Shown here one piece after another: positions 1-36,950 of a stretch of 36,950 nt of DNA. The DNA is from Alphaproteobacteria bacterium (lineage in GTDB: Bacteria > Pseudomonadota > Alphaproteobacteria > JAJTHO01 > CANGYM01), in assembly GCA_947458145.1 (NCBI GenBank), contig CANGYM010000005.1, positions 1 through 36,950 of the forward strand. The letters are read 5' to 3'. Within the stretch, counting starts at the first letter, position 1. Each line of letters opens with the position of its first letter. A program made the position numbers and the translations under genes. Below the pieces are notes generated by a model. The model made no database searches. It had not been told where the DNA came from and saw nothing but the letters and a program-made list of their open reading frames with translations.

Positions 1-1035
1 AAGGGATCCTATGATCTGGCGGGGCATGCCAACCGGTATCGGGCTGGCTTTACGGCCCAAGCGGGCACGGTGGATGCGCGGCTTTACACCAACGTTAGGG
101 GCAATCGGGGCAACCTGATCGGGGATGCCGATCAACAGGCCCAAACGCACAATGCATTTGCGGAAAACCATTTTTATGTCGTGCCCACGGTGGCCTTGGT
201 CACCGGCAGCCAGTTGACATGGGCAGAGCGGGAAAGTGTGAATAATCTGAGTGCCAGCAACACAGATTCGGTGATTTATCGATCCTTTAATCCCAAGCTG
301 GGGGTTTTGTATGAACCCGTAGAGGGCAATCAGGTTTTTGCCAACATCAGCAAAAGCAACGAAGCCCCCACGTTTACCGAGCTAACCCAAGGCGGCACCG
401 CAACCTTCACCCCCGTTAATGCCCAGCAGGCTTGGACGGCGGAAGTCGGGACCCGCGGCCAGCATGATCGGTACGATTGGGATGTCAGCGTGTATCGCTC
501 TTGGGTGAAAGACGAGCTGCTGCAATTCAGCATCGACCCCAGCGCGGGTATCCCCGCCAGCACCTTTAATGCCGATAAAACCCTGCATCAGGGGCTGGAG
601 TTGGGTCTTGATGTCTCCCTGACAGAAACGGTACAATGGCAAAATGCCTATACGTTCAGCGATTTTACCTTTCGGGGGGATCGTCAATATGGGGATAATC
701 GTCTGGCCGGTGTGCCGCCGCATGTTTATAAAACAGCCCTGCGCTATACGGACCCTGCGGGCTGGTATGTGGCCCCCAATGTGGAATGGGTGCCGGTGGG
801 GGCCGATGTGGACTTTGCCAATACGCTGGATGCCCCAGGGTATGCCGTTCTGGGGACAGAGGCGGGTTATAAAATCAGTGAAAACGTTAACGTTTTTGTG
901 GATGTCCGCAACCTGACGGATGAAGCCTATATCAGCAATTTCAGCACCCTCAGCAAAGCCACGCCCAGCAACAGCCAAGTGTTTTACCCGGGCGAGGGGC
1001 GAAGTGTTTATGCAGGCATTGTGGTGAGGTTCTGA
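1..1035 (+). CDS. TonB-dependent outer membrane receptor, C-terminal part (5' end outside window)
   Basis: The reading frame is open from base 1, so this is the 3' portion (344 codons) of a larger gene. The visible protein has alternating short polar and aromatic strands, as in the 22-strand beta-barrel of TonB-dependent receptors. It contains the family-typical stretch ending in NLTDEAY near the C-terminus and ends in a terminal phenylalanine (VVRF), the outer-membrane insertion signal. The family imports ferric siderophores, haem, cobalamin or other metal complexes using TonB energy; the substrate cannot be read because plug and N-terminus are missing. Its stop codon overlaps the start of the following PepSY protein (TGATG), so the two are translationally coupled, which favours an iron or haem substrate. 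Family is seen directly; substrate is inference. Confidence 0.88.
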   Translation, partial: KGSYDLAGHANRYRAGFTAQAGTVDARLYTNVRGNRGNLIGDADQQAQTHNAFAENHFYVVPTVALVTGSQLTWAERESVNNLSASNTDSVIYRSFNPKLGVLYEPVEGNQVFANISKSNEAPTFTELTQGGTATFTPVNAQQAWTAEVGTRGQHDRYDWDVSVYRSWVKDELLQFSIDPSAGIPASTFNADKTLHQGLELGLDVSLTETVQWQNAYTFSDFTFRGDRQYGDNRLAGVPPHVYKTALRYTDPAGWYVAPNVEWVPVGADVDFANTLDAPGYAVLGTEAGYKISENVNVFVDVRNLTDEAYISNFSTLSKATPSNSQVFYPGEGRSVYAGIVVRF

Positions 1036-2489
1036 TGTTGGCAAAACTTTATCAATGGCACCTGCGTCTGGGGGTTATCGTGGGCATTTTTCTGATTGTG
1101 TGGGCGGCATCGGGGCTGATTCACCCTTTGTTGTCTTTCACGGGGATTCAACCGGTTGCCTTTACGCCGCCGGTGGAATCGGTGAGGGTGGAGGGGGTGA
1201 AAACCCCCTCTTTCCTGCCCGTTCAGGTCATCGCGGGTCTTCGGCTGGTGATGGCCGAGGAACAGGCCCATTATCAAGTTACCCTGCCCCAGAAAGCCGA
1301 GCGCGTTTATTATAACGCCATCACGGGGGCATGGCTACCCAATGCCGATGCTGCCCGCGCAAAGCATCTGGCACGGCATTACAGCGGCGAGAAAAAGGCA
1401 GGTATTCTTTCCGCAACCCTGCAAACCACGTTTGATCAGAATTATCCGTCCATCAACAAATATCTACCGGTATGGCGGGTGGCATTTGACCGCCCCGATG
1501 GTTTGGTTGTGTATGTGGATACCGGCGAAGACAAATTGGGCAGCATCAATACCTCCTACAAAGAAACCCTGCTTTGGCTGTTTCAACATATCCACACACT
1601 GAAATTTCTGGAAGGGCGATTTGAGGGCGTGCGGCTGGGGATCATCACCTGTGCCATGCTGGGGATTGTTGCCATGGCAGGTTTGGGCATTGGGTTGCTG
1701 TGGACATTAAAACGCCCCAAAATGCCCAAAGGCGGGCGGGGTCTGCATCGCCGTCTGGCATGGGTGGTATGGCTGCCTGTTCTGGCGTTTTCTGGCAGTG
1801 GGTTATTTCATTTGTGGACGCAGGCAACGTCAGAAACGGGGGAATCTACCCAAATTTCCCCTATTGCCATGACCACCATTTCATCTTTGCCTCAGGGGAT
1901 CCATCAGGCTGGGGATGTACGCCTGAGCATAACCCCAAAAGGGATTTTATGGCGGGTAGAGAGCCCTTTGTCTAACACCCCCAAAACAATCCCAACCGCC
2001 CATGCCCACCATACACAACGGATGGCAAAAACAACCACAGCCTATTTCAGGGTGCAAGATGGGACGAAAGTCCCCTTGAATGATGCGGATATCGCGCTGG
2101 CCATCGCAGGGCAGGATACCGGCCCCGTTCCCACGCTGGTGCCCATGTTCAGCCCTGAGTATGGCTTTGCCAACAAACGCCTGCCCGTCTGGCGCGTGGA
2201 AAGCCCCAAGGGGTTGATGTTTGTGGATGCCAAGGCCGGCGTCATGGCCGCGCAGGTGTCTGCCTTAGACAAGGCAGAATTGTGGAGTTTCCGTAACCTG
2301 CACAAAGGTCAATTTCTGGATAATCTGGGGATCACGCACCAGCAAAGGGACGGCGTTTTGGCGGTGGTTGCCATGCTGATGATTATGATGAGCGGAGTTG
2401 GCCTATGGTTGTACCAACGCAAAAGACGTGCTTTGGCAGCAACACGCCGTCCATCCGAGGGTCATTCTTTATCCCCGCCAAAACCTTGA
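1035..2489 (+). CDS. PepSY domain-containing inner membrane protein (PepSY-associated TM family)
   Basis: A 484-aa protein with four hydrophobic segments: near residues 12-34 (after LYQWHLRLG), about 200-222, about 238-258 after a basic GLHRRLAW stretch, and about 447-467 before a KRRALAATRR tail. This is the layout of PepSY-associated membrane proteins (PiuB-like), with two large periplasmic loops holding PepSY-like repeats, each with a 'LPVWRV' strand (near residues 145 and 382). Such proteins often accompany siderophore or haem receptors and are proposed to reduce or process the imported iron complex in the inner membrane. The start codon overlaps the receptor's stop (TGATG), so it is the second gene of that operon. 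Biochemical role is inferred from context. Confidence 0.82.
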   Translation: MLAKLYQWHLRLGVIVGIFLIVWAASGLIHPLLSFTGIQPVAFTPPVESVRVEGVKTPSFLPVQVIAGLRLVMAEEQAHYQVTLPQKAERVYYNAITGAWLPNADAARAKHLARHYSGEKKAGILSATLQTTFDQNYPSINKYLPVWRVAFDRPDGLVVYVDTGEDKLGSINTSYKETLLWLFQHIHTLKFLEGRFEGVRLGIITCAMLGIVAMAGLGIGLLWTLKRPKMPKGGRGLHRRLAWVVWLPVLAFSGSGLFHLWTQATSETGESTQISPIAMTTISSLPQGIHQAGDVRLSITPKGILWRVESPLSNTPKTIPTAHAHHTQRMAKTTTAYFRVQDGTKVPLNDADIALAIAGQDTGPVPTLVPMFSPEYGFANKRLPVWRVESPKGLMFVDAKAGVMAAQVSALDKAELWSFRNLHKGQFLDNLGITHQQRDGVLAVVAMLMIMMSGVGLWLYQRKRRALAATRRPSEGHSLSPPKP

Positions 2490-2496
2490 AAAATAG

Positions 2497-2522
2497 GCCC
2501 CCCCCCACTTTTTGGGGGGGGC
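2497..2522 (-). terminator. Rho-independent terminator of glnA
   Basis: Nine C and eight G (2498-2506 and 2514-2521) form a 9-bp G:C stem closed by G2497:C2522 around an 8-nt loop. Read on the minus strand the stem is followed by CTATTTTT, a short U tract, so it terminates glnA. On the plus strand it is followed by GAAGGCG, so it would end the PepSY operon less well. Confidence 0.75.
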
Positions 2523-2548
2523 GAAGGCGTGTTTACAAAACGTGAGGA

Positions 2549-3952
2549 TTACGCACTAAAGTAGAGTTTGTATTCCACAGGGTGCGGGCTGGTTTCGTAC
2601 ATTTTGACCTCGTCCATTTTCATGGCGATGTAGGATTCGATCATGCCTTGGGAAAACACATCGCCCTGGGTTAGGAAGGTGTGATCTTTTTCCAGCGCAT
2701 CCAAAGCCTGACGCAGAGAGCTGCAGACGGTGGGCAAGGATTTCATTTCTTCGTCCGAGGCATCGTACAGGTTGCGGTCCATGGCGGCGCCAGGATCAAT
2801 TTTGTTTTGGATGCCATCCAGTCCAGCCATCACCATGGCCGCAAAGGCCAGATAGGGGTTGGCGGTGGGGTCAGGGAAACGGACCTCAACCCGCTTGGCT
2901 TTGGGGGATTCATAGTGGGGAATCCGGCACGATACCGAACGGTTACGGGATGAATATGCCAAAACCACCGGCGCCTCAAATCCGGGGATTAGGCGTTTGT
3001 AACTGTTGGTGGTTGGGTTGGTAAAGGCGTTGATGGCGCGACCATGTTTAATGATGCCCCCGATGTACCACAGGGCTTCTTGGGAAAGGCCTGCGTATTC
3101 AGAACCGGCAAACATGGGCTGGCCATTTTTCCACAGGGACTGGTGAACGTGCATCCCCGATCCATTATCGCCCGCCATAGGCTTGGCCATAAAGGTGGCG
3201 GTTTTGTTATAGGACTGGGCCACGTTGCGCACCACATATTTATACAGCTGCATCCGGTCCGCCGTTTCCACCAATGTCCCGTAAAGGATACCAAGCTCGC
3301 ACTGGGCGGGGGCCACTTCGTGGTGGTGTTTTTCCACGGGGATGCCCATTTCCTTCATACGGGACAGCATTTCGGCGCGGATATCCACCAACGCATCCAC
3401 GGGGGCGCAGGGGAAATATCCACCCTTGGCGCTGGGGCGGTGGCCCAAATTGCCGCCTTCATAGTCGCGGCCAGAGTTGTTGGGCAGCTCTTCGGAATCA
3501 ATGCGATAAAACACGTGATCCTGATTGTGGGCAAAACGAACATCATCAAAAATGAAAAATTCCGCTTCGGGGCCAAAATAGGCGGTTTCGGCGATGTGAG
3601 AGGATCTCACATAGGCTTCCGCGGCCTTAGCGATGGAGCGGGGATCGCGGTCGTAGGGTTTGCCCGTGATGGGATCCACAACATCACAAATCACCACCAA
3701 GCTGGGCTGGGCCGTGAAGGGATCCACCACAACGCTTTGGGCATCGGGCATCAGTTTCATGTCGGATTCATGAATGGCTTTCCAGCCGGGGATGGAGGAA
3801 CCATCAAACATGATCCCCTCGTCAAACATTTTTTGATCCACCGCAGACACATCCATGGCCATATGGTGCCAGACACCCTTCATGTCCGAAAAGCGTACGT
3901 CGATATACTGAATGTCATGTTCCTGAATCAGATCAAAAACCTTGTTCCCCAT
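2549..3952 (-). CDS. glnA: Glutamine synthetase, type I
   Basis: A 467-aa protein matching class I glutamine synthetase over its full length (usual about 469 aa). It condenses glutamate and ammonia with ATP in the cytoplasm as a dodecamer. Visible landmarks are the N-terminal beta-grasp region with DVRFSDMKGVWHH, MFDGSSIPGW, the metal-binding GPEAEFF, NGSGMHVHQSLW, the ATP/glutamate segment NRSVSCRIP, and NLYD with Tyr396, the site adenylylated by GlnE in the GSI-beta subtype. An adenylylation Tyr without the alpha-subtype insert supports regulation by the GlnE/PII cascade. Many alphaproteobacteria have glnB directly upstream of glnA; here grpE is upstream instead. An AAAGGAA ribosome site precedes the ATG at 3950-3952. 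I saw no clear sigma-54 promoter in the 150-bp leader. Confidence 0.97.
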   Translation of the reverse strand: MGNKVFDLIQEHDIQYIDVRFSDMKGVWHHMAMDVSAVDQKMFDEGIMFDGSSIPGWKAIHESDMKLMPDAQSVVVDPFTAQPSLVVICDVVDPITGKPYDRDPRSIAKAAEAYVRSSHIAETAYFGPEAEFFIFDDVRFAHNQDHVFYRIDSEELPNNSGRDYEGGNLGHRPSAKGGYFPCAPVDALVDIRAEMLSRMKEMGIPVEKHHHEVAPAQCELGILYGTLVETADRMQLYKYVVRNVAQSYNKTATFMAKPMAGDNGSGMHVHQSLWKNGQPMFAGSEYAGLSQEALWYIGGIIKHGRAINAFTNPTTNSYKRLIPGFEAPVVLAYSSRNRSVSCRIPHYESPKAKRVEVRFPDPTANPYLAFAAMVMAGLDGIQNKIDPGAAMDRNLYDASDEEMKSLPTVCSSLRQALDALEKDHTFLTQGDVFSQGMIESYIAMKMDEVKMYETSPHPVEYKLYFSA

Positions 3953-3985
3953 AAAAAATTCCTTTGCGATGATAAAAAGATGTCA

Positions 3986-4002
3986 TGGCATCATACATGC
4001 CA
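3986..4002. repeat. Short inverted repeat in the glnA leader
   Basis: TGGCAT and ATGCCA form perfect 6-bp arms separated by 5 bp, about 35 bp upstream of the glnA start codon. This could be a regulator operator or a small leader hairpin. It is not a recognisable NtrC or sigma-54 site. Low confidence that it is functional. Confidence 0.3.
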
Positions 4003-4102
4003 AAAACTGGTTAACTCCTCAAGACCTGCCACACAAACGCCGGAAAGTTTCCGCCACTTTCTGAAAATAGTTGTTTTTTTATCACACTTCCTGCAGCTGC
4101 TC

Positions 4103-4639
4103 TCACCCCGACACCGTCACCAGCGCAGGGCGCACGATGCGATCATGCATACGGTATCCCGCCTGAATCACCCGAACCACATGCCCTTCGGGCAGGGTAT
4201 CGCTGGGCTCTTGCAGCATGGCTTGGTGCAGGTTGTGATCAAAGGCCTCCCCCACGGGATTGTATTTGCTAACGCCATGTTTTTCCAATGTGGACAACAA
4301 CTGCTTGGCGGTTAAGGTGATGCCGGTGACAAAGGTTTCCACGGCAGATCCCGCCTCGGACTCAGGAACATGGCCAAGGGCCTGATCAAAACTATCCGCC
4401 ACCGTCAGCAGGTCTTTGACAAAACCGGATACGGCGAATTTAATCGCCTCGGACTTTTCCCGATCCATGCGTTTGATGGTGTTTTCGCGGTCCGCGAGGG
4501 CGCGGAGCAAATCCATTTCGGCTTTTTCCAGACGCTCGCGCAGCAGAGTCAGCTCGTCAGGGGCCTCTGGGGCTTGGGGGTCAGAGATTTGATCTTCTGA
4601 AGGGGCTTCGGCAAAGGGTGGGTTGTCTTGGGCGGTCAT
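4103..4639 (-). CDS. grpE: Nucleotide exchange factor GrpE
   Basis: A 178-aa protein with the GrpE architecture: an acidic, disordered N-terminus (about residues 1-28), a long coiled coil beginning near ELTLLRERLEKAEMDLLRALA, and a C-terminal beta domain with the family motif HNLHQAM and the terminal VVRVIQAGYRMHDRIVRPA. It releases ADP from DnaK and so resets the Hsp70 cycle in the cytoplasm. It lies about 45 bp downstream of nuoD on the same strand and may be co-transcribed with it. The usual neighbours hrcA and dnaK/dnaJ are not in the window and I saw no CIRCE element. ATG at 4637-4639 gives normal length. Confidence 0.95.
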   Translation of the reverse strand: MTAQDNPPFAEAPSEDQISDPQAPEAPDELTLLRERLEKAEMDLLRALADRENTIKRMDREKSEAIKFAVSGFVKDLLTVADSFDQALGHVPESEAGSAVETFVTGITLTAKQLLSTLEKHGVSKYNPVGEAFDHNLHQAMLQEPSDTLPEGHVVRVIQAGYRMHDRIVRPALVTVSG

Positions 4640-4682
4640 TATGCTGTCCTAAGTTTGGTTGATAAAGACTCTGGGGGCAAGT

Positions 4683-5859
4683 TTAACGATCAATTTCCCC
4701 AAAAACAATATCCAAAGAGCCAATAATCGCCACAACGTCCGCCAGCATATGGCCCCGACTGAGGAAATCGAGCGCCTGAAGAAACGCAAACCCTGGGGCG
4801 CGAATTTTGCAGCGATAGGGCTTGTTGCTGCCATCGGCAATCAGGTAAACGCCAAATTCCCCTTTGGGGGCCTCGGTGGCGGTGTAGGTTTCACCAGCGG
4901 GGACATGATAGCCTTCGGTGTAGAGTTTGAAATGATGAATCAGGGCCTCCATAGAGGATTTCATCAGGGCGCGGGGGGGGGGGGCTGATTTTGTGGTTTT
5001 CAAAATGCACGGGACCCTGGGGCATGGCTTCCACACACTGGTCAATGATGCGCAAAGACTGATACATTTCCTGAATCCGCACCAGATAGCGGTCATAACA
5101 ATCCCCATGTTTGCCAATGGGCACATCAAAATCCATTTGATCGTAGACGTCATAGGGCTGGGCCTTCCGCAGATCCCACGGCACGCCGCTGGCCCGCAGC
5201 ACAGGGCCCGTCATCCCCCATGCCAAAGCATCATCCCGAGAGAACACCCCGATATCCACTGTGCGCTGTTTAAAAATACGGTTTTCGGTCAGCAGGCCCT
5301 CCATATCCTGAATGGTTTTGGGCAGGGATTCCGTAAAGGTTTTGATATCCTCCAGCAAACCAGGGGGCAGATCCCGATGCACACCCCCAGGACGGAAATA
5401 GGCCGCATGCAAACGGGCGCCGCAGACCCGTTCATAAAACCCCATGATTTTTTCCCGCTCCTCAAACGCCCACAAAAATGGCGTCATGGCCCCAACATCC
5501 AGCGCAAAGGTGGCAATGTTCAGCAGATGGTTCATGATGCGGGTCAATTCCGCGTAAAGCACGCGAATGTACTGCCCGCGGGGAGGTGGGGTGATGCCCA
5601 GCAAACGCTCCACCGCCAAGGCAAATGTGTGTTCCTGCCCCATGGGGGAGACATAATCCAAACGGTCAAAATAGGGAACAGATTGCAAATACGTTTTGTA
5701 TTCAATCAGCTTTTCCGTGCCCCGATGCAACAGGCCGATGTGGGGATCGGCGCGTTCAATAACCTCGCCATCCATTTCCAAAACCAAACGCAACACCCCA
5801 TGGGCAGCAGGATGCTGGGGTCCAAAATTAAGGGTCGTGGTTTTCTTTTCCTGCATCAT
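4683..5859 (-). CDS. nuoD: NADH-quinone oxidoreductase subunit D, reading frame broken at a C12 tract
   Basis: NuoD is the 49-kDa quinone-site subunit of complex I. The first frame (5859 down to the tract) begins with [20 protein letters not shown] and carries [12 protein letters not shown] and YVSPMGQEH, all diagnostic. The conserved C-terminus ([20 protein letters not shown], then [13 protein letters not shown] and GSLDIVFGE) lies in a different frame ending at 4683. The switch is at a run of 12 C on the coding strand (plus 4973-4984). With 11 C the frame reads through as [16 protein letters not shown] and the protein has normal length (about 391 aa). Either the base count is wrong or the gene is frameshifted. 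No nuoC, nuoE or other nuo gene is adjacent, which is unusual. The start may be ATG 5859 or 5856; the ribosome site is weak. Confidence 0.9.
4973..4984. repeat. Poly-G/C tract, 12 bases, inside nuoD
   Basis: Twelve consecutive G on the plus strand (C in the nuoD sense). It is exactly where the nuoD frame shifts by one base; 11 bases would restore the conserved protein. Confidence 0.95.
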
Positions 5860-6067
5860 GACATCACCGCTGGAAGGTTACAGGGAATCTTATCCCCCAT
5901 TTGCTGCAAAATGTCGATAGGGTGTTTTAATATTGGGTGTTTTGGGGTCACAGAAAATGGTGGCTCTCTGCCTCGCTCTACCCTTTGGGGGGCATCTTAG
6001 GCTTTCGTAAAGAATTGGCTCTTATAGTAAACAATGTGCACAACCGCGAGCAAAAGCCCGATCCATT
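5860..6067. other. Divergent intergenic region nuoD / unknown gene
   Basis: About 200 bp between two divergent genes. It must hold promoters for both, but I see no confident -35/-10 pair, operator or RNA gene. A TATAGT-like hexamer occurs near 6024. No upstream nuo gene remnant is recognisable here. Confidence 0.4.
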
Positions 6068-6676
6068 ATGCAGGTCAAAATTATTGAATGCCAACAGCAG
6101 GGGACATTGTCCATGGACGGGTTATCGGACCTGTTATCGTCCCGCTTTTTCATTCACAAACATGATCTTTTTGCGGTGGATGAAGATGGGAAGCGGGCCA
6201 TCTGGCTGAAAAATTATTACCACATGAATCCCCCCGCTGTGTTGGTGGGCAAGGGGAATGTAGAAATTTCCCCCCTGGCCATTTTATCCCTATGCCGCAA
6301 GGCAAGTTTGGAATTTTTGGCGGACATTAAGGAGTCCCTGAACCGGCACAAGCAAAGCATCGCCCATATCAAAAAGGCTGTTGATGTCCCCATGGGGGGG
6401 CAAGTTTGCATTGAACCCGCCCATATGTTGCTGGAATCGTCTGATCACAATGTCCTGATCACGCTGGCACGGCAGGGGGAACAGGGGATTTTGGTTATGG
6501 ACAACATTGTCCCGCGCAAGGGGGACACCCTGACGGCGGAAATGTTTGCTGAAAAAAAAGCCATTTACTATCATGACGCCACCGCATTGACCCATGATGT
6601 GATTGCCTTTCATCTGCGGGATCATCCAGAGGATGCAGGGCACGAGATCCATGTGTTGATCAAGGTCCAGCTTTAA
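6068..6676 (+). CDS. Unknown protein, 202 aa
   Basis: I do not recognise this family. The protein is soluble in appearance, with no signal peptide or membrane segment, and of mixed alpha/beta composition, with a helical stretch around residues 80-115 (ASLEFLADIKESLNRHKQ). The C-terminal quarter is rich in His and Asp. Codon use and base composition resemble the flanking core genes, which argues for a resident gene. It converges on the TolA-like gene with overlapping stop codons (TTAA at 6673-6676). The ribosome site before the ATG at 6068 is poor, and no alternative start is better. Coding status rests on length and composition. Confidence 0.65.
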   Translation: MQVKIIECQQQGTLSMDGLSDLLSSRFFIHKHDLFAVDEDGKRAIWLKNYYHMNPPAVLVGKGNVEISPLAILSLCRKASLEFLADIKESLNRHKQSIAHIKKAVDVPMGGQVCIEPAHMLLESSDHNVLITLARQGEQGILVMDNIVPRKGDTLTAEMFAEKKAIYYHDATALTHDVIAFHLRDHPEDAGHEIHVLIKVQL

Positions 6677-7641
6677 GGACCCACCAAGCCCCGAGGGTCA
6701 AAGCGCAACAGAATGGTTTTCCACGTTTTGTATTGATCCTGCGGAAAGGGGAAGGGTTGGCAGCGCGGGTCCAAAACAGCCCTGAGAGCATTTTCCTCCG
6801 CCACGCGGACGGCGCGATTCCCGCCGGCCTTAGAATCGACAACCTTGGCCTGCTCAACGGTTCCATCGCGGTTCATGTCCACCCGAACAGACACAATCAG
6901 GCTGGCCGCATCCTGAGAGCCCGCTTGCACATTCCAGCATCCTGCAAGTTGGCTTTGAAATTTAGACAACACATCCTGTCCCACGGCTTGGGCCAATTCC
7001 TCGGAATCCGCGGCATCCGGCGATGAATCGGCGGTGGGGCGCATCAGGTCAGAGGGGGGCTCTTCGGTTTTCACGTCATTTAAGGCCTGCTTCATGCTTT
7101 CGGCAAAAGAGAGTTCCTTAGATTTCGATGGTGTTTTTTTTGCCTCTTTTTTTTCCGGCCTTTTGGGTTTTTCCGGCTTGGGGGCGGGCGTTTCGTCTTT
7201 TTCAGGGGAAACATCCCGCAGCAAACGCTCAGGCTTTGGCGCAACCTCAGGCTTGGGTTCAGGTTTAGGTTCTGGTTTGGGCTTAACGTCAGGCTTGGGA
7301 ATGGGCTTTAGATCAGGTTTAGGAATGGGCTTCGGCTCTGGTTTTGGCTCCGGTTTTGGTTCAGGCTTAGGCTCGGGCTTGGGTTCTGGTTTTGGTTCAG
7401 GCTTAGGCTCAGGCTTCGGCTCGGGCTTAGGTTCTGGCTTGGGGGCGGGTTTAGCCTCTGGTTTGGCTTGGGTTTTCGGGCGGCCAGGACGGGTGGTGGC
7501 TTTTTGAAAAGCGGCTTCGGAAATGATCTCCCCTTGAAGGGTCAAGGGCTTAGGCGGCATCACCCGTAAAGAGGGATTTAAAAAAATCACCAGCAACACC
7601 AAAAGATGCAATCCCAATGAATAATACAACGCGCGACGCAT
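6673..7641 (-). CDS. tolA: TolA-like envelope protein with Lys-Pro-Glu-Pro repeat
   Basis: A 322-aa protein with a single N-terminal membrane anchor (about residues 7-22), a long extended Lys-Pro-Glu-Pro region (about residues 60-138), a Lys/Glu-rich helical part, and a C-terminal domain from about residue 205 containing [22 protein letters not shown] and a closing [10 protein letters not shown]. This is the organisation of TolA, which links inner membrane TolQR to outer membrane Pal and TolB during constriction. A TonB assignment is the alternative, because the Pro-Lys spacer is TonB-like; the CW and MN-DGTV signature favours TolA. tolQ, tolR, tolB and pal are not adjacent. ATG at 7641 is preferred to an upstream TTG (7647). 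The repeat is also a DNA repeat and prone to length change. Confidence 0.8.
7230..7445. repeat. Degenerate 12-bp tandem repeat encoding Lys-Pro-Glu-Pro
   Basis: On the plus strand, units of the type GGCTTAGGCTCG / GGTTTTGGTTCA follow one another with third-position variation through the TolA-like gene. Synonymous changes between units show the repeat is old and probably kept at protein level. Two units are KPIPKPD-type variants in the middle of the array. Confidence 0.8.
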
Positions 7642-7792
7642 GACCAAGTCCGTCTAAAAAAACGCCCTCACCATATCATGCTCGGGCAGGGACGAAATAG
7701 TTTTTATGGGGCGGGCGGTGTTTTTTCATTTTGTTTTTAACTATTCTTATGATAATTTGCACTCTATAGTTCATGAAAGGGACATTTATACC

Positions 7793-9184
7793 ATGGAACC
7801 ATTACAGCCGTTTTATAGAATCGGACGGGATACGGATTGTCAAATCATAGAAAGGGCCCGCGATAAACCAATCCAATTGTGGATGCATCATTTTCATGTC
7901 ATAGTTATTCTTATTAACCCAAGTAATGGAGATATTTGTACACAGTTTTTTTCTGAACCAACTAATAAACATACGTTGGATGGCTCTCCAAGACGTCAAC
8001 TGATGCAAGATTTATTTCTTGATACAAGCGATAACACAGTGGCCCTTGTCTTAAAAACCAATCACGATAAAACGACTCATTTAAAATCCTATATTTCAAA
8101 CTTAGAAAAACGTGCTGTTCAAATACTTAACCTCACGGCAGATGTGAGAGCATTTCCTGAATATAGCCAATATGCCTTTGGGGAAATTCCCGTTTGCTTT
8201 CAAATAGATCTGAGAAATCCAGAAACAATACAGATTTTAGGATCTGACACGAGCGGTATGCAGACGCCGCGATCATCAATACAACAAAGTATCCTCGCAG
8301 AAGTGGGAGATGGGCCCTCAAGAGTAACTGATGTGAGCGCGGTGATCGAACAATATGATAAATTTAATGATTTATTCCACTTGATAGCTTGGGCGGACAA
8401 AAGGCTACCTGTTGATCTTCAAAAACAAGGCATCGATCTTAGGGGTTTATTGACCCTTCCAACAAGGGTTACAGATGCTCTTACAACGAATTGGAGTATC
8501 AGGGGAAAACCTTTTTCAGAAGATTACCTTTATCGTGATAGTGATGATGGTATCTCAGGCATGCTAGATGTTTACAGTCTATTTAATGTAACTCAAAAAC
8601 AAGAGTTTGATGCTGCGATAACACAACTTTTTCCTGAACAACAGTTGCCAGATAATTGTAATAGTACCACTCTCAAACCATTTCTTATAAATCTCTGTGG
8701 AAACGACAAAGAGCAAATTCAATCCTTCATTAGTAGGATGAAAAACTCTTTAGATAAGGAACATCCCTTCCATCACTACACAATTGGTTATTTGACAGAA
8801 GATGGAAACGTTGATCAAATTGTTAACACATTGGCGTTTGTACGAGACTATGGAATGCCTGCGCCTGTGGTAGGTATCTTAGCCAGCCATGCAGCAGACG
8901 AGACCACCAGACGATTGTCCAGAACAGACGATGAGGATCCAGCGTTCCCGTTTTTTTGTGCGCATGCCAGAAACCTTATGAGGTTTGCATTGGATCTAGT
9001 AAACCATCAAGAAACGGAACTTGATCAAGCAGCCTGTATAGAATCAATGTGGGGTGCATTTGGACGTTTAAATGGATTGCTTAAGTATAGGGTTCCAGAT
9101 GCTCCTCAGATAGGCTTTTTAGAAAGCCATGGGTTTCTTCTTTCTGGGGCGAAAACACCATCCGGTGGGGACGGTATGGGTTAA
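7793..9184 (+). CDS. Unknown AT-rich gene, 463 aa
   Basis: I do not recognise the family. The ATG at 7793 follows AAAGGGA (7776-7782). The frame is also open further upstream to 7706, but that part crosses likely promoter sequence. The protein is acidic and soluble, with no signal peptide or membrane helix. Its first 40 residues (FYRIGRDTDCQII, later HHFHVIVI) recall the start of an FHA fold (IGR, later an SxxH strand), but the match is too weak to call. The gene is visibly richer in A+T than its neighbours, with AT-ending codons, ends in a low-complexity GGDGMG tail, and has no functional partner nearby. It looks horizontally acquired. Confidence 0.65.
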   Translation: MEPLQPFYRIGRDTDCQIIERARDKPIQLWMHHFHVIVILINPSNGDICTQFFSEPTNKHTLDGSPRRQLMQDLFLDTSDNTVALVLKTNHDKTTHLKSYISNLEKRAVQILNLTADVRAFPEYSQYAFGEIPVCFQIDLRNPETIQILGSDTSGMQTPRSSIQQSILAEVGDGPSRVTDVSAVIEQYDKFNDLFHLIAWADKRLPVDLQKQGIDLRGLLTLPTRVTDALTTNWSIRGKPFSEDYLYRDSDDGISGMLDVYSLFNVTQKQEFDAAITQLFPEQQLPDNCNSTTLKPFLINLCGNDKEQIQSFISRMKNSLDKEHPFHHYTIGYLTEDGNVDQIVNTLAFVRDYGMPAPVVGILASHAADETTRRLSRTDDEDPAFPFFCAHARNLMRFALDLVNHQETELDQAACIESMWGAFGRLNGLLKYRVPDAPQIGFLESHGFLLSGAKTPSGGDGMG

Positions 9185-9344
9185 AAAAGCCTCAAAATGT
9201 GAAAAGCATGAGGGGTGGTGAGAGGATGGTCAGATGTGACATTGATCACTTTATTTTTAGATGTATTGGATGTATACTGAAAATCATGGGGGCTGTGTTT
9301 GATGATGCCCTTTGTTTATGCATGGGAAAAGTGGCAGGTGGTTT

Positions 9345-9788
9345 ATGAAAATCCTCGCTTTTTTTGTTATATCGTGTTTTTTTTCGTCCTTGGCTTTGGC
9401 GCAGGGGCTGTCCGTTCAATCGTTTGATGGCGCGGCAAAGGGGGCCCGTGGTCCGGCACCGTCTGCCACACTGGGCGGGGATTACCAGAAACAGCGGCAG
9501 GCTGCGGCGGGGGCTGCCTATCAGGACAAACCTTTGGCAACGTCCCAAGAATACCGTGGATACAACGGTCGTAATTTGGAACAATCGTTTTATCGGTGCA
9601 AATTTGAATCGTTTCGAACGGCCCCCCCAGGGGATCAAAATCGGGGTATTTTGGAAAAGATGCGTATCCGGATGTACATTATGGATACCTGCATGAACTC
9701 AGAGGGGTTCTTTCGTCAGAAAAACAGCTTTGGTCTGGACTTTAATTACCTGACGTCGGCGGATTTCATTGTTCCCACGCCCAAATAA
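9345..9788 (+). CDS. Small secreted protein of unknown function, 147 aa
   Basis: The ATG at 9345 follows GGCAGGTGG and gives a clean Sec signal peptide (MKILAFFVISCFFSSLALAQ, cleavage expected after ALA). The mature part is Gly/Ala/Gln-rich for about 60 residues, then has a compact C-terminal region with two cysteines (in FYRCKFES and MDTCMNSEGF) that could form a disulfide in the periplasm. No family is recognised. A longer in-frame start at 9312 would add 11 residues ahead of the signal peptide and is less likely. A strong terminator follows, so this is a single-gene unit or the end of a unit with the AT-rich gene upstream. Confidence 0.72.
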   Translation: MKILAFFVISCFFSSLALAQGLSVQSFDGAAKGARGPAPSATLGGDYQKQRQAAAGAAYQDKPLATSQEYRGYNGRNLEQSFYRCKFESFRTAPPGDQNRGILEKMRIRMYIMDTCMNSEGFFRQKNSFGLDFNYLTSADFIVPTPK

Positions 9789-9803
9789 AGAACAACGCGG
9801 CGG

Positions 9804-9858
9804 GGCGGGACGGTTGTCTTTGGGGCGCAAGTCCTGCTGCCCCAATCCCGCCTTTTCC
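9804..9858 (+). terminator. Rho-independent terminator after the secreted protein gene
   Basis: A two-part stem: outer GGCGGGA (9804-9810) with TCCCGCC (9846-9852), inner TTGGGGC (9820-9826) with GCCCCAA (9839-9845), then TTTTCCTT. It lies 16 bp after the stop codon and separates the unit from leuA. Confidence 0.7.
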
Positions 9859-9938
9859 TTTGCCCTGCCTTGAAACCCCCTTCTCTCTCTTGGCAATTTA
9901 TGAGATACTCAAAACGCATGATTTTTCAAGGATAAGCC

Positions 9939-11474
9939 ATGGCAGACACCATTTTGATTTTTGATACAACCCTCAGGGATGGGGAACAATCCCCTGGGGC
10001 CTCCATGACCTTGGGGGAGAAGGTTCGTATTGCGCTGGCGCTTGAGGCCATGGGGGTGGATGTTATCGAGGCTGGATTTCCCGCCGCCAGTGCGGGGGAT
10101 TTCGAGGCTGTTTCCACCATCGCCCACACCCTGAAAACCAGCCGCGTGGCGGCGCTGGCACGGGCCAAAACGGTGGACATTGAATCGGCAGGGGCAGCCC
10201 TGCGCGGGGCCACGTGTCCCACGCGGATTCATACCTTTTTGGCCACCAGCCCCCTGCATATGAAATACAAATTAAACATGACCCCTGATCAGGTTTTATC
10301 CGCCATCACGGAAAGTGTAACGTTGGCCCGATCCTTGGTGGAGGACGTGGAATGGTCCGCCGAAGATGCCGTGCGCAGCGAGCGTGATTTTTTGTTTCGC
10401 GCTGTGGAAACCGCCATTAAGGCCGGCGCCCGCACCATCAACATCCCCGATACTGTGGGGTATGCCATGCCGCTGGAATATGGGGATCTCATCGCCGCCA
10501 TCAAAAATACCGTGCCCAACATGGATCTGGCGGTGTTATCCACGCATTGTCACAACGATTTGGGGCTGGCGGTGGCCAACACCTTGTCCGGTGTTCAAAA
10601 CGGGGCGCGGCAGGTGGAATGCACCATCAACGGTCTGGGCGAGCGTGCGGGGAATGCCGCGATGGAGGAAATTATCATGGCCATCAAAACCCGTCCGGAT
10701 TTGCTGCCCTATCGCACCAACGTTGATACCACGCATATTATGGGGGCGTCCCGCTTGGTGTCCGGCGTCACCGGATTTGTGGTGCAACCCAATAAGGCCA
10801 TTGTGGGCGCAAACGCCTTTGCCCATGAATCGGGCATCCATCAGGATGGGATGCTGAAACATGCCCAAACCTACGAAATTATGACGCCGGAATCCGTGGG
10901 GCTGTCGCGGTCATCTCTGGTGATGGGGAAACATTCGGGACGGGCGGCTTTGCGGGATAAGCTCACCGCGCTGGGCTATCGTTTGTCGGATGAGGAATTG
11001 ACGGAGGCCTTCGCCCGTTTTAAAGCCATCGCCGATAAGAAAAAACAGATTTTTGATGAAGACCTGATTGCTTTGGTGGATGCGCAGAGGGGTCAAGCGG
11101 ATGAGGCCATCCGCCTGCACAGTTTGCACGTCACCTGCGGCACCACGGATCGGCCAGAGGTTCGTCTGGCCCTGTCCATCAACGGCCAGATCAAGGAAAC
11201 CCAAAGCACAGGCACGGGCCCCGTGGATGCCACCTTTCGGGCCATTGGGCAACTGGTGCCCCATCAGGCAACTCTGCAACTGTATCAGGTGCACGCCGTC
11301 ACCCAAGGCACCGATGCGCAGGCTGAGGTCACCGTGCGCTTGGAACACAACGGCACCACCGCCCATGGATCGGGGGCCAACATCGATACCTTGGCGGCCA
11401 GTGCCGAGGCCTATTTGCAGGCCCTGAACAAACTGCAGGCCAAGGTCCAGCGCATTGGATGTCTGGCGGGATAG
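9939..11474 (+). CDS. leuA: 2-isopropylmalate synthase
   Basis: A 511-aa protein that condenses acetyl-CoA with 2-oxoisovalerate, the first committed step of leucine synthesis. The TIM-barrel catalytic domain opens with FDTTLRDGEQSPGASM, carries the divalent metal motif STHCHNDLGLAVAN near residue 200, then VECTINGLGERAGN and HESGIHQDG. The C-terminal LeuA regulatory domain (from about residue 390) is present and ends normally, so leucine feedback inhibition is expected. The length matches the type I (about 510-520 aa) bacterial enzyme, not the longer type II form. AAGGA lies 7 bp before the ATG. No other leu gene is adjacent. Confidence 0.95.
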   Translation: MADTILIFDTTLRDGEQSPGASMTLGEKVRIALALEAMGVDVIEAGFPAASAGDFEAVSTIAHTLKTSRVAALARAKTVDIESAGAALRGATCPTRIHTFLATSPLHMKYKLNMTPDQVLSAITESVTLARSLVEDVEWSAEDAVRSERDFLFRAVETAIKAGARTINIPDTVGYAMPLEYGDLIAAIKNTVPNMDLAVLSTHCHNDLGLAVANTLSGVQNGARQVECTINGLGERAGNAAMEEIIMAIKTRPDLLPYRTNVDTTHIMGASRLVSGVTGFVVQPNKAIVGANAFAHESGIHQDGMLKHAQTYEIMTPESVGLSRSSLVMGKHSGRAALRDKLTALGYRLSDEELTEAFARFKAIADKKKQIFDEDLIALVDAQRGQADEAIRLHSLHVTCGTTDRPEVRLALSINGQIKETQSTGTGPVDATFRAIGQLVPHQATLQLYQVHAVTQGTDAQAEVTVRLEHNGTTAHGSGANIDTLAASAEAYLQALNKLQAKVQRIGCLAG

Positions 11475-11483
11475 GTGGGTGAG

Positions 11484-11537
11484 ATGATGGATCTTGATTT
11501 TCTTCTGGCTGCTCTGACACAGAGGCTCCAAAAATGA
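11484..11537 (+). CDS. Possible 17-codon leader ORF overlapping the nucleotidyltransferase gene
   Basis: After AGGTGGGTGAG there are two ATGs (11484, 11487) opening a 17-residue frame (MMDLDFLLAALTQRLQK) that stops at TGA 11535-11537, overlapping the next gene's ATG as ATGA. The good ribosome site and overlap suggest translational coupling. The residues resemble the first helix of small HEPN/substrate-binding partners of MNT nucleotidyltransferases, so it may be a stub of a lost partner. This is speculative. Confidence 0.3.
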   Translation: MMDLDFLLAALTQRLQK

Positions 11538-11866
11538 CCCCTCCCGCCGTGGCCTTATCCCCCGATCAAAAAGCCATTGTGCAGGCCATTTTAACCGAAC
11601 ACTTGCCCCCCACCAGTCAGGTATGGGTGTTTGGCAGTCGCGCTACTGGCAAGAATCGTCCCTATTCCGATTTGGATTTGGCGGTGAAGGCCCCGCAGCG
11701 GTTGCCTTTGCCCCTGTGCGCCACGCTGGCCAGCGCGTTTGAAGAAAGCCTGCTGCCCTTTACCGTTGATGTTGTGGATATGAACACCGTCAAAGACCCC
11801 TTAAAAACCCATATTTATGATTATGGGATTCCTTGGGTGGGTCTTTGGGGGATGGATGATGCATGA
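11534..11866 (+). CDS. MNT-type nucleotidyltransferase domain protein (MntA-like)
   Basis: A 110-aa protein with the minimal nucleotidyltransferase signature: VWVFGSRATGKNRPYSDLDLAV (GSRATG, then Ser-Asp-Leu-Asp, the two metal-binding Asp), with a third acidic residue in VDVVDM. Such minimal enzymes are usually the MntA half of HEPN/MNT toxin-antitoxin pairs, where they adenylylate the HepT toxin. No full-length HEPN gene lies on either side. The stop overlaps the addB start (ATGA), so it is translationally coupled to addB. Alphaproteobacterial addB genes often follow a sugar-phosphate nucleotidyltransferase, but this small MNT protein is a different family. The function of an orphan copy is unknown. 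Confidence 0.8.
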   Translation: MTPPAVALSPDQKAIVQAILTEHLPPTSQVWVFGSRATGKNRPYSDLDLAVKAPQRLPLPLCATLASAFEESLLPFTVDVVDMNTVKDPLKTHIYDYGIPWVGLWGMDDA

Positions 11867-14529
11867 CACAGCCCCGCGTGACCCTGATGCCCTTTACGGA
11901 CAATCCCCTGATGCGGTGTATGGGGGCGTTGCAGGGATTGGCGGGGGGGGATCCCCTGATGTTGCGGCGGCATGTGGTGCTGTTGCCCACCCATCGGGCG
12001 GCGCGTTTTTTTCAGGATCAGGCGCCGGAAACGTGCTTTTTGCCCCATATCCTCGCCTTTGGGGATCGGGAGTCTCCCCTGCCCTGCCTGTGGCGCCTGC
12101 ATCAACCGGATGCCCCGCGGGTTTTGGGGGAGGCCGAAATCCTGCTGCGCCTGAGCCACCTGATTCACCAACACCGCGCCCACGATGACCCCGCCCGCAT
12201 CGCCCCCATGGCGCGGGATTTCCTGCGGGATGCGGAAACGTATGGGGTTTGCGAGGGGGCCCTTGAGGTTCTGGCCCAATACCCGCTGGCCAAACATTGG
12301 CACCAGAATCGGGCCCTGATGGAGGTGGTTTTGCGCCACTGGCCCCAGCATACTCGGGACAACACCATCATCACCCCCACACTGGCCCAGCGGTTTTGGC
12401 TGCAGGATGTGGCGGCGTTTGTGATGGCGGGCGGCTATACGCTGCACGTGGTGGGCTTTTTAAACGACAGCCCACCATTTTTGGAAACCCTGAAGGGTTT
12501 GGGGCCCCATCTGCATCTGATCGTGCCTTGGTCCGGCGGGGACGACAAACGCTGTGATGCCACAGTCCGCCGGATGCTGAGTGCGCTGGCGCCGGATGTG
12601 TTGGCGGAGGCACCGGCCTTTCCAACGCCGCAGGCCGACGTGTTTGGGTTTTCCCTGTGCCCGCAGCCGGAGGCCACCAAAACCCTGAAGGTTCACCGTT
12701 ATGATCACGCCCTGCAGGAAATCCGCACCACCGCCCTGAGCATCAAAAAAATCCGCACGCAGCAGCCGGATCGCGCGGTGAGTGTGGTGTGCACCGATGC
12801 GGTTTTTTTGCAGCATTTGAAATCGGAATTGCAGCGGTATGGCCTGATTCCCGATGATCCCGTGGGGACATTCTGGCGCACCAGCCCCGAGGGGCGCTTT
12901 GTGCTGCTGTGGCTGGATGTGCTGTCCCAGCCGTTGTCGTTGCTGAGCACGGCGGATCTGTTGCTGCATCCCCTGATGGTGTGGCAGGATGAGAAAGGAT
13001 CCCTGCGCCGGTTGGGGCGTGCCCTGTTGGCCCATCACCGCAATCCCCTGACCCTGCCGCCCCAAACCTTTGACGATCTGCCCTTTTATCGGGATACCCC
13101 CGTTTTGCAGGCCATGGCGCAGGCCCATGCCGCCTATCGCAAGGCCCCCCACAGTCTGGCGGCATGGGATTGTTTCCAAAGCACACTGGCGCTTTTTTCC
13201 GCAGATGTTCTGGCCCATGATGGACCCTGGCACGAGATTGTTATGGATGTGACGCGGGGGCTTTCCTCTGTTGCGGCCCCGTTATCCCCGTCTTTTCTGG
13301 CGTCGGTTTTGCGCAGCCGCATTGCCGAGACCATCTTGCCCACGGCCCAAGATCAGGACACGCACATTCGCCTGATGGGGGTGTATGACGCCTATGGTTT
13401 GACACACGATGTCCTGATGATGCCGGTGTGTGTGGAAACGCCATCTCAGCCAACGGGGGAGCGTCTGGCCCCCGTCCATGTTTTGCGGGCCATGGGCTTT
13501 CCCGTGGACGAAGACGATCCCCGCGATGCCATTATGGCGTTTTTGATGCATCAGCCGGATGTCACCCTGAGTTACACAGGCGCCCCAGGCCGTCTGATGC
13601 AACGGGTGTTATGGTTTTATCCCGATTGTTTACGCCTCAGCCCCGAGGCCGGACTGGATCCCGAAGGGGATCACCCTTTTTCTGCGGCCCCCTTACCGGC
13701 CCCCTGCCCCCCGCTGTCCGCGCGGCCCACCCGATTTTCGGTTTCGGATATGGAGCTCTGGCAGCGTAACCCCTATGCCTTTTATGCCGCAAAAATTTTA
13801 AATCTGCGGCCCCTGAGGCCTTTGCACGGCACCAGCACGCCCGCCCTGTATGGGACATTGATGCATCAACTGCTGCATGCGTATGTCATTCAGGGGCACC
13901 TAAGCCTGCCCTATGATGACACCAAGGCCCTTGCGCTGTGCAGCCGGATTTTTTCGGACATTCGGCATCATCCTTTTTTGGTGTTGTTTTGGACCACCAA
14001 GGCCATGACGCTGCTGAGGGCCTTTCACCAGCAGGAAAAAACAAGCCCTTGGCAGCCGGTGGCGCTGGAGCATAAGGGGCAGTGCCACTGGACCCTGAAC
14101 GGGCAAACCTATACCCTGACCGCACGGGCAGATCGTCTGGATGAGGACGCGGGGGGGGATGTGCGTATCGTGGATTACAAAACGGGCACCCCGCCCCCCA
14201 CGGGGGAGATCCTGCGCGGGCTGGTGCCGGCCCTGCCGCTGGAGGGGGTGATTCTGAAAAACGGGGGGTTTGATGGGTTTTCCAACGACAAAACCATCCG
14301 CGCCCTAACCTATACCCACCTGCGCGGGATCGAGGACGGCAGCCCCCTGATCAGCAAAACCCTATCCGGTGATCTGGCATCCCTGATGGAAAACACGGAA
14401 ACTTGGATGGTGGCCATGATCACGGCCTTTGCCCATCCCCAGCAACCCTATCTGTCCATCCCCCACCCCGATTTCCCCCCAGCCTATGATGATTATGGGC
14501 ATTTGGGGCGGGGGGGTGGGGGGGGTTAG
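11863..14529 (+). CDS. addB: Double-strand break repair protein AddB
   Basis: An 888-aa protein of the alphaproteobacterial AddB type (usual about 950-1050 aa, so slightly short). The N-terminal two-thirds is the inactivated helicase-like part, with VVLLPTHRAARFFQD near the start where a Walker A would be. The C-terminal PD-(D/E)XK nuclease domain shows YGTLMHQLLHAY (His near residue 670), DRLDEDAGG (Asp near 757) and VDYKTG (Lys near 773). With AddA it forms the helicase-nuclease that resects double-strand ends and loads RecA. The family C-terminus DDYGHLxR is present but runs into a glycine tail coded by a G-rich tract (14508-14526), so the last residues may be altered by a base-count error. 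addA is not downstream. Confidence 0.88.
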   Translation: MTQPRVTLMPFTDNPLMRCMGALQGLAGGDPLMLRRHVVLLPTHRAARFFQDQAPETCFLPHILAFGDRESPLPCLWRLHQPDAPRVLGEAEILLRLSHLIHQHRAHDDPARIAPMARDFLRDAETYGVCEGALEVLAQYPLAKHWHQNRALMEVVLRHWPQHTRDNTIITPTLAQRFWLQDVAAFVMAGGYTLHVVGFLNDSPPFLETLKGLGPHLHLIVPWSGGDDKRCDATVRRMLSALAPDVLAEAPAFPTPQADVFGFSLCPQPEATKTLKVHRYDHALQEIRTTALSIKKIRTQQPDRAVSVVCTDAVFLQHLKSELQRYGLIPDDPVGTFWRTSPEGRFVLLWLDVLSQPLSLLSTADLLLHPLMVWQDEKGSLRRLGRALLAHHRNPLTLPPQTFDDLPFYRDTPVLQAMAQAHAAYRKAPHSLAAWDCFQSTLALFSADVLAHDGPWHEIVMDVTRGLSSVAAPLSPSFLASVLRSRIAETILPTAQDQDTHIRLMGVYDAYGLTHDVLMMPVCVETPSQPTGERLAPVHVLRAMGFPVDEDDPRDAIMAFLMHQPDVTLSYTGAPGRLMQRVLWFYPDCLRLSPEAGLDPEGDHPFSAAPLPAPCPPLSARPTRFSVSDMELWQRNPYAFYAAKILNLRPLRPLHGTSTPALYGTLMHQLLHAYVIQGHLSLPYDDTKALALCSRIFSDIRHHPFLVLFWTTKAMTLLRAFHQQEKTSPWQPVALEHKGQCHWTLNGQTYTLTARADRLDEDAGGDVRIVDYKTGTPPPTGEILRGLVPALPLEGVILKNGGFDGFSNDKTIRALTYTHLRGIEDGSPLISKTLSGDLASLMENTETWMVAMITAFAHPQQPYLSIPHPDFPPAYDDYGHLGRGGGGG

Positions 14530-14609
14530 GCCGGCAAGAGAGCCCTTCTGGGTCATAAAAACTTGAAAATGTTGGTATTTTATTTTTTTCTGCCCTTTAA
14601 ATAAAATTC

Positions 14610-14637
14610 TTGACATATATATATATATATATATATT
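14610..14637 (+). promoter_or_regulatory. Sigma-70-type promoter with (TA)n spacer
   Basis: Perfect -35 TTGACA (14610-14615), 16-bp spacer and near-perfect -10 TATATT (14632-14637). The spacer and -10 consist of an uninterrupted TA dinucleotide run (14616-14636). Gain or loss of one TA unit would change spacing by 2 bp and so promoter strength. A TA run between -35 and -10 is the known phase-variation device of the Haemophilus influenzae hif fimbrial genes. Confidence 0.65.
14616..14636. repeat. (TA)10.5 dinucleotide microsatellite
   Basis: 21 bases of strict TA alternation directly downstream of a TTGACA box. It is the only long dinucleotide run I noticed in the window. Confidence 0.95.
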
Positions 14638-14807
14638 AGGCTAAAATTTCATGATGTAATTTTGTCCCCTCCTCGGAACAAAATTTGGGGGCTTGCGCTG
14701 ATTTGCGTTTAAGCCGTGGATTTTTGCCACACCTTCGAATCAAAATCGAGGGGGGTGCAGAATTATGTCGTGATCCAAATTATGCCCAAAAGGCAGGATG
14801 TTTTTTC

Positions 14808-15347
14808 ATGGCTGACGTTGTTAACGCTGGGGATTTCTTTGAGTCTGCTAACCAGCAGACTGCGGTCCTTTACCTAGTTGCAGCTAACTTTGATGATAGC
14901 CAAACAAACTATCTGAATTCTCTGAATTCTCTGAATCCTCAGCGGGTGGAACACTTTCGCCACCCTGAGGACGTCAAAGTCCAAAGGGTGGCGAAAGGTG
15001 CCCCTTATCCGATTGACATCGGTTTTGGGCTTACGATTGTGGGACAAGGAACCGCAAAGTGTGATGGCTACTTACTAAAACCTGAGGACAACAGGTTTAA
15101 GTTTTTAGCCGCGGCGGCTTATGCCGCCATTTTCGGGGACCAAAACCCCGTCGAAGGCCAGATGCTTTTTGTCGTCGAAGAGCCGAACAGATGCGTTCTT
15201 CTTGAAAAAGATACCACTTTTGGGTTTCTTTCCGGTAACTGTTCAGCAAAAGCTGGGTCGGTTCTCTATGAGGATCCTGAGGATGAGGACGGTTATGTGG
15301 TAGTTCCACAAATCGATTTTTTCCAAAGATTTCTCATCCTACGGTGA
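14808..15347 (+). CDS. Unknown protein, 179 aa, with strong promoter and terminator
   Basis: Not recognised. The ATG at 14808 follows AAAGGCAGGATG and opens a soluble acidic protein with no signal peptide or membrane segment. It has a 9-bp tandem repeat coding NSLNSLN near residue 40, an alanine-rich helix (FKFLAAAAYAAIF) in the middle, and a C-terminal beta-rich part with an Asp/Glu cluster (EDPEDEDG). It stands alone between a near-consensus promoter with a TA-repeat spacer and a near-ideal terminator, an arrangement suited to a highly or switchably expressed monocistronic gene. A longer frame from 14685 is open, but its residues look like leader sequence. Real gene likely; function unknown. 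Confidence 0.65.
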   Translation: MADVVNAGDFFESANQQTAVLYLVAANFDDSQTNYLNSLNSLNPQRVEHFRHPEDVKVQRVAKGAPYPIDIGFGLTIVGQGTAKCDGYLLKPEDNRFKFLAAAAYAAIFGDQNPVEGQMLFVVEEPNRCVLLEKDTTFGFLSGNCSAKAGSVLYEDPEDEDGYVVVPQIDFFQRFLILR

Positions 15348-15378
15348 TCTTCTGATCATCCGTTGATCCTCCGTAAAG

Positions 15379-15422
15379 CACCCCAACCCGCTCTTCACGA
15401 GCGGCGCGGGGTGTTTTCTTTT
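15379..15422 (+). terminator. Strong Rho-independent terminator
   Basis: CACCCC (15379-15384) pairs with GGGGTG and CCGCTC with GAGCGG around the loop TTCAC, followed by TTTTCTTTT (15414-15422). It lies 31 bp after the stop of the unknown gene and insulates it from the convergent holA. Confidence 0.88.
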
Positions 15423-15441
15423 ATGCCCTCATGATCCCCCC

Positions 15442-16431
15442 CTACCCATGCTCAAACATCAAGCACGCCACATGGACAGGTTTGGATTTCAGGGCTTTTT
15501 CTAAACTGAGGCTGTGTTCGAGGCCGCGCAGGACGGCGGCGTGGTTGTATTTTTTCATCAGGGCGATGATGTTGGGTTTGTCTTTGAAAAACAACGGGGG
15601 ACGCAGGGCGGTGATGGCGGCATCCAGCGATGTGGATGACCCTTTCATATGCATATGCAGGGTGTTGAGGGTTTTGAGAATGTCCATCACGGCCCGAATG
15701 ACTATAATATAGGGGGTGGGCTGGGCCGTTGGGTGGCCTTTGACAAAATTGGCCAGATCTTGGGCATAGGTTTTAGGGCGCAGCAAATACGCAAAGGCCA
15801 AATCCCGCGCATAATCATCATGATCCAAAGCCAGCGCCCGCATATCCGCCAGCGTGATGGTGGTGCGGGGATACACCAACAGGGGCAGGGTCTGCAGCGC
15901 CGATGTTACTGAACCCATGCTCAGGGCGACCTTAGTTTCCGCAAACAGCCACGCATCGGGATCAATGGTATAGGCCGACAACCCCTGACGCAGGGCGGCG
16001 GCGCAGGCGGCAGGGGTGTCGTCGTAACATGCGATGATGGCGGCGCGATCATCGGCCTCGGCCCATTTTCTTAAGGCGTGGGTGGCCTTTAACGTGCCCG
16101 AAGTCACAACAATCATCACGCCATAACGGATTTGCTTTCCCAGATCCAGCAGGGTGTCACTGATATCCGAAAACCCCGATTCCGCCCGAATCACCACACA
16201 GGGATCCCCCCCCATCAACGACGGGGTCAACATCAGATCATACAGCGTGCCGGTGGCATCCCTGATATCATCGGCATACAGGGTGGTGTGGGTGTGGGTG
16301 GGCAGGGCCGCTTTGATCTGATCCACCCCTTTGCGGATGCTGCCTTCGTTATCGCCGTGAAACACGAGGGTCAGCAGATCCTTACCCAGACGGGGGGTGA
16401 TTTTGGGCAAAGCAATGGGCGTTAATTTCAT
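15442..16431 (-). CDS. holA: DNA polymerase III subunit delta
   Basis: A 329-aa protein (from the ATG at 16429-16431) matching the delta subunit, which opens the beta clamp within the DnaX clamp-loader complex. Evidence is the N-terminal pattern MKLTP... LLTLVFHGDNEGSIRKGVDQI (the degenerate P-loop region of alphaproteobacterial HolA), GDPCVVIRAESG, and the C-terminal helical collar with YPRTTITLADMRALALDH and a late LRGLEHSLSLEKALKS segment. The family diverges strongly, so the call rests on overall pattern and length. The frame is open 34 codons further upstream, but that part overlaps the argC promoter side and lacks the family start. lptE, usually adjacent, is not seen. It diverges from argC. 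Confidence 0.75.
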   Translation of the reverse strand: MKLTPIALPKITPRLGKDLLTLVFHGDNEGSIRKGVDQIKAALPTHTHTTLYADDIRDATGTLYDLMLTPSLMGGDPCVVIRAESGFSDISDTLLDLGKQIRYGVMIVVTSGTLKATHALRKWAEADDRAAIIACYDDTPAACAAALRQGLSAYTIDPDAWLFAETKVALSMGSVTSALQTLPLLVYPRTTITLADMRALALDHDDYARDLAFAYLLRPKTYAQDLANFVKGHPTAQPTPYIIVIRAVMDILKTLNTLHMHMKGSSTSLDAAITALRPPLFFKDKPNIIALMKKYNHAAVLRGLEHSLSLEKALKSKPVHVACLMFEHG

Positions 16432-16554
16432 ACTGGGGATATTTGAGGCTACGGGACGCTCTGTCAAGAGGGCGCGGACGATTTCCTGTTGCCTGTTGTG
16501 CGATGCCTGATATTTTGGGTTTTGTTTTGCCACCGTGCCTCAGGAGCCCCCCCC

Positions 16555-17601
16555 ATGACCATGTCCATCCCCACTCACCCCTCAAAGCCCCTTCGCGCTG
16601 TTGTTCTGGGGGGCAGTGGTTACACGGGGGCGGAGGTTTTGCGGCTGCTGTTGCCCCACCCTGCCTTTCACGTTGTGGCCGTGACGGGGGAAAGCCACGC
16701 GGGGGCATCATTGGGGGATGTGTTTCCCCATTTGGGATCGACCATGACCCTCGTGAAGCTGGAGGATGTGTCGTTTCAGGATATTGACGTGGTGTTTTCC
16801 TGTCTGCCCCATGCGGCGGGTCAAGGGGTTATGGCGTCTTTGCCGGCATCCTGCGTCATTGTGGATTTATCGGCGGATTTTCGCCTGCGGGATGTGGCCA
16901 CCTACGAACACTGGTACGGCCCCCATTTGGCCAAGGATCTGCAAAAGCAGGCGGTTTATGGTTTATCAGAATGGTACGAAGACGATATCCGCACCGCCCG
17001 CCTGATTGCCAACCCGGGATGTTATCCCACGGCCAGTTTACTGCCCTTAATTCCCTTGCTGCGGGGGGGATTGATTGACAGCGATCTGATCATTGATGCC
17101 AAATCCGGCATCAGCGGCGCGGGGCGAAAGGCCAATGTCACACTGCTGGGGGCAGAGCGCATGGAAAATTTTTCCGCTTATGGTCTGGGGCACCATCGTC
17201 ATTATCCGGAAATTGTGCAGGAATGTCAGGCGGCGGCGGGACAATCTGTCCGTTTGACGTTTACGCCCCATCTGGTGCCCATGGTGCGGGGGATGTTGGC
17301 CACCATCTATGTGCGCGGGGGGGATTTGGGGGTGATTCAAAAAACCCTTGAGGAGGTCTATAGCCATGCCCCGTTTGTCCATGTGACCCACAAGGCGGAA
17401 CATTTGGCCACAAAATATGTATCCGGCACCAATCGGTGCCATCTGGGGGCCTTTGCGGGGTATCATGATGGGGATGTGATTTTGGTTTCGGTGATTGATA
17501 ATCTGGGCAAGGGCGCCGCCGGTCAGGCCGTTCAAAACGCCAACATCCGCTTTGGGCTGGACCCTGCGCTGGGACTGGGGACCTTGGCCGCGTATCCTTG
17601 A
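16555..17601 (+). CDS. argC: N-acetyl-gamma-glutamyl-phosphate reductase
   Basis: A 348-aa NADPH-dependent reductase, third step of arginine synthesis. It has the Rossmann motif VVLGGSGYTGAEVLRLL (residues 16-32), the catalytic cysteine Cys156 in ANPGCYPTASLLPL, an active-site histidine region GLGHHRHYPE, and the C-terminal GTNRCHLGAFAGYHDGD and DNLGKGAAGQAVQN that define type 1 ArgC. The ATG at 16555 follows CAGGAG with an 8-bp spacer; a longer frame from 16489 has no ribosome site and adds non-family residues. It is followed by the flagellin promoter, so it forms its own transcription unit. Confidence 0.95.
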   Translation: MTMSIPTHPSKPLRAVVLGGSGYTGAEVLRLLLPHPAFHVVAVTGESHAGASLGDVFPHLGSTMTLVKLEDVSFQDIDVVFSCLPHAAGQGVMASLPASCVIVDLSADFRLRDVATYEHWYGPHLAKDLQKQAVYGLSEWYEDDIRTARLIANPGCYPTASLLPLIPLLRGGLIDSDLIIDAKSGISGAGRKANVTLLGAERMENFSAYGLGHHRHYPEIVQECQAAAGQSVRLTFTPHLVPMVRGMLATIYVRGGDLGVIQKTLEEVYSHAPFVHVTHKAEHLATKYVSGTNRCHLGAFAGYHDGDVILVSVIDNLGKGAAGQAVQNANIRFGLDPALGLGTLAAYP

Positions 17602-17609
17602 TCTAAACT

Positions 17610-17626
17610 TTGGCACGACCTTTGCA
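17610..17626 (+). promoter_or_regulatory. Sigma-54 promoter of the flagellin gene
   Basis: TTGGCACGACCTTTGCA matches the sigma-54 consensus TTGGCACG-N4-TTGCA at every fixed base, with the -24 GG and -12 GC exactly 10 bp apart. Transcription should start near 17636, about 67 nt before the flagellin ATG. It implies RpoN and a flagellar enhancer-binding protein (FlbD/FleQ type) elsewhere; I could not assign an upstream enhancer within argC. Confidence 0.93.
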
Positions 17627-17703
17627 TAGTTGTTTCCAAGCCTTTTCACGTAAAGAAAAGGCAAAAACATCTAGGGAAGACCCAAAGACAAAGGAAACAT
17701 GCT

Positions 17704-19698
17704 ATGGTCCAGATTACCGTTTCAACCAACGTGGCGTCGTTAACATCGAATCGCTATTTGAACAAAAACGTCAGCGACACGTCACAGTCGATTTCCCGTT
17801 TGTCTTCGGGCTTGCGGATTGTTCAGGCCTCGGACGATGCCGCCGGCTTGGCGATTTCTAATAAACTCCGCGCAGACGAGGGGGCCTTAGATCAGGCCAT
17901 TCGTAACGCATCCCAAGGGGCCTCCACCCTGCAGGTGGCCAACGGGGCGCTGGATCAAATCAGCCAAATTCTGCTGCGTCTGAAGGTTTTGGCCACACAG
18001 GTGGTCAACGGAACCCTGGGCACCAACGAACGCCAAATTGTCCAACAGGAAGTTAGCCAGTTGGTGGAACAGGTCGATGCCACCGTGGATCAAACGAACT
18101 GGAACGGGATCAACCTGTTTGATGGGGGGGATCGGGGAATTTCACCAAAAAACCCATTTGCGGCGGATTCCAATGCGACGAGGACAGCCTTAACCACCAT
18201 CGCGGGAACCCGTTTTGACGACGGCAGTGTTAACATTGCTGTCTCTGGTTTTGTGGATGGAGAGGTTCATGATGCTCGCTCAACCTGGACCAATACCCCT
18301 GCAGACACCCTGACCATTGAGGTTGATATTGGATCCCAGACCTTTCGGGCCGAAAGAACCACGGATATTGCGTCTGGTGGTACAATTACGTTGGTGAGCA
18401 CAACCAATACGGCAAATTCGATCACCCTCACAAGTGATGCTCTCATTGACGTCAATACAGATCAAAGTGGCGCCGTGCAGACGGACCTTCGTGGGCTTTT
18501 TGGTGTTACGTCAGGAAACAACGTTGTCTTTGACGCCAGCAGTGTTCCCGCTGGCTATTCCACCGCCGCTGCGGGGACGTATTTTTCCGCCACACCCATC
18601 ACCAACACCCTGACGCGGGGTCGGGTTGAGGGGACCGTATCCGATGTTCGCGTTCAGGACATTGGGTCCACAGGCCTGCTGCAGGTGACTGTGGATGTGG
18701 GCAATCAAACCTTTCAGGGGATTGTGGCCAACAATGCGTCCTCGGGATCTGTGATTTTGTTAACCAGCACGAAAAACCCACAAAACAGCTTTCAAATCAA
18801 CACCAACGCGAACTTCCCCCCCGTCACGGCAGCGGCCCTGCAAACGGATTTAGATACGGTGTTTAATTTAACGGCCACAGCCACCAACCCGCCGGTGAAC
18901 TTTACCGCCAAACGGATGGGTGAAGATACCATTATCAATCGCCTCAACACCGCCTCCACCGCCACATCCATCAATGATGTGATTCAGGCCACAGGTGCAG
19001 CGGAAGTGGGAACCTATACCCTGACTTCGCGCTATGACAGCACCAACAACAAAACGACGCTGTATCTGGAACATGAGGACGGCACACTCTTCACCCGCGA
19101 TTTGGATGATCTGGATCAAGTATGGTCGGGAACAAAGGACGAATACAACATTAGCTTTACCAATGGTTTGGTTCTGAACATGAACAAAGAGGCCGTGGCC
19201 CGCCTGCAGGATGGTGTGGATCCTAATGGACTATCCGGAAGCCTTCCCCACCCTGGTCAGGATCTGGATGCCCTGGTGTTCACCATTGATCCGGGCGATG
19301 TCACCACCATGGATTTTCAGGTGGGCATCGAAGCCAATGATTTAATCACCGTCAAATTTGTGTCCATGAACACGGAAAATTTAGGCATTCACGGATTGAA
19401 TGTCGAAACAGCAGAGGGCGGCACAAAGGCCTCGGGAGCAATCGATGGAGCCATCAAGCGCGTAGGAGAGGCCCAAGCCCAATTGGGGGCCATTCAGTCC
19501 CGAATGGGCTTTGTGATTCAGAATGCCCAGATCACTTTGGAAAACACGAAAGCCTCTCGCGCAACCTTTACCGATGTGGATTTTGGGGCGGAGGTGACCA
19601 TCTTTACCTCGAAACAGACCCTCTCCCAGGCCGCCGCGTCCATGTCCGCGCAGGCCAACAGGATTCCCGAGTTATTCCTGCAGATGTTGCAGGGATAA
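17704..19698 (+). CDS. Flagellin with duplicated central domain
   Basis: A 664-aa flagellin. The N-terminal D0/D1 region (residues 1-140) has VSTNVASLTSNRYLNKN, SISRLSSGLRI, ASDDAAGLAISNKLRA and NWNGINLFDGG. The C-terminal D1/D0 region has GAIQSRMGFVIQNAQI and the final SAQANRIPELFLQMLQ. The protein is long for alphaproteobacteria (often 270-500 aa). The extra length is in the surface-exposed middle, which holds two related units of about 90 residues (about 182-272 and 306-390), each with a 'V-D-[IV]-G-x-Q-T-F' strand and a final 'A-x-Q-T-D-L' segment. AAAGGAAAC precedes the ATG. A perfect sigma-54 promoter and a strong terminator make it monocistronic. No other flagellar gene is nearby. D2/D3 sequence resembles no specific known flagellin. 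Confidence 0.95.
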   Translation: MVQITVSTNVASLTSNRYLNKNVSDTSQSISRLSSGLRIVQASDDAAGLAISNKLRADEGALDQAIRNASQGASTLQVANGALDQISQILLRLKVLATQVVNGTLGTNERQIVQQEVSQLVEQVDATVDQTNWNGINLFDGGDRGISPKNPFAADSNATRTALTTIAGTRFDDGSVNIAVSGFVDGEVHDARSTWTNTPADTLTIEVDIGSQTFRAERTTDIASGGTITLVSTTNTANSITLTSDALIDVNTDQSGAVQTDLRGLFGVTSGNNVVFDASSVPAGYSTAAAGTYFSATPITNTLTRGRVEGTVSDVRVQDIGSTGLLQVTVDVGNQTFQGIVANNASSGSVILLTSTKNPQNSFQINTNANFPPVTAAALQTDLDTVFNLTATATNPPVNFTAKRMGEDTIINRLNTASTATSINDVIQATGAAEVGTYTLTSRYDSTNNKTTLYLEHEDGTLFTRDLDDLDQVWSGTKDEYNISFTNGLVLNMNKEAVARLQDGVDPNGLSGSLPHPGQDLDALVFTIDPGDVTTMDFQVGIEANDLITVKFVSMNTENLGIHGLNVETAEGGTKASGAIDGAIKRVGEAQAQLGAIQSRMGFVIQNAQITLENTKASRATFTDVDFGAEVTIFTSKQTLSQAAASMSAQANRIPELFLQMLQG

Positions 19699-19722
19699 GG
19701 CTCAGATGATGGAGCCCAACTT

Positions 19723-19757
19723 GCCCCGCTCTTTGCGAAAAGAGCGGGGCTTTTTTT
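19723..19757 (+). terminator. Rho-independent terminator of flagellin
   Basis: A perfect 12-bp stem, GCCCCGCTCTTT (19723-19734) with AAAGAGCGGGGC (19739-19750), a 4-nt GCGA loop and seven T (19751-19757). It lies 24 bp after the stop codon. Confidence 0.95.
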
Positions 19758-19824
19758 GTTGACCCCATAACGAAATCCGTTGGTATAGTGGGGAGGTGTC
19801 TTCTCCTTGTCTTTTGAGGCTCTG

Positions 19825-21480
19825 ATGGTGACCAACGATACGCTTTCACCGTTTTTATCCAGCGCCGCCATGGTTTTTATGGTTGCCGGCGTTGTGGTGC
19901 CGGTGTTTCAGAAATTGCGCATTCCACCCACCTTAGGGTATGTGCTGGCGGGTATCCTTTTGGGTCCCTTTGGATTGATTCGCTTGGTGCCAGAGGATTT
20001 ATCGGGGGTGGCCCTGCATCAGGGAAATATCATGTCTCTGCTGGCAGAGTTGGGCATTATGGCCCTGCTGTTTATGATCGGGCTAGAGCTATCGCTGGAT
20101 CGCTTGCGGGATATGCGGCGCATGGTTTTGGGACTGGGGAATAGCCAGATTTTGGTCACCGGCGCCGTTATTGGGGGGGTGGCCATCCTGTTTGGCCATG
20201 CTGCCCCCACGGCGGTGTTGCTGGGGGTGTGTTTGGCGTTATCCTCAACGGCCATGGTGATGCAAACCATGGGGGAAAACAACTTAACGGCCAGACCGCT
20301 GGGGGTGATGTGTTTTTCTGTGTTGTTGATGCAGGATTTGGCAGTGGTGCCCCTGTTGATTTTGGTGGGGGCTTTGACTTTGGGGCCGGCAGACCATGGG
20401 GATTTGGGACGTTTGATTGTGGAATCTCTGCTGGGGGCGGGATTGGTTCTGGTGGGCATGATGGTGCTGGGGCGGTGGTTGTTGCGCCCCCTGATGCAGA
20501 GCGTTTCGGCCGCCCGTAACAGCGAATGGCTGATGGCCTTTGTGCTGCTGAGTGTGTCTGCTGCTGCGTTAATCACCCACAAAGCCGGTCTTTCCCCCGC
20601 GCTGGGGGCGTTTTTGGCGGGCCTTGTGGTGGCAGAAACGGCCTATCGCCACGAAGTCCATGTGATTTTAGAGCCGCTGAAGGGGCTGTTGCTGGGTATT
20701 TTTTTTCTGTCTGTGGGTATGGCCATTGATGTTCGCGCCGTGTTGGATCATCCCCTGTGGCTGATGGCATCAGTGGTGGGTCTTTTTTTGATCAAGGCCA
20801 TGGTGTTTTATCCCTTGGCCCGTTTATGGGGGATTGCCCGCGGCATGGCTGTGGAGGGGGCTTTGATTCTGGCCCAAGCGGGCGAGTTTGCCTTTGTCCT
20901 GCTGGGGATGATGATGGCGGGAGGATTGCTGAGTGCGGCGGACGGGCAGTTTTTTCTGTTGGTGGTGGCCCTGTCCATGATGACATCGCCCCTTGTGTTC
21001 CATTTGGCCCCACGGGTGCGGGCCTTCTTGGATCCTGAGACCCCTGAGGGCACGGACCATCATCCCTCAACCCCCTTTGTTTTGGTGGTGGGGCTAGGAC
21101 GGGTGGGGCGATGCATTGCCCAAGCCCTGAAAGACAATCACCGCCCCCATTTGGCCATGGACCGCCGCATGAGCGCCGTTCATCATGCCCAAAAAGAGGG
21201 CATTTCCGCATTTTACGGAGACATACGGAACATCCAGCATATTCATCATGCGGTGGCGTCTGGGGCGTTTGCCGTGATTCTGGCCGTGGATTCCCTGCCC
21301 CTGACGCGGGATGTGGTGGGCACCATTCACCGGCACCATCCCACCCTGCCCCTGATTGTGCGGGCCCATAACAAAGAATCCATCGATGATCTTTACGCCC
21401 TGGGGGCCAGTGTGGTTGTGGCGGAGGACGTGGGTCTGGCGGAAAAGCTGCTAACAGGGCTGGATCATTCGGCCATTTAG
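19825..21480 (+). CDS. CPA2-family cation:proton antiporter with C-terminal TrkA-N domain (KefB type)
   Basis: A 551-aa inner membrane protein. About 12 hydrophobic segments occupy residues 10-390, including LGYVLAGILLGPFG, the conserved ELGIMALLFMIGLELS, ALSSTAMVMQ, SVLLMQDLAVVPLLIL and HKAGLSPALGAFLAGLVVAE, the ion-translocation motifs of CPA2 exchangers. A C-terminal Rossmann domain begins near residue 405 with LVVGLGRVGRCIAQAL (RCK/TrkA-N), which in Kef proteins gates transport by NAD(H) or glutathione adducts. It probably exports potassium or sodium against protons. The ATG at 19825 follows TTTGAGG; a TTG at 19807 behind GGAGG is an alternative adding 6 residues. kefF/kefG ancillary genes are absent. 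Confidence 0.9.
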   Translation: MVTNDTLSPFLSSAAMVFMVAGVVVPVFQKLRIPPTLGYVLAGILLGPFGLIRLVPEDLSGVALHQGNIMSLLAELGIMALLFMIGLELSLDRLRDMRRMVLGLGNSQILVTGAVIGGVAILFGHAAPTAVLLGVCLALSSTAMVMQTMGENNLTARPLGVMCFSVLLMQDLAVVPLLILVGALTLGPADHGDLGRLIVESLLGAGLVLVGMMVLGRWLLRPLMQSVSAARNSEWLMAFVLLSVSAAALITHKAGLSPALGAFLAGLVVAETAYRHEVHVILEPLKGLLLGIFFLSVGMAIDVRAVLDHPLWLMASVVGLFLIKAMVFYPLARLWGIARGMAVEGALILAQAGEFAFVLLGMMMAGGLLSAADGQFFLLVVALSMMTSPLVFHLAPRVRAFLDPETPEGTDHHPSTPFVLVVGLGRVGRCIAQALKDNHRPHLAMDRRMSAVHHAQKEGISAFYGDIRNIQHIHHAVASGAFAVILAVDSLPLTRDVVGTIHRHHPTLPLIVRAHNKESIDDLYALGASVVVAEDVGLAEKLLTGLDHSAI

Positions 21481-21633
21481 AGGAATTCTGCTCAAAGCCC
21501 ATCCGGCGATAGCCACAGCGGGACACAAAATAAAAACAAAGACAGATGGCCCGATCTCTGATGGCAACAAAATCCAAAGAAAATCCTTGACGCCCACCCC
21601 CCAGATGCCCCAAATAAAGGAATCTTTGATGAT

Positions 21634-21707
21634 GCGGGTGTAGCTCAATGGTAGAGTTCCAGCCTTCCAAGCTGGCTGTGAGGGTTCGATCCCCTTCACC
21701 CGCTCCA
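21634..21707 (+). tRNA. tRNA-Gly (UCC anticodon)
   Basis: The acceptor arm GCGGGTG (21634-21640) pairs with CACCCGC (21697-21703). D arm GCTCAATGGTAGAGTT. The anticodon stem CCAGC/GCTGG encloses CTTCCAA, giving anticodon TCC. T arm GAGGGTTCGATCCCCTT. CCA is encoded (21705-21707). 74 nt including CCA. Confidence 0.95.
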
Positions 21708-21731
21708 CCTTGTATCGGCAGGATCTACCAA

Positions 21732-21820
21732 GGGGATATGGCGGAACCGGTAGACGCAACGGACTTAAAATCCGTCGGCTTTTAACAGCCGTGCCAGTTC
21801 GACTCTGGCTATCCCCACCA
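21732..21820 (+). tRNA. tRNA-Leu (UAA anticodon)
   Basis: The acceptor arm GGGGATA (21732-21738) pairs with TATCCCC (21810-21816). The anticodon stem ACGGA/TCCGT encloses CTTAAAA, giving anticodon TAA. A long variable arm (CGGCTTTTAACAGCCG) is present, as expected for a class II tRNA. T arm CCAGTTCGACTCTGG; encoded CCA. It lies 24 bp after tRNA-Gly, so the two are probably one transcript. Confidence 0.95.
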
Positions 21821-21901
21821 GATTTTGAGAGTGACTTGCTTTTTCCCCCAAGATCCATCACATTGAATGCTGTTGAATGAACTTCCGATGTGGGTTTTGC
21901 C

Positions 21902-22030
21902 ATGTGTCAACGCTGCGATGATTTTGATGATCATGCCCTGAATGCGGGGGATCAGGACCTGAGTATGTCTGACGTTCTGACGCGTCTTTTAACACCTTCA
22001 CCCCCCAAAGCTGACGAGGATTTTTCGTAA
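21902..22030 (+). CDS. Possible small acidic protein upstream of fabI, 42 aa
   Basis: A short frame from ATG 21902 (or GTG 21890) to TAA 22028-22030, ending one base before the fabI start codon. The peptide begins MCQRCDDFDDHAL and is acidic with a CxxC-like pair at its N-terminus. The close junction with fabI suggests translational coupling. No family is recognised and the ribosome site is unclear. It could instead be untranslated fabI leader. Confidence 0.35.
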   Translation: MCQRCDDFDDHALNAGDQDLSMSDVLTRLLTPSPPKADEDFS

Positions 22031-22031
22031 C

Positions 22032-22823
22032 ATGACCGACATTTCCGACATTCGCATTGGCGAGCTGATGAAGGGCAAAAAGGCCCTGATTGTCGGCGTG
22101 GCCAATGAACATTCCATTGCCTATGGCATTGCCCGTTCTTTGTCGCGGGCGGGGGCAGAGCTGGCGATTACCTATCAAACGGAAAAAACCAAAACCTTTG
22201 TGGAGCCCTGTTTGGCCGATTTACGGGTGCCGTTGTTCATGCCGTGTGATGTGACGCAGGCAGGATCGCTGGAGGCCGTTTTTGAGGCCATTGAAAAAAC
22301 ATGGGGCCGTTTGGATGTGCTGGTGCATGCCATCGCCTTTGCCCCGCGGGAGGATTTGCACGGTCGCGTGGTGGATTGTTCCCTAAACGGCTTTTTGAAT
22401 GCCATGGATGTGTCGTGCCATTCGTTTATCCGTATGGCCAAACTGGCCGAGCCCCTGATGAAAGACGGCGGGGCCATGTTCACCATGACCTATTACGGGT
22501 CTGAAAAAGCTGTGCCCAATTACAATATGATGGGCCCTGTGAAGGCGGCCCTGGAAAGCACCGTGCGGTATCTGGCGCTGGAGCTGGGGGAAAAACGCAT
22601 TCGTGTCAATGCCATTTCCCCCGGCCCCATGATGACGCGGGCGGCTTCGGGATTGAAGAAATTTGAACATCTGTTGTCACTGGCCGCCGAGCGGGCGCCC
22701 ACCCATCATTTGGTGACGTTGGATGATGTGGGACGCACGACGACCTTTTTGGCGTCGGATCTGGCCCCCAGCATTACGGGGGACGTGATTTATATTGACG
22801 GCGGATACCACATTGTCGGGTAA
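22032..22823 (+). CDS. fabI: Enoyl-[acyl-carrier-protein] reductase (NADH), FabI
   Basis: A 263-aa short-chain dehydrogenase of the FabI type, which reduces enoyl-ACP in the last step of each fatty-acid elongation cycle. It has the FabI-specific cofactor motif GVANEHSIAYGIA (residues 22-34), WGRLDVLVHAIAFAP, catalytic Tyr164 and Lys171 spaced Y-x6-K in PNYNMMGPVKAALE, and VNAISPGP followed by the closing DGGYHIVG. Length is normal (about 260-272 aa). A GACGAGGA ribosome site precedes the ATG by about 11 bp. rlmH follows 10 bp after the stop, so they are probably one operon. It lies downstream of the two tRNA genes on the same strand. Confidence 0.96.
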   Translation: MTDISDIRIGELMKGKKALIVGVANEHSIAYGIARSLSRAGAELAITYQTEKTKTFVEPCLADLRVPLFMPCDVTQAGSLEAVFEAIEKTWGRLDVLVHAIAFAPREDLHGRVVDCSLNGFLNAMDVSCHSFIRMAKLAEPLMKDGGAMFTMTYYGSEKAVPNYNMMGPVKAALESTVRYLALELGEKRIRVNAISPGPMMTRAASGLKKFEHLLSLAAERAPTHHLVTLDDVGRTTTFLASDLAPSITGDVIYIDGGYHIVG

Positions 22824-22833
22824 AGGGACCACG

Positions 22834-23262
22834 TTGATCCGTGTTGGCCATGCCCTGCCGGCGGCGTACCAAACCCTGTGCGATGATTTGTGCAAACGGT
22901 TGCGCCCTGCCCCCAGTATCCTGACCCTGCCGCCCAGTCTGCACAAAGGCCCCGCGGGCCTGCGGGATGAAGGGGATCGCATCCGAAAAATTCTGCCCGC
23001 CAAAGGCACCGTGATTGCGCTGGACAGGGGCGGTGTCATGTTGGGAACAGAGGATTTCGCGGCGGCCCTAGCCCGTTGGCCCCAGCCCACCTTTATCATC
23101 GGCGGGGCAGAGGGGCAGGATCCGGATCTGCTGAAAACAGCCCACCATAATTTGTCCCTTGGCCCCATGACCATGGCCCACGCGCTGGCATGTTTGGTGT
23201 TGATGGAACAGATTTACCGCGCCCAGTGCATCCGCACCCATCATCCGTACCATCGGGATTAA
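22834..23262 (+). CDS. rlmH: 23S rRNA (pseudouridine1915-N3)-methyltransferase RlmH
   Basis: A 142-aa SPOUT methyltransferase that methylates pseudouridine 1915 of 23S rRNA on assembled 70S ribosomes. The diagnostic C-terminal knot is complete: FIIGGAEGQDP (S-adenosylmethionine loop), LSLGPMTMAHALACLVLMEQ and the closing YRAQCIRTHHPYHRD. I chose the TTG at 22834 because AAAGGGA lies 5-6 bp upstream and the protein then begins MIRVGH as in family members. A longer TTG start at 22795 would overlap fabI and add 13 foreign residues. Family length is about 150 aa. rsfS, often next to rlmH, is absent. Confidence 0.93.
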   Translation: MIRVGHALPAAYQTLCDDLCKRLRPAPSILTLPPSLHKGPAGLRDEGDRIRKILPAKGTVIALDRGGVMLGTEDFAAALARWPQPTFIIGGAEGQDPDLLKTAHHNLSLGPMTMAHALACLVLMEQIYRAQCIRTHHPYHRD

Positions 23263-23447
23263 CGCAAAAGCCATACGCACAGCCCAAGAAAAACGGGGCG
23301 AAGCGGAAAAATACCCCACCGCAGGCTGAGGGAGGATGATTGTTTTCGTCTTGGCCCAGGGCGCCCCCCACAATTTGATTGTGATTTTTGCGTGGGTGTG
23401 AGAAAAAGAAAAATCCAACAACAACGATCTTACCCGAGGTTTTATTC

Positions 23448-24230
23448 ATGGTTGCCTTTGCTCTGCCTAAAAATTCAACCTACACCGTTGGGCATTTTTT
23501 TCCGGCGGCCAAAACGGCCCGTCGCACCAAAATTTTTCGCATTTACCGGTATGACCCCGATGGGGAAAGCAATCCGCGGGTGGATGCCTACGAGGTTGAT
23601 TTGGACACCTGCGGCCCCATGGTTCTGGATGCCCTGATTAAAATTAAAAACGAAATTGACCCCACATTGACCTTTCGCCGGTCCTGCCGCGAGGGGATTT
23701 GCGGCAGCTGTTCCATGAACATCGACGGGGGCAACACGCTGGCCTGTTTAAAGCCCATTGCCGATATTGATGGGGAAGTGCGCATTTTTCCCCTGCCCCA
23801 TATGCCGGTGATTAAGGATTTGGTTCCCGATCTTTCCCAGCCCTATGCCCAGTATCAATCCATCAAGCCTTGGCTGCAAAGCGATACGGCCCCTGCCTCT
23901 GGCAGCGAGCGTCTGCAAAGCATCGAAGAGCGCAAAGAACTGGACGGATTGTGGGAATGCATTTTGTGTTTCTGCTGTTCCACCAGCTGCCCCAGTTATT
24001 GGTGGAATGGGGACCGTTATCTGGGCCCTGCGGTGCTGCTGCAGGCCTATCGCTGGATTGCCGACAGCCGTGACGAAGCCACGGGCGAGCGTCTGGATGC
24101 GCTGGAGGATCCCTTTAAACTGTACCGTTGTCACACCATCATGAACTGCACCAACGCCTGTCCCAAGGGCCTGAACCCTGCCAAAGCTATTGGGAATATC
24201 AAAAAGAAGATGGTGGAACGTCAACATTGA
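23448..24230 (+). CDS. sdhB: Succinate dehydrogenase iron-sulfur subunit
   Basis: A 260-aa protein that carries electrons from the SdhA flavin to quinone in complex II. The three cluster motifs are complete: the 2Fe-2S ligands in [19 protein letters not shown] with a later LAC, the 4Fe-4[17 protein letters not shown], and the second site [17 protein letters not shown]. The ATG at 23448 follows CCGAGG; an extension to 23388 is not family-like. sdhC, sdhD and sdhA, which normally precede sdhB, are absent; rlmH and a 185-bp gap are upstream. The stop overlaps the start of the following lipoprotein gene (TGATG). Confidence 0.96.
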
Positions 24231-24382
24231 TGGTGTCCATGGGCCAGTGTCGTGTTTTTTTGGTTGTGCTGCTGGCGGCGGCGATGCTTTCCCTTTCTGC
24301 CTGTGGTCGCAAAATTCCCCTAGAAAGACCCAGCCCCACGCCGGTGGAGCGTTCTGGGGATGCGGACAATAACGCTCAGTGA
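24230..24382 (+). CDS. Small LptM-like (YifL-type) lipoprotein, 50 aa
   Basis: The ATG at 24230-24232 overlaps the sdhB stop. The peptide has a charged start, a hydrophobic stretch (VFLVVLLAAAMLSL) and the lipobox LSAC, then CGRKIPLERPSPTPVE. The 'CGxKxPL' sequence after the lipidated cysteine is the hallmark of LptM/YifL proteins, which bind the LptD-BamA complex and help LptD fold. The Ile replaces the usual Gly in 'KGPL'. Known family: outer membrane LPS translocon maturation. LpxC, for lipid A synthesis, follows 165 bp downstream, which fits the envelope theme. It is probably co-transcribed with sdhB. Confidence 0.75.
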   Translation: MVSMGQCRVFLVVLLAAAMLSLSACGRKIPLERPSPTPVERSGDADNNAQ

Positions 24383-24546
24383 TCCTGCGCCCCAAACTCT
24401 GATGGCCGACAGCCCATGGGCCAAAATGGTCCACCCCCCCCCTTTGGTTACATTTCGTAACATATCCATCGTTGTTTTGCTTGGGCCCTATCCGTTACCA
24501 TGCATGGTGAACGAATACCCTGAGCAATAAAAAAGGCTATTTCCGC

Positions 24547-25467
24547 ATGAAAAAACAAAAAACCCTTGCCAAGGCCATTTCTTTTTCTGGTGTTGGCTTG
24601 CACACGGGTGATGAGGTCACATTGACATTAAAGCCTGCCCCTGTGAACCACGGGATTGTGTTTCATCGCACGGATCTAAACATTTCTATTCCTGCCCATC
24701 ATGCTTTGGTGGAGCCCTCTCCGCTGTGCACCACCTTGGTCAGTCTTTGCGGCCGCGCCCGTGTGTCCACGGTGGAGCATCTGATGTCCGCCTTGGCCGG
24801 ATGCCGTGTGGACAATTTGGTTGTGGAAATCAACGGGGGCGAAATGCCCATCATGGATGGCAGCGCCGCACCCTTTGTTCAGGCCATCATTGCTGCAGGA
24901 TTGATTCCCCAAGCGGCCCAGCGCCGCGCCTATCGCATTTTGCGGGCGGTTCATGTTCATGATGGTGACAAAACGGCATCTCTATTGCCCAGCATTTCCC
25001 CCGATTTGTCCATCACCTGTCGCATTGATTTTAATCATGCGGCCATTGGGGCCCAGACCTTCACGCTGGCCTCTTTGGATGATTTTGGGGATCTGATTGC
25101 CCGCGCCCGGACCTTTGGCTTTGAAAAAGACATTGCGACCTTACGCAAGATGGGATTGGCCAAGGGCGGCAGTCTGGATAATGCCATTGTGTTCGGGGAT
25201 ACCCGCGTTTTAAATCCCGAAGGCATGCGGTACGAAAACGAATGCGTGCGTCACAAGGTTCTGGACGCCGTTGGGGATCTTTATCTGGCAGGCTTGCCGT
25301 TGGTGGGGGATTTTTATGGGTATTGCTCGGGCCATTTTTTAAACTATCGCTTGCTGACAGAGCTGTTTGCCACCCCAGATGCCTATGAGGAAATTCTGTG
25401 CGGCGCCGATGAACTGACCATGGATATGGCCCGCGAAACCGGTGATTTGCACCCGCTCTGGGCCTAA
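24547..25467 (+). CDS. lpxC: UDP-3-O-acyl-N-acetylglucosamine deacetylase
   Basis: A 306-aa zinc amidase, the committed step of lipid A synthesis. It has SGVGLHTGDEVTLTLKPAP at the N-terminus, the zinc ligand His78 in STVEHLMSALAG, the MDGSAAPF turn, HKVLDAVGDLYLAG with the second zinc His and the Asp, and GHFLNYRLL with the late catalytic His. Length matches the family (about 300-310 aa). It is not flanked by ftsZ/ftsA as in many proteobacteria. Its TAA overlaps the stop of the convergent gene (CTAA, 25464-25467). The 165-bp upstream gap contains GTTAC-N5-GTAAC (near 24448-24462), a possible operator. Confidence 0.95.
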   Translation: MKKQKTLAKAISFSGVGLHTGDEVTLTLKPAPVNHGIVFHRTDLNISIPAHHALVEPSPLCTTLVSLCGRARVSTVEHLMSALAGCRVDNLVVEINGGEMPIMDGSAAPFVQAIIAAGLIPQAAQRRAYRILRAVHVHDGDKTASLLPSISPDLSITCRIDFNHAAIGAQTFTLASLDDFGDLIARARTFGFEKDIATLRKMGLAKGGSLDNAIVFGDTRVLNPEGMRYENECVRHKVLDAVGDLYLAGLPLVGDFYGYCSGHFLNYRLLTELFATPDAYEEILCGADELTMDMARETGDLHPLWA

Positions 25468-26075
25468 ACCCCCGCCCATAACCTGAAGAGAACCCATGGA
25501 CTTTTGGGATTTTTAGGCCTTGGGCCGAGGGCCCGCACGGCCCGTGCCATGATTCCCATATCCCCCTGCCCTCTTTCTGGTCCCCCCTCCCAAAGGTTTG
25601 GGGGACAATCCCCCCGCATCACGTGTTTTTGCCAGCCCCACAGGGAAAAACTGGGAACACTGTCCCCATAAATCACGGTGCCCATAGCGCCAAAAGTTTG
25701 CTGTAAATAATCGGTCCAATCCTGCGGTGTGGCGGGTTTCGTATCCAAAACTGCCCGAAAAGATGCGATGATCACGGTCAAAGCCGGATGCTGCAGCAGA
25801 TCCTGCGGCGCCTCTTGCAACAAGGGGTGGTCGGCATAGTGACCTTTGGCTAAGGTATCAGCCCACCATTGCAGTTTGATGTGGGTGAGCAGGGTCTCGC
25901 TGTCCTCCCCCCCCTGTTGGCCCGTCATGGCAAACCACGTGGCCAGCAAAGCCATGCCGGACTGAAGCCGCTGTTTTTTCTGGGGATCCCGCATCAACAG
26001 GCTGGCCATAAAGGCCAAATAATCTTGATCGTAAAGGGTTTTTTCCGTTACGGTTGTGGGGACAGGGCGGGGCAT
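25464..26075 (-). CDS. Phytoene/squalene synthase-family protein, short form (NDUFAF6-like)
   Basis: A 203-aa protein. Its N-terminal half fits the trans-isoprenyl synthase-like family found in alphaproteobacteria and in mitochondrial NDUFAF6: YDQDYLAFMASLLM, a long helix, then HIKLQWWADTL (the family's 'IRLQWWRDAL'), HPLLQ, and DWTDYLQQTFGAMG. The catalytic Asp-rich motifs of real prenyl synthases are not seen. Members are usually 260-290 aa. This one ends early, at the lpxC stop codon, with an atypical tail (GPRPKNPKSPW), so the C-terminus is probably lost. The start at 26075 overlaps aroK by 28 bp. A role in complex I assembly is known for NDUFAF6 and is only inference here. Confidence 0.6.
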   Translation of the reverse strand: MPRPVPTTVTEKTLYDQDYLAFMASLLMRDPQKKQRLQSGMALLATWFAMTGQQGGEDSETLLTHIKLQWWADTLAKGHYADHPLLQEAPQDLLQHPALTVIIASFRAVLDTKPATPQDWTDYLQQTFGAMGTVIYGDSVPSFSLWGWQKHVMRGDCPPNLWEGGPERGQGDMGIMARAVRALGPRPKNPKSPWVLFRLWAGV

Positions 26076-26593
26076 GTTAAAATTTTCTGCACCAACGTGG
26101 AAACATCATCACCATCCGCAGGAATGATGACTTGGGCCTTTTCATACCATGGCTGTCGCTGGGCGTATAGCCTTTCGGCATCCCGTTCCCACGTGGGGGA
26201 TTGCAGCAGGGGGCGATGGGTGCGTTCTTTTGACAGACGCGCCCACAACAGTGGCGGGGTAACCTTCAGCCAGATCGTTGTGGTGTTCTCCTGAAGCAGG
26301 GTGTGGGTTTTGGGCCATGCAAAGGCCCCGCCGCCCGTGGCCACAACACACTTTGGGGGCAGCAGGCGCACGGCGTTATATTCATAATCCCGAAAACCAA
26401 CCTCCCCCCACGTGGCAAAAATCTGGGGGATGGGGGCCTTGGCCATCTGGGCAATCTCATCATCCAGATCCACAAAAGGGATATTCAGAGCCTGCGCCAA
26501 GGCCCTGCCCACCGTGGATTTGCCGCACCCCATAAACCCCACGAGGGATAGGGGGCGGGAGGGGGTCAAAGAAGGGATCCGTGATAAAACCAT
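26048..26593 (-). CDS. aroK: Shikimate kinase
   Basis: A 181-aa P-loop kinase that phosphorylates shikimate in chorismate synthesis. It has the Walker A LVGFMGCGKSTVGRALA (residues 17-33), the shikimate-binding DLDDEI, the partner motif WGEVGFRDYE, and VATGGGAF. The lid arginine lies in ERTHRPLL. Length is normal (170-200 aa). aroB, the usual downstream partner, is replaced by the phytoene-synthase-like gene. The start region diverges from typA with 130 bp between them. Confidence 0.94.
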   Translation of the reverse strand: MVLSRIPSLTPSRPLSLVGFMGCGKSTVGRALAQALNIPFVDLDDEIAQMAKAPIPQIFATWGEVGFRDYEYNAVRLLPPKCVVATGGGAFAWPKTHTLLQENTTTIWLKVTPPLLWARLSKERTHRPLLQSPTWERDAERLYAQRQPWYEKAQVIIPADGDDVSTLVQKILTCPALSPQP

Positions 26594-26723
26594 AAAGCCG
26601 CGGCAACCCCCAAAGTTATCTGGTCAACGTTATGCGTGTAACAACGTGTTTTTAATTTCTTTTTTTTCCAAAACTATGGTAAAGAACGATCCCTCATTCT
26701 CAAAGCCCTTTTGGATTTTTTTT

Positions 26724-28550
26724 ATGCCGCAAAACACTCGCCTGCGCAACATTGCCATTATTGCCCACGTTGACCATGGAAAAACAACTTTGGTGGATGC
26801 TATTTTGCGCCAAAGTGGAACCTTTCGCACCAACCAAGCTGTGGTGGAGCGGGCCATGGACAAAGGGGATCTGGAAAAAGAGCGCGGCATCACCATTTTG
26901 GCCAAATGCACGGCCATTGATTGGGACGGACACCGCATCAACATCATTGACACCCCCGGCCACGCCGATTTTGGGGGTGAGGTCGAGCGAATTTTGCATA
27001 TGGCCGATGGCGTGATCCTGTTGGTGGATGCGGCGGAGGGCACCCTGCCCCAGACCAAGTTCGTTCTGACAAAAGCCCTGAAACAGGGTATGCGTCCCGT
27101 CGTGTTAATCAACAAAATTGACCGACCCGATGCCCGTCCGGACGAGGTTTTAAACGAAATTTTTGATCTGTTCGTGGCGCTGGATGCCAATGAAGAGCAG
27201 CTGGATTTTCCTGTGCTGTATGCCTCGGGCCGCGCCGGATGGTGCGCCGAAAGTTTGGATGCGCCCCGTGAAAACCTGCACCCCCTGCTGGATTTGGTGC
27301 TGCGGCACGTGCCCGCCCCCACGGTGGATTTTGATGCGCCGTTTTCCATGTTGGCCACGTTGCTGGATTATGACCCGTATTTGGGCCGTGTTTTAACGGG
27401 GCGTGTTGTCAGCGGAACAGCCAAAGTTAATGCCCAAGTTCATGCGCTGGATTTAAAGGGCAACGTGACGGATCGTTTCCGCCTGACCAAACTGTTTAGC
27501 TACAAAGGTCTGGAACGCGCCCCTGTTGGGTCAGCCGAGGCCGGCGATATCGTCTGTATCGCGGGCATGACCGTGGCCACGGTTGCCGATACGGTGGCAG
27601 ATACATCGGTGAGCCAGCCCATTCAAACTACCCCCATTGACCCCCCCACCATGGCCATCACCCTCAGCGTGAATGATTCCCCCTTGGCGGGGACGGAGGG
27701 GAAAAAGCTGACCTCCACCATGATTCGCGAACGCCTGATGGCGGAAAATGAGGGAAACGTGGCCATCCGTGTGTCCGAAACCGCCGGCAAAGATGCCTTT
27801 GAGGTCGCCGGACGGGGGGAATTGCAGCTGGGTGTTTTGATTGAAACCATGCGGCGCGAGGGCTTTGAAATGTCCGTGTCCCGCCCCCGCGTTTTGCTGC
27901 GCAAAACCGAGGATGGACAAACCGAAGAACCCTATGAAGAGGTCATCGCCGACGTTGATGAAGAATTCACCGGCGTGGTGGTGGAAAAAATGTCCGTGCG
28001 CAAGGCCGAAATGGTGGACATGCGCCCCAGTGGGGGCGGGAAAACCCGCATTACCTTTATTGCGCCGTCGCGGGGATTGATTGGGTATCAGGGGCAGTTT
28101 TTGACCGACACGCGGGGCACTGGGGTTTTGAACCGTTTGTTTCACAGCTATGGCCCCTACAAAGGCGAGATTGCCGGCCGCCGCAATGGCGCCCTGATTT
28201 CCACCGACAAAGGGGAAGCCGTGGCCTATGCCATTTTCAACCTGCAAGATCGGGGGACGATGTTCATTAACCCGGGCGACAAAGTTTATCAGGGCATGAT
28301 CGTGGGGGAACACAGCCGCGACAATGATTTGGATATCAATGTTTTAAAGGGCAAACAGCTGACCAACATCCGCGCCGCCGGCAAGGATGACGCCCTGATC
28401 CTGACCCCGCCACGGAAAATGAGCATGGAGGACATGATCAGCTATATCAACGATGATGAATTGCTGGAGGTCACCCCGCAATCCCTGCGCCTGCGGAAAA
28501 AACACCTAACCCCCAACGAACGCACTCAGGCGAAAAAGCGGGTGAGTTAG
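26724..28550 (+). CDS. typA: Ribosome-associated GTPase TypA/BipA
   Basis: A 608-aa translational GTPase. G domain: IAHVDHGKTTLVDAIL (G1), RGITILAK (G2), DTPGHADFGGEVER (G3) and NKIDRPDARPDE (G4). Domain II follows, then the EF-G-like domain III (GRGELQLGVLIETMRREGFE) and the BipA-specific C-terminus with APSRGLIGYQGQFLTDTRGTG and RAAGKDDALILTPPRKMS. It acts on 50S assembly and low-temperature or stress translation. Length is typical. The ATG at 26724 is the family start; the frame is open back to 26412 only as antisense to aroK. The ribosome site is weak (GGA in a T-rich leader). Confidence 0.97.
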   Translation: MPQNTRLRNIAIIAHVDHGKTTLVDAILRQSGTFRTNQAVVERAMDKGDLEKERGITILAKCTAIDWDGHRINIIDTPGHADFGGEVERILHMADGVILLVDAAEGTLPQTKFVLTKALKQGMRPVVLINKIDRPDARPDEVLNEIFDLFVALDANEEQLDFPVLYASGRAGWCAESLDAPRENLHPLLDLVLRHVPAPTVDFDAPFSMLATLLDYDPYLGRVLTGRVVSGTAKVNAQVHALDLKGNVTDRFRLTKLFSYKGLERAPVGSAEAGDIVCIAGMTVATVADTVADTSVSQPIQTTPIDPPTMAITLSVNDSPLAGTEGKKLTSTMIRERLMAENEGNVAIRVSETAGKDAFEVAGRGELQLGVLIETMRREGFEMSVSRPRVLLRKTEDGQTEEPYEEVIADVDEEFTGVVVEKMSVRKAEMVDMRPSGGGKTRITFIAPSRGLIGYQGQFLTDTRGTGVLNRLFHSYGPYKGEIAGRRNGALISTDKGEAVAYAIFNLQDRGTMFINPGDKVYQGMIVGEHSRDNDLDINVLKGKQLTNIRAAGKDDALILTPPRKMSMEDMISYINDDELLEVTPQSLRLRKKHLTPNERTQAKKRVS

Positions 28551-28583
28551 GGGGGGGGATTATCTTTGACTGTGTCAAAAGGG

Positions 28584-28964
28584 TTACTTCACCACAGACA
28601 CGGCCATATTGGGGTTGGCGGGATTGACGATCAATTCCTGCCGTGCGGGGGAAATCAGCACGTCCATGTCCTCCATGGGAACGGCCCCCAATAGGACTTC
28701 ATTGCCCAAAACCAAGGCGCCAACATAGCACTGACGATTATCAAACGCCACCTTCACAGGCCCCACATAGGGAACGCGGTGCACAGACCCATCGGCAATA
28801 CGGGCTTCGCGGTATTCCAACGTTTCCAGTTGCAGCTGCGATACCACATGGGGCGGCAAACACAAATGCAACGCCCCTGTATCCACCAACGCGGACACCT
28901 CAAGGGGGCGCAAGGCCGGATCCCGCGGATTGCTCAGGGTAAGGGGGGCGTAAACAAGGCCCAT
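28584..28964 (-). CDS. Retropepsin-like clan AA aspartic protease
   Basis: A 126-aa single-domain protein with the catalytic signature SALVDTGALHLCLP (Asp-Thr-Gly) near residue 30, followed by a second family strand (VGPVKVAFDN, then LGNEVLLGAVPMEDMDV), as in the small bacterial clan AA proteases that dimerise like retroviral protease. The ATG at 28962-28964 follows AAGAGGTG, so it is preferred to the GTG at 28985. Substrate is unknown. It converges on typA and sits at the edge of the accessory patch with the unknown gene and the Phd/VapC pair. These small proteases are widespread in alphaproteobacteria, and most are uncharacterised. Confidence 0.8.
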   Translation of the reverse strand: MGLVYAPLTLSNPRDPALRPLEVSALVDTGALHLCLPPHVVSQLQLETLEYREARIADGSVHRVPYVGPVKVAFDNRQCYVGALVLGNEVLLGAVPMEDMDVLISPARQELIVNPANPNMAVSVVK

Positions 28965-29042
28965 AATAAACACCTCTTGAAACACAAAAACACCTTAAGA
29001 CTTTCCCATAAGGAAGGGAAAAAATCAAAAGGAATGTGGGGG

Positions 29043-29656
29043 TTATCCTTGGGTTCGGTCTGGTATTAGCTTTGCAACCGTTCGACAGAGGTTTTCAGGC
29101 GATAAGGTTGCCTCATCCCTTCCTTGATAATAACCGCGCACGAATTGCGCTTGGCAATAAGCACGCAGGATGGTGACGGCTTTACCAACTTCTGTTTCAT
29201 TAAATAAGGGTGCGCTTTCACTATCTTTTAGGCCCTCTAAGGTTTTTTGGAAACAAGAATCTCCATCACCCCACAAATCTTTAAATTTTTTTTGAGGTTC
29301 AGAATATCTGTCATAAAATACAGAGGGGCCTCCTACCCCAGCGCCGTTACGATAATATAATTCCATCTGTTCCAATGCAGCACCATACAGTGCATAAAGA
29401 GGACGCCCTGACAGTTTAAGGGCTGTGCTAGGTGGCAAGGATTCCTTTAATGCATTTATATACGAGACACCCAAAGCATCTTGATCATATCCAAATGTAC
29501 GCTTGGCATTTCGGATTATTCTACCAAAACGGGCCTCCAATTCTGATTGTTTCGGTATAAGACCCTGTTTAAAAGCTGTTTCCCACGCCAGCAATTGTTG
29601 CGTGATTTTACTAAAGAATTCGATGTTTTGCGGGGGGGGGGGGTGTTTTCAGACAT
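29043..29656 (-). CDS. Unknown gene, reading frame broken at a C12 tract near its start
   Basis: The open frame from TTG 29594 to 29043 codes 183 residues, but the same frame continues upstream as coding-like sequence (residues QNIEFFSKITQQLLAWETAF) to a run of 12 C (plus 29632-29643). The natural ATG (29654-29656, MSENTPPP) is in a different frame from the body. A tract of 10 or 13 C would join them into about 204 residues. The protein is soluble and helical, with no recognised family. The AT-rich composition sets it apart from core genes. Either the count is wrong or the gene is switched off here by slippage. Confidence 0.55.
29632..29643. repeat. Poly-G/C tract, 12 bases, near the start of the unknown gene
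   Basis: Twelve consecutive G on the plus strand (C on the coding strand), five codons into the gene. It is exactly where the reading frame changes. It is the same length as the tract that breaks nuoD. Confidence 0.95.
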
Positions 29657-29743
29657 TTTTTAAATCCATAAATAAAAATTATAAAATATCTTATACTAAA
29701 TCCACGAGGATGTCACAGAAAAAAATACGGCTGCCGGTTCTTT

Positions 29744-29793
29744 TTGACTTTTCTATAAAAAAAGGTTAGACTGGTTGACATGATCCAAGATCA
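29744..29793 (+). promoter_or_regulatory. Promoter and candidate operator of the toxin-antitoxin operon
   Basis: -35 TTGACT (29744-29749), 17-bp spacer, -10 TAGACT (29767-29772). Just downstream is a perfect 13-bp palindrome TGATC-CAA-GATCA (29781-29793), placed where a Phd-type antitoxin would bind to autoregulate. The ribosome site AAAGAGA follows, 7 bp before the ATG at 29808. Confidence 0.55.
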
Positions 29794-29807
29794 AAAAGAG
29801 ATTCCGG

Positions 29808-30065
29808 ATGGAAAACATAGGGGCTTTTGAGGCCAAAACCCATTTTTCTGAATTGTTGCGTCAGGTAGAGGCTGGAGACACCATCATCATTACCCGTCAT
29901 GGCCGTCCCGTGGCGCGTTTGGTGGGATGGGATGCCGACCTTGAAACAATCCAAGAGGACAAAGCGAGCAACGCTGTTTCTGTTCTGCATGCCTTTGTTC
30001 GGCCCCCTTTGCCCACAGGCATGACGCGGCGAGATGTCATTGAAGACGGTCGCAATCCATCATGA
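29808..30065 (+). CDS. Phd/YefM-family antitoxin
   Basis: An 85-aa antitoxin. The Phd fold is clear: IGAFEAKTHFSELLRQVEAGDTIIITRHGRPVARLV, the DNA-binding and dimerisation domain that starts almost every Phd/YefM protein. The C-terminal tail (residues 45-85) would wrap the toxin. The stop overlaps the toxin ATG (ATGA), the standard antitoxin-first arrangement. It probably represses its own promoter with the toxin as co-repressor through the TGATC-CAA-GATCA palindrome upstream. Confidence 0.92.
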   Translation: MENIGAFEAKTHFSELLRQVEAGDTIIITRHGRPVARLVGWDADLETIQEDKASNAVSVLHAFVRPPLPTGMTRRDVIEDGRNPS

Positions 30066-30463
30066 TGGTTTTGGATTGTTCCGTGGCCGCCGCCTGGGTT
30101 TTTCAAGACGAGCAAACGCCAAAAGCCCTGCAGATCCTAGAGCGGATTGGCAAAGATGGGGCCATCGTCCCACCCCTGTGGCACGATGAACTGGGGAATG
30201 TTTTGATGGTGGGCTATCGTCGGGGGCGATTATCCCAAGATCAGGTGACGCTCTTTTTAAACGCCGTGGCGGATTTGCCCCTGAAAACAGCAGAGGTTGT
30301 AACGGTCACAAAACGGGGACTCTGGCATGAAAAAGCATCATGGGGATTGTCGGGATACGATGCGGCCTATCTGCATTTGGCCCTGCAACGCAAAATCCCC
30401 TTAGCCACGCTGGATCAAACATTGGCCGCAACAGCCTTGAGGCTGGGGGCTCGTGTGATGTAG
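30062..30463 (+). CDS. VapC-type PIN-domain ribonuclease toxin
   Basis: A 133-aa PIN protein. The acidic catalytic residues are visible in order: Asp5 in MVLDCSVAAAW, Glu in WHDELGNVL (about 43), Asp in SGYDAAYLHLA (about 99) and Asp in LATLDQTLA (about 117). VapC toxins cut tRNA or rRNA and stop translation when the antitoxin is degraded. It is coupled to the Phd-family antitoxin by a 4-bp overlap. No defect is seen, so the pair looks intact. It is compositionally closer to the core genome than the AT-rich gene next to it. Confidence 0.92.
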   Translation: MMVLDCSVAAAWVFQDEQTPKALQILERIGKDGAIVPPLWHDELGNVLMVGYRRGRLSQDQVTLFLNAVADLPLKTAEVVTVTKRGLWHEKASWGLSGYDAAYLHLALQRKIPLATLDQTLAATALRLGARVM

Positions 30464-30532
30464 GGGCATCTGCCGAACACGGCAGGCAGCTGGAGGATGG
30501 GGCTTTAGGAAGGCAAAACCCACATCAATGCA

Positions 30533-31765
30533 TCAGGCGGCTTGGCTCTCTCTGCGCCAAACAGGGAAAGGATCCGGCAATTTTGACCATTGTGTTATAT
30601 TAAGGGTTTTTGCCTGATCATCCCCCACCAGACAGGCATCCAGCTCGCGGCGAATCCATGCTTGGTCGTAATCAATGCCTATGAACACCAACTCTTGACG
30701 GCGATCCGCATAGACAGGATGCCAATTTTTTTTCAAAAGTTTGTGCCATTCCTTGTCTTGTGGCCACCGTTCTTTGGGTATATTTGTCCACCAAATGCCC
30801 GTGGCTTCTGTTTGCACCACAGCACCCGCCTGATGAAGATCCCCCACCCATTCAGGGCGGCTCGCCAACCAAAAAAATCCCTTGGCACGAAGGATCCCCG
30901 GCCATGGTTTTTGGGTAAAGGCATGAAACTTGGCGGGATGAAAGGGGCGACGCGCCCGATAAACAAAGCTTTTGATACCGTATTCTTCTGTTTCTGGTTT
31001 GTGGTCCCTAAAGCTATAAAGTTCTTGTGACCACAGGGGATAGGTTTCGGCCTCCCCTTCTTTGAACAGCCCCGTGTTTAAAATGGCCGACAGGTGAATG
31101 TTCCCGCGCTCCGCTTCGATAATGCGGGCAACGGGGTTAAGGGCTTTGATGACCTTATACACTATGGCTTTTGTATCAGCGTTTACCAAATCGGTTTTAT
31201 TGAGGACAATCACATTGGCAAACTCAATTTGTTCCACCAGCAGGTTCACCAGCGGGCGGTTATCATCGTCTCCCAGCGATTCCCCGCGATCTTTCAGGAA
31301 ATCCTGACTGGAATAGTCTTTGAGCAGGCTGGCGGCATCCACCACCGTCACCATGGTATCCAGCCGCGCCACATCCGACAGGCTGTTGTCGTCTTCATCC
31401 CGAAAACTGAACGTGGCCGCCACAGGCATAGGCTCTGAAATGCCGGTGGATTCTATCACCAAATAATCATATTGGCCTGATTCTGCCAGGGCCCGAACTT
31501 CTTGCAGCAAATCCTCTCGCAAGGTGCAGCAAATGCAACCATTGGACATTTCCACCAGATTTTCTTGTGTATGGGAAACCCCCGTGTGATCCCCTGCCAC
31601 CAATGCGGCATCAATATTCACCTCGCTCATATCATTCACAATCACCGCCACTTTACGCCCTTCGCGGTTATTCAAGATATGATTCAGCAACGTGGTTTTT
31701 CCGGCACCCAAAAAACCGGAAAGAACCGTGACGGGAAGTAACTTTTGATTTGATATCAATGACAT
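30533..31765 (-). CDS. zigA: COG0523 zinc-handling GTPase (ZigA type)
   Basis: A 410-aa G3E GTPase: Walker [18 protein letters not shown] (residues 15-31), [13 protein letters not shown], the metal-binding CxCC motif CICC (77-80), switch [14 protein letters not shown], and a C-terminal CobW_C domain with a long [11 protein letters not shown]. This subgroup (about 400 aa, 'SEVNID') is the Zur-regulated zinc metallochaperone group (ZigA/YciC). It is thought to deliver zinc to client enzymes during starvation. A Zur palindrome on the -10 of its own promoter supports this directly. The CobW (cobalamin) alternative is disfavoured by context. Confidence 0.92.
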
Positions 31766-31805
31766 GACTTGACCTTTTTGATAGACTAAGGAGAGTATTG
31801 CGTTA

Positions 31806-31834
31806 TGTTATAATATAACACAATAGCCTGTCAA
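31806..31834 (-). promoter_or_regulatory. zigA promoter with overlapping Zur operator
   Basis: On the minus strand: -35 TTGACA (31829-31834), 16-bp spacer, -10 TATAAC (31807-31812). The 15-bp perfect palindrome TGTTATAATATAACA (31806-31820) covers the -10. It matches the alphaproteobacterial Zur site TGTTAT-N3-ATAACA. Zur bound there would block RNA polymerase. The leader is about 35-40 nt, with AAGGAGAG about 21 bp before the ATG. Confidence 0.9.
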
Positions 31835-31861
31835 CGCAAACAAAGCCAAGATCCCCCCACA

Positions 31862-32296
31862 TCACCCTTTGGGTTTTAAACACCGATGACACATCCCAAA
31901 CACCTCCACCACTGAGGCGCGGGGGTGAAAGCCAAGATCCTTGGCCTTAGCAGGGATCAGGGCGGAGAGTTCTGTGTCGCAAAATTCCTTGGCATCGCCG
32001 CACGCATCACAAATCAACAGCTGACAGGCCTTGTGCGTTCCTGGGTGATGACACGGCACATAGGCATTTAAGGCATGCACTTTGTGAAGGAGGCCCTGCG
32101 CCTCTAAAAAATCAATGGCACGGTACACGGTGGGGGGCTTGGGGGATCCAATGCCCTTTTGCCGCAGAACCTCGATCATGTCATAGGCCTTGGCGGGCGT
32201 ATCATGGGCCCACAGATGCTCCAGCAACACATGACGAATGGGGGTCATGTCCAAAGCGTGGTTATGACAATACGCCGTTACAACATCAGGGATCAT
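31862..32296 (-). CDS. zur: Zinc uptake regulator Zur (Fur family)
   Basis: A 144-aa Fur-family repressor: N-terminal winged helix (LDMTPIRHVLLEHLW, KPPTVYRAIDFLEAQGLLHKV) and a C-terminal dimerisation domain with the structural zinc CxxC pairs CDAC and CHRC and the ligand-rich AYVPCHHPGTHKAC. The absence of the Fur-type HHHHDH motif, the zinc-uptake neighbours and the two Zur boxes identify it as Zur. Its start lies 4 bp after the zevB-like stop, so it is the third gene of the zevA-zevB-zur unit and is predicted to be autoregulated. Confidence 0.93.
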   Translation of the reverse strand: MIPDVVTAYCHNHALDMTPIRHVLLEHLWAHDTPAKAYDMIEVLRQKGIGSPKPPTVYRAIDFLEAQGLLHKVHALNAYVPCHHPGTHKACQLLICDACGDAKEFCDTELSALIPAKAKDLGFHPRASVVEVFGMCHRCLKPKG

Positions 32297-32300
32297 GGGA

Positions 32301-33332
32301 TCATTTCCGATTCAACAAAGGGTGCTGGGGTGGTGCCAGATCCGGATCATCCTGTGGCCAACTGGCCGCCAGAAACAAACTGGCCACCACCACAATGAAC
32401 AAACCCGCCCCCACACCCAGCAGGGCATGAATCACACGCAAAAACGTTTCTGACGCCCCAAACAACCGCAGCAACCCCGTTTTGGATTGCAACGCCAGAA
32501 CCGCCAGCGTGGCTGTGGTGATAAAGGTCCCCACGCCCATGGCCAGCGTGGCCAAAACCCCCGCCCACACCGCGCCCATCATGCAGGCAAACACCAACAG
32601 AATAATGGCCCCCGTGCAGGGCCGAATGCCGATGGACAGAATCATCAGGGCAAGGGATCGCCGGTCAGAAGCCGCCGCCACCGCCGCAGGATCCATCCCG
32701 TGATTGCAATCTTCATGGTGGTGATGCGGCTCTTTAATATGCCATGCTTCGCGCAGGCCGCGCATCAGCAGGGCCAGACCCACCAGCGCCATAAAGCCAT
32801 AACCGGCAACCTCTAGCCACGCGGCGGCCTTTTCGATTTCATGACGGGCCAAACCCAGAATCTGATAAAGCCCCACCACCAAAACAATGGCCGTGATGGC
32901 TTGGAGCAAAGACGACAAGGCCGAAACCATAATTCCGCGCCTGAGCGTATGCCGCCCCGCCAGCAAATAGCCGGTAACAATCACCTTGCCATGCCCAGGC
33001 CCCACCGCATGAAAAATGCCATACAAAAACCCCACACTGACCAGCGATAACGTGGCCCCCAGCGCATTGGTTTCCGCCACCGCCCGCAAATCCCTGCCCA
33101 TGGTTTCATGAAACAGCTTTTGCTGGGCCTGTATCCACAGCAGCGCGGTGGCAACAGCATCTTCCCACACAGGAAAGAAGACCACCACGCCTGCCACCAA
33201 GACAAGAAACACCACCAACAGGACAAGGCGGGCCTTTCGTGTCTGCGGCGGCAAAGGGGCAGGACCGGCATCCTCGTGATGATGGGTGCATCCTGTATGA
33301 CCGTGATGATGGTGGGGGTGTTCGGGCATCAT
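32301..33332 (-). CDS. zevB: NicO-family permease, ZevB-like zinc transporter
   Basis: A 343-aa inner membrane protein with about seven hydrophobic segments and the NicO/RcnA signatures FHAVGPGHGKVIVTGYLL and ILSIGIRPCTGAIILLVF. It has a histidine-rich N-terminus (EHPHHHHGHTG and THHHEDAG) and a second His cluster in the central loop (EPHHHHEDCNHG). By sequence alone it could be a nickel/cobalt exporter. The DUF1007 partner just upstream and the downstream zur instead match the ZevAB zinc-import pair of Haemophilus influenzae. The start is 33332 or 33329; the ribosome site is weak and translation is probably coupled to the upstream gene, whose stop is 9 bp away. Confidence 0.85.
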   Translation of the reverse strand: MMPEHPHHHHGHTGCTHHHEDAGPAPLPPQTRKARLVLLVVFLVLVAGVVVFFPVWEDAVATALLWIQAQQKLFHETMGRDLRAVAETNALGATLSLVSVGFLYGIFHAVGPGHGKVIVTGYLLAGRHTLRRGIMVSALSSLLQAITAIVLVVGLYQILGLARHEIEKAAAWLEVAGYGFMALVGLALLMRGLREAWHIKEPHHHHEDCNHGMDPAAVAAASDRRSLALMILSIGIRPCTGAIILLVFACMMGAVWAGVLATLAMGVGTFITTATLAVLALQSKTGLLRLFGASETFLRVIHALLGVGAGLFIVVVASLFLAASWPQDDPDLAPPQHPLLNRK

Positions 33333-33341
33333 GGGATTTTA

Positions 33342-34019
33342 TCAGGGTTGACAGTGGATACGAACACGCTCGGCAAAAAAACGCCCCAGATCATCCGGCG
33401 CTTTGGCATTTTTATCCAACGCCCCTGCCATGGCAATGATGGCAACGTCGGGTTTGGGACGCTCTAAGGTTGCGCGACAGGATGGGGCATTGCGGATCGT
33501 CACGCCGTCTTTGTCCACGTGTTTCATATCAATATAATAACTGGGATCGTAAATCCGATAACTGACGGCCTGTTTTTGGGGATGAACAGGGTTTTCTAAA
33601 ATCAAGGTAAAGGAAAGACGGATCCGATTGTCCGTGATATCCGAGGCCACATCCCGATACCCCGTGAAGTTCACACGGGTTGTATCCGCATCCATAAAGG
33701 TAAAATAACCAAACGGTTTCAGGTTATCCAAGTTCTGCTGACCCAGTTCCAATAGTTTTTTTGTATCGAGGGTCTTTTTCTGGCCAACACCAAAATCCTG
33801 CAGGGCAAATTCGGTGTAAAATTCATCAAACAGCCACGTCTGCCGTAGACCCGTGATCTGGCCCTGTGCATCAAACAGAATTTCCGATTGCACATCAATC
33901 CACGCATGGGGATGGGCGCGGGCGGGCGCAGAACTCAGGCACAGGACAAACAGCCCTGCACCGCCAGCAACAAGAAAAAAAGATAAAGACCGCAAAATTG
34001 TTCTAGCCAAGGCTGTCAT
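33342..34019 (-). CDS. zevA: DUF1007 periplasmic protein, ZevA-like
   Basis: A 225-aa protein from the ATG at 34019: signal peptide (hydrophobic residues 8-30, cleavage near ARA), then the DUF1007 start HPHAWIDVQSEILFD and the family core GLRQTWLFDEFYTEFAL and FTFMDADTTRVNF. ZevA is the periplasmic partner of the ZevB permease. The -10 of its predicted promoter ends 9 bp before this ATG, so the mRNA would be leaderless or nearly so. A longer frame from 34076 has a GGGGG ribosome-like site but would place the Zur box inside the gene and add 19 residues before the signal peptide, so it is less likely. Confidence 0.85.
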   Translation of the reverse strand: MTALARTILRSLSFFLVAGGAGLFVLCLSSAPARAHPHAWIDVQSEILFDAQGQITGLRQTWLFDEFYTEFALQDFGVGQKKTLDTKKLLELGQQNLDNLKPFGYFTFMDADTTRVNFTGYRDVASDITDNRIRLSFTLILENPVHPQKQAVSYRIYDPSYYIDMKHVDKDGVTIRNAPSCRATLERPKPDVAIIAMAGALDKNAKAPDDLGRFFAERVRIHCQP

Positions 34020-34021
34020 GG

Positions 34022-34057
34022 TGTTATAGTATAACATGCGATGTTTTTTTAAGGCAA
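34022..34057. promoter_or_regulatory. Divergent zev/znu promoter region with Zur operator
   Basis: The palindrome TGTTATAGTATAACA (34022-34036) differs from the zigA box only in the central base triplet. On the minus strand it contains the zevA -10 TATACT (34028-34033), 18 bp from -35 TTGCCT (34052-34057). On the plus strand TATAGT (34025-34030) can serve as -10 for znu; its -35 is poor (TTCTAG 34001-34006, 18-bp spacer). One operator can therefore cover two face-to-face promoters. Confidence 0.88.
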
Positions 34058-34067
34058 GCCCAAAACC

Positions 34068-34184
34068 ATGAGCCATTTTTCCCCCAGACCCACATGCTTA
34101 TCATATTCGGCGGGTGTGCGTCTGCTTTTTGTTGCGGTGTTGCTGCTGGTGTTATGGGCTGTGATGGGCGCGGTTTTGTCATGA
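34068..34184 (+). CDS. Small predicted membrane peptide upstream of znuC, 38 aa
   Basis: The frame starts at ATG 34068, about 31 nt after the predicted znu transcription start, and ends at TGA 34182-34184, overlapping the znuC ATG as ATGA. The same 4-bp junction joins znuC to znuB. The peptide has a short polar start with a Cys (MSHFSPRPTCLSY) and one uninterrupted hydrophobic helix (RLLFVAVLLLVLWAVMGAVL). The ribosome site is weak (AAGG 13 bp upstream). The overlap, position in the operon and clean single-helix form favour a real gene. No family is recognised; a regulatory or stabilising role for the Znu transporter is inference. Confidence 0.55.
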   Translation: MSHFSPRPTCLSYSAGVRLLFVAVLLLVLWAVMGAVLS

Positions 34185-34903
34185 GTCTGGTGTTTCACAA
34201 TCTAACCGTCGGCTATGACAGACACCCTGCGGTGCATCATTTGTGCGGCACGCTGAAGGATAACAGCCTAACGGCCATTATTGGCCCCAACGGCGGGGGA
34301 AAAAGCACACTGCTAAAGGCCATTGTGGGATTGTTAAAACCCCTGTCGGGCCATATTCAAAAAACCGGTCGGTGCCAAGTGGCCTATCTGCCCCAAGTGA
34401 CCGAGATCGACCGCAGCTTTCCGGTGTCAGTTTTTGATACCGTTCTTTTGGGATTTTGGCCCGTGTGTGGTCTGTGGAGGGGCATCACAAGGCACCAACG
34501 CCACGAAGCCCTGCAGGCTCTAGAGGCGGTGGGCATGGAATCCTTTGCCGCCCGTCCCATTTCGGCATTGTCATCGGGGCAGTTCCAGCGGGTTCTGTTT
34601 GCCCGCCTGATGGTGCAGAATGCGGATGTGTTCTTGCTGGATGAACCCTTCGCCGCCATCGATAGTCGCACCACGGTCGACCTGATGCAGGTTTTAATCA
34701 ACTGGCATCAACAGGGGAAAACTGTGGTGGCGGTCGTTCACGATCTACCCCAAGTCAAAGCCTTGTTTCCTGAGGTTTTGCTGCTGGCGCGGGAGTGTAT
34801 TGCCTGGGGCCCAACCCCCGCCGTCATGACAGAAGACAACCTGCGCAAGGCCGATGGGCTGGCGCGGCAATGGCATGACCATGGCGAGGTCTGCGCCGCA
34901 TGA
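34181..34903 (+). CDS. znuC: Zinc ABC transporter ATP-binding protein
   Basis: A 240-aa ABC ATPase: Walker A IIGPNGGGKSTLLKAIVG (near residue 30-47), Q-loop LPQVTEID, signature ALSSGQFQRVLFARLM (LSSGQ in place of LSGGQ, common in metal transporters), Walker B VFLLDEPF and the switch His in VAVVHDLP. It powers the ZnuB permease for zinc import. The ATG at 34181 gives the family start MSLVFHNLTVGYD; an open frame back to 34094 adds non-family residues and overlaps the small membrane ORF. The stop overlaps the znuB start (ATGA). Confidence 0.95.
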   Translation: MSLVFHNLTVGYDRHPAVHHLCGTLKDNSLTAIIGPNGGGKSTLLKAIVGLLKPLSGHIQKTGRCQVAYLPQVTEIDRSFPVSVFDTVLLGFWPVCGLWRGITRHQRHEALQALEAVGMESFAARPISALSSGQFQRVLFARLMVQNADVFLLDEPFAAIDSRTTVDLMQVLINWHQQGKTVVAVVHDLPQVKALFPEVLLLARECIAWGPTPAVMTEDNLRKADGLARQWHDHGEVCAA

Positions 34904-35772
34904 GCCTATACACCATCCTGATTGCCCCCTTTGCTGAGTATGGGTTTATGACCAAGGCCCTGCTGGGCTGCATTCTGTTGAGCCTGAGCAGTGCCCCGCT
35001 GGGGGTTCTGTTGATGCTGCGGCAAATGAGCCTGATGGGCGATGCCATGGCCCATGCTGTTTTGCCCGGGGTGGCTGTGGGGTTTTTGCTGGGGGGGGCG
35101 TCGTTGCCCCTGATGAGTTTGGGGGGCTTTGTGGCGGGCGTTATGATTGCCGTTCTGGTGGGTCTGGCCACCCGCAGCACCACCCTGAAGGAAGATGCCA
35201 ATCTGGCCGCGTTTTACCTGATGGCCCTTAGCCTTGGCGTGTTGCTGATTTCGCTGAAAGGCAACACGGTGGATTTGATGCACCTTTTGTTTGGCAGTGT
35301 TCTGGCGGTGGATGATGCGTCTTTGCGCCTGATGGCGGGGGTGTCATCGTTTACCCTGATCACCTTTGCCCTGTTTTATCGGGCGCTGCTGACAGAGGCC
35401 TTTGATCCTGTTTTTTTGCGTTCCGTTTGCAATCGGTCGGGGGTGTTTCACCTGTTGTTTTTGGTGCTGGTGGTGGTGAATCTGGTGGCCAGCTTTCAGG
35501 CGCTGGGCACCCTGATGGCCGTGGGGCTGATGATGCTGCCGGCGGTGGCATCCCGTTTTTGGGCCCAAGGATTTGCCCCCATGATGTTGGTGGCGGCGGG
35601 ATTTGGTTTGTTTGCCAGCACGGCGGGCCTGCTGCTGTCGTATCACATCAACGTGCCCTCGGGGCCCGCCATTATTTTATCGGCGGGGGTGATTTATCTG
35701 ATATCCCTGCTGTTTGGGCGTTTTGGCAGTGTGCGGGCGCGGTATTTTCCGTTTAAACACCTGAATCAATAA
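34900..35772 (+). CDS. znuB: Zinc ABC transporter permease
   Basis: A 290-aa ABC-3 family permease with about eight to nine transmembrane segments. Conserved features are the LLGCILLSLSSAPLGVLLMLRQMSLMGDAMAHAVLPGVAVGF start (read as two adjacent blocks), the coupling helix region around SLMGDAMAHAVLPG, FQALGTLMAVGLMMLPA and the late PSGPAIILSAGVIYL. Length is normal (260-300 aa). It is coupled to znuC by a 4-bp overlap, and znuA follows 9 bp downstream. Confidence 0.95.
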   Translation: MSLYTILIAPFAEYGFMTKALLGCILLSLSSAPLGVLLMLRQMSLMGDAMAHAVLPGVAVGFLLGGASLPLMSLGGFVAGVMIAVLVGLATRSTTLKEDANLAAFYLMALSLGVLLISLKGNTVDLMHLLFGSVLAVDDASLRLMAGVSSFTLITFALFYRALLTEAFDPVFLRSVCNRSGVFHLLFLVLVVVNLVASFQALGTLMAVGLMMLPAVASRFWAQGFAPMMLVAAGFGLFASTAGLLLSYHINVPSGPAIILSAGVIYLISLLFGRFGSVRARYFPFKHLNQ

Positions 35773-35781
35773 AGGAGCCTC

Positions 35782-36711
35782 ATGATGAAAAAAACACTAT
35801 CGGCCCTCCTCCTGGTGGCAGTCATGATCATGGGGGCCAGTGCCGCCCAGGCGGAGCCGCTGAAGGTGGTGGCCAGTTTTACGATTTTGGGGGACTTGGC
35901 CAAACAGGTGGGGGGGGATGATGTCACCGTGACCACACTGGTGGGGCCCAATGGCGATGCCCACGTGTTTCAACCCACACCAAGCGACGCCAAGGCCCTG
36001 AAAGATGCCGATATGATCATCATCAATGGCTTGGGGTTCGAGGGATGGATGGGCCGCCTCATCAAAGCATCGGGCACCAAAGCCCCTGTTGTCACCGCCA
36101 GCGCGGGCATCACCAAAACCCTGACGCTGAAAGACACCGAAGATAAAAATCACGATCATGATCACCACCACCATGGCAGCATCGATCCCCATGCCTGGCA
36201 AAGCATCACCCAAGGCCGGATGTATGTGAAAACCATCGCTGGTGCCCTGCAAAAAACCGATCCCGCCAACGCCAACAACTACGGCGAAAGGGCCGCCAAG
36301 CTGGATACTGAGCTGGCGGCGCTGGATGCGTGGGTCAAAACAGAAATCGCTACCGTGCCGGCTGACAAGCGCCGCGTGATTACCACCCACGATGCCTTTG
36401 GGTATTTTGCCGATGCGTATCAGGTGACCTTTTTGGCCCCCACGGGATTTAGCACCGATGATGAACCCAGCGCCAAGGAAATGAAGCACTTAATCCAGCA
36501 AATCCAATCCGGCAAAACCCGCGCCCTGTTTTTGGAAAGCATGGGAAACCCCAACATTATCAAACAACTGGCCGCCGAAACGGGGGCCGTGGTGGGTCCG
36601 GCGCTATACACCGATGCCCTGTCCACGGAAAGTGGCCCCGCAGCAACCTATCAAGCCTTGATGCGCTACAACGTCACGGCACTGGTGAAAGCCATGCAGC
36701 AAAATCCGTGA
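35782..36711 (+). CDS. znuA: Zinc ABC transporter substrate-binding protein
   Basis: A 309-aa periplasmic cluster A-I metal-binding protein. It has a signal peptide (MMKKTLSALLLVAVMIMGAS, cleavage near AQA), a first lobe starting with KVVASFTILGDLAKQVGGD, the zinc ligand His in GPNGDAHVFQPTPSD, a flexible His/Asp loop (HDHDHHHHG) followed by the ligand IDPHAWQS, then TTHDAFGYFA with the third His, and LSTESGPAATY at the end. The His-rich loop distinguishes zinc binders from the manganese group. AAGGAG lies 4 bp before ATG 35782 and 7 bp before the second ATG 35785, which may be the true start. Last gene of the znu operon. Confidence 0.96.
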   Translation: MMKKTLSALLLVAVMIMGASAAQAEPLKVVASFTILGDLAKQVGGDDVTVTTLVGPNGDAHVFQPTPSDAKALKDADMIIINGLGFEGWMGRLIKASGTKAPVVTASAGITKTLTLKDTEDKNHDHDHHHHGSIDPHAWQSITQGRMYVKTIAGALQKTDPANANNYGERAAKLDTELAALDAWVKTEIATVPADKRRVITTHDAFGYFADAYQVTFLAPTGFSTDDEPSAKEMKHLIQQIQSGKTRALFLESMGNPNIIKQLAAETGAVVGPALYTDALSTESGPAATYQALMRYNVTALVKAMQQNP

Positions 36712-36740
36712 CAGGGTTTTTTGGTCTATAGTATTTTCAA

Positions 36741-36841
36741 TTTATTTTCCTACTGAGCCGAGAACAAGCCTGGCGGAGCGATGCCTAGTGAATCTAGGTG
36801 AGCGACGCTAGGCGCCGTTCGCAGGCCAGTACGAAAATAAA
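36741..36841. repeat. 101-bp imperfect palindrome
   Basis: Left arm from TTTATTTTCCTACTG to CCTAG (36784-36788), loop TGAAT (36789-36793), right arm from CTAGG (36794-36798) to CAGTACGAAAATAAA. The arms match over most of their 48 bases, with a few mismatches and one bulge. It begins 29 bp after the znuA stop, so it can act as a terminator or mRNA-end hairpin on either strand. Its size and the flanking repeats make a mobile or repetitive palindromic element equally likely. Confidence 0.8.
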
Positions 36842-36849
36842 GTGTCAAA

Positions 36850-36892
36850 GCAAATTAGAAATGTCCGCATTGAGCAAATTAGAAATGTCCGC
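36850..36892. mobile_element. Two 19-bp direct repeats, probable end of an insertion sequence
   Basis: GCAAATTAGAAATGTCCGC occurs at 36850-36868 and again at 36874-36892, a 24-bp period. Just before the first copy is TGTCAAAG (36843-36850), a 5'-TG end. Several spaced copies of a transposase-binding sequence inside a TG terminus is the pattern of IS21-type element ends. No transposase is visible before the window ends, so this would be the left end of an element lying outside. The exact family is inference. Confidence 0.5.
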
Positions 36893-36950
36893 TTTTTGTT
36901 TTTTTAGGTGCAGGAGGCGGGGCAGGTTTTTATCCACAAATCCATAGCCC
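36893..36950. other. Window end, no gene seen
   Basis: A T-rich stretch (TTTTTGTTTTTTT) followed by GGAGGCGGGGCAGG. No start codon with a convincing frame is visible in the remaining bases. It may be the 5' region of a mobile-element gene continuing beyond the window. Confidence 0.4.

Follow-up and report, generated by a model that had tools for sequence, protein, structure and literature searches.

A conserved single-helix membrane microprotein encoded ahead of AztABC/ZnuCBA-type zinc importer genes, a candidate accessory subunit

The window, a 36,950-nucleotide stretch of alphaproteobacterial DNA, carries a very short gene between a Zur-like operator and the ATPase gene of a zinc importer operon (Table 1). 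The gene almost certainly belongs to a real protein-coding family. The encoded microprotein is probably a single-helix accessory subunit of the AztABC/ZnuCBA-type zinc importer. This is the simplest reading because the peptide is conserved, is encoded nearly always beside the importer and, judging from the motif, is co-induced with it. Zinc import by these ABC systems has so far been described as the work of three parts, with AztD in addition in some species.

Table 1 Features of the importer locus in the window
Feature	Position	Strand	Basis and remarks
Divergent DUF1007 gene (ZevA-like)	33342..34020	-	Pfam DUF1007, E 6e-57; predicted start codon adjoins operator
Zur-like operator	34022..34036	.	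Perfect 7+1+7 palindrome TGTTATAgTATAACA (= TGTTATAGTATAACA), between divergent DUF1007 and microprotein genes
Microprotein gene	34068..34184	+	ATG start, 38 codons and TGA stop; peptide MSHFSPRPTCLSYSAGVRLLFVAVLLLVLWAVMGAVLS
Invariant Arg codon (R18), start of membrane helix	34119..34121	+	Alignment: 61/61 core rows, 44/44 rows
Membrane helix, residues 19-38	34122..34181	+	Alignments and AlphaFold2
ATPase gene (AztA-type; initially "znuC")	34181..34903	+	NCBIfam AztA 220.7 bits, cut-off 220
Permease gene (AztB-like; initially "znuB")	34900..35772	+	Pfam ABC-3; NCBIfam AztB 259 bits, below cut-off 280
Zinc-binding periplasmic protein gene (AztC/ZnuA-like, His-rich loop)	35782..36711	+	Pfam ZnuA; NCBIfam AztC 296 bits, below cut-off 350

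The initial annotation placed a short frame between the operator and the ATPase gene, and the frame lies exactly there. It had also been credited with one clean transmembrane helix. In accordance, the best 19-residue Kyte-Doolittle mean of the peptide is 2.97, and AlphaFold2, given an alignment of 44 rows with three rows from plasmid records left out, predicts one helix spanning residues 10-37, with a pLDDT of ~94-98 for residues 21-38. The stop codon of the microprotein gene and the start codon of the ATPase gene overlap as ATGA (34181-34184), and the junction between the ATPase and permease genes is likewise ATGA (34900-34903), both as first described. The transcription start predicted ~31 nt before the ATG finds no support: a sigma-70 consensus scan of the locus returns no plus-strand promoter. 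The ATG lies 31 nt past the end of the palindrome. The window gene has no clear Shine-Dalgarno sequence.

Taken alone, the window frame is only moderately unusual, which is suggestive and no proof. Among dinucleotide shuffles of positions 34037-34190, 3.7% contain an ATG frame with the same end and 38 codons or more, and 0.6% contain one that also encodes a membrane helix. The first figure leaves room for a spurious frame, and the ATPase frame is itself open upstream, with an ATG at 34094, as would suit an N-terminally extended ATPase of which the stretch is part. Both readings are scarcely credible: the extension is not conserved in relatives whereas the microprotein frame is, and the out-of-class matches, dN/dS values and cross-validation given below contradict them. 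As judged from sequence comparison, the frame lies far beyond chance.

ATPase matches were taken from 385 alphaproteobacterial genomes, and the stretch upstream of each was read. In 93 of 104 loci, fetched by ATPase sequence alone, the microprotein is encoded just upstream of the ATPase gene. Eleven loci lack a scoring member. Six of them fall in a separate ATPase branch, most with a frame resembling a binding protein ahead of the ATPase gene; at L058 a His-rich member can be seen that scores slightly under the threshold; and G017 (L256, G017:C2:402000-409000) has an intact member ~1.06 kb upstream of the ATPase gene, the gap holding a Zur-like box and the gene of an EamA-type transporter. Nearest to the window, the same-genus genome G001 (ATPase 87% identical) carries the intact frame MSHFSPRPTWLSYPAGVRLLFVAVVLLGIWSVMGAVLS, G003 (78% identical) carries the frame MSHFTPKPSLLSVAATTRLLFVAVLLALMWLMIKTVAL, and the frame is also present in G002 (61% identical). 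With regard to stops and frameshifts in relatives, four of four genomes of the order examined (the window's, G001, G002 and G003) and most importers of the clade keep the frame.

Profiles trained on half of the loci recover 49 of 60 test loci, with cores less than 50% identical to the training set, and match none of 120 control stretches. A six-frame search of whole genomes with the core profile, partly circular since members of the same class were used in training, places essentially all strong matches ahead of an importer ATPase gene; the window member is matched with an E value of 3.0e-5. The microprotein is also in place in further genomes of one alphaproteobacterial family that were outside the training set. 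A stronger test is the search of other proteobacteria with the alphaproteobacterial profile (E < 0.01). There, 27 of 29 matches directly precede an AztA/ZnuC-type ATPase gene on the same strand and end between -38 and +7 nt from its start; the other two have no such gene nearby. Carriers include Pseudomonas sp. 7P_10.2_Bac1, Chelatococcus caeni, Methylobacterium, Methylobacterium bullatum, Kushneria, Reyranella, Pseudacidovorax intermedius, Elioraea, Carnimonas, Azospirillum lipoferum, Skermanella, Bartonella sp. HY761, Thioclava and Neisseria gonorrhoeae. A tally of the genes upstream of the members by simple motifs is uninformative.

The dN/dS comparison proposed in the initial annotation shows the peptide to be under purifying selection. 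Over 30 pairs, which like the sample as a whole are not phylogenetically independent, dN/dS is mostly 0.1-0.4, with 0.24 for the window against G001. The proportion of differing sites is 0.40 for synonymous and 0.165 for nonsynonymous positions, and substitutions fall 275/220/478 on the three codon positions. A few pairs exceed 0.7 (L031/L033, L049/L273 and L072/L081).

Selection on the peptide bears on the suggestion, made in the initial annotation, that the frame is a translational coupler for the gene then called znuC. In such a leader frame, translation and a stop near the ATPase start would matter and the peptide would be idle. The ATGA overlap, seen in the window, G001, G003, Neisseria and others, fits this, as does the position of the members' ends, which for 81 of 149 is no more than 10 nt from where the ATPase is projected to start. 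The overlap is not universal, however, and only the conservation of the frame, as opposed to that of the junction, stands as first proposed: some members overlap the ATPase gene while others stop as much as 216 nt before it, and the G017 member is intact despite the intervening gene and box. Because selection acts on the peptide itself, a pure coupler is disfavoured; an invariant Arg and a conserved Trp across alpha-, beta- and gammaproteobacteria likewise speak against it. We regard it as quite unlikely.

The core of the family consists of the invariant Arg at the helix end predicted to face the cytoplasm, about ten hydrophobic residues and the motif LW-x2-V-x-WA, after which the protein ends. 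In the window member, the near-invariant Trp30 is present (codon 34155-34157), and GA takes the place of the WA pair close to the C-terminus. The N-terminus is more positively charged than the C-terminus in 133 of 149 members (net charge before versus after the helix). By this bias and the positive-inside rule, the protein is therefore predicted to be oriented N-in, which puts the Arg on the cytoplasmic side of the helix and the short C-terminus on the periplasmic side. For 137 of 149 members the start codon chosen is ATG, the starts being choices and not data, and a Shine-Dalgarno-like match precedes an ATG in 61 of 149, as against 23 expected.

Some members have His-rich N-termini (for example L046, L083, L143 and L235), in part as long tails ahead of the helix, and the charge bias would place these tails in the cytoplasm. 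The microprotein could then be a zinc-responsive brake, its tail binding zinc and shutting the importer by trans-inhibition when zinc is replete. Yet at least three His residues before the helix are found in only 28 of 149 members, and the window member has a single His. With so few His residues in most members, a role of the tail cannot be the common core function, and the brake is unlikely as an account of the family. In His-rich members, binding of zinc by the tail may bring a further role, in regulation or in zinc handling. At L016 and L015, the ATPase frames themselves begin with His-rich stretches (MDHIQAHEHGVHFHG and MSAAPKPATHDHAHG), possibly a second site for zinc on the cytoplasmic side.

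The Zur-like operator reported at the head of the operon is confirmed as a perfect palindrome. Zur-like boxes, counted when they agree with the consensus of the window palindrome at 11 or more of 14 positions and fall between -220 and +30 of the chosen start, lie ahead of 85 of 149 family members, compared with 1.8 expected from shuffles. The window palindrome resembles the Zur motif upstream of aztA in Paracoccus denitrificans, which has been tested by EMSA (PMC5387054). Zur is predicted to bind the window operator and to control the operon. On the other side of the operator, the DUF1007 gene probably starts at 34020; an alternative upstream ATG at 34076 would make the frame cross the operator. 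This start codon is 2 nt from the operator, and a leaderless transcript or a very short leader is therefore likely. The DUF1007 gene and a NicO gene form a ZevAB-like pair (32301-34020, minus strand) that faces the importer across the one operator. A ZigA-type zinc metallochaperone GTPase is also encoded near the importer (30533-31765, minus strand; NF038288, 604.9 bits, cut-off 600).

The importer had been labelled a znu operon. Its NCBIfam scores for ZnuC (95.7 bits, cut-off 306) and ZnuB (92.1 bits, cut-off 284) miss the cut-offs for E. coli-type ZnuCB. On the NCBIfam scores, the importer is better described as AztABC-like than as E. coli-type ZnuCB: the ATPase narrowly passes the AztA cut-off and is far under that of ZnuC, and the permease and binding protein fall below those of AztB and AztC. 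The closest solved relatives of the permease are 7kyo/7kyp (PDB). The AztABCD system of Paracoccus denitrificans shares the NCBIfam ATPase branch and has a Zur-type operator upstream of aztA (PMC7731109, PMC5387054). Loci of this type differ in having the AztD chaperone and no microprotein, whereas no AztD gene is detected in the window's genome (G000; E 1e-30), a draft in which the contig ends 239 nt past the binding-protein gene.

On the ATPase tree (FastTree, with many weak forks), presence and absence of the microprotein require 9 changes, as against 28 when shuffled. One tree group without the microprotein comprises the AztABCD-type loci of Sinorhizobium, Mesorhizobium, Klebsiella, Paracoccus, Qingshengfaniella and Devosia together with Agrobacterium UMA610 and Biostraticola; AztD is seen in only some of these loci. 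A Sit/Mnt-like ATPase group of 14 likewise lacks the microprotein. Since AztABCD-type loci (Sinorhizobium, Klebsiella, Paracoccus and others) do without it, an importer of this kind has no intrinsic need of the microprotein.

The same distribution could mean that the microprotein is a membrane-anchored zinc handler that stands in for AztD near the transporter and is not a structural subunit. The AztABCD-type loci examined are without the microprotein, and AztD occurs in two of the 385 genomes, neither of which has the microprotein. With AztD so rare, however, the anticorrelation amounts to about one evolutionary event; moreover, AztD is large and periplasmic, while the His tails are predicted to be cytoplasmic. 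This reading is very unlikely.

Neisseria gonorrhoeae has an unannotated member, MTPSLLLSGLTFRLFLALIAVFLLWGVYLWAVSV, in front of znuC (L283 3400-3504), and the two genes meet at an ATGA as in the window; the profile score is a modest 13.4 bits. The likeness of the Neisseria znuCBA/mntABC operon (NGO0170-0168) to that of the window thus extends to a related ATPase, 49% identical, and to a family member with the ATGA junction. The operon has been reviewed as three genes only, znuC, znuB and znuA (PMC9280163). In databases, the microprotein is labelled "hypothetical protein" in Skermanella rosea (WP_203101353.1), S. mucosa (WP_202684557.1) and Thioclava (XBA80629.1), and the remaining records examined give it no label. 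Pfam, NCBIfam, PHROGs and PDB sequences hold no convincing match to it, with isolated weak matches such as DUF6404 for one member. No description of it turns up in openly readable papers linking small proteins to Zur, znuC, azt or Neisseria, and the text on the Pro-SMP finder is silent about zinc. Annotation and literature alike appear to have overlooked the microprotein, and the case illustrates how conserved genes are dropped by annotation for their size.

The microprotein is a new family within a known kind, the single-helix accessory membrane microproteins. KdpF of the KdpFABC potassium pump is a single-helix protein of ~30 residues. Like the microprotein, it is encoded first in an ion-transporter operon; unlike it, KdpF belongs to a P-type ATPase transporter, and the microprotein operon has a Zur-like regulator. 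The Pfam model of KdpF matches none of 44 members (E 0.1). CydX is encoded downstream of cydAB, and AcrZ apart from acrB. CydX of cytochrome bd and AcrZ of AcrB are short single-helix accessory subunits, conserved and poorly annotated because of their size (PMC4325964, PMC7267776). They resemble the microprotein in these respects but have unrelated partners and no sequence match; the CydX/YbgT Pfam model finds none of the members. By analogy, the best reading is that the microprotein would work like KdpF or CydX.

As an accessory subunit, the microprotein would act as follows. When zinc is scarce, Zur would leave the operator, and the microprotein would be made first, together with the ATPase, the permease and the binding protein. 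It would insert N-in into the membrane, most likely packing against the permease via the conserved Arg and the Trp-bearing face, and would help the complex of permease and ATPase to assemble or to stay stable, or else adjust its activity. In a subset of species, the His-rich cytoplasmic tail would probably also bind zinc leaving the permease. Translation, binding to the permease and the effect on transport are all predictions of the model, and the role as a ZnuB stabiliser suggested in the initial annotation is likewise a prediction.

A bolder form of the proposal is that the microprotein is an undescribed fourth subunit of proteobacterial cluster A-I zinc importers, oriented N-in, needed for full function under zinc starvation, lost in the AztD lineage and unnoticed in gonococcal znuCBA; we consider it evenly poised between right and wrong. 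If true, importer reconstitutions and mutants to date have been short of one component, and the assembly of the importer and its control by zinc become directly testable.

At the end of the contig (36840-36950), downstream of the importer genes, the stretch gcaaattagaaatgtccgc is present twice and is possibly the end of a mobile element.
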